64,000 nt of DNA from Luteitalea pratensis (GTDB lineage: Bacteria > Acidobacteriota > Vicinamibacteria > Vicinamibacterales > Vicinamibacteraceae): the NCBI RefSeq assembly GCF_001618865.1, contig NZ_CP015136.1, forward strand, positions 1,957,001 to 2,021,000, read 5' to 3'. The notes below the pieces were generated by a model that worked only from the letters and a program-made list of their open reading frames with translations, was not told the origin of the DNA and ran no database searches. Below are positions 1 through 64,000 of this stretch, piece after piece. How positions within the stretch are numbered: the first letter of the stretch is position 1; each line of letters starts with the position of its first letter. The translations under genes were made by a program, and so were the position numbers.

Positions 1-1387
1 GGATCTGGGCCCAGAGCGGCTCGTCGTTGGGTTCGAAGACCACCCACTTGAGCCCGCGGTACAGGCTCTCCTCGATGTAGAGCGCCGTGCGGCGCACGGG
101 CACGTACTTGTATTCGTCGGCGGCGGCGTCGGCGCCGCGCAGCGTGCGCGCGCCCCACACGACACGACCGTGCACGGGGAAGCTGCGCAGGCAGTTGATG
201 CCGAGCGGATTCAGCAGCCCGTTCTCGGCGTCAGTCATCTCGACGCTCAGCCCGGCGACGCCGTTCAGCGAGGCATCGAGACCCGCCGGCGCCTTCCACA
301 CGCCGCGCTGGCCGTCGGTGCGGGCCAGCACACCCGCGACCATGCCGGCTGCGGCGAACGTGTCCACGAGGCCATCGAGTTTCGAGTCGGCCTGGCGAAT
401 GCGCGGGAAGTAGATCGCCGCATTGCGCGCCGCGTCTCCGTTCAGGCCCATGCCGGCAGCGCCGGATTGCGCGGCAGGCACGGTCGTCCACCCGGCCTTG
501 GCGTCGACAATCAGCAACGCTCGCCGCTTCGCGCAGTAGGCCATGGCCTCCTGGTACACGTCGTCTGGAACGTCGCCACCCCGTGCGTCAGCAGCGATGC
601 AGAGCAGGTTGAACAGGTCCGTCTTCTCGAGGGCGTAGAGCCCGGTCTTGTTCGCGGCGCTGCCCTTGTAGTCGGCTGTTCCGATCGGATCGCTGTCGGT
701 GCCCGCGTCAGCAGCGTCCGACTTGGCTGCGGTGGACTTGGCGGCGGCGGTCCAGACGTCGACGTCGGTGAGCGCACCGACGTGCTTGGCAGGGCTCGCA
801 TCCTTGGGCAACGCAACGCTGCTCGCCACCCTCGCCTGCAAGGACTCGTTGGCGAGCACGCGATCGGCGCGCCGCGCGCTCTCCTTCGTTGTGAGGTTGA
901 GGTGGCTCTCGATCGCGCCGGTGATCCCGTCACGGAGCGTCAGGTCGAACACGTCGGCGGGTGGGACGCCAAGCCGCTGCGCGGCAGCCACGAGGTTGGG
1001 GTCAGTGGCGGCCTTCTTGTCCACGCGCGCGCGCAGCTGCATGCCCCATGCGCCGGGCGACGCGGCTTGCAACGTCAGCTCCGACACCTCGAGCGTCGCC
1101 GTGCCGGCTGCCGTCGCGGGCTTCTTGTAGAGCCGGACGACGACCGCCTGCGCGCCGCCGTTCAGGAAGAAGTCGCGCACCGCATAGCCGAGCGGCAGCG
1201 ACACGTGGAGGCCTCCGAATGTACGTTCGAAGTCGCCATAGTTCGTGAGCGTGACAGGTTCATTGACGGGGCCGCGTAGTGCCTTGCCGACAAACGCGGT
1301 GATCGAGGTCGCCACTCCGGCAATCGTGCGGACGCCACTGGGAAGTTCCTCGACGTACACGCCGGGGTAGCTGACGGACACGGGCAT
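1..1387 (-). CDS. Contractile tail sheath protein, C-terminus cut by window edge
   Basis: From an ATG at 1387, with GAGGAG about 7 bases upstream, the frame is open to base 1 (462 residues, no stop). The N-terminus MPVSVSYPGVYVEELPSG and the C-terminal blocks NPLGINCLRSFP, VVWGARTL and RGLKWVVFEPNDEPLWAQI are hallmarks of sheath subunits from contractile phage tails, R-type pyocins and extracellular contractile injection systems (tail sheath families PF04984/PF17482). Sheath subunits polymerise around an inner tube and contract to drive it through a target envelope. The next gene to the right is unrelated, so the rest of the locus should lie left of the window. The long middle insertion fits the longer sheath variants of injection systems, but prophage origin cannot be excluded from one gene. 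Confidence 0.9.
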   Translation of the reverse strand, partial: MPVSVSYPGVYVEELPSGVRTIAGVATSITAFVGKALRGPVNEPVTLTNYGDFERTFGGLHVSLPLGYAVRDFFLNGGAQAVVVRLYKKPATAAGTATLEVSELTLQAASPGAWGMQLRARVDKKAATDPNLVAAAQRLGVPPADVFDLTLRDGITGAIESHLNLTTKESARRADRVLANESLQARVASSVALPKDASPAKHVGALTDVDVWTAAAKSTAAKSDAADAGTDSDPIGTADYKGSAANKTGLYALEKTDLFNLLCIAADARGGDVPDDVYQEAMAYCAKRRALLIVDAKAGWTTVPAAQSGAAGMGLNGDAARNAAIYFPRIRQADSKLDGLVDTFAAAGMVAGVLARTDGQRGVWKAPAGLDASLNGVAGLSVEMTDAENGLLNPLGINCLRSFPVHGRVVWGARTLRGADAAADEYKYVPVRRTALYIEESLYRGLKWVVFEPNDEPLWAQI

Positions 1388-1573
1388 GGGACTCCTCCTC
1401 GGGCGTGGCCCTCGCGCACGCCGATCCTCGGACTATTGCCTCAAACGTCCGCGGTGGCGTTCCCGTACACGCATGTGTCTCGTCCAACGGATCACTGTCC
1501 AGCTCGAGGATGTGGCGCGAAACTCATCATTTTGTTGCCGGGCCGTCTGAACCATCTGAAGAGATTGGACGTC

Positions 1574-2707
1574 ATGGTCAGCATGCGTCTCGCTGGATCG
1601 TGGGTCCTCGCCTCCGCTCTGCCGTTGCTCGCTCCATGCCCCACGAATGGCCAGGTCAGCGAGGGAATCTCCGTAACGCTGCAGAACGCACAGTACGACC
1701 TCGCGCGCGACGGCCGGACCTTCCTGATCGACGAGTCTGCGAAGTCGGCGTTCTTCATGTTGGGCGAGATGCACGGCGACAACGAGACGCCGGCGTTGCT
1801 ACGAGTGCTGTGGCCCGAGATGTCGAAGCTCGGCTACCGTCACATCGCGGCCGAACTCAGTCCATGGGCAGCGACGAGCCTCGAGTTTCCTGACCAGGGG
1901 GACGTCAATGCGATTCAACGGTCGTTCTCATGGACGCGGTCAGACGTGGCGTTTGTCGCCGAACAGCGGACCGGCGCGCGCGCAGTGCTCTGGGGATGTG
2001 ACATGGAGGAACCCCGGCCGCAGGCGCTGATTCAGGCGTTGGCTGCCGCCAACCCCGCGAACGGCGAGTTGCAGTCGGGGCTCACGCTCACGCAGGGAGG
2101 TTATCAACGCGCGGCTGCTCCCGGGCTGTTGCAGCACGTACGATCGGCGGGGGCGATCAACGACGTCACGATCGGGGGTGTGTCGCTCCGCGACAGCATC
2201 ATTCGCACCCTGCAGATCGAAGTCGATCGCATGAGCCCGAATACGCGCTTGCAGGCGTCTACCCGGCGAGAAGTGCTGATGAAGGAGCTGTTGTTCGCCT
2301 ATTGGCAATCGAACGGCCGGCCCAGGGTCATGCTCCGCTTCGGTGGCAATCACCTGCATCGAGGCATCGACAGCCGCGGCGTGTCGACGTTGGGCAACTT
2401 CGTGGCTGAACTCGCGGCGGCCAATGGCGATCGGGTATTCAACGTCGTCGAATTCGCCGGTGGCGGCCAGATCGCGCTGGGCGGCAAATCGGTCGATTTC
2501 GCCGGGGATCTCGATGACCCGGGACTGGCGTTTCTCGCATCGATCGCGCGGCATCCCGCGACGGTGTTCGACCTGAGGCTGATTCGCCAGGCGCTGCACC
2601 AGGTGCCCGAGGCGCGGCGATCGGCGGCGGAAGCACGCCTGGTGTATTTCGCAGATTCCTACGATGCAGCGATCTTCTACCGGAGCGTCACGCCGGCAAG
2701 ACCTTGA
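1574..2707 (+). CDS. Secreted protein with EreA/ChaN-like GEMHGDNET motif
   Basis: About 377 residues. The ATG at 1574 (or 1583) is chosen because it opens a signal peptide, MRLAGSWVLASALPLLAPC; the frame is open further upstream but carries no such feature. After the signal peptide comes FFMLGEMHGDNET and, near residue 255, RFGGNHLHRG. These paired H/E motifs recall the erythromycin-esterase-like and ChaN/TraB-like fold groups, where they line an active or ligand site. I do not recognise a specific function. The next gene starts 13 bases downstream on the same strand, so the two may be co-transcribed. Confidence 0.6.
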   Translation: MVSMRLAGSWVLASALPLLAPCPTNGQVSEGISVTLQNAQYDLARDGRTFLIDESAKSAFFMLGEMHGDNETPALLRVLWPEMSKLGYRHIAAELSPWAATSLEFPDQGDVNAIQRSFSWTRSDVAFVAEQRTGARAVLWGCDMEEPRPQALIQALAAANPANGELQSGLTLTQGGYQRAAAPGLLQHVRSAGAINDVTIGGVSLRDSIIRTLQIEVDRMSPNTRLQASTRREVLMKELLFAYWQSNGRPRVMLRFGGNHLHRGIDSRGVSTLGNFVAELAAANGDRVFNVVEFAGGGQIALGGKSVDFAGDLDDPGLAFLASIARHPATVFDLRLIRQALHQVPEARRSAAEARLVYFADSYDAAIFYRSVTPARP

Positions 2708-2720
2708 TCGATACTGTCCC

Positions 2721-3035
2721 ATGGCCGCCGAGACCCCGATTGCCTGCACCCTGTCGGCGACCGACTACCGCACCAGGCTCGCCGAGATCGCGTCCCTCAG
2801 CCGGGACGCGCTCCGGCACGCCGAGCGCCGCGGGCTTACGCTCGACCTGCGCTACGCGCCCGAGGCAGCCGCACGCGTCCGCCAACTGGTGGAACAGGAA
2901 CGCACGTGCTGCCCGTTCCTGCAGTTCGACCTGCAGGAGAGCGCGCACGAGGTGCGCCTGCTCGTGACCGCACCACCGGCCGCCGCCGAAGCAGTGCCCG
3001 GTCTATTGGCCGAGTTGACGGGCGGGCTCCGGTAG
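2721..3035 (+). CDS. Small CCPFLxFxL-motif protein
   Basis: 104 residues, ATG at 2721, 13 bases after the previous stop. It is largely helical and carries a central RTCCPFLQFDL motif. Small proteins with this CCPFL motif occur next to or fused with heavy-metal and MerR-type regulators, where the paired cysteines could bind metal, but here there is no metal-resistance neighbour. Function unknown. A perfect hairpin (3036-3056) follows the stop immediately. Confidence 0.6.
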   Translation: MAAETPIACTLSATDYRTRLAEIASLSRDALRHAERRGLTLDLRYAPEAAARVRQLVEQERTCCPFLQFDLQESAHEVRLLVTAPPAAAEAVPGLLAELTGGLR

Positions 3036-3056
3036 GGCCGGCTCTCCGAGCCGGCC
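3036..3056. repeat. REP-like perfect hairpin GGCCGGCTC-TCC-GAGCCGGCC
   Basis: A 9-base perfect inverted repeat (3036-3044 with 3048-3056) around a 3-base loop sits directly after a stop codon and between convergent genes. The 19 bases at 3031-3049 recur identically at 41742-41760. There is no T-run, so it looks like a dispersed REP-type element rather than a standard intrinsic terminator, although it could stop transcription or protect mRNA ends. Confidence 0.7.
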
Positions 3057-3116
3057 ATGCGCGGAGCGACCAGGCTGGCCGGCACAGTGACGAGACCAGA
3101 TCGCGACCCTCGCCGC

Positions 3117-5573
3117 TCACTCCGATCGGAGCGCGGTCAGCGGGTCAACGCGCGTCGCCCGCCACGCCGGGACTTGGCACGCAGCGACCGCAGTCAGCGC
3201 GAGCACGCCCGCGACGGCCGCGTACGTCACGGGGTCGGTCGGCGTGATCTCGAACAGCATCGTGCTCAAGAGCCGCGTCAGCAGCCCCGCCCCGATCAGG
3301 CCGATCACGAGCCCCGCCACGATCAGCCGCGCGCCCTGCCCGAGCACGAGGCGCGCAATGTCCCCCGGCTTCGCGCCAAGCGCCACTCGGACACCGATCT
3401 CCTGCGTCCGCAGCGTGACGACGTACGACATCACGCCGTAGATGCCGATCACCGCGAGCAGCAGCGCCGACCCTGCGAAGGCCGTGAGCAGCACCAGGCT
3501 GAAGCGGCGATCCGCCACCGATTGCCCCACGATCTGCCTGATGGTGCGGAAGCGCGGCGGAACGTCCGGGTCCAGCATGCGCACGATCTGGCCGGCACGC
3601 CCGATCAGGTCGGACGGCTCGCCAGTGGTGTGCGCGACGATCGTGAACGTCGCGACGCCACGCGGCCGCTGCCGCGCGTTGCCGTAGAACATCGGCGACG
3701 GGGCCGCTGCGATGCCGCCGTCGCGCGTGTCGGCGACGATGCCGACGATGGTGTACGGACGCAGGTCGCCGTCCATGTTGCCGTATTCGATCTGCAGGCC
3801 GATCGGATCGCGATCGGGCCAGCGGCTCTTCGCCAGCGCCTCGTTGATCACCGCCACGTGCGGGGCGTCGATCGTGTCTCGCTCCTCGAACAGCCGGCCC
3901 CGGATGAGGGGAATCCCCATTGTCTTGAAGTAGCCCGGGCTGGCGATGCGGAACTCCGCGCTGCCGGCCCGTTCCTTGTTGCGGATCATCGCGACAAACT
4001 CGTCGAAGTCCCGTGGCGGCGGTGTCCCGTTGAGGATCAGGAACCAGCCGTCGGCGCCGAACCCGGTCAGCGGGAACGCGTCGATGCCGCCGACCTCGGT
4101 CACGCCGGGCAGCGTGCGCAGCAGCGCCTGAATCTCGTCGTGGAACCCGATGCGCCGCCGGAGCAGCGCCTCGGCCTCGTTGCCAGCGCTGGCCGACCCG
4201 GCGAGTTCCATCGTGACGAGATGCTCCGTACGGAACCCGGTCCGCTGTTGCATGAGGTGCAGGAAGCTGCGCCCGAGCAGGCCGGCACCGATCAGCAGCA
4301 CGAGCGAGACCGCGAGCTGCACGACCACCAGCGCGCTGCGCAGGCGGCTCGACGCCCCACCCGCCATCGTCCGCTGGCTCTCCTTGAGCCGTGCGAAGGT
4401 GTCGGCCTTCATCGCGCGCGTGGCCGCGAGCACGCCGAGGAGCAGGGCGGTCACGAGGGAGACGGCGAACGCGAACGCGAGGACGGGCCAGCTCACGGCG
4501 ATGTCGTCGAGCCGCGGCAGGCCGCCAGGTTCCATCTGCAGCAGGCCGCGCACGCCCACGGACGCCACGAGCACGCCGAGGAGCCCGCCCGCGATGGCCA
4601 GCACGAACGACTCGCTGAGGAACGGCGTCAACAGCTGCACGCGGCTCGCGCCGAGCGCCGCGCGTACCGCCAGTTCGCGCTGGCGCGTCGTCGCGCGCGT
4701 CAACAGCAGGTTGACGACGTTGGCGCACGCGACGAGGAGGAGGCAGCCGACCGCGCCGAGAAGGATGAGGAGGAGCGGCCTGACGCGACCGACCAACTGA
4801 TCGTGCAGCGGCACGACTGCGACGTCCACCATCGTCGTGTCATCGCCGTATTGCTGCTTGAGCCGCTGCGCAATGCCGCGCAAATCGTTGCGCGCCTGCT
4901 GCAGTGTCGCCCCGTCGCGCAGGCGGCCGATGACGCGCCAGTTGTGCGCGGTGCGTGAAGGCAATCGCGGCTCCAGTTCGCGCGGCACCCAGAGCTGGGC
5001 GTCCGCGGGGACCCGGAATTCCTGCGGCATGACCCCGATCACGTCATAGGTCCGGTCATCGAACTTCAGGGTGATCCCCGAAAGGTCCGGATTGCTCCCG
5101 AGCTGTTCGCGCCAGAAGCCGTGGCTGACCAGGACCGCAGGATTGGCACCCAGTACCTGCTCGTCCGGCGTGAAGGCGCGGCCGAGCCGCGGCCGCATGC
5201 CGAGCACCCGCAGCATGTCGCGCGAGATCCCGGCGTACGTGACGCGAACCGGGCTCGCCCCGCCGGTGACCGACGTCACATTCACGGAGAACGCCGCCAT
5301 CGACTCGAACGTGTGGTTCTGGTCGCAAAGGTCGTCGTAGTTCGGGTCCGAGAACTGGCCCTGGGTGGTGCGCGCCGTGATCTGCCACAGCTGCATGATG
5401 CGATCGGGTTGCGGATACGGCAGCGGCCGGAGGAGCACGCCGTAGACCACGGTGTAGATGGCTGTGCAGGTGCCCAGTCCGAGCCCGAGGGTCAGGATCG
5501 CGACGGCGGTGAAGCCCGGGGTCTTGCGGAGGAGACGCAGCGCGTGCCGCAGGTCGTGCCAGATCTGGTACAT
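3117..5573 (-). CDS. ADOP-type ABC transporter permease (MacB/FtsX family)
   Basis: 818 residues from ATG 5573 (MYQIWHDLRHALRLL), the usual start of this family; the frame extends 11 codons further upstream without support. The N-terminal helix (near GFTAVAILTLGLGLG) is followed by a MacB-PCD-like periplasmic domain, three FtsX-like helices (residues about 270-400), then a second periplasmic domain and three C-terminal helices. This duplicated layout defines the acidobacterial duplicated orphan permeases (ADOP), predicted to act with a separate MacB-like ATPase in mechanotransmission or export. No ATPase gene is adjacent, which is typical for the group. Transcribed divergently from the multicopper oxidase. 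Confidence 0.92.
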   Translation of the reverse strand: MYQIWHDLRHALRLLRKTPGFTAVAILTLGLGLGTCTAIYTVVYGVLLRPLPYPQPDRIMQLWQITARTTQGQFSDPNYDDLCDQNHTFESMAAFSVNVTSVTGGASPVRVTYAGISRDMLRVLGMRPRLGRAFTPDEQVLGANPAVLVSHGFWREQLGSNPDLSGITLKFDDRTYDVIGVMPQEFRVPADAQLWVPRELEPRLPSRTAHNWRVIGRLRDGATLQQARNDLRGIAQRLKQQYGDDTTMVDVAVVPLHDQLVGRVRPLLLILLGAVGCLLLVACANVVNLLLTRATTRQRELAVRAALGASRVQLLTPFLSESFVLAIAGGLLGVLVASVGVRGLLQMEPGGLPRLDDIAVSWPVLAFAFAVSLVTALLLGVLAATRAMKADTFARLKESQRTMAGGASSRLRSALVVVQLAVSLVLLIGAGLLGRSFLHLMQQRTGFRTEHLVTMELAGSASAGNEAEALLRRRIGFHDEIQALLRTLPGVTEVGGIDAFPLTGFGADGWFLILNGTPPPRDFDEFVAMIRNKERAGSAEFRIASPGYFKTMGIPLIRGRLFEERDTIDAPHVAVINEALAKSRWPDRDPIGLQIEYGNMDGDLRPYTIVGIVADTRDGGIAAAPSPMFYGNARQRPRGVATFTIVAHTTGEPSDLIGRAGQIVRMLDPDVPPRFRTIRQIVGQSVADRRFSLVLLTAFAGSALLLAVIGIYGVMSYVVTLRTQEIGVRVALGAKPGDIARLVLGQGARLIVAGLVIGLIGAGLLTRLLSTMLFEITPTDPVTYAAVAGVLALTAVAACQVPAWRATRVDPLTALRSE

Positions 5574-5756
5574 GAGAGAGGCTCCTGGCCGGACCCGGCC
5601 GTACACCTGACGTTGCTGGAGTCCGGGCTGTGCAATGGGACGGTGCTACTGTGTCAAATGTTGCGCTCGCGCCTGCGTCACGCGAAAGATTCGCCAAGCC
5701 CTTCCGTCGCGTGTGCACTCCCGGGCACTACATTCCCGAGGCTCCTGGGAGGCTCC

Positions 5757-7694
5757 ATGGTGCGACTCGACGCCGGACCGCTTCGTGCAACCGCGCCGGT
5801 GATCACGACGGCGCTGATCCTGGGCATCGCAACGTGCTGGGCTTCATCGGAGCGGCCGGCGATCGTTTCGGGCACCGTGACCGCTGCTCCGCTGACGCTC
5901 GAGCCGATCGTCGCCAATGACAACCGGAGGAGTGCGGGCACGCTGGAGGCCAGTACGCTGACCGTGCGGCTCGAGGCCAGGGAGGGTGAGTGGCGGCCCG
6001 ACGGCGCGCAGTCACCGGGCCTGCTGGTGAGTGCATTCGCCGTCGCCGGCCAGCCGCTGGAGGTGCCGGCACCCCTCGTACGTGTGATCGAAGGCACGAA
6101 GGTGCACGCGTACATCAGCAACCGCCTCGCGGGTGCGATTGTCGTACACGGGCTCTACACACGCCCTGCCGCGTCCCCGGATGCATCCGCTCCCCTGGTT
6201 GTGCCCCCCGGCGAAACCCGGGAGGTCCGGTTCCTCGCGGGGCGGGCGGGCACGTACTACTACTGGGCCGCGCCTGACGCGGCAACTACGCTCGATGACC
6301 GGAAGGGACGCGACACACAGCTGTCCGGGGCTTTCATCGTCGATCCACGCGACGATCGCCCAGCGGCAGACCGTGTACTGGTGGTCACGGGGTGGGACAA
6401 CGATTTGCCCCTCGGCGACGAACGGCGCACGTTCCGGTACGCGATCAACGGACGCTCGTGGCCGCAGACCGAGCGGCTGGAGTATCGGGTGGGCGACGTG
6501 GTTCGGATGCGACTGGTGAACGCGAGCGACGGCGTGCACCCCATGCACTTGCACGGTTTCTACTTCAACGTCGACGGGCGGGGCGATGAGCGTGCGCATG
6601 CGCTGCTGCCTGACGGCTCACCGCCACGACTCGTCGTGACCGAACGGATGGCGATTGGCTCCACGTTCGCGCTGACGTGGAAGCCCACGCGACCCGGCAA
6701 CTGGCTGTTCCACTGCCACGATACCGAGCACATCGTGCGCGGCGGGCCGCTCGACGGGGCACCTCCGCCGGAAGCCAATGCCCATCGACACGTGGAGAAC
6801 CATGCCCTGGAGATGATGGTGGGACCCGTCATGGGTATCACCGTGACTGGTGCCAGCGCGGAGGCGCCGGAGCCGGCAGGAAACCGCCGTCAGTTGCGCC
6901 TGGCCGTGCGCGTGGGCACAGGGGGCACCGATGCCGAGCCTGCGTTTGGGTATGCGTTGGACAACGGCTCGCCGGCGTCACCGGTGTTGTCGGCCGTCGG
7001 CCCGACGATCCTCTTGAAGCGCGGCGAACCTGTGAGCATTGCCGTTGTCAACGAGCTGCCCGATCCCACGTCGGTGCACTGGCACGGGATCGAGCTGGAG
7101 AGCTATTTCGACGGTGTCCCCGGGTTCGCCGGCCAGGGAAAGCGCATCGCGCCGGTGATCGCCCCGGGCGCCACGTTCGAGGCCCGCTTCACGCCGCCGC
7201 GCTCCGGCACGTTCATGTATCACTCCCACGTCGACGAACTCCGGCAACAGCAGGCGGGGCTGACCGGCGCTTTGCTCGTGCTCGACGACCCGTCCGCCTA
7301 CGACCCCGAGCACGACATCGTGCTCGTCGTGACCGTCCCGCGAAAGGATGCCGACAGCGCGGTCGTGCTGCTCAACGGCTCGTCCACACCCGCGCCACTC
7401 CAGATGCGCGTGGGCCAGCGATATCGGCTGCGGTTCATCAACCTTCACACGTTCCGCCCCGCCATGCGCATGCGCCTGCTGGAGGGCACGACCCTGGCAA
7501 CGTGGACGGGCGTGGCCAAGGACGGCATGGACCTGCCCGCCGAACGTCGCACCGAAGGTCCCGCGGAGATCCAGATGGGCAACGGCGAGGCGTACGACTT
7601 CGAGTTCGCGCCCGCGCAAGGCGGCGCGATGCACGTGGACGTCACGAGCGCTGTTGGCCAGTTGCTGGTGACGATGCCAATCACCGTGCGCTGA
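5757..7694 (+). CDS. Multicopper oxidase with rearranged copper-motif order
   Basis: 645 residues from ATG 5757 (GGGAGG about 5 bases upstream) with an N-terminal membrane or signal segment. Copper motifs are HPMHLHG (from residue 261), WLFHCHDTEH (about 316-325), SVHWHG (His 441) and MYHSH (His 489). In laccase-type oxidases HWHG/HSH lie N-terminal and HxxHxH/HCHxxxH lie C-terminal; here the order is reversed. An extra N-terminal cupredoxin domain retains only VVHG (His 131) and YYYW (from 167) where HWHG and HSH should be, and a cupredoxin-like domain follows at the C-terminus. It probably oxidises a phenol or metal substrate in the periplasm; the substrate is unknown. Confidence 0.88.
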   Translation: MVRLDAGPLRATAPVITTALILGIATCWASSERPAIVSGTVTAAPLTLEPIVANDNRRSAGTLEASTLTVRLEAREGEWRPDGAQSPGLLVSAFAVAGQPLEVPAPLVRVIEGTKVHAYISNRLAGAIVVHGLYTRPAASPDASAPLVVPPGETREVRFLAGRAGTYYYWAAPDAATTLDDRKGRDTQLSGAFIVDPRDDRPAADRVLVVTGWDNDLPLGDERRTFRYAINGRSWPQTERLEYRVGDVVRMRLVNASDGVHPMHLHGFYFNVDGRGDERAHALLPDGSPPRLVVTERMAIGSTFALTWKPTRPGNWLFHCHDTEHIVRGGPLDGAPPPEANAHRHVENHALEMMVGPVMGITVTGASAEAPEPAGNRRQLRLAVRVGTGGTDAEPAFGYALDNGSPASPVLSAVGPTILLKRGEPVSIAVVNELPDPTSVHWHGIELESYFDGVPGFAGQGKRIAPVIAPGATFEARFTPPRSGTFMYHSHVDELRQQQAGLTGALLVLDDPSAYDPEHDIVLVVTVPRKDADSAVVLLNGSSTPAPLQMRVGQRYRLRFINLHTFRPAMRMRLLEGTTLATWTGVAKDGMDLPAERRTEGPAEIQMGNGEAYDFEFAPAQGGAMHVDVTSAVGQLLVTMPITVR

Positions 7695-7743
7695 CCCCGC
7701 AGAAGACACAGACGCGCACGCCTGCCCCCCGGGGTGCCCGCGA

Positions 7744-8241
7744 TCACAGCGGGAGTTCGAACCAGAACGTGCTGCCTGCCGGCACCCCTGGATCGACGCC
7801 AATGGTGCCGCCGTGCGCCTCGATCGCGAGTTTGCAGAAGGCGAGACCCAATCCGACGGAGTTGTGAATCGAGGCCTGTCGAGTCTCGACCGTTCCGAAC
7901 TTCTCGAAGATCTTCTCCCTGGCGTCCGGGCGCACCCCGCGCCCCTGGTCGTGGACCGCCACACGCGCGTGGCTGTCGCCGCACGCGATCGAGATGCGCA
8001 CCCTGGCGCCCCTCGGCGAGTGCTTGAGGCCGTTGCTGACCAGGTTCTCGATGACCCTGCGGACGAGCGCGCCGTCGCAGGTCACATGCACGACCTCAGC
8101 GCTTTCGATGTCGATGGGTGGTACCTCCACGAGACTGGCCCCCAGTGCCGCGCACACATCGCGCGCCATCTGGGCCAGATCCCACACCGCCAGACTCACG
8201 GACATCCTGGCGGCTTCGAGCCAGACGATGACGGATGTCAT
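7744..8241 (-). CDS. HATPase fragment of a sensor histidine kinase
   Basis: 165 residues. An N-box (RRVIENLVSNGLKHSP), a G1 box (VHDQGRGVRP), an F-box-like KIFEKFGT and a G2 box (SVGLGLAFCK) identify the ATP-binding domain of a histidine kinase. The phosphoacceptor His domain, sensor and any membrane segment are missing: only about 25 residues precede the ATPase domain, and upstream codons in the same frame are low-complexity R/P-rich sequence. It may be a decayed kinase or a stand-alone ATPase module. No response regulator is adjacent. Confidence 0.65.
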   Translation of the reverse strand: MTSVIVWLEAARMSVSLAVWDLAQMARDVCAALGASLVEVPPIDIESAEVVHVTCDGALVRRVIENLVSNGLKHSPRGARVRISIACGDSHARVAVHDQGRGVRPDAREKIFEKFGTVETRQASIHNSVGLGLAFCKLAIEAHGGTIGVDPGVPAGSTFWFELPL

Positions 8242-8441
8242 GGCTGCGCGCGTGCCGTTCGGACGCTGCGGCAGATTCGGCCGCGCGCGGAGCGCGGCGA
8301 CATGGCCGGCGACGGCGCCAGCCTGGTGACAAGCGTCACCGAGTCACATGTGTGCACCCGGCGATTATCGTTGAAACCGCTCGATGCGCGAGCAAAAGCA
8401 CAGGTCCCGTCCGAAGGACGCCGCTTCAGAAGTGCAAGGAA

Positions 8442-8678
8442 ATGCCGGCCATCACGCCATCCGCGTCATCGGACCACCACGCGATTACTCAAGGCCGGGC
8501 GGATGTTCTGGTTGTAGTGAAAGACGTATCCGGGTCGTACGTGGTCTATTCCGAGCCAGCCGGCGGTCCTCACTTTGCGCATACCGGCGCCGAGCCGGTG
8601 CTCGTTCAAATCTCAGGCATCGGTCCCACGGACACCCGCTACATCGATGCGCCCAACGAGCTGAGGACAGCTCACTGA
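8442..8678 (+). CDS. C-terminal fragment of a small cupin protein
   Basis: 78 residues from ATG 8442. The segment VYSEPAGGPHFAHTG followed by VLVQISGIGPTDTRYID matches the C-terminal half of small cupin proteins of the VQISGxGPT type, from memory of the family. The first cupin motif and the N-terminal strands are absent, so this is probably a remnant. Its last 7 bases overlap the 3' end of the convergent epimerase gene. Confidence 0.45.
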   Translation: MPAITPSASSDHHAITQGRADVLVVVKDVSGSYVVYSEPAGGPHFAHTGAEPVLVQISGIGPTDTRYIDAPNELRTAH

Positions 8679-9619
8679 GGGAGCGCCGCCAGGCACCGCC
8701 GGACTCCCTCCGCGTACGGCGTCTTCGGTAGTGCGCCGAGCAGGCCCTGCAAGGCGCTGTCGTCCATCAACACGGGATCGGTCAGGAGATAGTGCATCTC
8801 CACCATCTCGCGCATCAGCGGGTTGAACAGACCGATGAGCCGGAGCATCGTCTTTCCGGCGACGCGCACGCGCAGCCGATGTCCGATCTGCTGCTCGATT
8901 TCCTCGATGAGCGCACGCTGCGTCGTCACACCGGCCCCCGCGAGGTGCCAGACGCGTCCGTACGCGTTCGGTGTATCCGTCAGGCGCGCCACCACGGGCC
9001 CCACGTCCGGCACGAACACGAACTCGTGGGACTTGTCGAGAGGACCAATCATGTTCGCGACTCCGCCATTCACGGCGGCGATGAACGCGGCATGCAGGAA
9101 GCTCTTGTCCACGCCAGGCCCGTAGAAGTCAGGCAGGCGCAGCACGGTCGCCTGGATCCTCCCCTCGGCATGCGCGGCGAGCAGCAGATCCTCCTGCGCC
9201 TTGCGCATGCGCCCCTTGAAGGTGTGCGGCTCGCGGGGATGTTCCTCACGAACCGGCGTCGTTCGCGGGCGCCCGTACGGATAGACGGTGCCGATGAGCA
9301 CGAGGCGCTTCACGCCCGCAGCGATGGCGCCGTCGAGCGTCTGCTTCATCAGCCGCGGATGCAGGTCGAATTGCCAGTAGTTCACGCCAACGAGATAGAC
9401 GATCACGTCGACGCCGGCCGCAGCCGCCTGGACGGATGCGGGATCGTCGGGGTTCCACGTGACGATCTCGGCCAGCGGATCGGCGCCGAAGGCTGCAGCG
9501 AGCGCGTCCCGCGATCGGCCCACCACCCGGTAAGGCGTCCCGTGCGCACTGAACGCCTTCGCGATGCTTTGCCCGATGGCCCCAGCGGCACCGAAGAGGG
9601 CAACGCGCACGTGTCTCAT
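8672..9619 (-). CDS. NAD(P)-dependent epimerase/dehydratase family protein
   Basis: 315 residues. The Rossmann motif GAAGAIGQ (about residues 10-17) is followed by YRVVGRS, DVIVYLVG and LVLIGTVYPYG, as in extended SDRs. The usual YxxxK catalytic pair is not evident at the expected place (MRKAQED), so it may be an atypical member acting as a reductase or a regulatory binder. The start ATG overlaps the stop of the upstream aldo/keto reductase (ATGA), so the two are translated as a coupled pair. Confidence 0.8.
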   Translation of the reverse strand: MRHVRVALFGAAGAIGQSIAKAFSAHGTPYRVVGRSRDALAAAFGADPLAEIVTWNPDDPASVQAAAAGVDVIVYLVGVNYWQFDLHPRLMKQTLDGAIAAGVKRLVLIGTVYPYGRPRTTPVREEHPREPHTFKGRMRKAQEDLLLAAHAEGRIQATVLRLPDFYGPGVDKSFLHAAFIAAVNGGVANMIGPLDKSHEFVFVPDVGPVVARLTDTPNAYGRVWHLAGAGVTTQRALIEEIEQQIGHRLRVRVAGKTMLRLIGLFNPLMREMVEMHYLLTDPVLMDDSALQGLLGALPKTPYAEGVRRCLAALPQ

Positions 9620-10611
9620 CGCTCGCTGTCGAGCATCCGCATCTGGTGTTCGTCGTACCGTGTGCCGGCCACGGCCGATGGCGGCACGGCCTCTTCGAGA
9701 CGAGCGACGTCTGCTGGCGAGAGCTCGATCTGAAGCGCGTCGAGCGATTCGGTCAGTTGCGATCGCTTTCGCGCGCCGATGAGCGGCACGATGTCGGGAC
9801 CTTTCGCGAGCACCCAGGCAATAGCCAGCTTCGAGACCGTCACGCCCTTCTCCGACGCCAGTGTCTGCAACGCGTCAATCAGGCGTTGATTGCGCTCGCG
9901 ATTCTCTCCACGGAAGCGCGGGAGATGCGCGCGAAAGTCCCTGGCCGCACTGGGCTTGGAACCACTCAGCAACCCGCGCGACAGCACACCGTAGGCCGTC
10001 ACCCCGATGCCCAACTCCGACAGGAGCGGAAAGATCTGCGTCTCGGGCGAGCGGCTCACCAACGAGTACTCAATCTGGAGATCGCTGATGGGATGGACCG
10101 CCTGGGCGCGACGAATGGTGTCCGGTCCCACCTCCGACAAGCCGATGGCCCGCACGTACCCGGCCTTGACGAGGTCCGCGATCGCGCCGACGGTGTCCTC
10201 GATGGGCACGTTGGGATCGAGCCGGCCCGGACGATAGATGTCGACGTGGTCCAGGCCAAGGCGCGTCAGGCTGTACGCGAGAAAGTTTCTCACCGCGCTC
10301 GGCCGCGCATCCATGCCGAGCCAACTGCCGTCTGCCCCGCGCAGCGCCCCGAACTTGACCGAGACCAGCGCCTTGTCGCGACGATCGCGCAACGCTCGCC
10401 CGATCAGCAGTTCGTTATGCCCGGCGGCATAGTAGTCGCCGGTATCGAGCAGCGTGACCCCGGCATCGAGCGCCGCGTGAATCGTCGCGATGCTCTCGGC
10501 CTCGTCGGCTGGGCCGTAGAAATCGGACATGCCCATGCAGCCCAGGGCCAGCGGAAACACGACGGGACCGCTGGTCCCGAGTTGACGGCGCTGCGGTTGT
10601 GGCGAGTCCAT
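9616..10611 (-). CDS. Aldo/keto reductase
   Basis: 331 residues from ATG 10611 (MDSPQPQRRQLG); an extension to 10701 is open but lacks family similarity. It shows the (beta/alpha)8 aldo/keto reductase pattern: LGCMGMS, LLDTGDYYAAGHNE (Asp/Tyr of the catalytic tetrad), VSVKFG (Lys), then DIYRPGRLDP where many members have a His. The YRPxRxDP variant is a known subgroup. It would reduce carbonyl substrates with NADPH. It sits 67 bases downstream of pstB on the same strand, so pst readthrough is possible, and overlaps the epimerase gene by 4 bases. Confidence 0.88.
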   Translation of the reverse strand: MDSPQPQRRQLGTSGPVVFPLALGCMGMSDFYGPADEAESIATIHAALDAGVTLLDTGDYYAAGHNELLIGRALRDRRDKALVSVKFGALRGADGSWLGMDARPSAVRNFLAYSLTRLGLDHVDIYRPGRLDPNVPIEDTVGAIADLVKAGYVRAIGLSEVGPDTIRRAQAVHPISDLQIEYSLVSRSPETQIFPLLSELGIGVTAYGVLSRGLLSGSKPSAARDFRAHLPRFRGENRERNQRLIDALQTLASEKGVTVSKLAIAWVLAKGPDIVPLIGARKRSQLTESLDALQIELSPADVARLEEAVPPSAVAGTRYDEHQMRMLDSER

Positions 10612-10678
10612 GGCTCGAAGGTAGCGCGCCCGTGTGGCTTCGGCAAGACAAACAGCGAGGTATGGCGCTGTGCCGTCA

Positions 10679-11458
10679 CTAGCCGTAGCGGCCTTCGACA
10701 TAGTCGGCAGTGCGAGTGTCGTGCGGTGTGAGGAACAGCTGCTCTGTCCGCGTGTGCTCGACCACCTCGCCGAGCAACATGAACACGCATTCGTCGCTGA
10801 CCCGGCGAGCCTGCGACATGTTGTGCGTCACGATCAGGATCGTGAAGCGCTGCTTGAGGACAAACATCAGTTCCTCGACGGCGCGCGTGCCGGCGGTATC
10901 GAGCGCCGAGCACGGTTCGTCCATCAGGATCACGCTCGGCTTCAGCGGCAGCAACCGCGCGATGCACAGCTTCTGCTGCTGCTCCAGCTGCAAGCTCGTG
11001 GCGCGGGCGTGCAACCGATCCTTCAGGTCGGCCCAGAGTCCCACCTCGCCAAGTGCGGTCTCCACGGCCTCGTCCAGCACCGCGCGGGTGAGTTGCTTCC
11101 GATCCGCGTGGACGCGCAAGCCGAAGACTACATTTTCGTACACGGAGATCGGCAGCGGGTTCGGGCGCTGGAACACCATGCCGACGGCCTTGCGCAATGC
11201 CACCAGCGAGACCTCTGGGGCGTAGATGTTCTGCCCGAGGACCTCGATCGCGCCCGTCGTACGGACGTAGCCGTAGCGCTCGTTCACCCGGTTGAAGCAG
11301 CGCAGCAGCGTCGACTTGCCGCAGCCAGACGGGCCGATCAACGACGTGATCAGCTGCGGACGGATCCGGAGCGACACGTCCCGCAACGCCTGGAAGTCGC
11401 CATACCAGAGGTTGAGCGCACGCGTCTCGATACCGAAGGCGGCCGGAGCGCTGCTCAT
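10679..11458 (-). CDS. pstB: Phosphate ABC transporter ATPase with degenerate signature
   Basis: 259 residues. It has Walker A GPSGCGKST (42-50), Q-loop Gln97 (MVFQRPNP), Walker B with catalytic Glu (ILMDEP, E181) and H-switch His212 (VTHNM). The ABC signature LSGGQ is replaced by SLQLEQ at about 155-160. PstB pairs form the motor under PstC/PstA for high-affinity phosphate import. The start overlaps the previous ATPase gene (ATGA). Because its defects complement those of the neighbouring ATPase (10-12 kb), a PstB heterodimer with one good and one poor ATP site is inferred. Confidence 0.92.
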   Translation of the reverse strand: MSSAPAAFGIETRALNLWYGDFQALRDVSLRIRPQLITSLIGPSGCGKSTLLRCFNRVNERYGYVRTTGAIEVLGQNIYAPEVSLVALRKAVGMVFQRPNPLPISVYENVVFGLRVHADRKQLTRAVLDEAVETALGEVGLWADLKDRLHARATSLQLEQQQKLCIARLLPLKPSVILMDEPCSALDTAGTRAVEELMFVLKQRFTILIVTHNMSQARRVSDECVFMLLGEVVEHTRTEQLFLTPHDTRTADYVEGRYG

Positions 11459-12216
11459 CCGAAGATCCCGCTCACGTAGTCGTACGTGCGCCGGTCGCCA
11501 GGCTTGTCAGAGAACACCAGCGCGGTGGTCGCGAGTTCGACGATCTCGCCGTCGAGCAGGAACATCGTCCGGTCGGCGAGGCGTCGCGCCTGCTGGGTGA
11601 GATTGGTCACCAGGATGATGGTCATCTCGGCCTTGAGGCGCTTGAGCACGTCCTCGATGCGCATGGTCGTGACCGGGTCGATGGCAATCGAGAACTCGTC
11701 AAGACAGAGGATGCTCGGCCTGTGCGACAGCGCCCTGGCGATCGTCAGGCGCTGCTGCTGCCCTCCGGAGAGCTTGGTGCCAAGGCTGTCGAGCCTGTCT
11801 TTCACCTCGTCCCACAGCGCCGCCTGCGTCAGGCAGCGCTCCACGAGCTCGTCGAGGTCAGAGCGCGCGGTGAGGCCCGCCGCACGAGGGGCGAACGCGA
11901 CGTTGTCGTAGATCGAGAGAGGCAGGCCCACAGGAAGGGGTGCCACCATCCCGATCTTGCGGCGGAGCGCGTAGACATCGCGCGTGCGATGGATGTCCTC
12001 GCCGTCCACCTCGACGAGGCCTTGCATCCGCGCCCCGGGGGTGAACTCCAGCGTGCGATTCAGGCACCGCAGCATGGAGGTCTTGCCCGACTGCGCCGGA
12101 CCGATGACGCCGAGGATCTCTCCACGCCGCACGTCGAAGGAGATTCCATGGAGCACCTCCGTGGTCCCGTACCGGATCCGGAGGTCATGCACCCGAATGA
12201 CCGACGCCGCGCTCAT
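11455..12216 (-). CDS. pstB: Second phosphate ABC ATPase, Q-loop and H-switch altered
   Basis: 253 residues from ATG 12216; the much longer open frame upstream is a shadow of pstA. Walker A is GPAQSGKT (39-46), the signature is intact (LSGGQQQR from 149), and Walker B is LCLDEF with Glu174. The Q-loop Gln is replaced (MVAPLP, Pro93) and the H-switch His is Asn205 (VTNLTQQ). In a dimer it would lend its good signature to the partner's good Walker site, while its own site would be impaired. It lies 11 bases after pstA and overlaps the next ATPase gene by 4 bases. Confidence 0.92.
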   Translation of the reverse strand: MSAASVIRVHDLRIRYGTTEVLHGISFDVRRGEILGVIGPAQSGKTSMLRCLNRTLEFTPGARMQGLVEVDGEDIHRTRDVYALRRKIGMVAPLPVGLPLSIYDNVAFAPRAAGLTARSDLDELVERCLTQAALWDEVKDRLDSLGTKLSGGQQQRLTIARALSHRPSILCLDEFSIAIDPVTTMRIEDVLKRLKAEMTIILVTNLTQQARRLADRTMFLLDGEIVELATTALVFSDKPGDRRTYDYVSGIFG

Positions 12217-12227
12217 GCCGGTGCCGC

Positions 12228-13112
12228 CTACCACTTCTTGCGGTTGCGCAGGACCGCGCGGAGGACCACCGCAGTGGAGTTGATGAGGAGCACGGCGCCC
12301 ACGAGCACCGTCGCCGTGGCGAATTGTAGCGAGTCGGGCGCGCCGTTGATCTGGGTCGCCAGGTTGTAGAGGTGCGTGGCCAGGGCCATCGCGCTTTCGG
12401 TGAGTCGGTACGGGAACAAATCGCCCTTGTCGACGACCTTGTACATCACAGCGCCCGTGAAGAGGATCGGCGCCGTTTCCCCTGCCGCTCTCGAGACCTG
12501 CAGGATCACGCCCGTCAGGATGCCGCTGATGGCGTTGGGCAGCACCACGCCTCGGATCGTCTGCCAACGCGTGGCGCCGACGTTCCAGCAGGCCTCCCGG
12601 AAGGAGCGCGGAACGGCCGCGAGCGACTCGCGGGTGCTTGCGATGATCACGGGGAGCGTCATGACGGCCAGGGTGAGCGAGGCCGCCAGGATCGACTGCC
12701 CGAGCCCGGCGGCGAGCACGAAGGCGCCGAGCCCGAAGAGTGCATGGACGATGCTGGGCACGCCGGCGAGGTTGATGACCGCCACGTGAATGAGTCGTGT
12801 GAACCACGTGTCGCGCGCGTACTCGTTGAGGTAGACGGCCGCGAGCACGCCAACGGGCGCCGCGATGGCCAGCGAGACGCCGACGAGATAGACCGTCCCT
12901 ATCAGCGCCGGCCAGATGCCGCCCTTCGTCTGCATGTCGCGTGGTGGTTCCAGCAGGAAGGCGATCGAGAGCGAGGGCCACCCCTTCACCACGAGGTACC
13001 CGAGAATCGCGAACAGCGGCAGGACGATGCACAACGTCACCGCGCCCAGCACCACGTTGGCGATACGGTCGTGCCTGAGTCTGCGGAGGACCTCCGGGCC
13101 AGCCTCGAACAT
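12228..13112 (-). CDS. pstA: Phosphate ABC transporter permease PstA
   Basis: 294 residues with six predicted membrane helices. A cytoplasmic coupling loop, SFREACWNVGATRWQT, matches the EAA motif of binding-protein-dependent permeases, and GETAPILFTGA near the C-terminus is typical of PstA. It forms the membrane channel with PstC. The ATG at 13112 lies 3 bases from the end of pstC, indicating co-translation. Confidence 0.95.
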   Translation of the reverse strand: MFEAGPEVLRRLRHDRIANVVLGAVTLCIVLPLFAILGYLVVKGWPSLSIAFLLEPPRDMQTKGGIWPALIGTVYLVGVSLAIAAPVGVLAAVYLNEYARDTWFTRLIHVAVINLAGVPSIVHALFGLGAFVLAAGLGQSILAASLTLAVMTLPVIIASTRESLAAVPRSFREACWNVGATRWQTIRGVVLPNAISGILTGVILQVSRAAGETAPILFTGAVMYKVVDKGDLFPYRLTESAMALATHLYNLATQINGAPDSLQFATATVLVGAVLLINSTAVVLRAVLRNRKKW

Positions 13113-13115
13113 GGC

Positions 13116-14039
13116 TTACCTGCGGCGCACGCCGCGCACCACGAGATCGGCGGCGAGGTTGACCAGGAACGTGATGCCGAAGAGGAGCACGCCGATGGCA
13201 AAGAGCACGCGGTAATGTTCCGAGTCCTTGCTCACCTCGCCCATCTCCGACGCGATGTTGGCGGTCAGCGTGCGTACGGGATCGAGCAAGCCGCCCGGAA
13301 TCTGCACCGCGTGCCCTGTGGCCATCAGCACGGCCATCGTCTCACCCACGGCGCGCCCCACGCCGAGCAGCACCGCCGCCAGCAGGCCGTTGCGCGCTCC
13401 GGGCAGGAGGACGCGGTAGACCAGTTGCCAGCGCGTCGCGCCCAGCGCGATGCCGGCTTCACGGTACGAGTCGGGCACGGCCTTGAGCGCGTCCTCGCCG
13501 ATCGAGACGATGATCGGCAGGCTCATGAGCGCGAGCAGGAGTCCGGCGTTGAGCGCGTTCAGGCCCACCGCCGCGTCGAACACCGTGATCAGCAACTGGT
13601 TCACGACGGTGAGGCCGAGGAAGCCCCACACCACCGACGGGATGGCGGCGAGGAGTTCGATGACGACCTTCAACGTCTCGCGCACCTTCGGCCCGCAGAA
13701 CTCTGACAGGTAGATGGCCCCGCCGATGCCGAACGGCACCGCAATGGCCATGGCCAGCGCGGTCACCGCGAGCGTGCCTACGATCATCGCGAGCACGCCG
13801 TAGCGAACGTCGGTCACCGAGGTCGGATACCACTCGACGCTGAAGAGGAACTCGCCCAGACTGAAGTTGGGGCTGGCCAGCACGGGGAGCGCTTCGCGGA
13901 ACACGAAGAAGAAGATTCCCCCCACCAGGATCACGGCGCTGATGCCGCACACCGTGATCAGCGCCTCGATCCCGCGCTCGGCGGCCAGCGAATGCCACGA
14001 CCGCCGGAACCCGATCGAGCCTGGCGCGCCCTCGGTCAC
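13116..14039 (-). CDS. pstC: Phosphate ABC transporter permease PstC
   Basis: 307 residues from a GTG at 14039 that overlaps the pstS stop (GTGA); the frame is open further upstream but only as an antisense shadow of pstS. Six helices, an EAA-like loop SYREAGIALGATRWQL and the GRAVGETMAVLMATG signature identify PstC. The N-terminal cytoplasmic tail (about 25 residues) precedes the first helix ALITVCGISAVILVGG. Partner of PstA in phosphate import. Confidence 0.94.
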   Translation of the reverse strand: MTEGAPGSIGFRRSWHSLAAERGIEALITVCGISAVILVGGIFFFVFREALPVLASPNFSLGEFLFSVEWYPTSVTDVRYGVLAMIVGTLAVTALAMAIAVPFGIGGAIYLSEFCGPKVRETLKVVIELLAAIPSVVWGFLGLTVVNQLLITVFDAAVGLNALNAGLLLALMSLPIIVSIGEDALKAVPDSYREAGIALGATRWQLVYRVLLPGARNGLLAAVLLGVGRAVGETMAVLMATGHAVQIPGGLLDPVRTLTANIASEMGEVSKDSEHYRVLFAIGVLLFGITFLVNLAADLVVRGVRRR

Positions 14040-14971
14040 GGGTGGACCTCGCTCGGGCTCGGCGGTGCGGGGACGGGACCGGTTTCCGAAGCGGGGAGCG
14101 GCACATAGCCGACGGCCGACACGATACGCTGCCCGGGCGGCGAGTGGATCCAATCGAGGTAGCGTTTCGTCTCGCCCTCGGGCTGGCCGACCGTATACAT
14201 GTAAAGCGGCCGCGCAATCGGGTAGCTCCTGTCGAGCGTCGCCTGGACGGTCGGCGCCACCGGTGGTCCGCCTTCCCGTGACAACGACAACATCTTCACA
14301 CCCGGGGTGGCGTAGCCCATGCCGCTGTAGCCGATGGCGCACGGCGTGTGGGCGACCAGTTCCACGACCTCCTTGGACCCGTTGAGTTCCAGCGTGCCGA
14401 GCTTGAAGTCGTGCTTGTCGAGGGCCGCCTCGCGGAAGAAGTCGTACGTCCCCGAACTCGACTGGCGGCTGATGCGGATGATCGTGTCGCGCGGGCAGGC
14501 GTCATGGCGAACCCCGAAGTCGGACCACCGCGAGATGCGCCCACCCTCGGCGAACAGGTCCCGCAACTGTTCGAGGGTCATCGACTGCACGGGATTCTTC
14601 GCATGGACGTAGACGACCAATGCGTCGTAGCCGGTGACGTGCTCGACCGGGTCGGCGCCGCGCGCGGTCCGCGTCGCTTCCTGCTCGGCCGGCTTCATCG
14701 GCCGACTGCTGTTGGCGATCTGTACCGTGCCGTCGATCAAGGCCGCAATGCCCACTCCCGACCCGCCGCCGGCGACCTCGACCGACACGCCTGGTGCGAC
14801 CTTCGCGTACTCCTCGGCCCAGGCCTGCGCCACGTTGATCATGGTGTCGGAACCGCGATTGAGCAGCACCGTCCGTTCCGAGGCCGTGCTGCGTTGGCAG
14901 GACGCAGTGCCGAGCGCAGCCAGCGCGAGCGCGCCAGCAGCCTGCAGACGACGGGCCAGGAGGGACGCCAT
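14036..14971 (-). CDS. pstS: Phosphate-binding lipoprotein PstS
   Basis: 311 residues from ATG 14971 (MASLLARRLQAAG). The signal peptide ends in a lipobox-like LGTASC, so the mature protein is probably a lipoprotein. The phosphate-binding signatures GSDTM, GGGSGVGIAALIDG and SSGTYDFFRE are all present. It delivers phosphate to PstC/PstA. The start lies 5 bases from the end of the phoU-fusion gene and the stop overlaps the pstC start. Confidence 0.94.
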   Translation of the reverse strand: MASLLARRLQAAGALALAALGTASCQRSTASERTVLLNRGSDTMINVAQAWAEEYAKVAPGVSVEVAGGGSGVGIAALIDGTVQIANSSRPMKPAEQEATRTARGADPVEHVTGYDALVVYVHAKNPVQSMTLEQLRDLFAEGGRISRWSDFGVRHDACPRDTIIRISRQSSSGTYDFFREAALDKHDFKLGTLELNGSKEVVELVAHTPCAIGYSGMGYATPGVKMLSLSREGGPPVAPTVQATLDRSYPIARPLYMYTVGQPEGETKRYLDWIHSPPGQRIVSAVGYVPLPASETGPVPAPPSPSEVHP

Positions 14972-14976
14972 GTGCG

Positions 14977-16080
14977 CTAGTCCTGGCGAACGATGGCCTC
15001 GACCAGGTCCTGCAGGTGGTTGCGGATGACGGCAAACGCGTCCTCGTACGCCTGGCGGGTCTCGGCCAGCGTGCCGGGCAGATCGGACGGGTCCTCGACG
15101 TGCCAGTCGAAGACCACGGTCGGCGTCCGGCGAACGCGCAGCCACGTATAGACGTCAGTGTCGAAGGACACCACCACGTGGTAGACCTCGAGGTTCGGGA
15201 TCTGGTCCAGCGACTTGGGGCGGTGGTGATCGATGATGTCCAGCCCCTTCTCCGCCAGGAACTCCGCCAGTCGCGGGTCGATCGGGCTGGGCTCGAGCCC
15301 CGCGCTGCTGAAGATGAGGCGGGGGTGCGCCACGGTGGTGGCGATGGCCTCCGCCATCTGGCTGCGACAGTGGTTGTGCTCATCCACGAACAGGATGCGG
15401 AACGCCTCGGGCGCCTTGTGCTTCGCGAAGTCGCCCGTACACATGTAGAGCGTTTCGGCGCACATGTTGCGGATTTCGTCGGCGACCCGCTCGATGCGGC
15501 GACTGACCGTGGAAAGCAGCGCATACGCCTCGAGCCCGAACTCGCCCGCGGCTTGCCTGCGCATCAGGTCCTTGTCGATTCGCTGACGCATCTTGTTGAC
15601 CGTCCGCTCGGCCGCCATCGTGTTGCGGGCAAGTTCGGCGTCAGCCTCGAGGAACGCCCGGACGCCGTCCTTCAGCATCGCGAGTGCAGCTTCTCCCATC
15701 TCGGCAAAAGGCTCGGCGTGAATGTCGGGATGAACCTCGTGCAGCTTCAGGACCCGGCGAGCGACGCCCTCGGCGTGGTCACCGATGCGCTCCAGTTCCG
15801 TGCTGATCTTCAGGGCGGCGAACGCGAAGCGCAGGTGCCCGGCAGCCGGCTGCTGCCGCACGAGGAACTCCAGCGCGAGACGATCCAGTTGCTGCTCGAG
15901 GTCGTCGATCCGCTCGTCACGCAGGATCACCAGGTAGGCGGACTGCTGCTTGCCGTTCACGAGTGCATCGAGCGCGCCGCGTACGGCCCGCTCGCACTGA
16001 CCTGCCATTTCCTTGACCGCCTGGCGGATCAGGTTCATGTCGTGCTGCAGGCTCGCTTCGAGCTGGCTGCCCATCGTCAT
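14977..16080 (-). CDS. phoU: PhoU fused to inactive ArsC/LMW phosphatase-like domain
   Basis: 367 residues from ATG 16080 (second ATG at 16074). Residues 1-215 are a PhoU two-repeat helical domain (ELERIGDHAEGVARR and RRIERVADEIRNMCAE are the metal-binding repeats). After a short linker, residues about 228-345 fold as a low-molecular-weight tyrosine phosphatase/ArsC domain: ILFVDEHNHCRSQMAEA, then GLDIIDHHRPKS and VFDWHVEDPSD. The P-loop nucleophile, Cys in CxxNxCRS, is Asp233, so phosphatase or arsenate reductase chemistry should be lost. PhoU links Pst to the PhoR sensor; the extra domain may bind phosphate or arsenate as a sensor. First gene of the pst operon. Confidence 0.9.
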   Translation of the reverse strand: MTMGSQLEASLQHDMNLIRQAVKEMAGQCERAVRGALDALVNGKQQSAYLVILRDERIDDLEQQLDRLALEFLVRQQPAAGHLRFAFAALKISTELERIGDHAEGVARRVLKLHEVHPDIHAEPFAEMGEAALAMLKDGVRAFLEADAELARNTMAAERTVNKMRQRIDKDLMRRQAAGEFGLEAYALLSTVSRRIERVADEIRNMCAETLYMCTGDFAKHKAPEAFRILFVDEHNHCRSQMAEAIATTVAHPRLIFSSAGLEPSPIDPRLAEFLAEKGLDIIDHHRPKSLDQIPNLEVYHVVVSFDTDVYTWLRVRRTPTVVFDWHVEDPSDLPGTLAETRQAYEDAFAVIRNHLQDLVEAIVRQD

Positions 16081-16104
16081 CGCTTTCGGATTGGAGTACG
16101 CCGA

Positions 16105-16122
16105 TGTAACAACCGTATGACG
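16105..16122 (-). promoter_or_regulatory. Candidate Pho box upstream of the phoU-pst operon
   Basis: Reading on the minus strand, CGTCATA-CGGT-TGTTACA lies 25 bases before the first ATG of the operon. It resembles two TGTCATA-type half-sites in an 11-base repeat, the layout bound by PhoB response regulators. The second half matches only partly and the box lies close to the start codon, so this is tentative. Confidence 0.35.
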
Positions 16123-16226
16123 AGGCGTGTTGGTAACCCAGCTCGATCGAGCGACGCGAACGATGTGCCGAGCGGGGCGCACCGCGTGCTCGTTGATACT
16201 CTAACCGCAGTTCGCGTGACGTGCCG

Positions 16227-16457
16227 ATGCCGAACATGTCGAACACATCGACGACTCTTGTCGAGCTTCTGGCTGCCGTCGTCGCCGACGAAGCCGAGGC
16301 GGTGCGGCTCGTACGAGCGATGCCCGAGATCGCTGCGGCGCGCGTCGGCGACGAGCGCCTGGTGGAGGAAGTGCCGCATCAGTTGTACCTCGGAGATACG
16401 GCACTCCATCTCGCGGCGGCCGCAATCCTGCCGCTCGCGGCCCCGGTCAACAGTTGA
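16227..16457 (+). pseudogene. N-terminal stub of an ankyrin-repeat protein
   Basis: 76 codons from ATG 16227. The stretch LVEEVPHQLYLGDTALHLAAAA is the opening of an ankyrin-repeat protein in which GDTALHLAAA starts the first repeat, but it stops a few residues later where further repeats would be expected. Another ankyrin piece, lacking its beginning, lies at 23066-23269. Divergent from phoU, with about 146 bases between. Confidence 0.55.
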
Positions 16458-16512
16458 CGTGACGGATCGTTCTACACGGCGAACGTCGGACTCACCGCTG
16501 CTCCTTCTTGCG

Positions 16513-16774
16513 TCACTTCTTGCTCGGGGCCGATGGCTGCGACGCGTCCTCCTTCTGGACCGAAGGCGTGGCCGCATCGTTCAGGCCACCTTCGGCGAGG
16601 TTGGTCAGGCGCCTGTTGGCAGCCGTCTCTTCGTCCAGGTTCGGTTGCAGCGGGCCGACCGCCTCGGTATGCCCCATAGCCTGAGCCCACGCAACCAGAC
16701 AGTTGGCGCTCAGCGTCGTAGCTATCGCGCAGCTCGTGAACGAACGCATCGTGCAGCGTGCCTGTGTTGGCCAT
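16513..16774 (-). pseudogene. YciE/DUF892 ferritin-like gene with internal deletion and frameshift
   Basis: The N-terminus from ATG 16774 reads MANTGTLHDAFVHELRDSY and then DAERQLS; in another frame the C-terminal part reads LVAWAQAMGHTEAVGPLQ and ends at 16513. Both halves align with the intact 194-residue paralog at 63269-63853 (MAEAGTLHDAFIEELKDTY ... VAWAQAMGHTEAV). About 100 codons holding the ferritin-like core are deleted and the frame has shifted. A dead copy. Confidence 0.8.
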
Positions 16775-16905
16775 GGCTCTCCCCCGGATCACCGACTGGT
16801 CGATGCTGGGCGGCGGCGAGGGACGCCAGCGCGAACGAGCCAATCGCCGCAACAGCGGGGGAGGAAGACCGTTCGCCTCATCTCGCTCCATCGGGCGAGG
16901 CTCGC

Positions 16906-18750
16906 TCAGCGGCCGCTCTTCACTTCGGTCCAGAGCCGATCGTAGAGCACCGTCGTGTCGCCCAGGTCTTCGAGCAGTTCGAGGCGCTGCAGCACTTCCT
17001 TCGGCGGGAACACCGCCGTGTGCTTCCGGACTGCTTCGGGCAGCAGCGGCCACGCGGCCTGGTTCGGGCTCGAGTACTTCATCGTCCGGCAGATCTCCGC
17101 GGCGATCTCGGGTTCCATCGTGAAGTCGATGAAGGCGTGGGCCAGCTCCCGATTGCGCGCATCTGACGGGATGGCGAGGTTGTCGATGAACAACGTCGAG
17201 CCTTCCTTCGGAATCACGTAGACCAGGTTCGGGTTCTCGTCCATCGCCTTGGCGAACTGGCCGTTCCAGCCCTGCGCCAGCCAGACGTCACCCGAGAGCA
17301 GCACGTCCTCGAAATTCGTCGAGTTGTAGGCGCGGACGAGGGCTTTCTGCCGGAGCAGGTCATCGCGCGCGGCCTCGAGCAGGCGCGGGTCAGTGCTGTT
17401 GTGGCTGCGACCTCGCAGCTTGAGTGCGGCCCCGAATGCTTCACGCGCGTCGTCGAGCATCAGCACGCGGCCGGCATACCGCGGGTCCCAGAGCGCGGAC
17501 CATGAGTCCACCGGGGCGGCAACCTTGGTGCGGTCGTACGCGATTCCGGTCGTGCCCCAGAAGTAGGGCACAGAGTACCGGTTGCCGTGATCGTACGAAC
17601 GGTCGAGGAAGCCGGGATCGAGGTTGCGCATGTTCGGCAGCGCAGAGTGGTCAAGAGGTTGCAGGAGGTGCTGCGCGATGAGCACCTGTACCGAATAGTC
17701 CGATGGGACGATGATGTCGTAGCCGGCGTTGCCCGCCTGCAGCTTCGCCAGCAATGCCTCGTTGGAGTCGTAGAGGTCCACCTGCACCTTGACGCCGTGT
17801 CTGGCCTCGAACTTCGCGATCGTTTCAGGAGCGATGTAGTTCGACCAGATGTACAGGTTGAGGACCTTCTGGGACCCAGCCGTGCCCGGACCGGCCAATA
17901 CGAACGGCGAGCCAAGCAACGCGAGGCCGAAGAGGGCGGGGAGTGCGGCTGTTCGCGCCGATCGCCCCTGCTCGAACAGGAACGCGGCAAACAGGAGCAG
18001 CGCCGTCGCGGCCAGCAGCACCGTGGACACGGCATTGATCTCGGGAGAGATGCCGCTCTTCACCATCGAGTAGATCTGCAGTGGCAGCGTCGTCGCGCCC
18101 ACGCCGGCCACGAACGAGGTGACGACGTAATCGTCGATCGACAGCGCGAAGACGAGGAGCGCGGCAGCCATCACCGCCGGCAGGATGGCTGGCAGCGTCA
18201 CCTTGAAGAAGGTGGTCACCGGGCCGGCGCCGAGATCCATGGCCGCCTCTTCGAGGCTGTGGTCGAAGCCCGCGATTCGTGCCTTGACCACGACGAAGGC
18301 ATACGACAGCGTGAAGGCGACGTGCGAGAGAATGATCGTGAGAAACCCGAGGCGCAGGCCAGCCGACGCAAAGAGCAGCAGCATCGAGGTGGCGAGCACG
18401 ATCTCCGGCGCCACCGTCGGGATGGTGATGAGGCCTTCGAGCAGTCCGCGCTGTCGGAACCGGTGGCGATGAAAGGCGAGCGCCCCCGCGGTGGCCGCCA
18501 CAGAGGCGATCACCGTCGTCGCAAACGCCACGATCAGGCTGTTGCGGAGCGACGAGAGAATGGCCGGATTGCTCGCCGCTTTCGCATACCAGTCCAGCGT
18601 GAACCCTCCCCACGACGCCGACAACCGGCTGCGATTGAACGAGAGCGCCACGAGCACGATGATCGGCGCGTAGAGAAACAGATAGGTGACGAGTGACAGC
18701 GCCGTGAGGAGCATGCTCGCCAACAACGAGCGCCGGCCTGCTGCTGTCAT
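16906..18750 (-). CDS. potCD: Polyamine-type ABC permease PotC fused to binding protein PotD
   Basis: 614 residues from ATG 18750; the longer open frame upstream is a shadow of potB. Residues 1-270 are a PotC-like permease with six helices and the coupling loop EEAAMDLGAGPVTTF. A hydrophobic stretch (about 265-292) then leads directly into a PotD-like periplasmic binding protein (LNLYIWSNYIAPETI, NAGYDIIVPSDY, VPYFWGTTGIAYD, NPNLVYVIPKEG). The last helix would anchor the binding domain outside the membrane, tethering it to its own channel. It starts 2 bases after potB ends and completes the potA-potB-potCD operon. Substrate: putrescine or spermidine likely, other amines possible. Confidence 0.92.
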   Translation of the reverse strand: MTAAGRRSLLASMLLTALSLVTYLFLYAPIIVLVALSFNRSRLSASWGGFTLDWYAKAASNPAILSSLRNSLIVAFATTVIASVAATAGALAFHRHRFRQRGLLEGLITIPTVAPEIVLATSMLLLFASAGLRLGFLTIILSHVAFTLSYAFVVVKARIAGFDHSLEEAAMDLGAGPVTTFFKVTLPAILPAVMAAALLVFALSIDDYVVTSFVAGVGATTLPLQIYSMVKSGISPEINAVSTVLLAATALLLFAAFLFEQGRSARTAALPALFGLALLGSPFVLAGPGTAGSQKVLNLYIWSNYIAPETIAKFEARHGVKVQVDLYDSNEALLAKLQAGNAGYDIIVPSDYSVQVLIAQHLLQPLDHSALPNMRNLDPGFLDRSYDHGNRYSVPYFWGTTGIAYDRTKVAAPVDSWSALWDPRYAGRVLMLDDAREAFGAALKLRGRSHNSTDPRLLEAARDDLLRQKALVRAYNSTNFEDVLLSGDVWLAQGWNGQFAKAMDENPNLVYVIPKEGSTLFIDNLAIPSDARNRELAHAFIDFTMEPEIAAEICRTMKYSSPNQAAWPLLPEAVRKHTAVFPPKEVLQRLELLEDLGDTTVLYDRLWTEVKSGR

Positions 18751-18752
18751 CG

Positions 18753-19595
18753 TCACACGCTCTGGGCCGACTGCAGCGATCGGCGCAACAGGAGCAGGAG
18801 GAGTCCAACCACCAGGGACAGCACGAAGGAGAGGGCGGCACCGAAGGGCATATCCCGCGCCACGACGAACTGGCTCTGAATCAGGTTGCCGATGTAGGCC
18901 GTTCGTCCGCCACCCAGCAGGTCGGGCGCGAGGTATGCCCCGAGCGATGGGATGAAGACGAGTACGCACCCGGCGACGATCCCGGGCATGGTCTGTGGCA
19001 CGACGACGCGCCGGAACGATTCCCGGAAACCGGCGCCCAGATCTGCCGCCGCTTCGAGGAGCCCGGGATCGAGCTTCTCCAGCGACAGGTAGAGCGGAAT
19101 CATCATGAACGGGAGTTCGCCGTACACCTGTCCCAGCAGGACCGCGAAGTCGTTGTACAGCAACTCCACTTGTGGCAGGCCGATGGCGACGAGGCCGGCA
19201 TTGACGACGCCATCCGACCGCAGCAGGACGATCCACGCGTACATGCGCACCAGGAAGCTGGTCCAGAACGGGAGGATCACGAGCACGAGCAGCGCATTGC
19301 GCCACTTCGGCGCGACCCGCCGCGCGAGCCACCAGGCCACCGGGTAGCCGATCAGCAGGCAGAGTACGGTGGTGGCCGTGGCCAGCACGAGACTTCGCCC
19401 GAGCACCATCAGATAGAGGGGCTCGAACGCGCGCGCGTAGTTACCAGCCGAGACATCCTGTACGACGGTGCCATACGCGGACCGCCGCCCCAGTGAGACC
19501 ACAAACATCAGGAGCTGAGGCAGGTAGAAGAGCGCGACGAGCATGACGAGCGCCGGCAGCAGAAGCAGCCAGCCCTGACGCGCGCTGGCCTTCAT
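18753..19595 (-). CDS. potB: Polyamine-type ABC transporter permease PotB
   Basis: 280 residues, ATG 19595 overlapping the potA stop by 4 bases. Six helices are visible; the cytoplasmic loop LLEAAADLGAGFRESF matches the EAA coupling motif that docks on PotA, and FWTSFLVRMYAWIVLL is typical of PotB/PotH proteins. Forms the channel with the PotC half of the downstream fusion. Confidence 0.93.
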   Translation of the reverse strand: MKASARQGWLLLLPALVMLVALFYLPQLLMFVVSLGRRSAYGTVVQDVSAGNYARAFEPLYLMVLGRSLVLATATTVLCLLIGYPVAWWLARRVAPKWRNALLVLVILPFWTSFLVRMYAWIVLLRSDGVVNAGLVAIGLPQVELLYNDFAVLLGQVYGELPFMMIPLYLSLEKLDPGLLEAAADLGAGFRESFRRVVVPQTMPGIVAGCVLVFIPSLGAYLAPDLLGGGRTAYIGNLIQSQFVVARDMPFGAALSFVLSLVVGLLLLLLRRSLQSAQSV

Positions 19596-20668
19596 CGCCG
19601 CGCCTCGGTGTCATCCAGACGGAGAACCTCGTCGGGTGAAAACGACACCTGCACCGCGTCGCCACGCCTGCGGCCGCGAGCGAGCACATTGCCTTCGCCG
19701 ACGCTGAGCACCTCGTCGCCCACGCGAACCCGCCAGTCGGTCCAGTCGCCGAGGAAGACCTCGTCGTCGATGATGCCCTTGAACGCGTTGGCCTCGCGGT
19801 CCACCAGGCTGATCTTCTCCGGGCGCAGACCCACCCACACTGCCGTCCCGTCGCGGTAGCCCCCGTCGTCGCGCGCCAGCAGGTCGAGCCCGCCCTTCGT
19901 GCGAAGGACCACGACCCCGTCCTGGCGACCCTGGACCGTCGCCTGCAGGAGATTGGCGACGCCCAGGAACTCCGCCGCAAAACGGGTCCGCGGTTTCTCG
20001 TACAGCTCCTCCGGGCCGTCGACCTGCTCGATGCGGCCTGCGTTCATCACCACGATTCTGTCCGACATCACGAGGGCCTCGTCCTGATCGTGGGTGACGA
20101 AGACGAACGTGATCCTGAGCCGTTCCTGCAGGTTCTTGAGCTCGAGCTGCATCTGCTGGCGCAACTTCAGATCGAGCGCGGCCATCGGCTCGTCCAGCAG
20201 CAGCACGTCGGGCTCGAGCACCAGGGCGCGCGCGAGCGCCACCCTCTGCTTCTGACCGCCCGAGATCTCGTGGACCGATCGGCCGCCGAGGTCCTTCATC
20301 TGCACCAGTTCGAGCGCGCTCGCGACGCGACTCTCGATCTCGTGCTCGTCGCGCTTCTTGATCTCGAGGCCGAACGCGACGTTGCCGAACACAGTCCGAT
20401 GCGGGAACAGCGCGTACTGCTGGAAGACCGTATTGACCGGGCGCTTGTGAGCCGGCAGCCCAGTCGCGTCGTGTCCCGAAATCGTGATCGTGCCAGCGTC
20501 GGGCTGCTCGAAGCCGGCCACCAGACGGAGCAGGGTGGTCTTGCCGCAGCCTGATGGGCCCAGCAGCGTGACGAACTCTCCTGGCCGCACGTCCAGTGAG
20601 ACGTCGAGCACGGCGCGCACCTGGCCGTAACTCTTTGTCACGCCGCGGATCTGAAGTTCGCCCTTCAT
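19592..20668 (-). CDS. potA: Polyamine-type ABC transporter ATPase PotA
   Basis: 358 residues from ATG 20668. Walker A GPSGCGKTT, the Q-loop (VFQQYALFP), signature ISGGQKQR, Walker B LLLDEPMAALD and switch FVTHDQDEA are all canonical. The C-terminal third is an OB-fold TOBE-like domain (WVGLRPEKISLVD), which in PotA-type ATPases senses substrate or regulators. First gene of the operon; all three genes are coupled by overlaps or 2-base gaps. Confidence 0.94.
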   Translation of the reverse strand: MKGELQIRGVTKSYGQVRAVLDVSLDVRPGEFVTLLGPSGCGKTTLLRLVAGFEQPDAGTITISGHDATGLPAHKRPVNTVFQQYALFPHRTVFGNVAFGLEIKKRDEHEIESRVASALELVQMKDLGGRSVHEISGGQKQRVALARALVLEPDVLLLDEPMAALDLKLRQQMQLELKNLQERLRITFVFVTHDQDEALVMSDRIVVMNAGRIEQVDGPEELYEKPRTRFAAEFLGVANLLQATVQGRQDGVVVLRTKGGLDLLARDDGGYRDGTAVWVGLRPEKISLVDREANAFKGIIDDEVFLGDWTDWRVRVGDEVLSVGEGNVLARGRRRGDAVQVSFSPDEVLRLDDTEARR

Positions 20669-20803
20669 CAGATTCGTTCCCTCGAGTGGCCCGCCAGGAA
20701 TGTGGGCACGAATGATACGCCATGAAGGTAAACGCGAGTGACGGCGGGGTGCTCGCCAGGCTGCCCGCTGGAGCAGTGCCGACGCTACCCCGGGATTACG
20801 CGA

Positions 20804-21040
20804 CTACTGACGATGCGCGCGCAGCAAGGCTCGGAGCGACGCCTGAAGGTCGGCCGGCAGCGCGGTCGCGGTTGCCTCGCGCAGGATGCGCGGGGTTTCA
20901 CGGTAGGACGCGATGAAGGCGACGCACCGCGGACAGCCGGCCACGTGTGCGTCGACGGCTGATCGCAGGTCCGCCGACAGCGCGCCCTCCAGATAGTCCA
21001 CCAGCAGCTCGACGCCAGACGCGCAGGCGATCTCTTTCAT
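20804..21040 (-). CDS. Small zinc-finger anti-sigma factor
   Basis: 78 residues. VDAHVAGCPRCVAFIASY carries the HxxxCxxC core of the zinc-binding anti-sigma domain (zf-HC2), and there is no membrane segment, so it would be a soluble anti-sigma. The start ATG at 21040 overlaps the stop of the sigma gene upstream (ATGA), the usual arrangement for an ECF sigma/anti-sigma pair. Confidence 0.8.
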   Translation of the reverse strand: MKEIACASGVELLVDYLEGALSADLRSAVDAHVAGCPRCVAFIASYRETPRILREATATALPADLQASLRALLRAHRQ

Positions 21041-21525
21041 GGCTTCACCCCAACGAGGTCGCTCAAGTACCCACGCAGCATCAAGCGCGCGCGGTGGACC
21101 AACTGCCGGACCGTGGCGGGTTCGACACCCAGCGCGAGCGCTACATCTGCGGTGGACATTTCTTCCAGGTCGCGAAGCACGAACGCGTCCCGATACACGT
21201 CGGGCAACCGCGCGATGACCTCGTGCGCCTTTTCTGCGAGAACTTGCCGGTCCAGGAGTTCGTCGGCGCGGGACGCGACGTGCAGTTCGGCTGGCGTGGC
21301 CAGGTGGACGCCTTGGGCGTCGAAGCGCGGCAGGAACGCCTCGAGGGACTCTGTGGGCCGCCGTGTGCGGGCGCGACGAAGCATCAGCGCCGCGTTGGTC
21401 GCGATGCGGTACAGCCCCTTCTGGACAAGTACTTCCTCGGTCGGTGCACTGGCTGTGAAAGTGCAGCCACGCACGACGTCACCGCAGGCGATGCGTTTCG
21501 GCGTCGGGGTCTCGTGTGCAGGCAT
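21037..21525 (-). CDS. ECF-type sigma factor lacking region 2
   Basis: 162 residues. From residue about 38 it matches ECF sigma factors: GLYRIATNAALMLRRAR, then region 4 with a clear helix-turn-helix (MSTADVALALGVEPATVRQLVHRARLML). The core-binding and -10-recognition region 2, which should precede LYRIATN, is absent; the first 37 residues do not resemble it. Typical members are longer at the N-terminus. Either a truncation has killed it or it works as an unusual DNA-binding partner of the anti-sigma. The upstream 180 bases show no region 2 in the same frame. Confidence 0.7.
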   Translation of the reverse strand: MPAHETPTPKRIACGDVVRGCTFTASAPTEEVLVQKGLYRIATNAALMLRRARTRRPTESLEAFLPRFDAQGVHLATPAELHVASRADELLDRQVLAEKAHEVIARLPDVYRDAFVLRDLEEMSTADVALALGVEPATVRQLVHRARLMLRGYLSDLVGVKP

Positions 21526-21705
21526 CCTACGCTCCTCGCCCCGGAGCCGTCCGGGTCTGGCCTTGGGATGCCTGCGCGTCCGCTTTGTGACAGCGGGCCG
21601 GCCAGCGTGTCCTCGTCACAGCAGCACGGTCCCCGGCATCATATCTACGGGCGTGGCAGCGATTGTGCCGCGATCGCACAACCACGGCTCCGCTGACGAG
21701 CAATC

Positions 21706-21855
21706 ATGCCCCCGATTCGTCTGACACTTGCTTGCGAGCTCGCTCCCGTGCGGGGCTATGCCGGCGAGGGCGCTTGCGATAGTCGAGATCCGCAAGGCCT
21801 GCCGCTGGCGTACGCCCACGACTCCGAGTGGAGAACCGCCGAGGTCTCGTCGTGA
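21706..21855 (+). CDS. Small open frame coupled to the MOSC fragment
   Basis: 49 codons from ATG 21706 to a TGA that overlaps the GTG of the next frame (GTGA). The peptide contains GLPLAYAHDSEWRTAEV. I do not recognise it. The coupling to a truncated gene suggests it may be a fragment as well. Confidence 0.25.
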   Translation: MPPIRLTLACELAPVRGYAGEGACDSRDPQGLPLAYAHDSEWRTAEVSS

Positions 21856-22166
21856 CACTCCATGTCGCGGGCGTGTGGCGCTATCCGGTGAAGACGCTGG
21901 CCGGGGAGCGCGTATCGACCGCAGTGATCGGGCCGGACGGCATTCACGCTGACCGTCTCGTGCAGGTGCGGGGCCCCGAGGGCGTGCGCACGGCGCGGCG
22001 ACACTATCGGCTCCTGGGGTTGCGGGGTACCCTGGGTCCGGATGATCGCCCGCGCATCAGCGGCCATCGGTGGGACAGCCCCGATGCCCTGGCGCTGGTA
22101 AAGGCCGCCGGCGGCGACGATGCGTGGCTCGAGGAAGCTCACCGCACCGAGCGCTTCGGGTATTGA
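21852..22166 (+). pseudogene. MOSC N-terminal (beta-barrel) domain fragment
   Basis: 104 codons from GTG 21852. VAGVWRYPVKTLAGERV and then DGIHADRLVQVRGPEG are the conserved opening of MOSC N-terminal domains (SxKSL-like segment and DR-W/F strand). The cofactor-sulfurase-type MOSC domain that should follow is missing; the frame ends at a TGA (22164-22166). Without it no enzyme is expected. The same frame continues beyond the stop into an ArsR-like fragment. Confidence 0.55.
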
Positions 22167-22181
22167 GTCATCGATACTTTG

Positions 22182-22355
22182 GTGGCAGACCAAGCATGGC
22201 CGCGATCCGTGCACGCGCTCGGGGCGGCGCTGCTACACCTGGCGCTCGAACGCGCGTGGGTCAGCCGCGATCTCGACAGCCGGACGCTGACGCTGACGAG
22301 CCGTGGTCGCCGCGACCTCCGCGTGCGAGTCGGTCTGGATCTGCCTCCGTCGTAA
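22182..22355 (+). pseudogene. C-terminal fragment of an ArsR-type winged-helix regulator
   Basis: 57 codons in the frame of the MOSC fragment, after its TGA. The segment HALGAALLHLALERAWVS followed by SRTLTLTSRGRRDLRVRVG is the recognisable tail of ArsR-like regulators (LGAALLxxxLxxGWV ... LTxxGRRxLRxxxGLDL). The DNA-binding half is missing. A GTG at 22182 could start it, but no ribosome site is visible. Confidence 0.6.
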
Positions 22356-22395
22356 GAGCGTCGTGGTGCACCCGGTGGGCAGTGCTCGTCGCGCG

Positions 22396-22806
22396 TCACC
22401 CGGGCCCGGGCATGGCGCCGAGCTGGACGAGCAGGCCAAGGATGTCGGCGCTCGACCAGCGCTCGATCACCGTGTCGCTCTCGAAGCGGAGGATGGTGAT
22501 GCCTGGCAGCGCGATCGTGCGCCTGGTCGGCGGCACGCCCATGAAGTCGCCCACGTGCGTCCCGGTCATCGTGAACCTGACCGTGATCGACTGGCCCGAT
22601 TCCAGTACTTCGTCGAAGACGAGTTGCGGCGAGCCGAAGGCGGCGAAGGTGCTCCGGTAGAAGGCCTCGACTTCGGCCTTGCCCATCGGCTCGGGCGTGT
22701 ACCCGTGCAGGCGTATGCCTTCCCCGTACAGCGCGAGGTAGCCCGGCAGGTCACCGGCGTTCCATCGCTCGCGGGCGCGCTCGATTGCGTCTGTCCGCTT
22801 ACTCAT
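22396..22806 (-). CDS. SnoaL-like ester cyclase family protein
   Basis: 136 residues from ATG 22806. It has the cone-shaped SnoaL/NTF2 fold pattern: an N-terminal helix with ARERWNAGDLPGYLALY, a GTHVGDFMGVPPTRRTI core and ILRFESDTVIERWSSADI near the end. Members include polyketide cyclases and many uncharacterised small enzymes, so the substrate cannot be told. It sits alone among gene fragments. Confidence 0.75.
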   Translation of the reverse strand: MSKRTDAIERARERWNAGDLPGYLALYGEGIRLHGYTPEPMGKAEVEAFYRSTFAAFGSPQLVFDEVLESGQSITVRFTMTGTHVGDFMGVPPTRRTIALPGITILRFESDTVIERWSSADILGLLVQLGAMPGPG

Positions 22807-23065
22807 GTGCGATCTCCTGTCGAGGGTACGCTCGCCCCGGGACGGTCATGCCGACGCCATTGCCGAGAAGGCTGTCCGGAATGTGGCAACAAACGTCGGA
22901 CAGCCTCGCGGGCACCCTACGCAGCAGGCTGCGATAATCCAAGCTCTTGGACTCGCTTTGTCAAATCCTGATGATCCAGCTGGAACACGATCCGTCCAAG
23001 CCTCGGGGAGTGTGTCGGTCAATGAGCGCTCGGGAACAAGTGCTGGCAGTCAGACGTGCAATCAA

Positions 23066-23269
23066 GGCCGGAGACCGCTCTTCTCGGCCGCAACCGCGGG
23101 CTGGGCGCCCGAACAGTCTGTCAAGATCCTTCTCGAACACGGGGCCGACCCGCACATCAGGAACGACGACGGGCGGACCGCTTTCGAAGAAGTCCTGATG
23201 CATCCGACGGCCCGCTGCGAGCGCGTTGCGAAATTGCTCCAGGGCAATCCGGCCAGGGCGTCACGGTGA
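23066..23269 (+). pseudogene. C-terminal fragment of an ankyrin-repeat protein
   Basis: About 67 codons: RRPLFSAATAGW, then VKILLEHGADPHIRNDDGR and TAFEEVL form one ankyrin repeat and the start of another. No plausible start or upstream repeats are in frame. It would match the missing rear part of a protein such as the stub at 16227-16457, but the two are almost 7 kb apart. Confidence 0.5.
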
Positions 23270-23294
23270 CGCCGGCGGGCACCGCAACGCGGCA

Positions 23295-24275
23295 TCATCG
23301 GGTATCTGCGACCTGCCGGGCGGCGCCGGGCGAGATGCCGACGACGCGCTTGAACGCGCGGCTGAACGCGGCCTCGGACTGATAGCCCATTCTTCCCGCA
23401 AGATCCGCAAGCGGCGCGTCATCCTCCTTGAGGCGCTCGAGCGCGACGTGCATGCGCCAGCGGGTGACGTACTGCATCGCGGGCTCACCCACGAGCTCCG
23501 TGAAGCGCGCCGCAAACGCTGACCGCGACATCGCCGCTTCGCTGGCCAGTGCCGCCACTGTCCACGCGCGCACCGGATCGCGGTGAACCAACGCGAGCGC
23601 GCGGCCGATCTGACGGTCGCGCAGCGCCCCCAGCCAGCCCGTCTGCGCTGCCGGATCCTTCTCGATCCACGCGCGGATCGTCTGGATGACGAGGATGTCG
23701 GCAAGCCGCGTCACGACCGTCTCGCCGCCTGGCCGCAGTTCCCTGGCTTCAGCAGCCATCAACCGCAGCGTGCTCTGGATCCACTCGAACTGCGGCGATC
23801 GCCACTCCTCGACACGGATGACCGGGGGCAGGAGCGGAAGAAGCTGGCGCGCGGCCGGGTGGTCGAAGCGCACGACCGCGCAGATCAGGTTCGTGGCGGC
23901 ACCGCCTCCACCATGACGCAGCAGCTCGTATCGGTCGCTGACCTCCACGCGCGGCAGCGCGAAGAGGTCCGTGACCGGCGCGCCAGGGTCACTGACCAGC
24001 CGATGTCCTTGACCATGTGGCACGAGCGCAAGGTCACCCGACTGGAGCAGGTGAGCGCCGGTACCCGGCAGCTCGATCCAGCATCGGCCCGTGGTCACGA
24101 CGTGGAACATCATGCTGTCGCGCAACGCCGGGATCGCCAGGCCCCATGGCGCCGTGAGATCTGAGCGGGCATAGAAGGTGCCGCTCATCCGGAGGAAATG
24201 CAGCGCTTCACCCAGAGGGTCGGTGGTCAACCACGGGTGCGTCATCGCGCGTTCCGCAAGATCCAGCGCGGGCAT
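23295..24275 (-). CDS. AraC-family transcriptional regulator
   Basis: 326 residues from ATG 24275 (ATG 24245 is an alternative). An N-terminal cupin-like sensing domain (about 20-200; LLQSGDLALVPHGQGHRL) precedes two helix-turn-helix units at 225-320 (WTVAALASEAAMSRSAFAARF and LADLAGRMGYQSEAAFSRAF). The family with this cupin_6-type domain usually controls a neighbouring gene, and here it is divergent from the NmrA-like reductase 135 bases away, its likely target. Confidence 0.9.
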   Translation of the reverse strand: MPALDLAERAMTHPWLTTDPLGEALHFLRMSGTFYARSDLTAPWGLAIPALRDSMMFHVVTTGRCWIELPGTGAHLLQSGDLALVPHGQGHRLVSDPGAPVTDLFALPRVEVSDRYELLRHGGGGAATNLICAVVRFDHPAARQLLPLLPPVIRVEEWRSPQFEWIQSTLRLMAAEARELRPGGETVVTRLADILVIQTIRAWIEKDPAAQTGWLGALRDRQIGRALALVHRDPVRAWTVAALASEAAMSRSAFAARFTELVGEPAMQYVTRWRMHVALERLKEDDAPLADLAGRMGYQSEAAFSRAFKRVVGISPGAARQVADTR

Positions 24276-24410
24276 GTTCAAAAGCTCCCCGCCGATACTC
24301 CGGCGCCAGGGCGTGGACGATCGAGCATGAAATGGCGACTCGAAGGCATTGTAGCGCCTGGAACAAGGGTGCACAGTGGACCTCGAGGCAACGCGAAAGA
24401 GGAGGCACAC

Positions 24411-25298
24411 ATGATTACCGTGATGGGCGCCACCGGGCATACCGGCAGGAAAGTGACCGAGATTCTGCTCCACGCTGGCGAGCGCGTGCGCGCGCTCGGA
24501 CGATCGGAGGCCAGGCTTGCCGAGCTCGAGCGTGCGGGCGCGGAAGTGTTGGCGGGCGATGCCCTGGACGCCGCGTATCTGACCAGGGCGTTTCGCGGCG
24601 CTGACGCAGTGTTCACGCTGCTGCCCCCCGATCTCCAGGCAGCCGACTACCGCGCGGCGCAGGATCGCGTCAGCACCGCGATCACGACGGCAATTCGCGA
24701 CAGCGGGGTCCGTTGGGTCGTGGTCCTCAGCAGTCTCGGCGCCGAACTCGCCGACGGCACCGGGCCCATCGTCACACTGCACGACTACGAGCAGCGCCTG
24801 AAGCAGCTCGAGAACGTCAACGTGCTCGTGCTCAGGCCGGGATATTTCTTCGAGAACTTCGAAGAGTCACTGGACCTCATCAGGCAGCACGGGATCAACG
24901 CCAACGCGGTGGATGCGGACGTGACGATGCCGATGATCGCGACGCGTGACATCGCGAACGTGGCGGCCGCCGCGTTGCGCACCCGCGACTGGCAGGGCAT
25001 CGTCGTGCGGGAGCTGCTTGGCCAGCGCGATCTCACGTTCGCCGAGGTGACGCGCATCCTCGGCACGCGGCTGGGCAAGCCGGACTTGCCGTATGTCCGG
25101 ATGACGTACGAAGACCTGACAGCCACCCTGGTACAGACGGGTCTCTCGGCCGATGTCGCGCATACGTATGCGCAACTGCTCCGTGCGCTCAACGAAGGCC
25201 TCGTGAAATCGCTCGACGGACGAACGGCGGCCAACACGACGCCGACGCGTTTCGAGGAGTTCGCCGAGGAATTGGCCGAGGAGTTCGCGAGGGCATAG
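24411..25298 (+). CDS. NmrA-like NAD(P)-binding protein
   Basis: 295 residues from ATG 24411 with GAGGAGG about 6 bases upstream. The Rossmann motif VMGATGHTGRKV opens the protein, followed by GDALDAAYLTRAFRGADAV and VLRPGYFFENFEE, as in the NmrA/QOR2-type atypical SDRs, which bind NAD(P) and act as redox sensors or quinone reductases. The C-terminal tail EEFAEELAEEFARA is acidic. Probably controlled by the divergent AraC regulator. Confidence 0.88.
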   Translation: MITVMGATGHTGRKVTEILLHAGERVRALGRSEARLAELERAGAEVLAGDALDAAYLTRAFRGADAVFTLLPPDLQAADYRAAQDRVSTAITTAIRDSGVRWVVVLSSLGAELADGTGPIVTLHDYEQRLKQLENVNVLVLRPGYFFENFEESLDLIRQHGINANAVDADVTMPMIATRDIANVAAAALRTRDWQGIVVRELLGQRDLTFAEVTRILGTRLGKPDLPYVRMTYEDLTATLVQTGLSADVAHTYAQLLRALNEGLVKSLDGRTAANTTPTRFEEFAEELAEEFARA

Positions 25299-25306
25299 GC
25301 TCGTCG

Positions 25307-25570
25307 GTGCCGCACTATCATCTGGATGTGCCGCGAGGATATGTCACCGCGTTCTACCTCTTCGACGTCAGCGATGCGATCGACCTGCAGGGAGTGGGCG
25401 CCGCCGTGGCCCGACCGCCGCGACGCGGCTGGTGACGAGGCCCGCGACGCCGTCCTACCTGCAATCTCAGCAGCCGCCGCTTGCGCTCGATGGGAGTGTC
25501 ATCGGCAGGCGTCGTGGACGGGTGCCACGTCCGCTTCAAGGCGTTCGACTATCTGGAATTCGTGACCTAG
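25307..25570 (+). pseudogene. Frameshifted remnant of a small conserved protein
   Basis: Pieces in different frames run in order: from GTG 25307, YVTAFYLFDVSDAIDLQ; then SYLQSQQPPLALDG; then GCHVRFKAFDYLEFV to the stop at 25568-25570. Together they resemble the N-terminal part of a small family with an xxFDYGVVS-type motif that I cannot name with certainty. It ends at the tail of the slipin gene. Non-functional as it stands. Confidence 0.45.
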
Positions 25571-26328
25571 GAAGACTTCTCCTTGTGCCCCTGCATCATG
25601 TTGAGCAGTTCCATGGGCAGCGGGAAGATGATGGTCGAGTTCTTCTCCGCGGCGATTTCGGTGAGGGTCTGCAAGTAGCGCAGCGTGATCGCCACCGGCT
25701 CGGCGGCGATGATTCCCGCGGCCTGCGCCAGCTCCTCGGAGGCCTGCAGCTCACCGGTGGCGTGGATGATCTTGGCGCGCTTCTCGCGCTCGGCCTCGGC
25801 CTGCCTGGCCATCGCACGCTGCATGTTCTCCGGCAGGTCGACGTGTTTCACCTCCACGGCCGAAACTTTCACGCCCCAGGGGTCCGTGCGCTGATCCAGG
25901 ATCTGCTGCAGCTCCTGGTTCAGATGGTCGCGCCGCGACAGCAGGTCGTCCAGGTCGACCTGGCCGAGCACGCTGCGCAGGGTCGTCTGGGCAAGCTGGG
26001 ACGTGGCGTAATTGAAGTTCTCCACTTCCACCACGGCCCGCGCCGGGTCCATCACCCGGAAGTAGACAACGGCGTTGACCTTCACCGAGACGTTGTCGCG
26101 CGTGATCACATCCTGGGGCGGCACGTCGAGCACGACGGTACGCAACCCGACGCGCACCATCCGGTCGATGGGGACAAACACCAGCACCACCCCCGGGCCC
26201 TTGGCCTGCGGCAGCAGCTTTCCCAACCGGAAGACGACGCCACGTTCGTACTCGGTGAGGATCTTGATCGAGTTGACGAGATAGAGCGCGACGAGCAGGA
26301 GCAGCAGAAGCAGCGGGGACAACAACAT
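25567..26328 (-). CDS. Slipin (stomatin/SPFH family membrane protein)
   Basis: 253 residues. One N-terminal hairpin helix ([16 protein letters not shown]) is followed by the SPFH/band-7 domain ([54 protein letters not shown]) and a coiled-coil-prone tail ([20 protein letters not shown]). Slipins oligomerise in membrane microdomains and are cut or regulated by the NfeD-type protease encoded just upstream, 9 bases away, which forms an operon with it. Confidence 0.94.
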
Positions 26329-26337
26329 GTGAGCGCC

Positions 26338-27663
26338 TCAGTCCTTGCAAACGTGGAGGTGCAATCCATCGACCTGTGTGATACGAACACGACTGCCCGG
26401 CGCAATCGCCTCGGTCGCGGTGGCCTGCCAGATCTCGCCGTGGGTGGAGACGCGCCCGCCTCCGGCATCGACGGCCGTCAACGCGTGCCCTGACGACCCC
26501 ACCATCGCGGAGGCTCCGGTCGTCGGAGGTCGGCGCTGGGCGGCCAGCGCCAGGCGGGTCAGCATCGCCGCAATGGCCGTGAAGGCCAGCACGACCGGTA
26601 GTACCAGTCGCAGGCTCAGCTGCAGCTCGGGCAGCGGCGAGTCCATGAGAATCATCGAGCCGAAGATCAGACTGAGAACCCCGCCGACGGTGAGGAGGCC
26701 GAAGCTCGTGACCTTGATCTCGAGGACCAGCAGCAACAGCCCGAAGAGCAGCAGCAGGACGCCGGCGACGTTGACGGGCAGCATCGAGAACGCGAAGAAC
26801 GCCAGCAGCAGGCACAGCCCGCCGACGACGCCAGGCAGCACCGCCCCCGGGTTCCACAATTCGATCGTGAGGCCGAGCGTGCCAAGGCTCAGAAGCAGAT
26901 ACGCGACGTCCGGATTGGCGACCGCGCTCAGCACGCGCTGACGCAGGCTCATCTCGATGGCCACGACGCGGGCGTTGGCCGTGTGGAGGACAACGGTCGC
27001 GCCATCGAAGCGCGTGATGGTCCGGCCATCGAGTTGTCGGAGCAGATCCGGAAGGTCGGCGGCCACGAGGTCGATCAGTGGCGGTGTCGCCGCGCGCGCC
27101 TCTTCCTCGGTGAAGGCGCGACTCCTGCTGACGGCTTCGGCAGCCAGGGTCACGTTCCGGTGACGGCGTCCGGCCAGCGTCCGTGCGTAGGCCGCCAGGT
27201 CCTCCGTCATCTTGGCGGCCATGGTTTCGTCGCTCTTCTGGCCGCCGCCGTCCACGGGATGCGCGGCCCCGATGTGGGTGCCAGGCGCCATCGCGGCGAC
27301 GTCGGCCGCGATCGTGAGGATGAACCCGGCAGACGCCGCCCGGGCACCCGACGGTGCCACGAAGATCGCGACCGGTGTCCTGGCTGCGACCATGTGCGTG
27401 ACGATGGCCCGCGTCGACTCGACGAGCCCGCCCGGCGTGCGGAGCGTGAGCACGACCAGCGCGGCGCCCGCGAGGTCCGCCCGATCGAGCGTGCTCGTGA
27501 CGTATTCGGCCGACACGGGCTGGATGAGGCTGTCGACGACCGCGGAGTAGACGAGGGGCTGTTCCGCACGCGCGAAGGTGCGGATCGACGTCGCACACGA
27601 GAGCGCGAGTCCGAGGACCAGCGCGACACGCAGGGTGCATCTCCCCGCACGGCAGGAGTTCAT
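26338..27663 (-). CDS. NfeD1b-type membrane serine protease
   Basis: 441 residues from ATG 27663 (MNSCRAGRC), opening a signal peptide. Residues about 35-215 are a ClpP/SppA-like protease domain: LRTPGGLVEST, the nucleophile region PSGARAASAGF and KMTEDLAAY with the probable general-base Lys. Four to five membrane helices follow (about 265-385), then a C-terminal OB-fold NfeD domain. In archaea and bacteria such proteases cleave the C-terminus of stomatin partners, matching the slipin downstream. Confidence 0.92.
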   Translation of the reverse strand: MNSCRAGRCTLRVALVLGLALSCATSIRTFARAEQPLVYSAVVDSLIQPVSAEYVTSTLDRADLAGAALVVLTLRTPGGLVESTRAIVTHMVAARTPVAIFVAPSGARAASAGFILTIAADVAAMAPGTHIGAAHPVDGGGQKSDETMAAKMTEDLAAYARTLAGRRHRNVTLAAEAVSRSRAFTEEEARAATPPLIDLVAADLPDLLRQLDGRTITRFDGATVVLHTANARVVAIEMSLRQRVLSAVANPDVAYLLLSLGTLGLTIELWNPGAVLPGVVGGLCLLLAFFAFSMLPVNVAGVLLLLFGLLLLVLEIKVTSFGLLTVGGVLSLIFGSMILMDSPLPELQLSLRLVLPVVLAFTAIAAMLTRLALAAQRRPPTTGASAMVGSSGHALTAVDAGGGRVSTHGEIWQATATEAIAPGSRVRITQVDGLHLHVCKD

Positions 27664-27822
27664 CGGCGGGCCACCACGGCCCATGCCGAGTCTACTCTCC
27701 AGACGTCACGCCCGCACGCGCCCGACGGCCACCGGCGTCGGGCCGCAGGTGCGCTCATGCCATTACGGCCAGCGCCATCGCGCCCCTGAAGGCCCTCAGC
27801 AGCGCGATCAACCACACCGACT

Positions 27823-28698
27823 TCAATGCCTGTGTTCGAGGAACCCACGCAGCTTGTCGGGGTTGCGCACCACGTAGATCGCCTGAATGCGACCGTCGAC
27901 AATGTCGAACGAATAAGTACCGTCGCCGGCGATCGGATGGCGCATGAGCAGGCCTGGCGCGCCGTTGATCGTGACGAGCTGGAAGTCCGGCTCCGACCAG
28001 TGCACCTTGCCGGCATAGCCGAGCACGAACTTCGCGATGCGATCCGCGCCGAGCACGGGTCGCGTTGCCGCTGCCGCCTTGCCGCCGCCATCAGAGACGA
28101 GCGTCGCGTCGGTGTGCAGCGCCGACATCAGTTCCTCGACGTCGCCGGTGACGCAGGCATGCCGGAAGCGCCGCACGATCGCTTCCGATTCATCACGCGA
28201 CACGGCAAAGCGCGGACGCGACTCGCGCAGCCGCCCGCGCGCGCGAGCGAGGATCTGCCGTGTGTTCGCCTCGCTCTTGCCGACGCTCCTTGCGATCTCG
28301 TCGAAGTCGAGATCGAACACCTCGCGCAGCAGGAAGACCGCACGCTCGGTCGGTGCCAGCTGCTCCAGCATGACCAGGAACGCCGTCGTCAGCGACGACG
28401 CCAGCTCGACGGCGTCCTGGTTCGGTTCTGCCAACGGTTCAGGCAGCCATGGACCTGGATACTCCATGCGAGTCCGCTCGGCGCTGCGCAGGTGGTCGAT
28501 GCACAGCCGCGTGACGATGGTGGTGAGATACGCGCGAGGGGAACGGACCTCAGCGTGCTCATCCTGGCGCGCGCGGAGCCACGCATCCTGGATGACGTCC
28601 TCGGCTTCACTGGCGCTGCCAAGCATCCTGTACGCAATCGAGAACAGCAGGGGTCGATGCGCCTCGAAGGTTGCCTCGTCGCCGTCAATCACTGCCAT
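27823..28698 (-). CDS. ECF41-family sigma factor with SnoaL-like C-terminal domain
   Basis: 291 residues. Region 2 (RPLLFSIAYRMLGSASEAED, DVIQDAWLRAR) and region 4 (LDFDEIARSVGKSEANTRQI) are complete. A SnoaL-like C-terminal extension carries DGGGK at about residue 206 and NPDKL near the end; DGGGR and NPDKL are the diagnostic motifs of ECF41, in which this domain regulates the sigma factor instead of an anti-sigma. A perfect ECF41-type promoter lies upstream, implying autoregulation, and the divergent gene is the AhpD-like partner usual for the family. Confidence 0.93.
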   Translation of the reverse strand: MAVIDGDEATFEAHRPLLFSIAYRMLGSASEAEDVIQDAWLRARQDEHAEVRSPRAYLTTIVTRLCIDHLRSAERTRMEYPGPWLPEPLAEPNQDAVELASSLTTAFLVMLEQLAPTERAVFLLREVFDLDFDEIARSVGKSEANTRQILARARGRLRESRPRFAVSRDESEAIVRRFRHACVTGDVEELMSALHTDATLVSDGGGKAAAATRPVLGADRIAKFVLGYAGKVHWSEPDFQLVTINGAPGLLMRHPIAGDGTYSFDIVDGRIQAIYVVRNPDKLRGFLEHRH

Positions 28699-28732
28699 GG
28701 CTCACGTCACCTTGCCACATTCCATCTTCATA

Positions 28733-28759
28733 GACGAGTGGCCGTGGCCGTTTGTGACA
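28733..28759 (-). promoter_or_regulatory. ECF41-type promoter for the sigma gene
   Basis: On the minus strand TGTCACA (28759-28753), 16 bases, then CGTC (28736-28733). This matches the known ECF41 consensus TGTCACA-N16/17-CGTC exactly and lies 35 bases before the sigma start codon. Confidence 0.75.
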
Positions 28760-28779
28760 GGGCGTGTGTCCTGGCCACG

Positions 28780-28805
28780 TGTCACGGAAACGTTCCTGAT
28801 TCGTC
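28780..28805 (+). promoter_or_regulatory. ECF41-type promoter for the AhpD-like gene
   Basis: TGTCACG (28780-28786), 15 bases, then CGTC (28802-28805), one mismatch and one base short of the ECF41 consensus. It lies 25 bases before the start codon of the AhpD-like gene, so that gene is probably the sigma factor's target. Confidence 0.7.
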
Positions 28806-28830
28806 TTGATTGATGGAGGCGAAAGACATC

Positions 28831-29319
28831 ATGAAAACTCGAATCGATCTCATGCACGTGACACCAGGCATCATCCAGGCCATGCTCGGCCTCGAACGGC
28901 AGGTTCGGCGGGCCCGCTTCGATCACAAACTGATCGACCTCGTCCGGATGCGCGCGTCGCAAATCAACGGCTGCGCCTACTGTCTGGACATGCACAGCAA
29001 GGATGCGCGTGCGAACGGCGAGACCGAGCAGCGGCTCTACGGTCTCCACGCGTGGCGCGAGACGCCGTATTACTCAGCCCGCGAACGCGCCGCGCTCGAG
29101 TGGACCGAAGAGCTCACGCTCGTCGCCGAAACGGGTGTTCCCGACGACGTGTACGAGCGCGTACGGGAGCAGTTCTCGGAGGACGAGTTGGCGCACTTGA
29201 GCCTGGCGATCGTGGCGATCAACGGCTGGAACCGGCTCAACATCGCGGCGCGCACGGTGCCCGGCGATTACGTCGCCGGCAGCCTCGCGAATTTGGATCC
29301 GGTCGCCGTCGAGCGGTGA
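28831..29319 (+). CDS. AhpD-like carboxymuconolactone decarboxylase family protein
   Basis: 162 residues from ATG 28831, preceded by GGAGGC about 10 bases upstream; an ATG at 28813 in frame is less well placed. The motif NGCAYCLDMHSKDA has the CxxC...H of the AhpD/CMD redox fold, and EEDELAHLSLAIVAINGWNR-like spacing (from residue about 120) fits the alkylhydroperoxidase subfamily. Such proteins reduce peroxides through the CxxC pair. Divergent from the ECF41 sigma, whose promoter sequence precedes it. Confidence 0.9.
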   Translation: MKTRIDLMHVTPGIIQAMLGLERQVRRARFDHKLIDLVRMRASQINGCAYCLDMHSKDARANGETEQRLYGLHAWRETPYYSARERAALEWTEELTLVAETGVPDDVYERVREQFSEDELAHLSLAIVAINGWNRLNIAARTVPGDYVAGSLANLDPVAVER

Positions 29320-29449
29320 GTGTGCCGAGGTCGCGGATGGCTGCCCCGGGCCGCTTTGAAGGCCGACCCTGAAGGCGGTCGGCTACAATGGCTCGACCTT
29401 AAGGAGTGTGGTTGCCAGCGATCTGGCCCTCGCCACAGGTTCATCCGTC

Positions 29450-30715
29450 ATGAGAGTCGGCATCTTCGGGGCTGGTATCGCGGGCTTGGCTGTGGCCTGG
29501 TTTCTCCGGGACGACGCCGACGTGTGTGTGCACGAGGCAAGCGTCGGCGTCGGCGGCCTTGCCAGGAGCTTCAAGTGGCACGGATTCGACTGCGACCTCG
29601 CGCCGCATCGATTTCTCACGCACGATGAGGAGCTTCTGCGACAAGTGCTGGCACTCGTGCCAATGCGGAGGCTCGAGCGCAGGAGCGGCATTCGCTTGCG
29701 AGGTCACTGGATTCGCGATCCGGTCAACATCTTCGAGGTGCTGTACAGGTTCGCGCCATTGGAATCGGCACGAATCGTCTGGCACTACGTCGTTCGCCGC
29801 AGGCAGCGTGAGGACAGTTTCGAAGCGCTGGTCCTCAACAATTACGGAAAGGGCTTGCACGACCTGTTCTTCAAGCCCTATTCCGAGAAGCTGTTCGGAA
29901 TTCCAGCCAACGAGATCTCGCCCAGCTGGGGCCGTCGCAAGATCCGGGTCTCGGGATTGCGCGATCTCGTGCGTCGCGACCCACGCCTGTACTTCGAGCA
30001 CTTCTACTATCCGGTCGAGAATGGCTATGGAGCCATTGCCGAACGGTTGTATGCAGACGTCCGCACCCGCGTGCACCTGCACTCGCGCCTGGTCGGGCTT
30101 GCGCCGCTGAGCTCGGGCGGCTACGAGTGCCGATTCGAGACACCGACAGGGGTGGTCAGCGATCGCTTCGACGTGGTCGTGTCGACGCTGCCGATGCCCG
30201 AACTCGGCGCGCTGTTGGGATTTCACATTCCGTTGCGCTTCAGGCCGATGACGCTCCTCTATCTGCTGGTGGGAGTCGACAGCGTCAGCGACCGTCATTG
30301 GACCTATTTCGCCGACCGCGACGTGATCGTCAACCGGGTGGCAGAATTCAGGCACTTCAACGCCAACCCTCCACGCGGGAAGACCGTGATCTGCTGCGAG
30401 GTCACTGATGCGCAACAGTTCTCGGTCGAGCGGGTCATCGACGAGCTGACTGGTGCAGACTTCCTGCCGGCAGGCGTGCCCATTCTCGATACGAAGATCA
30501 TCCGCCTCGAGCGCGCCTACCCGATCTATGACCGGTCGTACGACGAGCAGATCGACCTGGCGCGGCAGGCGTTTGCTGCCCACCCGGGTATCTTCCACAT
30601 TGGCCGGCAAGCACAGTTCGTGCACAAGGACGTCGACGAAATCCTCGAGGAAGCCAAGGCACTTGCCTCGGTGATGCGGCCAGGTAGTGGCCGCTGGCCG
30701 CATGTCGCTCCCTAG
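29450..30715 (+). CDS. FAD-dependent amine-oxidase/UDP-galactopyranose-mutase-like protein
   Basis: 421 residues from ATG 29450. The dinucleotide motif GIFGAGIAGLAVAWFL opens the protein; APHRFLTHDEELL, NPPRGKTVICCEV and a C-terminal GIFHIGRQAQFVHKDVD complete the FAD-binding amine oxidase pattern seen in polysaccharide-cluster oxidoreductases and in protoporphyrinogen-oxidase-like proteins. The gene downstream, a glycosyltransferase-like membrane protein, overlaps it by 14 bases, favouring a role with a lipid- or sugar-linked substrate. Confidence 0.82.
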   Translation: MRVGIFGAGIAGLAVAWFLRDDADVCVHEASVGVGGLARSFKWHGFDCDLAPHRFLTHDEELLRQVLALVPMRRLERRSGIRLRGHWIRDPVNIFEVLYRFAPLESARIVWHYVVRRRQREDSFEALVLNNYGKGLHDLFFKPYSEKLFGIPANEISPSWGRRKIRVSGLRDLVRRDPRLYFEHFYYPVENGYGAIAERLYADVRTRVHLHSRLVGLAPLSSGGYECRFETPTGVVSDRFDVVVSTLPMPELGALLGFHIPLRFRPMTLLYLLVGVDSVSDRHWTYFADRDVIVNRVAEFRHFNANPPRGKTVICCEVTDAQQFSVERVIDELTGADFLPAGVPILDTKIIRLERAYPIYDRSYDEQIDLARQAFAAHPGIFHIGRQAQFVHKDVDEILEEAKALASVMRPGSGRWPHVAP

Positions 30716-32276
30716 CCGACTCAGTCGGCGCCGACTCGTGGACGCATCAGCGGGTGGGGGCGCGAGGGCGAACCTGGCAGCCACGCGGAACGAGGGCCTC
30801 GTGGTCCTCCTGATCGTCACGTTGCTCGTGGTTGGCCGCAGCCTCGTCTTCGTGATCTTCGAGCACGCGCAGTTCGACGCCGATCAAGCCATCACGGGGC
30901 TGATGGCGAAGCACATTGCCGAGTTGCGCGCGTTTCCGTTCTACGCCTACGCGAGCGATTACGTACTGGTCGTGGAAGCCTGGCTGGCGGCGCCGTTCCT
31001 CGCCCTGTTCGGCACATCGGTCGCGGCGCTGCGACTACCCCTCGTCTTGCTCAACCTGGTGACTGGCGTCCTGCTCGTCACAATCCTCGGACGTGAGCTG
31101 TACCTTCGACCCGTCGTTGCGCTGATTCCAGCATTGTTCTTCGTCGCCGCACCGCCGGTCCTTGCGGCCGAACTCCTGACGGCGACGGGCGGCAACGTCG
31201 AGCCGTTCGTCTACGTCTTGCTGCTCTGGCTCACACGCGAGCGGCCAGTCGCCTTTGGCATCATCTTCCTCGTCGGCTTCATGAACCGTGAGTTCACCGC
31301 ATACGCGGCGAGCGCACTGCTCCTGGTCGAAGCCCTGCAAGGTCGGCTGTGGCAGATCGACAACCTCCGGCAGAAGGCAGTGGTGCTCGGAGTGGTCGCG
31401 GTGGGATGGCTGCTCACTGGGCCATTGCGAACGGGCGCCGACGCAATGGGACCTGGCACCGCCGGGATGTCCAACCCGAGCGCCTCGAATGTCTCGGTGG
31501 CCGTCGGCTTCTTGTGCCCGAGCCTCGACCTCTCACGCATGGGCGCCAATCTCACGTCGTTGGTGACGACCCAGATGGGGACGCTCCTCGGGGTGGCTCC
31601 GTTCCGGCTGAGGGACGTCAACATCAACAGCCCGACGAGACAGGGGGGATGGGGTCTGTGGCCCGTGTTCTGCCTGGTCATCGCGGGAGCCGCATGTCGT
31701 CTCGCGTGGTTGGCCTGGAGGCCGCGACGCCAGGATGCCCAGTCAGAGCCGTCGCGCCCGGCGCCATGGTTTGCGCTCTACCTGGCGCTGATCGGGCTGC
31801 AGTCCGGGGTGGTGTGGGCGGTCAGCCGCTGTGGACCGCTGAATTCGATGACGCTCCGGTACGGGTTGCTCGCGGTACTGCTGCCCGTCGCCATCGTCGC
31901 GCTCCATCTGGCGCTGGAGCGTAGCGTCACGTGGCGCCGCCTGATGATGCTCTTCGTCATCTGTTGGACGGCGATCTCGTGTCGTGCGCACGGCGACCTG
32001 CTGGCGCACTATCTATCGCACTCACAACCGGATGATTACCGTCGGCTCTCCGATGAGCTCGTTGCTCGCGGCATCCGCTACGTGCAAGCGGACTACTGGA
32101 CCGCCTACATGATCGACTTCCTGACGGACGAACGTGTCATTGCAACCGCTACGGACTACGTCCGCGTCCGGGAGTACGACATTGCCGTCGCTGGCCACGC
32201 GAACGAGGCGGTGCTTCTGTCTCGCCGGCCGTGCCCTGGCGGCGAGCCAATTGGGCATCGCTACATCTGCAAGTAG
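30702..32276 (+). CDS. Polytopic GT39/ArnT-like membrane protein
   Basis: 524 residues from ATG 30702 (MSLPSRLSRRR), inside the end of the preceding gene. About ten membrane helices are visible (for example LVVLLIVTLLVVGRSLVFV, LPLVLLNLVTGVLLV). The first outer loop has FDADQAITGLMAKHI, matching the acidic catalytic position of GT-C glycosyltransferases that use lipid-linked sugar donors. The C-terminal soluble tail (about 440-524) is short. Assignment is by topology and this motif only. Confidence 0.7.
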   Translation: MSLPSRLSRRRLVDASAGGGARANLAATRNEGLVVLLIVTLLVVGRSLVFVIFEHAQFDADQAITGLMAKHIAELRAFPFYAYASDYVLVVEAWLAAPFLALFGTSVAALRLPLVLLNLVTGVLLVTILGRELYLRPVVALIPALFFVAAPPVLAAELLTATGGNVEPFVYVLLLWLTRERPVAFGIIFLVGFMNREFTAYAASALLLVEALQGRLWQIDNLRQKAVVLGVVAVGWLLTGPLRTGADAMGPGTAGMSNPSASNVSVAVGFLCPSLDLSRMGANLTSLVTTQMGTLLGVAPFRLRDVNINSPTRQGGWGLWPVFCLVIAGAACRLAWLAWRPRRQDAQSEPSRPAPWFALYLALIGLQSGVVWAVSRCGPLNSMTLRYGLLAVLLPVAIVALHLALERSVTWRRLMMLFVICWTAISCRAHGDLLAHYLSHSQPDDYRRLSDELVARGIRYVQADYWTAYMIDFLTDERVIATATDYVRVREYDIAVAGHANEAVLLSRRPCPGGEPIGHRYICK

Positions 32277-32492
32277 ATGCTGGCCCGGCGTTCATTCATG
32301 CCCAGGCAAATCGGGGCGTCCAGGGACACCACGAAACGGAATGTGGGCCGGGTGGCAGCGGCAAACGTGGCCGAATGTGATTGACGTATCTCCGCGCGTG
32401 ACCGGGCACTGACGACCTGGGACGGGTGCGAAGTCGGCGTCCCGCTCGAGCGGGCGCGACGATCGCGGCCGGTTTCGCATACCGTAGGCATC

Positions 32493-35400
32493 GTGGTGTT
32501 CGACGGTCATCTGCGGAAGCTCCACGGCCTGCTGGTCCTTGTGACGCTGGTCTCGACCCTGTCGCCCCGTGCCGCCACCGGCCAGGCGCTCGAACTGGTC
32601 ACCGTCGAGGCCGCGACGCCTGATTCGGTCACCGCCGAACGAGCATCGCGCGTCGCCATCTCCTCCGATGGCCGATCCGTCGCGTTCTGCTCCACGGCAA
32701 TACCCGGAGACCTCGTGCCGGGGAAGGTCGTTCCCGCGGGCTCCACCGGCACGAGCAACGTGTACGTGCGCGACCTCGTCACCCGTACAACCGCGATTCT
32801 CACGCTGTCGGCGACCGACCCGAGCGTGACCGGCAACGGCACGTGCGCTCCTGACGTGCAGATCACGCCGGACGGCCGCTTCGTCGGTTTCAAGAGCACG
32901 GCCACCAACCTCCTGAGCAGCACGTGGACCTATGCCGCCGGCAGTGCCTCCGGCTGGGTGTACGACCGGCAGACCGGCGTGCTCGCCCTCGTGGACGTCG
33001 CGGTGCAGCCCTTCTACGCCGCCGGGTTGAGGGAGATGGTGATGAGTGAGAACGGCCGCTTCGTGGCGTTCTCGAGCGCCGGTTCCGGCAGCCTCACGCA
33101 GCTCGTGCCGAACTTCATCGACGACAACGGGTCGCTGCTCGATCTCTACGTACGCGACCTGCAGTCCAACACCACCCGCCTGGTGAGCCGCCAGTACACC
33201 GACCCGAAGAGGGGTGCGCCGGCTGGCGTCGAAACCTCAACCGGCGAGAGTCCGCGCGTGTTCAGCGCTGACGGCACGAGCCTGCTGTTTGCCGGCGCGT
33301 TCGCGCAGTTGATCCCCAACGGGAGCACTGCACGCAACCTGTACGTCTACCGATGGAGCGCGGACGCTATCGCCCTGGTCTCCGCGACGACGGGCGAGTC
33401 GGCCATCCTGTCCGGGGCCACCGTCGACGTCGCTGGCAATCCCGCCGCCGTCAGCTTCTCGATCACCGCCGACGGCAGGTTCGCCGCGTTCACGGCGTCG
33501 ACGACGCAAGGGGAGTTGACCGGCGCAGTCACGAACCGACGCAAGAACGTGTACGTCCGCGACCTTCGGACCGCAGTCGCCCCGACCACCATCGTCAGCC
33601 TCACGACCTCGGGTCTTGGCGGTAACGGCGATTCGACGACGCCGGTCATCAGCCGCAACGGCGCCATCGTGGCGTTCGAGAGTATCGCGACCGACCTGGT
33701 CGACAACATCACTGACAGCGCCTCTCTCCCCGACATCTTCGCCAGGCCGATGTCGGGACCGAACCGCGCCGGCCCGGTGGAGTGGCTGACGCGGGACGCC
33801 GTGGTGCCGGCGGGAGGGAACAAGAGCGCGGCGCTGGAGGACGTCAGCGCCGACGGGCGTTACGTGGCGTGGCGCTCGGCCGCCACCAACTACGTGATCG
33901 TCTCCGTCGTCTCGGACCTGAACAACGCCGACGACGTGTTCGTGCGCGACCGGGCGGCTGGCACGGTGAACATCAAGAGCGTGGTCCCCATCGCCGCGCC
34001 GGCGACAGCCGACGCGGCAAGCGGGTCCGCGACGCTGCTGTCGGCCGGACAAGCGGCGTTCTTCAGCGACGCGACGAATCTGCTCGTGACGCCGCCAACC
34101 TCGGGCACGAACATCTTCGCGCCGGTGCCGAGTTTCGCCGACCTGTCGGTGTCGATCGCGGACGCGCCAGACCCTGCGTTAGTGGGCCAGCAACTTATCT
34201 ACACGTTCACCGTGGCCAATCTCGGGCCCGCGGCGGCAACCGGGGTCGCACTGATCGTGCCCGTCCCCGACGGCGGCACGGTCCTCTCGGCAGAAGGCGG
34301 GCTGACGCCGAGCGGCGGGGTCGTCAGGTTCACCCTGGGGACGCTGGGTGTCGGACAGACCGTCACCAGGACGATGTCGGTGATCTATGGCGCCGCGCGG
34401 GTGGCCACGGTGACCGCCACGGTGTCGGCGACACAGGCCGATCCTGTCGCGCCGAACAATTCGGCGGTCCAGACGACCAACATCGCCACGCTCTCGATCA
34501 CGGGAACCGTGCGCGACGCCGGAGGCGCCGGGTTGCCCAACGTCACCGTGACACTCACGGGCAGCGCATTCGACACCACGACGACCGCGGCAGACGGGAG
34601 CTACACCCTGGGTAACCTGGCGATGGGCGGCAACTTCACGGTGACGCCGTCGGCGACGGGGTACGCGTTCACACCGGTGTCGACACCCGTCGCCAACCTG
34701 ACGACGGACCGATCGGCCGACTTCACGGCGGTTTGCGCGCCCGCGATCTCGGGTCTGGTCCGCGATCGACTCGATGGCGCGCTGGCCGGTGTGACGGTCA
34801 TGTTGTCGGGCTCTGGCGATGCCACCGCTGTCACTGACGTGAACGGGCGGTACACATTCAATGGCGTGTCGTTGGGGCAGTCGTTCACCATCGTGCCGAC
34901 CCGGCCCGGGTTCACCTTCGATGTGCCGTCCGTGTCGGTCACCACCGCGACCTGTGGCACGACGCCCGACACGCTGGTCGCCACCTCGGGCGTCTTCACA
35001 CGGTACTTCGCCGAGGGCGCGACGAGTACGTTCTTCGACACGTCGATCGCGCTGCTCAATGCCAGCGGCACCCCGACCTCCGTCCACTTCACGTTCCAGA
35101 CCGGCAGGGCCGACGATTCGGATCTGGTACATGACATCACGCTGAGCGGCTTCCAGCGGGCGACCATCGACCCCAAGACGATCGCGGGACTCGAGATGGC
35201 CGAGTTCTCGACGGTCGTGTCCTCGGACCAGCCCGTCATCGCCGATCGGACGATGCACTGGGACGCCTCCGGCTACGGAAGTCACGCCGAGACCAGCATC
35301 GCCGAGCCGCGGACATCGTGGTACCTCGCGGAAGGCGCCACGACCGGCGGTTTCCAACTCTTCTACCTGCTCCAGAATCCCAATGACTCGGCAGCCGACG

Positions 35401-36329
35401 TCCAGGTGACGTACCTGCTGCCAACGCCGGCGCAGCCGTTCACGAAGACCTACACGGTGCTGCCGGGCACGCGGCAGAACATCTGGGTGAACGTGGAGGA
35501 CGCGCGGCTCGCGCACGCCGAAGTGTCTGCGGTGTTCGCTTCGTCGCTGCCGGTGATCGTGGAGCGCGCGATGTACCTGGACAGGCCGGGGCAGACGTTC
35601 GCGGCGGGCCACGAGGCCGCCGCCGTGCCCGGACCCGCCACGCAGTGGTTCTTCGCGGAAGGTGCCACGGGGCCGTACTTCGACCTGTTCTACCTGATGG
35701 CAAACCCCGGGACGACGGCCGCCGTGATCGACGGACGTTACCTGCTGCCGGATGGAACGGTGCTGACCAAGCAGTACACGGTCGCTCCACAGAGCCGCTT
35801 CAACGTGTGGGCCGACTACGAGACGTTCCAGGGCCGGCCCGGCCTGCCGCTCGGGAACACGGATGTCTCGGCGACGTTCACGTCAGCCAACGGCGTCGGC
35901 TTCGTCGCGGAGCGCGCGATGTGGTGGCCCGGTGACGGGTCGCAGTGGTTCGAGGGTCACGACTCGGCAGGCGCGCTCCTCTCGGGTACCAAGTGGGGGC
36001 TCGCAGACGGCGACGTGGGCGGGACGCTGGGCACCGAGACCTACATCCTGATTGCGAACACCTCGAACACGGATGGAACGGTGCAGGTGACGATCGTCTA
36101 CGAGGACGGAAGCACCAGCGTGCTGACGCGCCCGATCAAGGCCAACTCCCGGACCAACGTGGCGGTGGGCGTCGACGTGCCGGCCGCGGCGAACCGGAGA
36201 TTCGGCGCCGTGGTCGAGAGCCTCGGTTCCAACCCCGTGCAGATCGTCGTCGAGCGGGCGATGTACAACAACGCGGGCGGCGTCACGTGGGCGGCCGGAT
36301 CGAACAACCTGGGGATACGGCTGCGGTAG
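32493..36329 (+). CDS. Large secreted multidomain protein (propeller, DUF11, CarboxypepD_reg, four C-terminal repeats)
   Basis: 1278 residues from GTG 32493. A signal peptide is followed by a TolB-like beta-propeller (about 35-545; repeated ISSDGRSVAF, SADGRYVAW blocks), a DUF11-type beta-sandwich (about 548-665; DLSVSIADAPDPALVGQ), two carboxypeptidase-regulatory-like domains (about 667 and 751; GTVRDAGGAGLPNVTVTL, GLVRDRLDGALAGVTVML), and four related C-terminal modules beginning near residues 836 (YFAEGATS), 942 (WYLAEGATT), 1051 (WFFAEGATG) and 1167 (WGLADGDVGG). No sortase or PEP-CTERM signal is seen. A surface or secreted scaffold; ligand unknown. Confidence 0.85.
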   Translation: MVFDGHLRKLHGLLVLVTLVSTLSPRAATGQALELVTVEAATPDSVTAERASRVAISSDGRSVAFCSTAIPGDLVPGKVVPAGSTGTSNVYVRDLVTRTTAILTLSATDPSVTGNGTCAPDVQITPDGRFVGFKSTATNLLSSTWTYAAGSASGWVYDRQTGVLALVDVAVQPFYAAGLREMVMSENGRFVAFSSAGSGSLTQLVPNFIDDNGSLLDLYVRDLQSNTTRLVSRQYTDPKRGAPAGVETSTGESPRVFSADGTSLLFAGAFAQLIPNGSTARNLYVYRWSADAIALVSATTGESAILSGATVDVAGNPAAVSFSITADGRFAAFTASTTQGELTGAVTNRRKNVYVRDLRTAVAPTTIVSLTTSGLGGNGDSTTPVISRNGAIVAFESIATDLVDNITDSASLPDIFARPMSGPNRAGPVEWLTRDAVVPAGGNKSAALEDVSADGRYVAWRSAATNYVIVSVVSDLNNADDVFVRDRAAGTVNIKSVVPIAAPATADAASGSATLLSAGQAAFFSDATNLLVTPPTSGTNIFAPVPSFADLSVSIADAPDPALVGQQLIYTFTVANLGPAAATGVALIVPVPDGGTVLSAEGGLTPSGGVVRFTLGTLGVGQTVTRTMSVIYGAARVATVTATVSATQADPVAPNNSAVQTTNIATLSITGTVRDAGGAGLPNVTVTLTGSAFDTTTTAADGSYTLGNLAMGGNFTVTPSATGYAFTPVSTPVANLTTDRSADFTAVCAPAISGLVRDRLDGALAGVTVMLSGSGDATAVTDVNGRYTFNGVSLGQSFTIVPTRPGFTFDVPSVSVTTATCGTTPDTLVATSGVFTRYFAEGATSTFFDTSIALLNASGTPTSVHFTFQTGRADDSDLVHDITLSGFQRATIDPKTIAGLEMAEFSTVVSSDQPVIADRTMHWDASGYGSHAETSIAEPRTSWYLAEGATTGGFQLFYLLQNPNDSAADVQVTYLLPTPAQPFTKTYTVLPGTRQNIWVNVEDARLAHAEVSAVFASSLPVIVERAMYLDRPGQTFAAGHEAAAVPGPATQWFFAEGATGPYFDLFYLMANPGTTAAVIDGRYLLPDGTVLTKQYTVAPQSRFNVWADYETFQGRPGLPLGNTDVSATFTSANGVGFVAERAMWWPGDGSQWFEGHDSAGALLSGTKWGLADGDVGGTLGTETYILIANTSNTDGTVQVTIVYEDGSTSVLTRPIKANSRTNVAVGVDVPAAANRRFGAVVESLGSNPVQIVVERAMYNNAGGVTWAAGSNNLGIRLR

Positions 36330-36398
36330 CGGCCGACCGATTCAGTTCGGGTTCAAGGGGAGTTGGACGAGACCAGAAAGAAGACGGAGGTCGAGCGA

Positions 36399-36809
36399 GT
36401 GTTCAGGCGAATTCGCGGTGTAGCGTTTCTGCTGCTTCTTTCGTCAGCCAGTGCCGTTGCCGCCGATCTCAAGATCAAGGACAGCCGCGGCACCGAAGTA
36501 TTGGTGACCAATGCGAGCATCGACTACAGCAGCTTCATGGCCTCGGACAAGGAAACCCAGGGGATTCGCCTGCTTCAAGGCGATGGCATGGTCACGGTGA
36601 AGTGGGCGGACATCGAGAGTCTCACTTTCGTGCGAACAGATGATTCGGTAAGGCCTCCGCGGATTGAACTCGAGGTCGTCCTGAGAAGCGGCAAGAAGGC
36701 CCCCGCCGCATTGGTCAGGCAAGGGCAAATGAAGCTGCTCGGCAAGACGGATCTGGGAGACTACTCAATCGATCTCCAGAAAGTCCGCACGATCACTCCC
36801 ATTCGATAA
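36399..36809 (+). CDS. Small secreted protein of unknown function
   Basis: 136 residues from GTG 36399, chosen because GGAGG lies 9 bases upstream and because it opens a signal peptide (FRRIRGVAFLLLLSSASAV). The mature part is beta-rich with repeated hydrophobic-charged strands (DLKIKDSRGTEVLV, MVTVKWADIESLTF, GDYSIDLQKVRTITPI). Family not recognised. It follows the large secreted protein on the same strand with a 70-base gap. Confidence 0.6.
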   Translation: MFRRIRGVAFLLLLSSASAVAADLKIKDSRGTEVLVTNASIDYSSFMASDKETQGIRLLQGDGMVTVKWADIESLTFVRTDDSVRPPRIELEVVLRSGKKAPAALVRQGQMKLLGKTDLGDYSIDLQKVRTITPIR

Positions 36810-36917
36810 GACGCGCCCGTCCTGGTCGCCAGATAGTGTGTGCCGCGATCCAACAACTGGGGATGCGGCTGGCGTAGCGGCGCGGAGTCGCGTCGCTGTG
36901 CACGAGGCGCGCCCGAC

Positions 36918-37292
36918 TCAATCCGACGCAGGATCGTCGTCGCCGAGTGCCTCGATGTCGGCGAGATCCTTGAGACGTCCGGACGCGCGCTTGTTCCTGA
37001 TGAACTCTCGTCGGCCGATGAACGGGAGTTCGTGATCACCCCAGGGCCCGACCTTGCGGCCCTCCCACGCTTCATCCCAGGTCACGCCGGAGACACTGCT
37101 GATCACATGAATCTGGACTGGCTCGACGCCCATCTGAAGGATGCGATTCGGGCGAATGAGCACGTCGATATCGCCCGTGAACCGCGGCACGCCATGAAAG
37201 GCCAGCGCGTAGGCACCAACGATTACGAACTCAACGTTGTGCGCGGTCAAGCAGCTGAAGAACTCGTCGAAGTCGCGCGCCAGTTCCACCAT
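36918..37292 (-). CDS. Nucleotidyltransferase-fold protein with internal deletion
   Basis: 124 residues from ATG 37292 (GGAGG 5 bases upstream). VEFVIVGAYALAFHG and FTGDIDVLIRP are the first half of the DNA-polymerase-beta-like nucleotidyltransferase fold, and IHVISSVSGVTWDEA plus NKRASGRLKDLADIEAL are its usual end. Compared with relatives, about 35-40 residues between DIDVLIRP and RILQMGVEP are missing with the frame retained. The Asp pair GDID is kept. It overlaps the small upstream gene by 62 bases, a toxin-antitoxin-like layout. Confidence 0.7.
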   Translation of the reverse strand: MVELARDFDEFFSCLTAHNVEFVIVGAYALAFHGVPRFTGDIDVLIRPNRILQMGVEPVQIHVISSVSGVTWDEAWEGRKVGPWGDHELPFIGRREFIRNKRASGRLKDLADIEALGDDDPASD

Positions 37293-37428
37293 GCTGCCTC
37301 CGCAGGAACTCGAGGGCCGCGAGCCGCTCTTGCGGGCTGCGCGTCCTCCAATAGCGCCGCGATTCTTCGCCAGCCGCATGCTCGCTTGACGTTCGAACCG
37401 TCAGGATGCGCTGGAGCGTGAAGTCCAT
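37231..37428 (-). CDS. Small partner protein of the nucleotidyltransferase
   Basis: 65 residues from ATG 37428. RRYWRTRSPQERLAALEFLRR is the conserved core of small proteins that precede minimal nucleotidyltransferases (YWxxxSPxERLxALExLRR). Such pairs behave as toxin-antitoxin-like or nucleotide-transfer modules; here it overlaps the nucleotidyltransferase gene and would be translated just before it. Confidence 0.65.
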   Translation of the reverse strand: MDFTLQRILTVRTSSEHAAGEESRRYWRTRSPQERLAALEFLRRQHGGTGARLRRVLQLLDRAQR

Positions 37429-37593
37429 TACGGGCCAAGTATACCGGGAGGCAGGATGGGCAAGAATTTGGATGACGGGCCAACTGCTGCGAACGCCCTG
37501 GGCACGTTGGAATTGATGAGATAATCGCTCGCTCCCACGGCAGCATTGGCGATCCTGCTCCGCTCAGCATCGGCGGGATCAACGAGGTGAAGG

Positions 37594-40506
37594 GTGGCGA
37601 ATCACGTCGACTGGGAACGAGCGAAGCTGGTGTTCCAGGCGGCGCTGGAGTGTGAGGCCTCGGAACGCCCGGGGCTCGTTGCCGAGGAGTGCCGCGGCGA
37701 CGCCGCGCTTCACGCCGAAGTCCTGTCGTTGCTGGACGCACATGCGCGGGCGGGCAGTTTCGCCGAACGTCACGCGGTCCCCGATGTTCCGGAATGGCTG
37801 GCCACGCCGTCCACCGCGGCGACGCTGCACTCCGGCGCACGCCTGGGACCGTACGAGATCGTCGGGTGGCTCGGCGCCGGCGGCATGGGCGCCGTCTACA
37901 GCGCCCGCGACCCGCGCCTCGGACGCACGGTCGCCATCAAGGTGCTGCATCGTGAGCTCCGGGATGACCCCGCCATCGCGCTCAGGTTCGAGCACGAAGC
38001 ACGCACCCTGGCGACGCTGAATCATCCCAACATCGCCTCCATCTACGGCGTCGAGGATGTCGGCGACACCCGTGCCCTCGTCCTCGAATACGTCGATGGC
38101 GACACACTCGCGCAACGCGTCGCACGCGGGCCGATCGCCGTCGGCGATGCGCTACAGATTGCCCGCCAGATCGCCGAGGCCCTCGACTCCGCTCACCAGC
38201 ATGGCTTCATCCATCGCGATCTCAAGCCCGCCAACGTGAAGCTGCGTCCGGACGGCACCGCGAAGCTGCTGGACTTCGGGCTGGCGAGAATGCTCGAGGG
38301 GTATGCGCCCGGCCCACTCGACTCGCCGCCGCGCGCGACGGCCGGCGGCCAGCTCGTTGGAACTCCGGCCTACATGTCGCCCGAGCAGGTGAAGGGCCTG
38401 GCGGGCGACCGACGCTCGGACGTCTGGGCGTTCGGATGCGTCCTGTTCGAGATGCTGTCGGGCCGGCCTGTCTTCGGCGCCGCGACGGCCGGCGAAACCT
38501 TCGTCGAGATCCTGGGCCGCGAACCGGACTGGCAGCGGCTGCCCGGTGCCACGCCTCCGGCGATTCGGCGACTGCTCGGTCGATGCCTGAACAAGGACGA
38601 TTCACGCCGGGTGCGTGACTTCGGTGACATCCGCCTCGACGTCGACGATGGCCAGCGCGAATGGCAGTCGAAGGAGACATCTGCCTCGCGCGCGAGCGAC
38701 ATGCGAGGGCGGCGCACATGGCTAGGCGTGGCCGCCGTCGTCGCTCTCGCCGGCGTGGCGGTATGGATGCGGCCCGCGCCATCGGAACCGGTTCGGCCGC
38801 AACAACAGTTCGACGTCGCGACGCCGGCGATCCTCGGGCCGGCAGACCTGGAATCGTTCGCGTTGTCGCCAGACGGCCAATCTCTGGCCTTCGTCGGTGC
38901 CTGGCAAGGGGCCCCACACCTGTGGGTGCGTCCATTGCCGACGGTCGTAGCCCACCCGCTCGATGGCACGCGTGGTGCGTCGGCGCCGTTCTGGTCACCC
39001 GACCACCGCTCGATCGCGTACTACGCGGAAGGCCAGCTGAAGCGCATCGACGTCGATGGCGCACTCGTTCGTTCGCTGACAGCCGCGACGTGGGGCGGCG
39101 GCGGGTCCTGGAACGTGGACGACACACTGCTGTTCGTCCGTACTCCCGCGGGACCGATCCTGCGGATATCCGCGACGGGCGGCGAGCCACACGCGGTGAC
39201 GCGCCTGGAAAAGGATCAGGCTGGCCACGTGGGTCCGCAGTGGCTCCCGGACGGTCGTCACTTCCTCTACTACGTGCTCGGCACCCCCGAGGCACGCGGG
39301 GTGCACGTGGGCAACGTGGACGGGACCGCCGGGCGCAAGCTGGTCGACGCCGATTCGTCGGCGGTGTACACGCAGGGGCACCTGCTGTTCGTCCGGCAGC
39401 AGACGCTTTTCGCCTGTGCGTTCGATGCCGGACGCATGGCCCTCACCGGTACGCCTTTCGAGATCGCCGACGGCGTAATCCAGCGGACCGAAGGCCTGGG
39501 TGGACCGACCGCGGTCGCGGCCGCGGCCAACGGGACGATTGCCTTCCGCGCGGGCAACTCCAGGCCGCAAACGCAGTTCACGTGGATCGATCGGACGGGC
39601 CGAAACGTGCTGCCGGTGGGCGCGGTCGATGGCATGGCGCCGACGGCGTCGCCAGGTCTCGAGCACATCGCCATGATGCGACGGGTCGGTGGCAATGCCG
39701 ACGTGTGGCTGATGGAGACCGCGCGCGGGCTGTTGACGAAGTTCACGACACACCCGGCCGAGGACGTCTTCCCCTACTGGTCACGCGACGGGCAGGACAT
39801 CGTCTTCTCGTCCAATCGCGACGGGCGATGGGCCCTGTACCGGAAGCGCGTGACCGGCGGCAGGGAGGAACCCCTGCTCCAGACCGGACAGGAAGCGTCG
39901 CTCGCCACGGACTCATCGCCCGATGGGCGCTTGCTGCTGTATCACGGGCGCCACCCCATGACCGGCTGGGACATCGGCACCCTCTCGGTGCAGGATGGTG
40001 TCACCACAGCGGTGGTCCAGACCGAGGCCGACGAACGCAATGGGCAGTTCTCACCCGACGGCGCCTGGCTCGCGTACGAGTCGAACGACTCCGGGCCGTA
40101 CGAGGTGTTCCTGCGGCGCTTTCCGGAGGGTGGGCCACGCGTGCAGGTGTCCACGCGCGGCGGCTCCCAGGCGCGATGGCGCGGCGACGGGCACGAGCTG
40201 TTCTATGTCGGCAACGACGGCATGCTGATGGCGGTCACGGTACATGCGGCCCGCGGGGATGGTTCGGTGAAGGTGGGTAGCCCCGTCCCGCTGTTTCCTT
40301 CGCGAATCGGCGCCGGCACGAACTCCGTGCCCGGAGCACAGTACGTCGTGACGGCAGATGGACAGCGCTTTCTCGTCGATGCCTTCGAGCACGACGTAAG
40401 CCTCACGCCTATCCGCCTGATCCTGAACTGGTCCCCATTGGCGCCTCAGCGCCCGGATCGCCCTGCAGAAGCCGCAGGATCCGTCCCGGACGTCAACCGG
40501 CGGTAG
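37594..40506 (+). CDS. Membrane Ser/Thr protein kinase with C-terminal TolB-like propeller
   Basis: 970 residues from GTG 37594. Residues about 85-355 are a Hanks-type kinase: LGAGGMGAVY (from 94), Lys116 (AIKVL), HRDLKPAN with Asp209 and DFG with Asp227. One membrane helix lies near 376-393 (LGVAAVVALAGVAVWM), followed by an outer TolB/WD40-like beta-propeller (SPDGQSLAF, SRDGQDIVF, SPDGAWLAY blocks) as sensor or scaffold. This architecture is common in Acidobacteriota. Its 3' end overlaps the convergent ECF sigma gene by 61 bases. Confidence 0.94.
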   Translation: MANHVDWERAKLVFQAALECEASERPGLVAEECRGDAALHAEVLSLLDAHARAGSFAERHAVPDVPEWLATPSTAATLHSGARLGPYEIVGWLGAGGMGAVYSARDPRLGRTVAIKVLHRELRDDPAIALRFEHEARTLATLNHPNIASIYGVEDVGDTRALVLEYVDGDTLAQRVARGPIAVGDALQIARQIAEALDSAHQHGFIHRDLKPANVKLRPDGTAKLLDFGLARMLEGYAPGPLDSPPRATAGGQLVGTPAYMSPEQVKGLAGDRRSDVWAFGCVLFEMLSGRPVFGAATAGETFVEILGREPDWQRLPGATPPAIRRLLGRCLNKDDSRRVRDFGDIRLDVDDGQREWQSKETSASRASDMRGRRTWLGVAAVVALAGVAVWMRPAPSEPVRPQQQFDVATPAILGPADLESFALSPDGQSLAFVGAWQGAPHLWVRPLPTVVAHPLDGTRGASAPFWSPDHRSIAYYAEGQLKRIDVDGALVRSLTAATWGGGGSWNVDDTLLFVRTPAGPILRISATGGEPHAVTRLEKDQAGHVGPQWLPDGRHFLYYVLGTPEARGVHVGNVDGTAGRKLVDADSSAVYTQGHLLFVRQQTLFACAFDAGRMALTGTPFEIADGVIQRTEGLGGPTAVAAAANGTIAFRAGNSRPQTQFTWIDRTGRNVLPVGAVDGMAPTASPGLEHIAMMRRVGGNADVWLMETARGLLTKFTTHPAEDVFPYWSRDGQDIVFSSNRDGRWALYRKRVTGGREEPLLQTGQEASLATDSSPDGRLLLYHGRHPMTGWDIGTLSVQDGVTTAVVQTEADERNGQFSPDGAWLAYESNDSGPYEVFLRRFPEGGPRVQVSTRGGSQARWRGDGHELFYVGNDGMLMAVTVHAARGDGSVKVGSPVPLFPSRIGAGTNSVPGAQYVVTADGQRFLVDAFEHDVSLTPIRLILNWSPLAPQRPDRPAEAAGSVPDVNRR

Positions 40507-41045
40507 AGCCACGCCCGCGCGGACTGCCACTCTCGCGTGACCGTGGCACGCGAGAGCGACAGCACGGCGCCAACCTCCTGCTCGGACAACCCGCCGAAGT
40601 AGCGCAGTTCAACGATGTGCGCCTGGCGCGGATCGAGGGCCGCCAGATCGTCCAGGGCGCGATCCAGCGACAGCACCTCGACGTCGGGTGCGGCAACCGC
40701 TCCGACCTGGTCGTCGAGTTCGACGCGCACGGCGCCGCCGTGGCGCTTGGCGGCCTGGCGCTCGCGCGCGTGATCGACAAGGATGCGGCGCATCATCTGC
40801 GCGGCGATGCCGAAGAAGTGCGCGCGTCCCTGCCATTCGACCCGATCCTGGTCGACCAGCCGGATGAACACCTCGTGCACCAGTGCCGTCGCCTGCAAGG
40901 TATGGTCGGCGCGCTCCCGGCGGAGGTACGCGCCCGCGCGCCGCCGCAGTTCGCGGTAGACGATCGGCACGAGCGCGTCACGAGCGTGCTCGTCGCCGTG
41001 TCCCCACGCCTGCAGCAGGCCGGTCACCGGTCCGGGATCATTCAT
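40446..41045 (-). CDS. ECF-type sigma factor, TIGR02999-like
   Basis: 199 residues from ATG 41045. ALVPIVYRELRRRAGAYLRR, HTLQATALVHEVFIRLVDQ and AHFFGIAAQMMRRILVDHAR are signature blocks of the TIGR02999 sigma family abundant in Acidobacteriota, and VGAVLSLSRATVTREWQSAR is region 4. These sigma factors often sit beside Ser/Thr kinases and may be controlled by phosphorylation instead of an anti-sigma. Here the kinase gene is convergent and overlapping at the 3' end. Confidence 0.93.
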   Translation of the reverse strand: MNDPGPVTGLLQAWGHGDEHARDALVPIVYRELRRRAGAYLRRERADHTLQATALVHEVFIRLVDQDRVEWQGRAHFFGIAAQMMRRILVDHARERQAAKRHGGAVRVELDDQVGAVAAPDVEVLSLDRALDDLAALDPRQAHIVELRYFGGLSEQEVGAVLSLSRATVTREWQSARAWLYRRLTSGTDPAASAGRSGR

Positions 41046-41164
41046 GTCGAGGTGTGAGGCAGTGTACGCCCCGATTCCGCGTTACGTGATACGCGAACCC
41101 CTGTCGGGGCCTGGCACGCGGCCGATCGTCGGCACGCGCGCCCGCGGAGCAGTCAGGAGGCGAC

Positions 41165-41620
41165 ATGAAGATCATGATCATGGCGATGTTGACGATTGCG
41201 GCACTCGCCACCCCCGCGATGGCACAGAACCCCGTCCCATTCCACGGCACCATGGTGACGTCGGAAGTCGATACCAGCTTCGAGTTCCCGCTTGCCGGAA
41301 AAGCGCTCGAGGGCACGGGACAGGCGACGTATCTCGGCAGGTTCACGCTCGGCGCCGACTTCGCCGTCAACGTGACCAACGGCACCGCTTCTGGGACATT
41401 CACGATGACCGCTGCCAATGGCGACAGCATCGTCGGCACCAGCCTTGGTGTGGGAACGATAGAGGGAGGCATCGCCAATATCACCGAGACCTGGACCATC
41501 ACGGGCGGATCCGGACGCTTCGTCGGCGCCAGCGGCACCATCGTCATCTCGCGCGTGCTGGACTTGGCCACCAATCTCTCGGCAGCGGTGATGAGCGGTG
41601 TGATCGACTTCGGGCAGTGA
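41165..41620 (+). CDS. Small secreted beta-rich protein
   Basis: 151 residues from ATG 41165 with CAGGAGGCGAC upstream. A signal peptide ends at TPAMAQ. The mature part is rich in Gly/Thr and beta strands (GTGQATYLGRFTLGADFAV, TWTITGGSGRFVGASGT), resembling secreted allene-oxide-cyclase-like or lipocalin-like barrels; function unknown. Base use is like its neighbours. Confidence 0.65.
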   Translation: MKIMIMAMLTIAALATPAMAQNPVPFHGTMVTSEVDTSFEFPLAGKALEGTGQATYLGRFTLGADFAVNVTNGTASGTFTMTAANGDSIVGTSLGVGTIEGGIANITETWTITGGSGRFVGASGTIVISRVLDLATNLSAAVMSGVIDFGQ

Positions 41621-41635
41621 GTTCGCCTGGTAAAG

Positions 41636-41800
41636 GCCGGCTTGCCGAGCCTGCCGCTCATGGGCCGCGTTCGGAGAACCCGCCGCGCGCCGCAGGCGCA
41701 CATCGGCGGGTCTGTAACGGGCCCACCTGCGGGCCGCAGTTGGTAGGGCCGGCTCTCCGACTTGTCCACCGTAGCCTTGGCCGAGGTGGAGCCCGGCCCT
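41636..41800. repeat. REP-like element cluster with nested inverted repeats
   Basis: A degenerate copy of GGCCGGCTC-hairpin sequence begins at 41636. The 19 bases at 41742-41760 are identical to 3031-3049. From 41746 the element AGGGCCGG is mirrored by CCCGGCCCT ending at 41800, and inside it TCCACC (41765) pairs with GGTGGA (to 41790). The composite folds into a long nested hairpin between convergent genes. Confidence 0.65.
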
Positions 41801-41832
41801 CTCATCGGCCCGCGTATCGCAGAACGGCCGGA

Positions 41833-43584
41833 TCAGCGTTCCCCGCGGTATCCGGGACCACGCAGCGTACGGCCGGGACGTTCCTTCGTGACCGTTCCGT
41901 TGGCCACGACGGCCTTGCCGTTCACGAACACGTGCCTGACACCGGTCGAGTAGCGGTTCGGTTGCTCGAACGTGGCCACGTCGGCCACCGTGGCCGGGTC
42001 GAAGACGACCAGGTCGGCCATCATGCCCGGACGCACCAGGCCCCGATCCGTGATGCCGACACGAATCGCCGCCTGTGACGTCATCTTGCGCACGGCTTCT
42101 TCGAGCGTCAGCACGCCGTCCTGCCGCACGTACTTGCCCAACACGCGCGTGAAGGTACCCCAGGCTCGCGGATGGGACTTGGATACCGACAACGGTCCGT
42201 CTTCGGCGCGCGCGCCCGAGTCGGTGTCGAACGACACCCACGGCGTGCGCATCGCCTCGATCACGTCGCTCTCGCGCATGATCGAGATGATGACCGACGA
42301 CTCCGCCTTGTCGGCGATGACCAGGTCGATGGCGGCATCACGCGGGTCCTTGCCCATCGCCTTGCCGATCGCGTCGAAGGACATCCCTTCGTACTTGCGC
42401 AACGCCGGATCCAGCACCGAGCTGAGCATGACGCCGGCCGGCCCGCCCGATCCGAACCACTGGTTCTCGAACGGCGCGTTCGGGTCGTCCATGTCCCGCT
42501 TGACCCGCGCGCGGGTGTCAGGCTCCTGCAGGCGCTTCAGCATGGCGTCGGTGCCACCCTCACGCACCCAGACGGGCAGGCAGGCATCGAGGCCGTTGGA
42601 CGCGCGGTCGTAGGGGTAGATGTTGGCCGACACACGCAGGCCCCTGGCACGCGCCGCGTCGATGCGGCGCAGGACCTCGGTCATCTTTCCCCAGTTGGCC
42701 TTGTACGCGGTCTTCAGGTGCCAGATCTCGGCCGGGATATCCGCGCGCTCGGCGATCGCCAGGACCTCGTCGACCGACTCGAATACCTTGTTGGCCTCCG
42801 AGCGCTGGTGCGTGATGTAGATGCCGCCGTGCTCGGCCGCCACCTTCGCCAGTTCCACGAGTTCGTCGGTGGTGGAGAACCGGTTGGGGATGTACTGCAG
42901 CGAGGAACTCAGTCCCAGTGCCCCCTGCGCCATGGCCTCGCTCACGAGCGTCTTCATCCGTGCCAGTTCGTCGGCGGTGGCGACGCGGTCCTCCTTGCCC
43001 ACCACGTAGTCGCGCAGCCCGCCCGAGCCCACGAACGTCCCCACGTTGATCGCCGTCGTCGACCTGGTCAACCGGGCGAAGTACTCGTCGAGGGTGCGCC
43101 AGTCCTGGGCGATCTTGAAGAAGTCGTAGCTGGCCTTGCGGTCGGCCTTCATCGCGTCGTTCACCGGTGCGATCGAGACGCCTTCGCCCGTGATCTCGGT
43201 GGTGACGCCTTGCGTGACCTTGCTGGCGGCGCGCGAGTCCACGAGCACGTTGAACTCGGATTGACCGAGCAGGTCGATGAAACCTGGTGCCACCACCTGC
43301 CCCGCGGCGTCGATGCGCGTGCCCGCCCGAGCCGACGACAGGTTGCCGACGGCGGTGATGCGGTCGCCGCTGATGCCGATGTCGGCCCGGAACCATGGCG
43401 CGCCGGTGCCGTCCACGACGCGGCCGTTCGCGATCACCACGTCGAAGGCGCGAGCTTGCGCGGCAGGTGCGGCGGCCGCCGGCGCAGGCGCGTGCGTGGT
43501 GTTGCCACACGCGCTACACAGGGCCAATGCGGCAAGGACCGCAGGGAACGGGCGAGGGATGGAGGTAACCCGGATCGCGCTCAT
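41833..43584 (-). CDS. D-aminoacylase-like amidohydrolase lipoprotein
   Basis: 583 residues from ATG 43584. A signal peptide ends in a lipobox-like ALCSACG, so the protein is probably an exported lipoprotein. It shows the amidohydrolase plan of N-acyl-D-amino-acid deacylases: VDGTGAPWFRADIGI, APGFIDLLGQSEFN, QGVTTEITGEG, QYIPNRFSTTDEL, EIWHLKTAYKANWG and a C-terminal beta-sandwich GMMADLVVFDP. The HTHxD metal motif after PGFID is LLGQSE here, as in an acidobacterial-type subgroup, so metal binding and substrate may differ from true D-aminoacylase. Confidence 0.85.
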   Translation of the reverse strand: MSAIRVTSIPRPFPAVLAALALCSACGNTTHAPAPAAAAPAAQARAFDVVIANGRVVDGTGAPWFRADIGISGDRITAVGNLSSARAGTRIDAAGQVVAPGFIDLLGQSEFNVLVDSRAASKVTQGVTTEITGEGVSIAPVNDAMKADRKASYDFFKIAQDWRTLDEYFARLTRSTTAINVGTFVGSGGLRDYVVGKEDRVATADELARMKTLVSEAMAQGALGLSSSLQYIPNRFSTTDELVELAKVAAEHGGIYITHQRSEANKVFESVDEVLAIAERADIPAEIWHLKTAYKANWGKMTEVLRRIDAARARGLRVSANIYPYDRASNGLDACLPVWVREGGTDAMLKRLQEPDTRARVKRDMDDPNAPFENQWFGSGGPAGVMLSSVLDPALRKYEGMSFDAIGKAMGKDPRDAAIDLVIADKAESSVIISIMRESDVIEAMRTPWVSFDTDSGARAEDGPLSVSKSHPRAWGTFTRVLGKYVRQDGVLTLEEAVRKMTSQAAIRVGITDRGLVRPGMMADLVVFDPATVADVATFEQPNRYSTGVRHVFVNGKAVVANGTVTKERPGRTLRGPGYRGER

Positions 43585-43695
43585 GTGCGCGTAGTCTAAC
43601 CGCCCGGCGCGTCGCGGGTCCCACCGCTGCCTCAGCGGCTCAACGCGGAAGGCGGTGGCAGCGTGTCCGGAGGCGTCATTCGACGTTTGGACGAA

Positions 43696-44535
43696 TCAGG
43701 TCAATCTGCCTGGGATCGGGAACCCCTCGATCAGGAGCCAATTATCGAGCTTGAGGAAGTCGCCCACAGCCGGCCAGCGATCAGGCACGCCTCGCGTCCA
43801 CTGCTTGTCGAGGCTGACGGCTTGTGGGGCGTGCCGAACGACGCCGAAGCGCATCCATGCCGAATCCGCGCCGGAGCGGCGGGGACGCGAGCGGCGAACC
43901 ATCCGGCATGTGCTTGCCCGGCTGCCATCCCGACGACGCGATGACGCCACTCACTTCGGCGACCGTCGACGGCTCGAGCGGAACCCCCAGGCCATCCATC
44001 GTCTTGTTCAACCATCCCATCATGGCGATGGACAGGACGATCCACTCTTCGTGTGCGGGGGAAAAGTGGACGCGCAGTTGCTTCCGCGCCTCTTCGCTCA
44101 GCGTGGCCGGCACGCTCGAGAGCGACCGGGCCACTTCCACGGCCGCACGGTCGGCCGGCGCCAGGCCCGCGCCGGTCAGTGTCGACGCCACCTGATCAAC
44201 CGTCGCGCCACGCCGCAGCGCGAACGTGCAGGCGTGCGCCGAACAGTAGGCGCATCCTGCGCTTCGGCTCGAGACGTACATGGCGAGGCCCACCGTCGAG
44301 CGCGGTGCCCCCAGGCCCCAGACAAGCAGCGGAGGTTGAGGAAGTTGGGCACCATGACGTTGTAGGTGCGGAACGCGGGTGGCCAGATCCCTGGGTACGA
44401 ATCGCAGTTCGGGATGACGCCCAGCAGCGCATCGACCAGGCCGAGAAGAGCGCCGTACCGCGCGCGCAGGGTCGTCAGCGGCACCGCATCCACTTCCAGG
44501 AGCGAGACCAGTACCGGTGGGCGCATGTCGATCAC
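43696..44535 (-). pseudogene. AhpD-like carboxymuconolactone decarboxylase gene broken by frameshifts
   Basis: From ATG 44535 the frame reads to YNVMVPNFLNLR; from about 44330 the homology moves to another frame (WGLGAPRSTVGLAMYVSS, then the CxxC motif SAGCAYCSAHACTF and LSIAMMGWLNKTMDGLG), and a further shift near 43860 leads into FGVVRHAPQAVSLDKQW and GVPDRWPAVGDFLKLDN. The pieces lie in order on one strand and form one CMD-type protein of about 280 residues. At least two indels make it non-functional unless sequence errors are involved. Confidence 0.75.
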
Positions 44536-44683
44536 GGCGAAAATCGTCCACGCTACGTGGACGATCTGTCAATCGGATCGGATCACGCCTCGCCGCCCAG
44601 GCAGGCACAGTGAGGGAAAGATCGAGCGTCGAGCGTTCAGAGATGCAGGCGGCAGCGATCGCCGCGGTTGGAGGAGAACGAAA

Positions 44684-45295
44684 ATGACCGACAGCATCAT
44701 TGCTCACGCACACCCTGGTCGCTCGACCAGCTCACGCGCACTTCGTCATGTCCGAACGGTCATGGCCGCCGCAACGGTAGCGGCGGTGTTGGCCACCGTT
44801 CCGCTGCCGACGCACGCAGACGGCGCAACCCAGTTCACGTATTCACCGATCGCCTGCCAGACGTTCGGCGGGGCCCGGTGGATCTACCCTTCGGGACAGA
44901 TCAGCAACAAGAGCACGACCGAACCGATGCGCGTGTTCTGTCCCCTCATTCACGAAGCCAAGTTCGAGCAGACCCAGAAGACGGAGGTGGCCGTGGTGCA
45001 GGCCAACCAGCATCACCGGGACGAAGGCAACCGGGTCATGCGGGTGAAGTGCCGCGTGTTCTTCAACCATCCCCATGCCAACAGTGACCCCAGGTGGGCA
45101 GAGAGCGGTTGGCACGGTCAGTCGGTGAACTCGAACGGCGTGGAAACGGCGACCATCGCGCTGCCGGGACACGAATATCTGGGAGGCAGCATCATGCTGG
45201 AGTGCCTGATTCCGCCGCGCGATCCGCAGGGCGTCAACCAGGCCCTGTTCAATGGCGAATCGCGCATCGGCACCTACAAGTCCGGAGTCGATTGA
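44684..45295 (+). CDS. Secreted hypothetical protein
   Basis: 203 residues from ATG 44684 with GGAGGAG about 9 bases upstream. A long signal sequence ends near VPLPTHADG. The mature region contains CQTFGGARWIYPSGQISN, several Cys (CP, KCRVFF, LECLIPP) and GHEYLGGSIMLECLIPP, giving a beta-sandwich appearance. I do not recognise the family. Stand-alone, upstream of the CehA-like gene. Confidence 0.6.
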   Translation: MTDSIIAHAHPGRSTSSRALRHVRTVMAAATVAAVLATVPLPTHADGATQFTYSPIACQTFGGARWIYPSGQISNKSTTEPMRVFCPLIHEAKFEQTQKTEVAVVQANQHHRDEGNRVMRVKCRVFFNHPHANSDPRWAESGWHGQSVNSNGVETATIALPGHEYLGGSIMLECLIPPRDPQGVNQALFNGESRIGTYKSGVD

Positions 45296-45513
45296 GCACG
45301 CCTCGCGAACGCACGAGTCTGGCGCCCGGGCCTTCAGACCGGGCGCCGACCTGCCAGGTGATCGGCTGCACATCCGCGCCGCTCGTCGTCGAGGCGGAAA
45401 GCGATGGGCCAATCAAGCTCGAAGTTCTCTGCCCATCGTCACAGCGAAGCGAATAGAATCCCCTCTGCTCTACTCCCAGTACCAGGCAACACCTCGGTGT
45501 GCAGGAGGAAACA

Positions 45514-47925
45514 ATGAGCGACACGAGCGGCTATCAGCGGCGTTCGGACAGACGCGTGTCCCGCCGCGTCTTCCTTCATTCGACGAGCATCGTCCCCGCG
45601 GCGCTCGCAGTCCCCGCCCTGATGCGCCCCCCCACTGATGTGACGACAGCGTGTGCCGGCCTCGCCATGGGGACAGTCGAGTCCTGCGAATCGCGCCTGC
45701 CGCTTGTCGCTGGCGTGCCGTTGCAGCCGTTCGTCTCACAAGTCACACGGATGATCGGCGCGACCGAGTACCTGGGCGCGCCACTTCCTCCGGAGCACCA
45801 GCACGAGCTCGAGGCGGCGTTGAAGATGACCGACGAGGCGTCGGCGGTGGCGTCGATCCAACGCGTGCTCGACTGCCATTGCCTCGTGGGAGTTCAGATC
45901 AACCCGGAAATGCGGGTGAAAGTCGCACCAGGGCCTGCCAGACCGGAGCTCGTCGAGCAGGGCTGGCGTCACTTCCTCGTGAAGGTCCACAACGAGGCAG
46001 GCACGACGGCCGTCCTGCGCGGGATCAGCAGCCAGGCGCGGCGGCTCGCCGGGGCGATGCCCGACGAAGTCCGGAATCTCTGGCTCGATCTCCAGATGTT
46101 CGAGAGCCAACCGCTCACGAGGACGCTCAGCGGGCTCGCACTCGAATACCGCATCGTGCAGTTGTACAGCCGGGATCCCGGTCAACGCGAGGCGACGTTG
46201 ACGTTCGACGTGGGGCAGGGGACACAAGACCTCGGATATCGCAACGAGGTGCCGGTGCTTTTCACGATCCGGCCTGCGGAAACGGTGGAGTGGCGAGTAC
46301 GCGACGAAACGGGCGCGCCGACGGTCGCGGCATTCGTCATTCGCGACGCACAAGGCCGCGTGTATCCGTCGCGCGCCAAGCGCCTGGCGCCCGATTTCGC
46401 GTTCCATCCGCAGGTGTACCGCGCTGATGGCGAACTCGTGAGACTCCCGGCCGGCAGGTACGACGTGGAGTTCTGGCGCGGTCCGGAATCGATGACCAAG
46501 ACGCAGCAGCTCACGGTCGCGGAGTCAGCTGGCAGCGCGAGCGGGCAGAGTGGTGGTGGTGGTGCGGCTCAGGGCGCGAGCTTTCAGATTGAGCGTTGGA
46601 TCGATCCGGCAAAGTTCGGCTGGTGGTCGGGTGACCATCACATTCACGCCGCAGGCTGCGCTCACTACATGAATCCGACCGAGGGCGTGCTCCCCGCGGA
46701 TATGGTGCGCCATACGCTCGGTGAGGACTTGAAGGTCGGGGCCACCCTCACCTGGGGGCCCGCTTTCGATACCCAGAAACGGTTCTTCACGGGCAGGGAC
46801 GACCTCGTCTCTCGTCCGCCCTATCTGCTGCACTACGACGTCGAGGTCTCTGGCTTTGGCTCGCATCAATCCGGTCATCTGGTGCTCCTGCGATTGAAGG
46901 AACAGATCCACCCGGGTGGCACTTCCTATGAACACTGGCCAACCCTCGGCCTCAATACGCTGCGGTGGGCCAAGCGCCAGGGCGCGGTCTGTGGCCCGGC
47001 GCATTCGGGCTGGGGCCTCGAGGTGAACTCCTCGGACCTGCCGAACTACGTCGTGCCGCCGTTCAACGGAATCGGCGCGAACGAATACATCGTGGACGTC
47101 ACGCACGAGGTGCCTGGCCCTGATGGCAAGCCTGTGCGCGCGGTCGATTTCATCTCCACCGTCGACACCCCTTACGTGTGGGAGCTGAACATCTGGTACC
47201 ACACGCTGAACGTGGGCTTCCGTACGCGTATCAGCGGCGAGACGGACTTCCCGTGTATCTATGGAGAAAAGGTGGGCCTCGGGCGTTCGTACGTGAAACT
47301 CGACGGGAAGCTCGACTATGCCGATTGGTGTGAAGGGCTTCACCGCGGGCGGAATTACGTCGGTGACGGCCGAAGTCACCTGCTCGACTTCACGGTCGAT
47401 ACGGTACGAATGGGCGAGAGTGAGAGCGAGCTCCGACTTTCTGATGCCGGTCCCGTGAAGGTGCACGTCCGGGCGGCTGCGTTGCTCAATGAGAAGCCCA
47501 GTCCCGAACGCGGGAAGCGCCGCTACCAGGAGCAGCCGTACTGGGATGTCGAGCGCGCCCGCATTGGTGAGACCCGCGAAGTCGCGGTGGAACTCGTCGT
47601 CAACGGGTATCCCGTCGCGAAACAGAGTCTTGTCGCCGATGGCGCGCTCCGCGATCTGACGTTCGACGCGACGATCGAGCGCAGCAGCTGGCTGGCGGTG
47701 CGGATCCTGCCGTCGTCGCACACGAACCCGATCTGGGTGCCCGTCGCGGGCAAGCCGGTGCGCGCGTCGCGCCGCAGCGCCGAATGGTGCCTCAAGGGCG
47801 TGGACCAGTGCTGGTCGCAAAAGGAGCGATTCATCAAGCGTGACGAGTTGGACCAGGCGAAGGCCGATTACGAGCACGCGCGCCGGACCTACCAGAGACT
47901 GATCAGCGAGTCGGAGGTCGAGTAA
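45514..47925 (+). CDS. Tat-exported CehA/McbA-type metallohydrolase family protein
   Basis: 803 residues from ATG 45514 (CAGGAGGAAA upstream). A twin-arginine signal (SRRVFLHSTSIVPAALAV) is followed by an alpha-helical N-terminal domain (TEYLGAPLPPEHQHELEAAL, VQINPEMRVKVAPGPA), beta-sandwich regions and, from about residue 368, GWWSGDHHIHAAGC, the first metal-ligand cluster of the PHP-like CehA/McbA fold, with CGPAHSGWGLEV and VDFISTVDTPYVWEL further on. CehA/McbA relatives hydrolyse carbamates and esters; the true substrate here is unknown. A truncated paralog of its N-terminus is at 61235. Confidence 0.82.
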   Translation: MSDTSGYQRRSDRRVSRRVFLHSTSIVPAALAVPALMRPPTDVTTACAGLAMGTVESCESRLPLVAGVPLQPFVSQVTRMIGATEYLGAPLPPEHQHELEAALKMTDEASAVASIQRVLDCHCLVGVQINPEMRVKVAPGPARPELVEQGWRHFLVKVHNEAGTTAVLRGISSQARRLAGAMPDEVRNLWLDLQMFESQPLTRTLSGLALEYRIVQLYSRDPGQREATLTFDVGQGTQDLGYRNEVPVLFTIRPAETVEWRVRDETGAPTVAAFVIRDAQGRVYPSRAKRLAPDFAFHPQVYRADGELVRLPAGRYDVEFWRGPESMTKTQQLTVAESAGSASGQSGGGGAAQGASFQIERWIDPAKFGWWSGDHHIHAAGCAHYMNPTEGVLPADMVRHTLGEDLKVGATLTWGPAFDTQKRFFTGRDDLVSRPPYLLHYDVEVSGFGSHQSGHLVLLRLKEQIHPGGTSYEHWPTLGLNTLRWAKRQGAVCGPAHSGWGLEVNSSDLPNYVVPPFNGIGANEYIVDVTHEVPGPDGKPVRAVDFISTVDTPYVWELNIWYHTLNVGFRTRISGETDFPCIYGEKVGLGRSYVKLDGKLDYADWCEGLHRGRNYVGDGRSHLLDFTVDTVRMGESESELRLSDAGPVKVHVRAAALLNEKPSPERGKRRYQEQPYWDVERARIGETREVAVELVVNGYPVAKQSLVADGALRDLTFDATIERSSWLAVRILPSSHTNPIWVPVAGKPVRASRRSAEWCLKGVDQCWSQKERFIKRDELDQAKADYEHARRTYQRLISESEVE

Positions 47926-48127
47926 TGCTCCCAGCGTTCACCCTTGCGTGAACGTCAAGGCAGGCCTCGGTGCCCCGACCGCGACTGCAGCCGGGGTAGT
48001 TCTGTTCTGTAAGGTTCGCTTCACGCGCAATTGGCGAGGCATAATCGGCCCGTCACTGGCGTCAGCGATGGCCGTTGCGGCGGCAGGCCATCGCAGTTCC
48101 CATCACGCGTGCTTCAGGAGGTCGGAC

Positions 48128-48667
48128 ATGGCTGCGGACGCGGCTGACATCAGGACCGGGCTGAAGGATCTGGCCAGTAGCCATTCCAAGTACAAGGGCA
48201 AGAAGACCCAGTTGGCAACCAAACTCTTCGAAGAGTTGGTGTCCGACCTGAATGTCTGGCTGGAAACGAAGGACAGGCCCACGGTCGACTCGGCCGAAGA
48301 CAAGAAGCTGGTTGCCCGGGTGATTGCGCACGATGTGTCCCTGGCGACGAGTTACATCGCGGCGCAAAACGGCGACATCGGTCCCTATCAGCGGGCTGCG
48401 CTCTCCTCCCTGGTTACCGCCACAGTGACACGACCTACCCACACGAATCTCATGGAGAGCTTTTCGTACAAGGAGTGGCCTGACGTACGGGCCGAGGTCG
48501 CGCGCGTGCTGGGGATCAAGGACAAGGGACACTCGACGCACGGCTCGAACTTCAAGGGAGACCAGACGCTCCGTCAGGTGATCAAGAACCTCGTGGAGAC
48601 GGTCAAGGGCGACGCGGAGATCTTGCGGATCCAGAATCTCCTGCGGCAACACTACCCGGGCTACTGA
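48128..48667 (+). CDS. Hypothetical cytoplasmic helical protein
   Basis: 179 residues from ATG 48128 with AGGAGGTC upstream. Almost entirely helical and lysine-rich (YKGKKTQLATKLFEELVSDL, IKDKGHSTHGSNFKGD). No signal peptide, membrane segment or known motif is visible. The lower GC than its neighbours suggests it may have been acquired; its function cannot be told. Confidence 0.6.
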   Translation: MAADAADIRTGLKDLASSHSKYKGKKTQLATKLFEELVSDLNVWLETKDRPTVDSAEDKKLVARVIAHDVSLATSYIAAQNGDIGPYQRAALSSLVTATVTRPTHTNLMESFSYKEWPDVRAEVARVLGIKDKGHSTHGSNFKGDQTLRQVIKNLVETVKGDAEILRIQNLLRQHYPGY

Positions 48668-49027
48668 GCCACTGCATCGGATGTCGTGTCGGCAATGGCG
48701 AGGGCCGCCAGACGAGCGGCACACACCGGGCCGCCCGACGTCCAGTACAGCGCCAGTCATCTCCTCATCGAACTGGAGTCCTTCTCTAGCGCCGGCAGCG
48801 TCCCCGGTGCGCCACGAGAGCGTCAATACACAGCCTTGTGTATGGCGCAGCGTTGCGCCAGCCCGTGGGCCATCCTGCTGCCCGGCACGCAGTAGCCGAC
48901 ATCCGAACGCCGCGAGCGTTCGTAGATCGATCTTCGAGGTTCCGGTCGATCGCGTGGAACGTGCGCCAGCCAGGCTCCATACATCCGGTAGACGACGCCA
49001 GCCGTAGGGAAGTGAGGAGGCTGCGTC
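48668..49027. other. Gene-free stretch upstream of the TPR-DUF4331-HupE operon
   Basis: 360 bases with only short shadow frames. It should hold the promoter of the following three-gene operon, but no clear -10/-35 pair or conserved box stands out. The start codon at 49028 is preceded by GAGGAGG. Confidence 0.4.
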
Positions 49028-50332
49028 ATGAAGCACTGGATGTTCGTTCTCGCTGGTCTGGTGTTCGCGGCTACGGCTGCGTCGGGGTGCCAACGCCGGG
49101 CCACGTCGGCACACGCTGTGGCGGCAATCACCACTGACGCCTGCGCCGCGGCGCTCGCTCCAGGATCCGGGCGATCGGATCGTGATCGAGCCATCACGCA
49201 GGCGCAGCAGCAGGCGGGCGCACGGGGCGCCACACGCGATGCGTTCGAGCGGCTCGGGTACCTCTACGTGGCACGAGCGCGGGTCGCCAACGATCCGGGC
49301 GACTACACGCTGGCAGACTTGGCGGCCGGCTGTCTCGAGTCCAGGTATCCCGGCGATGCCGGCGCGCTGTTGCTGAAGGGACACGTCCTCCATCAGCTCC
49401 ATCGATTCAGCGAGGCAGAACGGATCGCCCGCACCCTCGTGGCCAGGCGCACTGTCGTCCTCGACTACGGGTTGCTTGGCGACACGCTGATGGAGCAGGG
49501 ACGACTCGCGGAAGCGGCAGAGGCGTACCAGCGCATGCTGGATCTCAAACCCTTCTATCAGTCGTATACACGCGCGGCGCATCTCCGCTGGCTCAGGGGC
49601 GACCTCGAGGGAGCGATTGAAAGCATCCGCCTGGCAATCGCGTCGGCCAGCCCACGCGACCCGGAGTCGGCCGCGTGGGCCTGGACACGACTTGCCGTGT
49701 ACGAGCTGCAGGCAGCGCGCTTCACCGCCGCCCGGGCCGCCGCCGACAGCGCGCTGCGCTACCAACCGGACTACGCAGCCGCCCATCTCGCTCGCGGACG
49801 CGTCCTGCTGGCCATCGGCCGCCACGCCGACGCGATCCCGATCCTTCGCGAGGCGACTCGCCTGAATCCTGTTCCCGAGTACCAGTGGCTCCTGGCCGAC
49901 GCCCTCCGTCTCGAAGGACGTGGCAGCGAAGCGGAGGAAGTCGAACAGGAACTGATGACGCGCGGAGCCATCGCCGATCCGCGCACGCACGCCCTGTACC
50001 TGGCGACGCGGCGGATCTCCGTTCCCAGGGCCCTGGCCCTCACCCAGGAGGAGCTGCAGGCGCGCGCCGATGTCTTCACGCTCGACGCGCGCGCATGGGC
50101 CCTCGCCGCGAGTGGCCGCGTCGCCGAGGCTCACCAGATCATCTCGAGGGCCCTTGCAGAAGGCACACAGGACGCCCGGCTGTTCCTGCACGCCGGCGTG
50201 ATCAGTGCGGCCGCCGGACGCGACCGCGAAGCCAGGCAGTGGCTTGGCCGGGCTGAACAGCTCCGACCGATGCTCCTGCCCTCGGAAGCCAGCGAACTCA
50301 CCCGTCGCTTGATGAACAACCCGAAGACGTAG
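49028..50332 (+). CDS. Tetratricopeptide-repeat lipoprotein
   Basis: 434 residues from ATG 49028. The signal peptide ends in a lipobox-like AASGCQ, so it is probably a lipoprotein. Repeated helical pairs (AEAAEAYQRMLDLKPFYQSY, AAHLARGRVLLAIGRHADAI, REATRLNPVPEYQWLLADAL) are TPRs covering most of the mature protein. It is the first gene of an operon with a DUF4331 protein (12 bases downstream) and a HupE-like membrane protein, a combination I have seen associated before; TPR units probably assemble that complex. Confidence 0.85.
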   Translation: MKHWMFVLAGLVFAATAASGCQRRATSAHAVAAITTDACAAALAPGSGRSDRDRAITQAQQQAGARGATRDAFERLGYLYVARARVANDPGDYTLADLAAGCLESRYPGDAGALLLKGHVLHQLHRFSEAERIARTLVARRTVVLDYGLLGDTLMEQGRLAEAAEAYQRMLDLKPFYQSYTRAAHLRWLRGDLEGAIESIRLAIASASPRDPESAAWAWTRLAVYELQAARFTAARAAADSALRYQPDYAAAHLARGRVLLAIGRHADAIPILREATRLNPVPEYQWLLADALRLEGRGSEAEEVEQELMTRGAIADPRTHALYLATRRISVPRALALTQEELQARADVFTLDARAWALAASGRVAEAHQIISRALAEGTQDARLFLHAGVISAAAGRDREARQWLGRAEQLRPMLLPSEASELTRRLMNNPKT

Positions 50333-50344
50333 GAGGCAACCGAA

Positions 50345-51808
50345 ATGACGACACTGCTCCAGAAGGCATTGCTGCTCACGACCGCGACAGGCGTGCTCGT
50401 GCTCACGCCCGCGACGGCCCGCGCGTCCAGCCACATGGATGCGCCGCTCATCACCCTGGATGACGCCGCCAACACCACCGACGTGTACGCGTTCGTACAG
50501 ACCGAGAACGGCCGCAAGTCGCTGGTGACGGCGCTCGGCGTCTACCCGTTCGAGGAGCCCGGCATCGGGCCCAACAAGTTCAACTTCGACGACAACGTGC
50601 TCTACGCGATTCACGTGGCGGCCGGGCAGGATGTGGCCGCGGGCCGGCCGACGTACTCGTACGAGTTCACGTTCAGGACGAAGTTCAAGAACGCGAAGAC
50701 CATCCTGCAGTCGTACCTGGGCGTCATCACCGATGTGGACGACGCGTCGCAGAACCTGACGCAGTTCTACACGGTCACGAGAGTCGATCATCGGACGGGA
50801 CGGCGCGTGCGTCTCGGCGAGGGCGTCGTGCCTCCCAACAATCAGGGCAACGCCACGCCGTTCTACAACCAGGACGATGATGGCGAGAACCACGCGAAGG
50901 ACGGTGTCGCCAGCTTCGACGAGCTCGACCGGTACACGAAACAGTCAATCACCGTCATGGACGACGGCCACGTCGCCTTTGCCGGGCAGCGCGACGACGG
51001 GTTCTATGGCGACATCCAGGCGGTCTTCGACCTGCTGAAGCTGCGCAACCCTGGCAAGGACGCGCAGAGCGGATTCAACCTGCACCTGATGGCGCTGGCG
51101 ATTCCCGTCGACGAGATCGGCGGAGATCGGCAGGTTGCGGGTGTCTGGGCCACGACCAGTCGTCGTCGCTTCACCATCTTGGCCGACGGCGTCCACAAAT
51201 CGGAACGCTTCGGCGATTGGGTGCAGGTCGCGCGCCAGGGCAACCCGCTGTTCAACGAGGGCCTCGTGGCCATCGAGGACAAGGACTTGTACAGCCGGAC
51301 GAGCCCCTCGACCGACAAGGTCCTGTTCCAGAAGTACGCCCAGAACCCCGAGCTCGCGAAGCTGCTCAACCTCCTCGTCCTCGAGCCCGACATCGCAGGT
51401 ATCGAGACCGGCCGCACCGACATCGCCGGGATCTTCATTCCCGATGTGATCAAGGTCGATCTCTCGACCGACGCGGCGCGGCTCGCCGGCGGCGGTCCCG
51501 CACACCCGACCAATCCCGATGATTCGGGCTTTTCACGCCTCAGCATCTTCGGTGGCGATGTGCTGGTCAGCAAGGTCCAGCCAGGGTTCGGCAAGGGCGT
51601 GGTGCCCGGTGGATGGCCGAATGGCCGCAGGTTCGGCGACGACGTCGTCGACATCGCGGTGACTGCCCTGATCAGCGACCTGCGACCGAGCACGCCGATC
51701 ATCCGCGGACCGGCCGGGGACAACGTCGATGGCAACGACATGGCGTTCAACAAGGTGTTCCCGTACGAGTCGACCCCGCAGAATGGCCGCCGGCACATGC
51801 ATCCCTGA
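50345..51808 (+). CDS. DUF4331 family secreted protein
   Basis: 487 residues from ATG 50345 with AGGAGGCAACC upstream. After a signal peptide (to ARASS) comes SSHMDAPLITLDDAANTTDV, the diagnostic start of DUF4331, then FRTKFKNAKTILQSY and, near the end, VSKVQPGFGKGVVPGGWPNG. Family members are exported, beta-rich and of unknown function. Middle gene of the TPR-DUF4331-HupE operon. Confidence 0.92.
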   Translation: MTTLLQKALLLTTATGVLVLTPATARASSHMDAPLITLDDAANTTDVYAFVQTENGRKSLVTALGVYPFEEPGIGPNKFNFDDNVLYAIHVAAGQDVAAGRPTYSYEFTFRTKFKNAKTILQSYLGVITDVDDASQNLTQFYTVTRVDHRTGRRVRLGEGVVPPNNQGNATPFYNQDDDGENHAKDGVASFDELDRYTKQSITVMDDGHVAFAGQRDDGFYGDIQAVFDLLKLRNPGKDAQSGFNLHLMALAIPVDEIGGDRQVAGVWATTSRRRFTILADGVHKSERFGDWVQVARQGNPLFNEGLVAIEDKDLYSRTSPSTDKVLFQKYAQNPELAKLLNLLVLEPDIAGIETGRTDIAGIFIPDVIKVDLSTDAARLAGGGPAHPTNPDDSGFSRLSIFGGDVLVSKVQPGFGKGVVPGGWPNGRRFGDDVVDIAVTALISDLRPSTPIIRGPAGDNVDGNDMAFNKVFPYESTPQNGRRHMHP

Positions 51809-51809
51809 C

Positions 51810-52865
51810 ATGATCGTCATGCCCATCCCGTCGTGGAAGGCCGCCGCGCTCGTCGCGGCGGCTTTCGCTTTCGGATTCCCGGCTGGCGCCGGGGCACACG
51901 ATCCGGGCCTCAGCTCGCTTCACGTGCGGATAGCGCCAGGCCGTATCGTTGCGGCGCTGTCGCTGGCTGCCGTCGACGCCGGCCGCGCTCCCGGTGGATC
52001 CGGTGTGAATCTCGAGACGTTCGCGCTCGATTCCGTCGAAGTGAGTATCGACGGCGTTCGTCTCCCTGGCGTTGTCGAGAGCCAGGTCACCGACGGTCAG
52101 TCCGGGACGAACATCACGCTTGTGTTCGAGCGAGCGAAGGGATCGCGATTGACGGTTTACTCCGCGGTCCCGCTACGTCTTGCACGCGGCCACCGGCAGC
52201 TGCTGACCGTCCAGGGAAGCAGCGGGGAAGTGCTGACCGAACGCATGCTCGACGCACAGATGAACGCCGTCGATGCCGATCTTGGCGGCGAGCAGTCGGC
52301 CACCGGCACGGCAGGGCAGTTCCTCGAGCTTGGTGTGCGCCATATCCTGGGTGGCTACGATCACCTGCTGTTCCTCGCGGCGTTGCTGATGGGTGTCCAA
52401 CGCCTGCGCAGCATCGTCCAGACCGTGACCGCCTTTACCCTGGCGCATTCGTTGACCCTTGCGGCCGCGGCGCTCGGCGTCGTCCAGGTGCCGGCCGCGG
52501 TCGCGGAGCCGGTCATCGCCGCGTCGATCGTCTATGTCGGCATCGAGAACCTGGTGCGGGCACGGATCGACTCGCGCTGGAAGCTCACGTTCGCCTTCGG
52601 CCTCGTGCACGGGTTCGGGTTCGCCGCGGCGCTGCGTGAGCTCGGCATTGGCACGACTGGCAGCGAGATCGTGGCGCGGCTGGCGTGGTTCAACGCCGGT
52701 GTCGAGATCGGGCAACTCGGCGTGGCCATGCTGTGGTGGCCGCTGATCTGGCAGTTGAACGCGCGGCCCGCGCTGCGTACACGTCTCGCACCGCTGTGCT
52801 CGCTGCTCGTGATCGGCGCGGGTTCGTACTGGATTGTCGAAAGAACGTTCCTGGCTGCACACTGA
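51810..52865 (+). CDS. HupE/UreJ-like membrane protein with extracytoplasmic N-domain
   Basis: 351 residues from ATG 51810, one base after the DUF4331 stop. A signal peptide ends at GAGAHD; the exported part (about 30-185) is beta-rich. GVRHILGGYDHLLFLAALL begins the HupE/UreJ-type helical domain with its conserved His-Asp-His, followed by AFTLAHSLTLAAAALG, VYVGIENLVRARI and LVHGFGFAAALRELG. HupE/UreJ proteins are proposed metal (Ni/Co) transporters, but this longer form is found with DUF4331 genes and its substrate is unknown. Confidence 0.88.
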   Translation: MIVMPIPSWKAAALVAAAFAFGFPAGAGAHDPGLSSLHVRIAPGRIVAALSLAAVDAGRAPGGSGVNLETFALDSVEVSIDGVRLPGVVESQVTDGQSGTNITLVFERAKGSRLTVYSAVPLRLARGHRQLLTVQGSSGEVLTERMLDAQMNAVDADLGGEQSATGTAGQFLELGVRHILGGYDHLLFLAALLMGVQRLRSIVQTVTAFTLAHSLTLAAAALGVVQVPAAVAEPVIAASIVYVGIENLVRARIDSRWKLTFAFGLVHGFGFAAALRELGIGTTGSEIVARLAWFNAGVEIGQLGVAMLWWPLIWQLNARPALRTRLAPLCSLLVIGAGSYWIVERTFLAAH

Positions 52866-52869
52866 TTCG

Positions 52870-53109
52870 GTGGCTACCACCTCACCTCAGCGGTGTCCGA
52901 AGTGCACGGGCAGCATGGAACAGGGCTTCGTGCTCGACCAGACCTATGGCGCGCGGGCGGTCAGCCAGTGGGCCGCTGGCGCCCCCGTGAAGTCCTTCTG
53001 GGCAGGCACCAGGATGCCAGAGGAGCATTTCATCCCCATCGGCAGCTACCGCTGTGCATCGTGCGGTTACCTGGAGTTGTATGCGCGATCGGAGTTTGCG
53101 GCGAAGTAA
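52870..53109 (+). CDS. Small zinc-ribbon protein (PF20097-like)
   Basis: 79 residues from GTG 52870, 4 bases after the HupE-like stop. Two CxxC pairs (RCPKCTGSMEQGF at the start and YRCASCGYLELYA at the end) frame a conserved middle, SFWAGTRMPEEHFIPIGSY, characteristic of a widespread small zinc-ribbon family. Function unknown. Could be the last gene of the TPR-DUF4331-HupE operon. Confidence 0.78.
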   Translation: MATTSPQRCPKCTGSMEQGFVLDQTYGARAVSQWAAGAPVKSFWAGTRMPEEHFIPIGSYRCASCGYLELYARSEFAAK

Positions 53110-53162
53110 AAGGCGCCTGATCGGCGCCAGCGTCGAGTAGCACGACCATACGGAGGTGACCA

Positions 53163-54575
53163 ATGCTCACGGCGAGTGCGTCGGGCCTCTCGCGCAGGGA
53201 AGCGTTGCAACTCGCGTCCGCCCTCGTGGTGTCGGGCATGCCCACACATGCACGCAAGACCGTGCTCGTGGCGGGCGGCGGCATCGCTGGCCTCAGTTGC
53301 GCGTGGGAACTGCAGCGCCGCGGCCACGACGTGACGGTGCTCGAAGCGTCCGACCGCACGGGTGGTCATGTCTACACGTTCCGCAGCGGCCTGGACGACG
53401 GGCTGTACGCGGATGCAGGCGCGGAGCAGTTCACCGATCCGGGCTACGAGCGCTTCTGGGGCTACGTGCACGAGTTTGGCCTGGCGTACCGGTACTACCC
53501 GCGGCGTGAGCACATGCTGCGGTGGCTTGGCGGCCGTCTGTGTACCGAGGAGATGCTCGCCGATCCGAAGGTGCTGGCCGGCCTCGACTTGAATGCCCGC
53601 GAGATTACGTACCTGCAGACGCACCCGTTCTGGGATCTCGCGTCGCTGTACTTCGCTCCGTACCTCTCGAACGTCACCGATGAGTACAAGCCCTTCGACG
53701 CGGGTCTGAATCACCTGGACGGCATGAGTACGAGCGAGCTGTTCCGCAAGGACGGCGCCTCGGCCGGTGCGCTGCGGCTCATCGGCGGCCGCGGATCCGC
53801 CCTGCACTCGGTCTGGCACGCCGCGATCCTCCGTCTGCGTGGAGTGCCCCTGTGGCCGCCCCGAGTGTTCCGGCTGGTGGGAGGCAACCAGACGCTGACC
53901 GATACGTTGACGCACAAGCTGGGCGAGCGGGTCCGACTCCACAGTCCAGTGACGCACATCGAGCAGGGCAGTGGCGTCCGCGTCACGTGCCAGACCTCCG
54001 GTCGTGACGTGCACCACGAAGCGGACTACCTCGTCTCGGCGATGTCGGCCGTCCAGTTGCGACGTGTGGTCATGACGCCTGCCCTCACGGAGGCCAAGGC
54101 GTACGCCATCCAGCACGTGCCGTACTACTTCGACTCGCGCGTGATCTTCCAGACGGCGTCGAGGTACTGGCAACGCGATGGCGTGAGTCCGAACATGGAG
54201 ATCGGCGACGACGCGCTGCAGCACGTCTGGAGCAGCTGCGACGAGCTTCCGACGCCGCGCGGGCTGATCGTCGGGACCGCGGGACCGGGAGGGACCACCG
54301 ACCTCGCCGCGGCCACCTACCGCAAGCACTATCCGGGTCGATCCGCCGCGATCGAAAAGGCGCACATCTGGACGTGGGCGAATCATCCATGGGCGTCGGC
54401 GTGCGAAACGACGGCGTACCCGGTCGGGCAGCTGGCGCGCCTCTGGCCGGCGCTGAGCGAACCGCACGGGCGCGTGCACTTCGTCGGCGCATATGCCGAC
54501 AACCTCAACTGGGGCATGGAAGCCGGGACGCGATCGGCCCACCGCGTGGCCGAGGCCATTGACGCGCTTGCGTAA
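53163..54575 (+). CDS. FAD-dependent amine oxidase family protein
   Basis: 470 residues from ATG 53163 (GGAGGTGACC upstream). A short twin-arginine-like N-terminus (LSRREALQLAS) precedes the FAD motif TVLVAGGGIAGLSCAWEL, then EASDRTGGHVYTF, the substrate region around YLQTHPFWDLASLYF, and the C-terminal FAD contact GRVHFVGAYADNLNWGMEAG. It would oxidise amines or a similar substrate with FAD in or outside the cytoplasm. It lies 113 bases upstream of the sugar dehydrogenase-YcaO-TfuA run and could act with it. Confidence 0.88.
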   Translation: MLTASASGLSRREALQLASALVVSGMPTHARKTVLVAGGGIAGLSCAWELQRRGHDVTVLEASDRTGGHVYTFRSGLDDGLYADAGAEQFTDPGYERFWGYVHEFGLAYRYYPRREHMLRWLGGRLCTEEMLADPKVLAGLDLNAREITYLQTHPFWDLASLYFAPYLSNVTDEYKPFDAGLNHLDGMSTSELFRKDGASAGALRLIGGRGSALHSVWHAAILRLRGVPLWPPRVFRLVGGNQTLTDTLTHKLGERVRLHSPVTHIEQGSGVRVTCQTSGRDVHHEADYLVSAMSAVQLRRVVMTPALTEAKAYAIQHVPYYFDSRVIFQTASRYWQRDGVSPNMEIGDDALQHVWSSCDELPTPRGLIVGTAGPGGTTDLAAATYRKHYPGRSAAIEKAHIWTWANHPWASACETTAYPVGQLARLWPALSEPHGRVHFVGAYADNLNWGMEAGTRSAHRVAEAIDALA

Positions 54576-54688
54576 TGCCGTCGAGGGCCGTCACGCGTCA
54601 ACGCCCAGGCTGACATGGCATGATCGGGGATGAAGTCGAGTGCTCATCCCATAGTCGGCGTTGGTGACGCTGAAAACCGGAGGCGATG

Positions 54689-55837
54689 ATGCGATCGATC
54701 CTTGCAGTCGTGGTGCTCGTGCCGCTGGTTGCCGGCTGTGACGTCGGCGCCGCGTCCCAGGCTCCAGGTGCGGCCCAGCCACCGGCGAACCTGCCGTTCC
54801 AGATACAGGTTGTGGCCGACTTCGAATCGCCCTGGGCGATGACGTTCCTGCCTGACGGCCGCATGTTGATCACCGAGAAGGCCGGCACCCTCTACGTGGT
54901 CTCCGCTGATGGGCAGCAGCGCAAACGCGTCGACGGCATTCCTGCTGTGGCAAGCGAAGGCCAGGGCGGTTTCATGGATGTCGTGGTGCACCCGGGCTTC
55001 GCGACGAACCGGCTCGTGTACTTCAGCTATGCCGAAGCCGGCCAGGGCGGCAAAGGGGTGGTCCTCGCCCGCGGCGTCTTCGTCGATGGCGAGCAGCCCG
55101 TGCTGCAGAAGGTCGAGACGCTGTTCCGAGCCTCGCCCTACGTCGACGGCAATGGGCATTTCTCTGGTCGCATCGCCTTCTCGAGCGACGGGCACCTGTT
55201 CTTCACCAACGGCGAACGCCAGAAGTTCGACCCGGCGCAGGATCCGAAGGCGACGCTGGGGAAGGTGCTCCGCCTCCAGGACGACGGGACGCCGGCGCCG
55301 GGCAATCCGCTGGTTGCCAAAGGATTCCATCCCGCGGTCTGGTCCTACGGTCATCGCAACCTGCTCGGCCTCGCGTTCGATGCGAGCGGCAACCTCTGGA
55401 AACAGGAGATGGGGCCCAGGGGCGGCGACGAAGTGAACCTGATCCTGCCCGGGCGCAACTACGGCTATCCAATCGTGTCTGACGGCGATCACTACGATGG
55501 CAAGTCCATCCCCGATCACGCCACTCGGCCCGAGTTCGAGAAACCCAAGGTGAGCTGGAATCCCGTCATCTCGCCGGGCGGTCTGATGGTCTACTCCGGC
55601 AAGCTCTGGCCGCAGTGGAAGGGCGACCTGTTCATCGGCGGCCTGTCCAGCCAGTCGCTGATTCGCGTCGACGTGGACGGCACCAATGCCCGGAAGGGCG
55701 ATCAGTGGCCGATGGGCCAGCGCATCCGCGAACCGGAGGAGGGCCCGGACGGCGCGATCTGGCTGCTCGAGGACGGGGGCCGCGACGGCCAGGGGCGGCT
55801 CCTGAAGCTGACCCCGCTCGGCTCCGCCTCACGGTGA
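54689..55837 (+). CDS. PQQ-dependent sugar dehydrogenase-like lipoprotein
   Basis: 382 residues from ATG 54689 (ATG 54686 adjacent; CCGGAGGCG upstream). The signal peptide ends in a lipobox-like LVAGCD. The six-bladed soluble glucose/sorbosone dehydrogenase pattern is complete: FESPWAMTFLPDGRMLITEK, GNGHFSGRIAFSSDGHLFF (His with GR of the catalytic site), WSYGHRNLLGLAFD, EMGPRGGDEVNLILPG and NYGYP. The stop overlaps the YcaO start (GTGA), so the two are translationally coupled, unusual for a sugar dehydrogenase. The cofactor PQQ is not made by any gene here. Confidence 0.9.
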   Translation: MRSILAVVVLVPLVAGCDVGAASQAPGAAQPPANLPFQIQVVADFESPWAMTFLPDGRMLITEKAGTLYVVSADGQQRKRVDGIPAVASEGQGGFMDVVVHPGFATNRLVYFSYAEAGQGGKGVVLARGVFVDGEQPVLQKVETLFRASPYVDGNGHFSGRIAFSSDGHLFFTNGERQKFDPAQDPKATLGKVLRLQDDGTPAPGNPLVAKGFHPAVWSYGHRNLLGLAFDASGNLWKQEMGPRGGDEVNLILPGRNYGYPIVSDGDHYDGKSIPDHATRPEFEKPKVSWNPVISPGGLMVYSGKLWPQWKGDLFIGGLSSQSLIRVDVDGTNARKGDQWPMGQRIREPEEGPDGAIWLLEDGGRDGQGRLLKLTPLGSASR

Positions 55838-57162
55838 CCCAGCTTCCATCGCCACCACGGCAGCCATTGCGCCTGAAGAGCGCTCCGAAGTACGGCCGGA
55901 GCGGCAATCATCGCGTCGTTCCGGCGCGTGAGACCTGTCGGCGCGCTCGCCCGATCATGAACGTCATCGGCGTGACCCGCCTGGCGGATGTCACCGGGTT
56001 GGACCATGTCGGCATTCCTGTCTGGGCCGCCGTTCGCCCCATCGCAGACGAGTCGTCCATTTCGGTTCAGAACGGCAAGGGCCCGACCCGCATCCATGCG
56101 AGAGCCGGCGCGATGATGGAAGCGGTGGAGCACTACTGTTGTGAGCGCCCACCGCATCGACCCAGATACGCAAGCTTTCGGACACTTCGGCGCCACGCTC
56201 GTGCCCTCGATCCGGAGAGCCTGGGCCTCGACCCCAGCGCGGAGTACGCAGACACGCTGCCGCTCGAATGGCTCCGCGGGACCGATCTGATCGCCGGCGA
56301 GCAGGTGTGGCTGCCAGCCTGCGCGGTGCTGAAACCGCGGCGTGAGGACGGCACGCCTGTCATCCGCGGCAGCACCAACGGGCTGGCCTCAGGCAACACC
56401 ATCGAAGAAGCGGTGTGTCACGGCCTGGCGGAGGTGATCGAGAGAGACGCGTGGACGCTGGCCATCATCCGCGGGGTACTGGTCCCGCGCGTTCGTGTGA
56501 TCGCGGCGGCTGTCAGTGCTGGGGTCGCCTGCCATCTGTCGCGGATCCACGACGCACGTCCTGAGGGGCAGCTGTTTCCGGTAATCGCCGTCAGCACGCT
56601 GCCTGAGGTCGCGTCGAGGCTGGCCGGCCGATTTCGGGCCGCGGGCATTCGTCTGGTCATCCGCGAGATCACGACTGACGTGCGGGTGCCCACATTTCTT
56701 GCGGCGGGATGGGAACCGCCCGGCACGGGCCGCCCACATTTCTACAGCGGGCTTGGCGCCCATCCGGACTCACGCGTGGCAATGACACGGGCCCTGACGG
56801 AGCTGGCTCAGAGCCGGTTGACGGTGTTTCAGGGGGTGCGGGAAGACATCGACAAGATCGCCAGGCTTGATGGCGACGCGGATCGGCCGGAACAGAGTCT
56901 GTGGCTGGCCGACGGCCCTGAGAAATCATTCGATGCCGTCCATACGTACCGAAGCCGAGACATCCTGGAAGACATCCGGTTCATGTCGCAACAGCTCCGG
57001 TCCGTCGGCCTGGAGCAGGTCATCGCGGTGGACCTCACGAGATCGGAAGTGGGGTTCCCTGTCGTGAAGATCGTGGTGCCGGGCCTCGAGCACTGGGCCG
57101 CCAGGCACTTCGATCCCGATCTCGTCGTCCTTGGCTCACGCGCACGGCGGTATCTCGCATGA
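55834..57162 (+). CDS. ycaO: YcaO-type ATP-dependent peptide-backbone modifying enzyme
   Basis: 442 residues from GTG 55834, which overlaps the previous stop and keeps RLKSAPKYGRSGNHRVVP and the TRLADVTGLDHVGIP block that relatives have; an internal ATG at 55957 would lose them. ATP/Mg-binding motifs are SVQNGKG with ARAGAMMEAVEHY (about 77-98), STNGLASGN (about 180) and EEAVCHGLAEVIERDAW (about 190-205). It lacks the C-terminal PxPxP of azoline-forming YcaOs. With a TfuA partner, such YcaOs install thioamides on peptides. The next gene overlaps by 4 bases. Confidence 0.93.
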   Translation: MTQLPSPPRQPLRLKSAPKYGRSGNHRVVPARETCRRARPIMNVIGVTRLADVTGLDHVGIPVWAAVRPIADESSISVQNGKGPTRIHARAGAMMEAVEHYCCERPPHRPRYASFRTLRRHARALDPESLGLDPSAEYADTLPLEWLRGTDLIAGEQVWLPACAVLKPRREDGTPVIRGSTNGLASGNTIEEAVCHGLAEVIERDAWTLAIIRGVLVPRVRVIAAAVSAGVACHLSRIHDARPEGQLFPVIAVSTLPEVASRLAGRFRAAGIRLVIREITTDVRVPTFLAAGWEPPGTGRPHFYSGLGAHPDSRVAMTRALTELAQSRLTVFQGVREDIDKIARLDGDADRPEQSLWLADGPEKSFDAVHTYRSRDILEDIRFMSQQLRSVGLEQVIAVDLTRSEVGFPVVKIVVPGLEHWAARHFDPDLVVLGSRARRYLA

Positions 57163-57827
57163 ATCACACGCTGGTGTTCCTGGGACCGAGTCTGCCGGTC
57201 ACAAAGGCACGTGCCGTCCTCCCCGACGCCTGCTACGTGCCTCCGATTCGACGGGGCGACCTGATCTCGGTGCTGAAGGAGAGCCCGGCGATTGTCGGCA
57301 TCGTCGACGGCCAGTTCCTGCACTCCCTCGCGGTGTCACCACGCGAGATTTTCGCGGCGCTCGAGGCAGGCGTCATCGTCCTTGGCGCCGCCAGCATGGG
57401 AGCGCTCCGCGCAGTGGAGATGTCGCGCTACGGCATGATCGGCGTCGGCACCATCTTCCGGTGGTTCCGCGATGCGCGGCTCGTTGCAGAGGATGAACTG
57501 GCCGTTACGTACGATCCCGACACCGGAGCGGCGTTGTCGGACGCGCTCGTCAACATGCGTGACGCCTACGCGCGAGCCGTTGCCGAGAAGGTGATTTGCA
57601 ACGAAACCCGCCGCACTCTCATACGACTTGCAAGCAGCCTGTACTTTCCCGACCGTACGTACGAGGCAACGTTGCGACTCGCCGAACGACAGGTCTCACG
57701 CGCCGAGCTGAATCGATTGCGTCTCTGGTTGCAACGGGGCGCGCCGGACCTGAAGGCTGACGATACGCTCCGGTTGCTGCGCCTGGCGCGGCGCCTGTCC
57801 ATGCCGACGGACGAACAATCGCGGTGA
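57159..57827 (+). CDS. tfuA: TfuA-like protein, partner of YcaO
   Basis: 222 residues from ATG 57159, overlapping the YcaO stop (ATGA). TLVFLGPSLPVTKARAVL, PPIRRGDL, VGIVDGQFLHSLAVSPREI and GASMGALRAVEM are the defining blocks of TfuA proteins, first known from the trifolitoxin locus. YcaO-TfuA pairs catalyse thioamide formation in archaeal methyl-CoM reductase and in several modified peptides; TfuA probably delivers sulfide. The pairing and the short peptide gene 8 bases downstream point to a RiPP locus. Confidence 0.93.
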   Translation: MNHTLVFLGPSLPVTKARAVLPDACYVPPIRRGDLISVLKESPAIVGIVDGQFLHSLAVSPREIFAALEAGVIVLGAASMGALRAVEMSRYGMIGVGTIFRWFRDARLVAEDELAVTYDPDTGAALSDALVNMRDAYARAVAEKVICNETRRTLIRLASSLYFPDRTYEATLRLAERQVSRAELNRLRLWLQRGAPDLKADDTLRLLRLARRLSMPTDEQSR

Positions 57828-57835
57828 GGTGATCC

Positions 57836-58051
57836 ATGAACCCAGTTGTCGAACAAATCATCGGCAAGTTGATCATCGACTCGACGTTTCGGCAAACGTT
57901 CAAGACCGATCGGGCGCATGCCCTGGCTCGTTTCACGCTGACCCCGACGGAGCGGAACGGCCTGATGCAATTCGACCCGCAAGCGATCGAGGTGGCGGTC
58001 CGCAACCTTCAGATGAGCAGGTCGATTCCGACCGAAAGCATGTTCTGGTGA
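57836..58051 (+). CDS. Putative RiPP precursor peptide
   Basis: 71 residues from ATG 57836, 8 bases after tfuA with GAGGTGATCC upstream. The N-terminal 45 residues form an acidic/basic helical leader (VVEQIIGKLIIDSTFRQTF, ALARFTLTPTERNGLMQF), a pattern shared with leader peptides of the NHLP/Os1348-Franean1 type that precede YcaO or other modifying enzymes. The tail NLQMSRSIPTESMFW would be the core. It lacks Cys, so thioamide, or Ser/Thr-based, modification is expected instead of thiazoles. No Gly-Gly cleavage site is evident. Not recognised as any named peptide. Confidence 0.7.
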   Translation: MNPVVEQIIGKLIIDSTFRQTFKTDRAHALARFTLTPTERNGLMQFDPQAIEVAVRNLQMSRSIPTESMFW

Positions 58052-58163
58052 CGCTGGGTCGACCCCCGTTCGCATCTGAAGTGTGCGCCTTGCTCAGGCG
58101 TCACTGAGCCATCTCGTGTGCGACGACCGCGAACGGCGCGCTGGTCGGGATCGCCCATCGTGC

Positions 58164-58580
58164 CTACTTCGCAGGTTCTAACGGGTGGGAGATGTGACCT
58201 TGAACGATGAGCCACTGGGCTCCGATCTTCCGCCACAACCAGGACACGCCACCCTGCTGCCGTATGGTTGTTCCGGTGCCTTCCATGACGATGTCGCGCT
58301 TGAACGTAGCACTCGCCAGCGCGTACTCGGAGCCCAGTGGTGAGACCTCGAGGTCCGCATACGTCACGTCCAGGGATCGCACTGCTGGAAGAGCCTTCCG
58401 CACGCCTGCTGCCATGAGGTCATGAGTCGCACGCCGACCATCGTGATAGAAGTAGAACTCGGGCACAGTGGCATAGTGCGCGACCAGCCCATCGGCGTCG
58501 CGGGCACACTCGGCAGCCTCGAACGATCGTACGCGAGCGCTTACCGCCGCCATGACGGCCTCTCGTTCTGAGTGGTCCAT
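58164..58580 (-). CDS. SnoaL/DUF4440-like nuclear-transport-factor-2 family protein
   Basis: 138 residues from ATG 58580. ARDADGLVAHYATVPEF, SYDVTYADLEVSPLG-like strands and GGVSWLWRKIGAQWLIVQGH show the NTF2 fold of small SnoaL/DUF4440 proteins, which bind or convert small molecules or regulate partners. Convergent with the RiPP-like run but on the opposite strand; no functional tie is visible. Confidence 0.78.
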   Translation of the reverse strand: MDHSEREAVMAAVSARVRSFEAAECARDADGLVAHYATVPEFYFYHDGRRATHDLMAAGVRKALPAVRSLDVTYADLEVSPLGSEYALASATFKRDIVMEGTGTTIRQQGGVSWLWRKIGAQWLIVQGHISHPLEPAK

Positions 58581-58909
58581 GTGTCCGGCACCCCTTCCAT
58601 TACTTTCGCGAGAATCATTAGCGTAACGCCAACGGCCCCGGTTTCTTCAGGGTAGCAGTGTTTCGTGCTGACCGGTCAAAGCGCGACTCCTGGCACGAGT
58701 GCCGCTTCGAGGCGCGCCAGAGGCCACGTGGCGGCAATAGGTGCGAGTCTTGTTTCTCCTGCTCGACCTCGAGTCGTCCGACTGGCGCTCGCGAGTCGTC
58801 ACGTCGGAGGCTGTTGACCTGTTTGCCTTGCTGGACGCCACACTGCGCGTCGAGCGGTAGTCGTGGGCGCGACTACCTGGATCCCGCCCCGGGCAGGCCG
58901 GCTTGTGGT
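58581..58909. other. Gene-poor stretch with one 39-codon open frame
   Basis: About 330 bases. The only notable frame runs from GTG 58741 to a TAG ending at 58860 (VRVLFLLLDLESSDW, then EAVDLFALLDATLR). It starts right after an in-frame stop and has no ribosome site, so it is probably a remnant or chance frame. Nothing else is seen. Confidence 0.4.
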
Positions 58910-61084
58910 TCATCGGACGCCGTCCACGACCATCAGGTTGGTGTTCACGTTCTGCACCACCGAGTACATGAACGAGTGCTGGTCGGGACTGAGCGCGACG
59001 CCGAACCACGGGTGTCTGCCGCCGAGATCCGCCAGCCTGGTGCGAGTCAGGGAGCCGAACTCGAGATACTCCACGGCGGTGTCGAACCTCGACTCGCCCG
59101 CCGACACGAAGTAGAGGCCGCGGTCACCCACCGCGAAGTTGATGGCGTAACTCAGCCCGTCGACGACAAGCGTTTCGGGTCCTCCAGCCACGGGCATGCG
59201 CCAGATACTGGTGGGCGAGCTCTGCTCCTTCGCGTAATACAGGAACCCATCGGCGGCCTCGGTCGCGGCAGTGCCGCCGTTCCTGGTGATCTGAACGGCC
59301 GCACCGCCGTCTGACGGCATGCGCCACACTTCATCACGCCCCGTCCTCGGCGATGCCGCATAAATCCACTTGCCGTCGCGCGACCACCGGGCTTCGCCGT
59401 ACTCATCTCGTTCGGTCGTCAGTTGTCGCGTTGTAACTGTTCCAAGATCCAGCACGTACACGGCACTCCGCAGGTCGCGTCGGGCGTTGAACAGGATCCG
59501 GTCGTCGTCGATGGGAGACCACTGCGGGTTCGAACACATCGGACCGCCCATGGATGTCACTTGGCGCGGGTTCGCGCCATCAGCGTTCGAGACGAACAGT
59601 TCCATGTTCCCGGTTCTCGTCGATATGAATGCGATGCGGCCGCCGTCGCGCGAATAGGCGGGCGTGGCTTCGTCGTAGGTCGATGGGGCCACGACGGCCG
59701 CGATGGGATTGCTCGCATTAGCGGTCACGTCCATGCGCGCCAGGCTGGTGTCCCTGAACTGGGCTGAATAGATCAGCCGCCCGCCGCGACTCAGGCTCAG
59801 CGTCGAGGCCTGTTCGCCAAACGGGAGCACCACCGCCGGGCCCGAGGGCGCCAATCGATCCGAACGCAAGGGGAGGCGATTCAATCGTGACTGTCCAAAA
59901 AGTGCGCCGGAGGAAAACACCAGCGCCGCATCGTCGCCCGACCACGCGAGGTCGAGTACCTGGACTGCAGACCGCGTCGTGACCCGTGCAGGACTGCCGA
60001 TCGGCTCGAACGCAGCCGAGAGTGCGAGGATGTGGATCTCGCTCGCGCCGACTCCCGGAGGCCGAACGAACGCCATATGACGCCCATCGGACGAAAACAC
60101 AGGCTTGGAGTCACTCGATTTCTCGTCGTGCGGGGTGGTCGTCAGGCGGCGCCTGTCGTGTCCGTCCCTTGACAACAACCAGATTCCGCGACCCTTGGCG
60201 GGGTCGTCGTCAGCGCTGGCGATCCAGTGACCATCCGGCGTCCAGCTGAGTCGATGGTTGGCCACAGGGGTCCGGAGCGTGATGGTGCCGATGCGTCGCT
60301 CCGCCGCGTGTCCAAGCGCTGGAACGACCATGACGTCGACTGTCGTGTCGCTGTGCGGCGCCCGCCGCAGGAACGCGATCTCCTGACCATCCGGCGACCA
60401 TGCTGGCGAATCGTCCCTCGCGGGGTTGGTGGTCAGGGGGATGGGCTCGCCCGGCCCTACCAGCTTCACGTAGATGTCGTAATTGTCCTGCGCCGGACCG
60501 TTCCACGAGAACGCCACCTGGCTGCCATCTGGAGACAGGCTCGGCGTCCGCTCGGTGCCCTCATACGCGGTGAGCCGCGTGGCCTGCAGGGGGCCGTCGC
60601 TCGGCTCAGCGGGCCGCCTGCCGACAACCGCGTAAGCAAGGGCTGCAAGCCCGCATGCCCCGAGCGCACCAGCGGCCCACCATCGGAGGCGGCTCGTTGC
60701 GCCACCGCGCGACGACGGGGCCACAGGCGGCTGACCCGCGGGCATGTGGGGCGGTTCGACCGTGGGGGCGACGGTCTGGATGTCGGCGGCGAAGCGATAA
60801 CCATGCTTCGGCACGGTTTCGATCCAGTGCGCCGCGCCGTCGCCCAGCGCCTTGCGCAACGTGGACACCTGGAACGACAGGTTCGCTTCTTCGACGAACG
60901 TGTCCGGCCAGAGCGCAGTCATCAGCTCCTGCCGCGAGAAGGCGTGCCGTGGCCTGCGCACGAGCAGCACGAGGAGCTCGAAGCCCTTCGGCGAGAGCGC
61001 GATCGCCTCACCAGCGCGCAGCACGACGCGCTGGTCGACGTCCACGCGGTACTCGCCGAAGTGGTACGACTCACTCGTCGACAA
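58910..61084 (-). CDS. Winged-helix regulator with membrane segment and TolB-like propeller
   Basis: 724 residues from TTG 61084, chosen because AGGAGG lies 9 bases upstream and the family starts at SESYHFGEYRVD. Residues about 5-100 form an OmpR/ToxR/CadC-type winged helix (LSPKGFELLVLLVRRP, FVEEANLSFQVSTLRKALG, ETVPKHGYRFAAD). After a basic linker comes a membrane helix (about 135-155, WWAAGALGACGLAALAY) and a C-terminal TolB/WD40-like propeller (SPDGSQVAFSWNG, SRDGGRIAFIST). A membrane-bound transcription factor with an outer sensor, typical of Acidobacteriota. Confidence 0.9.
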   Translation of the reverse strand: MSTSESYHFGEYRVDVDQRVVLRAGEAIALSPKGFELLVLLVRRPRHAFSRQELMTALWPDTFVEEANLSFQVSTLRKALGDGAAHWIETVPKHGYRFAADIQTVAPTVEPPHMPAGQPPVAPSSRGGATSRLRWWAAGALGACGLAALAYAVVGRRPAEPSDGPLQATRLTAYEGTERTPSLSPDGSQVAFSWNGPAQDNYDIYVKLVGPGEPIPLTTNPARDDSPAWSPDGQEIAFLRRAPHSDTTVDVMVVPALGHAAERRIGTITLRTPVANHRLSWTPDGHWIASADDDPAKGRGIWLLSRDGHDRRRLTTTPHDEKSSDSKPVFSSDGRHMAFVRPPGVGASEIHILALSAAFEPIGSPARVTTRSAVQVLDLAWSGDDAALVFSSGALFGQSRLNRLPLRSDRLAPSGPAVVLPFGEQASTLSLSRGGRLIYSAQFRDTSLARMDVTANASNPIAAVVAPSTYDEATPAYSRDGGRIAFISTRTGNMELFVSNADGANPRQVTSMGGPMCSNPQWSPIDDDRILFNARRDLRSAVYVLDLGTVTTRQLTTERDEYGEARWSRDGKWIYAASPRTGRDEVWRMPSDGGAAVQITRNGGTAATEAADGFLYYAKEQSSPTSIWRMPVAGGPETLVVDGLSYAINFAVGDRGLYFVSAGESRFDTAVEYLEFGSLTRTRLADLGGRHPWFGVALSPDQHSFMYSVVQNVNTNLMVVDGVR

Positions 61085-61234
61085 GGATGCCTGCCTCCTG
61101 ACAACGACTGGTATTTCGTGGGTGGAATCGTAAGCGTAACAGTGTGGCTGCGAGAACGCCAAGGGCGCGAGGCGACACGCACGGACAAGATCTGACAAGA
61201 TCGACCTGTCTTCCGCGGGTCCGAGGAACGGCGC

Positions 61235-61780
61235 ATGACACAGTCACATCGCGCGGGCGCTATCCGGGCGCCCCTGCTGGCGTTCGCCCTGGGCGCGCTC
61301 TCGTACGTGGCGAATACGCAAGACCGCCCGGCGGACGGGGGCGGGACGCCGCTTCCACAGGTCGCTGTGGAGGCGCAGCCGCTGGCGGCGAATGTCGAAC
61401 GGCTCGCGCAGGCGCTCGAGTATCTCGGCGCGCCGCTTCCAGCGGACGTCCGCACGGCTGCTGAACGCGCGGGCAGGGACCGCGACGCGAACGCGCTGCA
61501 GGCCCTGCTCGATCCACGTGTCCTGATCGCGGTGCACATCAATCCCGAGGCGCGCGTCAAGGTGACACGCCGGCCGGCGCCGGCCGTATTGCAGCAGCGC
61601 GGGTACACCGCGGTCATCCTGAAGATCGTCAACGAGAGCCGGGGCACGCCGCGCCTGCGCATCGGCAGTCCGCAGTCCGGACCGGTCCACGCCGGCATGG
61701 CGTCACTCTCCGCCGATCGGATGCAGCAACAGCACCTGCGCGTGAACGAGAACGTGGAAGGCCGGACGGATCGTTGCCGA
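61235..61780 (+). pseudogene. Truncated paralog of the CehA/McbA-type protein
   Basis: From ATG 61235 a signal-like N-terminus leads into LAQALEYLGAPLPADVRT, LDPRVLIAVHINPEARVKV and RVNENVEGRTDR, which align with the N-terminal domain of the protein at 45514-47925 (TEYLGAPLPP ... VGVQINPEMRVKV). Homology stops at about 61780 (probable frameshift after EGRTDR); the metal-binding PHP-like domain is absent. The frame stays open further but reads unrelated Arg-rich sequence. Confidence 0.7.
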
Positions 61781-62165
61781 CTGCCACCGTACACGCGAGC
61801 ACCTCGCAACCGGCCGACAGCCCCGCCAGTACAGCAGGCTGAATCAGACGATGGTCGAAGCCGGTTGCGACGACCAGGTGCCAGCCCGCGTCTGACGCGG
61901 CGCCCACTAGCTCAAACCCTCCGCACCTGGGCAGGGCCATGCCGGCGTGCGGCCCAGGTCGTGGCACACGGCGTCCGCAGCCTTGCCCTTCACGGCAAGC
62001 CAGCTCTTCGAATCGAGAGAGGTGCTCAAGAGGCGGAGGATATCGCAAACAAGGCGAGGGCATCGGTGGTCTACTGCATGAATAGTTCGGCCGACCGATG
62101 GTCCGATTGGACGGACCTGTATACCAAAGCTGGCGCCAATGAGCGTCTTTCTCGGAGGATCGTAT
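61781..62165. other. Decayed stretch after the truncated CehA paralog
   Basis: About 385 bases with long but low-quality frames on both strands (Arg/Pro-rich, no recognisable motif). It probably holds further remains of the deleted gene and the promoter of the cupin gene. Nothing is supported as coding. Confidence 0.4.
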
Positions 62166-62861
62166 ATGGCCAGAACTGCATTCATCTGGGTACTCGTACC
62201 GTTCGCGGTCGCCTTTCAGATCGCGCCAATCGGCCATCTTCGGGCTCAGGCGCCCGCCCCTGCCGGACACGACCACTTGACCGAAGTGGCCTGCGTGGAC
62301 GTGCCGCCGGGCGAGAAGCGACCGGAGTTCGGTTGCTTCAACATCGGCGTGGCGACCGGCCTTCATTTCAGTGAAGCATCCGTCTACTGGCACTTGCGCA
62401 CGTTTCCAACCAGGAAGGCTGCAGAAGGGGTCAAGAGTGCGACTGGAATCGTGGTGGAAGAGGACGGGCGGGTGTGGCTCTCCGAATTCGGTCCCCGAAA
62501 CACTCCTCCAAAGGGAGGTGAGGCTGTCGCCATCGTCGGACCACTGCAGCTTCTCCCAGCCACGAGCTACGCTGCGGTGCTCTCGTACGCTGTCATGCGG
62601 CCCGGCGACAATTCGAGGGTGCATACACACCCGGGCCCGGAGGGTTGGTACGTACTGGCGGGAGAGCAGTGCCTGGAGACTCCAGCTGGCGCCAGCAGGG
62701 CTCGGGCCGGAGCAACCATGACGGCGCCATCGAATACGCCAATGGAGCTGAACGTCACGGGTACGAAACTGCGGCGTGCGTTCGCCCTGGTCATCCATGA
62801 TTCGGCTCAGCAGAGGGGCATACCCTCTGACTGGAAACCGTCTGGAGCCTGCAGTAAGTAG
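62166..62861 (+). CDS. Secreted cupin-domain protein
   Basis: 231 residues from ATG 62166 with GGAGG about 8 bases upstream. A signal peptide ends near HLRAQAPA. Two cupin-like halves are visible: FGCFNIGVATGLHFSEASVYW and, from about residue 145, SYAVMRPGDNSRVHTHPGPEGWYVLAGEQCLETPAG, the latter with the HTHxGPEGxYVLxG metal-binding motif 1. Probably binds a metal and a small ligand in the periplasm; function unknown. Confidence 0.78.
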   Translation: MARTAFIWVLVPFAVAFQIAPIGHLRAQAPAPAGHDHLTEVACVDVPPGEKRPEFGCFNIGVATGLHFSEASVYWHLRTFPTRKAAEGVKSATGIVVEEDGRVWLSEFGPRNTPPKGGEAVAIVGPLQLLPATSYAAVLSYAVMRPGDNSRVHTHPGPEGWYVLAGEQCLETPAGASRARAGATMTAPSNTPMELNVTGTKLRRAFALVIHDSAQQRGIPSDWKPSGACSK

Positions 62862-63268
62862 CAGAGCCACGTCCGAGGTGCTTCAGCTGGGCCGTTTTCA
62901 TCGTCGAGAGCTTTGCGGGCTTCTTCAGACTCTCCTTCGCCCCTTTCGTTTCCGCGTCGCTACCGGCTCACGGGCGACGCGTGCATGACCTGCCGTTGAT
63001 CGCTGCAAGGTGTTGGATCGGCAGGCAGGCCGGAGTCCGCTCGCTCGCGCCCCTGGGTTCGGCGCGATCCCTCGTTGCCGTCGCTTTTCTGCAAAAACCG
63101 CCTGCCATTCAAAAACCCATCCGGCTCCTTCACAGCCGATACGGTGCCGGACCCTGCGGGTTGGTACGCAACATGCTCCGTTGGGAAATGTCGATGGGTG
63201 CTGAGGCGCAGCGAACCGCCGCGCGTCCCAAGCGCATCCACGAACGCAATCGACCAAGGAGAACGACC
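62862..63268. other. Gene-free stretch before the YciE-like gene
   Basis: About 407 bases. No frame with recognisable similarity is seen on either strand. It should carry the promoter of the YciE-like gene; no distinct box stands out. It is somewhat richer in A/T runs (around 63095-63115) than the surrounding coding DNA. Confidence 0.4.
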
Positions 63269-63853
63269 ATGGCTGAAGCAGGAACGCTGCACGATGCATT
63301 CATTGAAGAACTGAAAGACACGTACAACGCCGAGAAGCAGCTCACCAAAGCCCTGCCGAAGTTGGCAAAGGCCTCGTCGAACCCCAGGCTGCGCCAGGCG
63401 TTCGAGACGCATCTGGAGGAGACACAGGGACACATCGCCCGGCTCGAGCAGGTGTTCGAGAGCCTGGAAGAAAAGGTTCGGGGCAAGCACTGCGACGGCA
63501 TCGCCGGCATCATCGAAGAAGGCAAGTCGATCATGGCTGAGGACTTCGACGAGACCACGATGGATGCGTGCCTGATCGCCGCCGGACAGCGTGCCGAGCA
63601 CTATGAGATGGCGGCCTACGGGACCCTGGTCGCGTGGGCGCAGGCGATGGGGCACACCGAGGCCGTTACCCTGCTGCAACAGACGCTCGACGAGGAGAAG
63701 GCCGCCGACAAGAAGCTCTCGGGCCTGGCCGAGGGCGGGATCAACCAGACTGCCGCTGATGCGGCACATCCCGATGACGAGGACGACGAGACGATGGCCG
63801 GCGCGGGCGCTGGCCGCAAGGGGGCAGCGACGGCCAGAACGGCCCGACGCTAG
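63269..63853 (+). CDS. YciE/DUF892 ferritin-like protein
   Basis: 194 residues from ATG 63269 with CAAGGAGAACG upstream. The four-helix DUF892 pattern is intact: EAGTLHDAFIEELKDTYNAE, LRQAFETHLEETQGHIARLE, AAGQRAEHYEMAAYGTLVAW and EAVTLLQQTLDEEKAADKKL carry the Glu/His metal ligands of the ferritin-like fold. Family members are induced by stress and often genome-neighbours of catalases. It is the full-length counterpart of the deleted copy at 16513-16774. The C-terminal tail is Asp/Glu- then Ala/Arg-rich. Confidence 0.92.
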   Translation: MAEAGTLHDAFIEELKDTYNAEKQLTKALPKLAKASSNPRLRQAFETHLEETQGHIARLEQVFESLEEKVRGKHCDGIAGIIEEGKSIMAEDFDETTMDACLIAAGQRAEHYEMAAYGTLVAWAQAMGHTEAVTLLQQTLDEEKAADKKLSGLAEGGINQTAADAAHPDDEDDETMAGAGAGRKGAATARTARR

Positions 63854-64000
63854 TCGTTATGGCTGTTGAGCGTCGTGGTGTGGGCAGTGGTTGTCTCCAT
63901 GCTGGAGCAGCCATCTGTCCCACCATGACGCCCTTCGCCGAACCCGATCTCGTGTGTAGCCGTCGATGGCGACGCGTGCCGAGGTGGAGCACTGGTGTAG

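Follow-up and report, generated by a model that had tools for sequence, protein, structure and literature searches.

A PhoU protein fused to an ArsC-fold domain without its catalytic cysteine, and a PstB pair with complementary motif lesions, in a pst operon of Luteitalea pratensis and its relatives

PhoU proteins couple the Pst phosphate transporter to the PhoR kinase, and an E/D-x-x-x-D motif marks each PhoU repeat. The protein described here is encoded in a window of 64,000 nucleotides (the whole stretch of DNA analysed) from Luteitalea pratensis, contig NZ_CP015136.1. It resembles the PhoU family (TIGR02135) in scoring over the family cut-off, in having two repeats and in its place in a pst operon, and differs by a further ~143 residues of ArsC fold and by a second motif whose Glu (E197) is found in 11/20 members of its clade. 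The added domain shares with the LMW phosphatases and ArsC proteins (PF01451; B. subtilis 1jl3, Synechocystis 2l17) the fold, the N, C, R and S of the loop, the SAG motif and, in the window protein, the Asp-Pro of the acid loop. Unlike them, it has Asp for the nucleophile Cys, lacks the partner cysteines and is fused to PhoU.

Phosphatase folds that are used without, or apart from, catalysis have been described in other phosphatase families of eukaryotes. One review gives tensin 1 as a Cys to Asp pseudophosphatase (PMC8269279). In PRL3-CNNM3, a phosphatase fold acts on an ion transporter apart from catalysis, with an Asp of the partner in the active site; mutation of the loop Arg of PRL3 abolished CNNM3 binding, and exchange of the catalytic Cys for Ser or Glu strongly decreased it (PMC5427921). 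PRL3 retains its Cys and requires its Arg to bind the partner, whereas in our clade the Cys is replaced by Asp and 14/20 members are without the Arg. Thus, the likeness is one of principle and not of detail.

Paired, non-equivalent nucleotide-binding domains and operons with two pstB genes also have precedents. One study covers fused importer ATPases with one degenerate ATP site, RbsA and NupO of B. subtilis, and a model of the B. subtilis Pst in which PstBA and PstBB form a pair (PMC11466899). The tandem PstB1 and PstB2 of E. faecalis are reported to have all four motifs in both proteins, and the 2025 genetic study of them states that tandem pstB paralogues had not previously been the subject of a published study (PMC12096839). 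In the window type, by contrast, the lesions are complementary and lie in separate phosphate-import ATPases. A literature search, with most subscription papers beyond its reach, found neither a PhoU-ArsC fusion nor a degenerate PstB described.

The features of the locus are given in Table 1. The fusion gene starts with an ATG at 16080 and stops at 14977-14979 on the - strand; a GTG at 16182 is an alternative, longer start. Pfam finds two PhoU stretches in the protein (E 4.8e-33), the NCBIfam PhoU model TIGR02135 scores 157.3 bits (cut-off 130.25), and the E/D-x-x-x-D motif is present in both repeats. The Pfam LMWPc match follows at residues 229-359 (E 3.6e-9, 37.4 bits, cut-off 23.2). The NCBIfam arsenate-reductase models TIGR02689 and TIGR02691 are far under their cut-offs (45.8 vs 157.6 bits and 37.1 vs 174.3 bits, respectively).

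Table 1. Features of the fusion gene and its operon, in positions of the window.
Feature	Coordinates	Strand	Evidence or remark
PhoU with C-terminal pseudo-ArsC domain	14977..16080	-	367 aa
PhoU part (~residues 12-222), E97-R-I-G-D101 and E197-R-V-A-D201	15415..16047	-	
ArsC/LMWPc-fold domain (residues 225-367)	14980..15408	-	Asp233 at nucleophile position
PstS, phosphate-binding protein	14036..14971	-	TIGR02136, 220.3 bits, cut-off 206.6
PstC permease, start uncertain	13116..14042	-	Operon place and relatives; Pfam BPD_transp_1
PstA permease	12228..13112	-	TIGR00974, 272.3 bits, cut-off 193.45
PstB1, start inferred	11455..12216	-	LSGGQ intact; Q-loop Gln to Pro, H-loop His to Asn
PstB2	10679..11458	-	Walker A/B, Q- and H-loops intact; LSGGQ to LQLEQ; 320.7 bits, below PstB cut-off 343.2

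The loop of the window protein reads V-D233-E-H-N236-H-C238-R239-S240. Profile alignments to solved arsenate reductases, Synechocystis ArsC 2l17 among them, place D233 on their loop Cys, so that the catalytic Cys of the C-x5-R motif is absent and the loop Arg is present. These alignments and the Pfam match confirm the initial annotation, which had read the gene as PhoU fused to an ArsC/LMW-phosphatase domain without its catalytic Cys; the loop residues it listed as retained are found as N236, C238, R239 and S240. Ser259-Ala-Gly and Asp330-Pro331 are kept as well. Cys238 is the sole Cys of the domain, and the extra redox cysteines of arsenate reductases are absent. With one Cys and no nucleophile, neither LMW phosphatase chemistry nor the ArsC thiol relay is expected, going by the established chemistry of these two families. 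ILFVDE was also considered as a possible sign of a receiver domain; this was ruled out because Pfam gives LMWPc and no receiver match.

The structure predictions agree with this assignment. The AlphaFold2 model of the domain alone (four sequences) has a pLDDT of 87.9, and its best Foldseek match is the ArsC of B. subtilis (E 7e-10). VIA-align superimposes it on Deinococcus ArsC2 (8p6m) with a Z of 19.5 and an rmsd of 1.8 over 131 residues. As modelled, the domain has the ArsC fold. A full-length model from two sequences reached a pLDDT of 36.8 and was set aside.

Whole-genome searches covered one phylum, in which 396 genomes were searched for fusions and up to five candidates per genome were scored. 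They contained 21 full-length PhoU-ArsC fusions in 20 genomes, and all 21 were translated and aligned; a fusion fragment at a contig edge (G036) is excluded from this count. No extra fusion appeared when 60 of the 396 genomes were searched again with every candidate scored (limit E 1e-34). A single scan of genome contigs gave one close relative, in the same-genus MAG Acidobacteria bacterium Ga0077522. The nucleophile position is occupied by Asp in 19 of the fusions, by Ser in one (G229) and by Cys in one (G117).

In the PhoU tree a 100/100 branch sets apart the 20 fusions without Cys, which are referred to here as the clade. G117 falls outside it, and its branch is long and marked by the program as uncertain. 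The domain tree has the same split at 100/99 and groups G117 with an unfused enzyme at 91/82. Because it lies outside the clade and beside an unfused enzyme, G117 seems to have been fused independently, with its enzyme motif intact. The initial annotation had asked whether the Asp is fixed in homologs. It is, by descent, in 19/20 of the clade, and the contrary case that it had named, of most fusions retaining the Cys, did not occur. The change from Cys to Asp most likely arose in the common ancestor of the two diverged clades into which the 20 fall. The G117 gene itself (L052 9900-10988, - strand) has Cys and Arg intact, adjoins pst genes and is accompanied by a PstB with a normal LSGGQ; by its motifs it is possibly an active phosphatase or reductase joined to PhoU.

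Conservation within the clade is uneven. Asn236 is kept in 19/20 members and Ser240 in 17/20, Ser259, Ala260 and Gly261 in 19/20 each, and Trp326 in all 20. Arg239 is found in only 6/20, all of them within the nine-member clade that contains the window protein; in the other 14 the position is occupied by L, A, Q, V or P. The Asp-Pro of the acid loop is kept in 7/20, and the residue after Asp233 is Glu in half of the members and Q, R or S in the other half. In the PhoU part, E97, D101 and D201 are each present in 20/20. In bovine LMW phosphatase, Asn and Ser take part in the hydrogen bonding that gives the loop its shape. Since this framework and the Asp are kept and the Arg is not, the framework and the Asp appear to be selected and the oxyanion-binding Arg does not.

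The unfused relatives are different. Cys and Arg are both in the loop of 31/31 distinct unfused LMWPc relatives read from the same phylum, the 31 being the unfused genes that the searches returned and not the phylum's whole LMWPc set. Among the unfused domains read from a domain-profile search of the same genomes (up to 10 candidates per genome, limit E 1e-18), none has Asp. One unfused LMWPc gene, in G000 (L066 ~4849-5216, - strand; C1:3758849-3759216), consists of two overlapping matches in different frames, with loop Cys and Arg, and is either a broken gene or a sequencing error.

The ArsC-like domain is under purifying selection. Its dN/dS is 0.12, 0.19, 0.18, 0.10 and 0.27 in five pairs, and the PhoU part of the same pairs gives 0.11, 0.12, 0.14, 0.08 and 0.26, with some of the synonymous distances being high. 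The Asp conservation, both trees and these ratios led us to reject the idea of a single gene decaying neutrally. The Pfam LMWPc match fades in the more diverged clade; of five clade members scanned, two are above the cut-off, two are below it and one has no match at E 0.01. In the loss of the nucleophile by descent and the retention of the fold under selection, the domain resembles a pseudophosphatase.

The fusion gene heads a compact operon and is followed by PstS, PstC, PstA, PstB1 and PstB2, with an aldo/keto reductase gene downstream of PstB2. All 20 clade fusions adjoin pst genes. In 17/20 the contig contains the two PstB genes in full, and the contigs of the other three stop earlier. The genome of the window has a second, ordinary pst-phoU operon, whose ORFs show one PstB with normal motifs. 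Of 19 genomes with a clade fusion, eight have no PhoU-domain match other than the fusion (several of the assemblies are incomplete), which is thus probably the sole PhoU there. A scan of the whole window with a Pho-box consensus gave seven matches against 3.6 expected; none lies between 8247 and 27203, and therefore none in or just upstream of the operon. A sigma-70 promoter scan of 10000-16800 found none, with 0.7 expected.

Two other features of the window are worth recording. An ORF of 165 aa (7744-8241, - strand) has a Pfam histidine-kinase ATPase domain and no other kinase part, and is possibly a truncated kinase on this domain content. A DUF892 (YciF-like) remnant lies at 16475-16777 (- strand). 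It matches profile positions 1-20 (weakly, E 0.008) and 114-158 (E 5e-8) in adjacent pieces in different frames, and the middle is missing.

The two PstB proteins, a pair that the initial annotation did not mention, carry complementary lesions, and we found this in 27/27 pairs read. PstB1 has LSGGQQQR in 27/27, the H-loop His is replaced by Asn in 27/27, and the Q-loop Gln by Pro in 26 and by Ala in one. PstB2 has lost LSGGQ in 27/27, with LQLEQQQK or LSLE[EQ]QQK in 21, and retains Walker A in 27/27, the Q-loop Gln in 27/27 and the H-loop His in 26/27 (Tyr in G049). Three PstB entries were missed by the pattern, and their motifs were read by eye. By motif, a PstB heterodimer is predicted to have one complete and one dead ATP site. 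In G068 a third PstB-like ATPase lies beside the pair (L099 600-1352, - strand) and has lost the signature and the H-loop His.

Eighteen of the pairs are from fusion operons (17 plus that of the contig-edge G036). The operons of the other nine lack the fusion; four of these have a separate PhoU gene, and five have no PhoU match in the ~19-20 kb read. As the asymmetric pair occurs without the fusion, the asymmetry is independent of the dead domain. Family f51 has 14 genomes listed with the PstB2 type, of which four were read. L102-L104 and L106 of this family (in G220, G190, G347 and G276) are asymmetric PstB operons with no PhoU match nearby. In G220 and G190, the two genomes checked further, a PhoU lies ~12 and 16 kb downstream. 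A midpoint-rooted tree of the PstB pair has two changes between fused and unfused. It fits a tentative order in which the asymmetry came first and the fusion arose a single time, with loss or replacement in some places afterwards.

We also searched mobile elements. Fifteen plasmid records match the whole fusion at E 1e-15 or better, and none of them covers 80% of the query; viral contigs searched with the whole fusion gave no match. With the domain alone as query, matches below 60% identity were obtained in 33 plasmid records (E up to 1e-5) and in 10 phage records (E 5e-6 to 0.4). Few of the domain-only matches shown are annotated, mostly as arsenate reductases or LMW phosphatases.

The initial annotation had proposed that the domain may sense phosphate, arsenate or a phosphotyrosine without turning it over; through this loop, any such sensing should require the Arg. 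The loop of such a non-catalytic oxyanion sensor would bind phosphate or arsenate and tell PhoU-Pst the cytoplasmic level, and Asp233 would be the proton acceptor for the monoprotonated anion, a role that the Asp of the binding site has in phosphate-binding proteins. The ArsC fold and the pst operon setting argue for it, as do the Asn, Arg, Ser and acid-loop Asp-Pro of the window protein, and we know of no agreed direct phosphate sensor in PhoU signalling. The joint presence of Arg and Asp-Pro in 5/20 of the clade is also in its favour. Against it, Arg is lost in 14/20 while Asp stays in 19/20, and an Asp puts negative charge where the anion should sit. The better conservation of Asp than of Arg weakens the sensor reading for the family, for which it is a poor fit and on the whole unlikely. 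Oxyanion sensing may apply to the members with Arg, the window protein included. It also seems rather improbable that the P-loop phosphatase domain was rebuilt, by Cys to Asp, as a ligand-reading switch of PhoU, a direct gauge of cytoplasmic phosphate (or of phosphate versus arsenate) that would gate a Pst importer whose asymmetric ATPase has one dead site.

The near invariance of an Asp at the phospho-cysteine site could also point to changed chemistry, with Asp233 as a phospho-acceptor that forms an acyl-phosphate, receiver- or HAD-like, in a phosphotransfer switch. An acidic residue follows it in half of the clade (Glu 10/20); the Q, R or S in the other half leaves no conserved acidic pair, the Arg is lost in 14/20, and the window protein has no Pfam receiver or HAD match, so that we consider this extremely unlikely. 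Drift of the more diverged clade far from LMWPc (judged from the five clade members scanned) and a domain identity below the PhoU identity in several pairs (e.g., 50 vs 72 percent in G354-G236) are what one would see if the domain were a decaying passenger from an enzyme fusion, with no role of its own. That is very unlikely given a dN/dS of 0.10-0.27, the near-complete retention of Asp, Asn, Ser259-Ala-Gly and Trp326, and the profiles of the two clades, which still align with each other over 142 columns.

The reading that we favour, as probable on balance, is that the dead ArsC-fold domain is a docking or allosteric module on PhoU in an asymmetric Pst system. PhoU would have gained an ArsC-like domain, whose nucleophile Cys then changed to Asp. 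PstB1 and PstB2 would pair into an asymmetric ATPase, with a working site made of the Walker, Q and H motifs of PstB2 and the LSGGQ of PstB1, and a dead site made of the PstB1 Walker motifs without Q and H and the degenerate PstB2 signature. The PhoU part would control this transporter and Pho signalling like other PhoU proteins, and the dead domain would dock a partner, for which the likeliest candidates are the PstB pair and a histidine kinase. The Asp carboxylate may fill the place of the thiolate and the bound anion, satisfy the loop amides and fix the loop in a shape like the anion-filled one. In broad outline, a pseudophosphatase would here control a transporter, much as CNNM is regulated by PRL phosphatases. 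We infer the partner docking, the heterodimer and the regulation by the fusion from these sequences and motifs. Against the docking reading, the retention of Asn and Ser and, in the window protein, of Arg and the acid-loop Asp-Pro would suit a loop that can still bind something, one clade member has Ser instead of Asp, and the asymmetric PstB pair also occurs apart from the domain.

It is still debated by what means PhoU reads phosphate and communicates with Pst, and what the intracellular phosphate sensor of the PhoU-Pst pathway is. If the gauge reading were true, the fusion would be a built-in phosphate sensor in this pathway. With a dead phosphatase domain joined to PhoU, beside a pst operon with complementary PstB lesions, the clade is a tractable system. 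It would let one measure directly what a fixed change from Cys to Asp does in an ArsC loop, and it would allow Pst to be examined as an asymmetric importer with one hydrolytic site.
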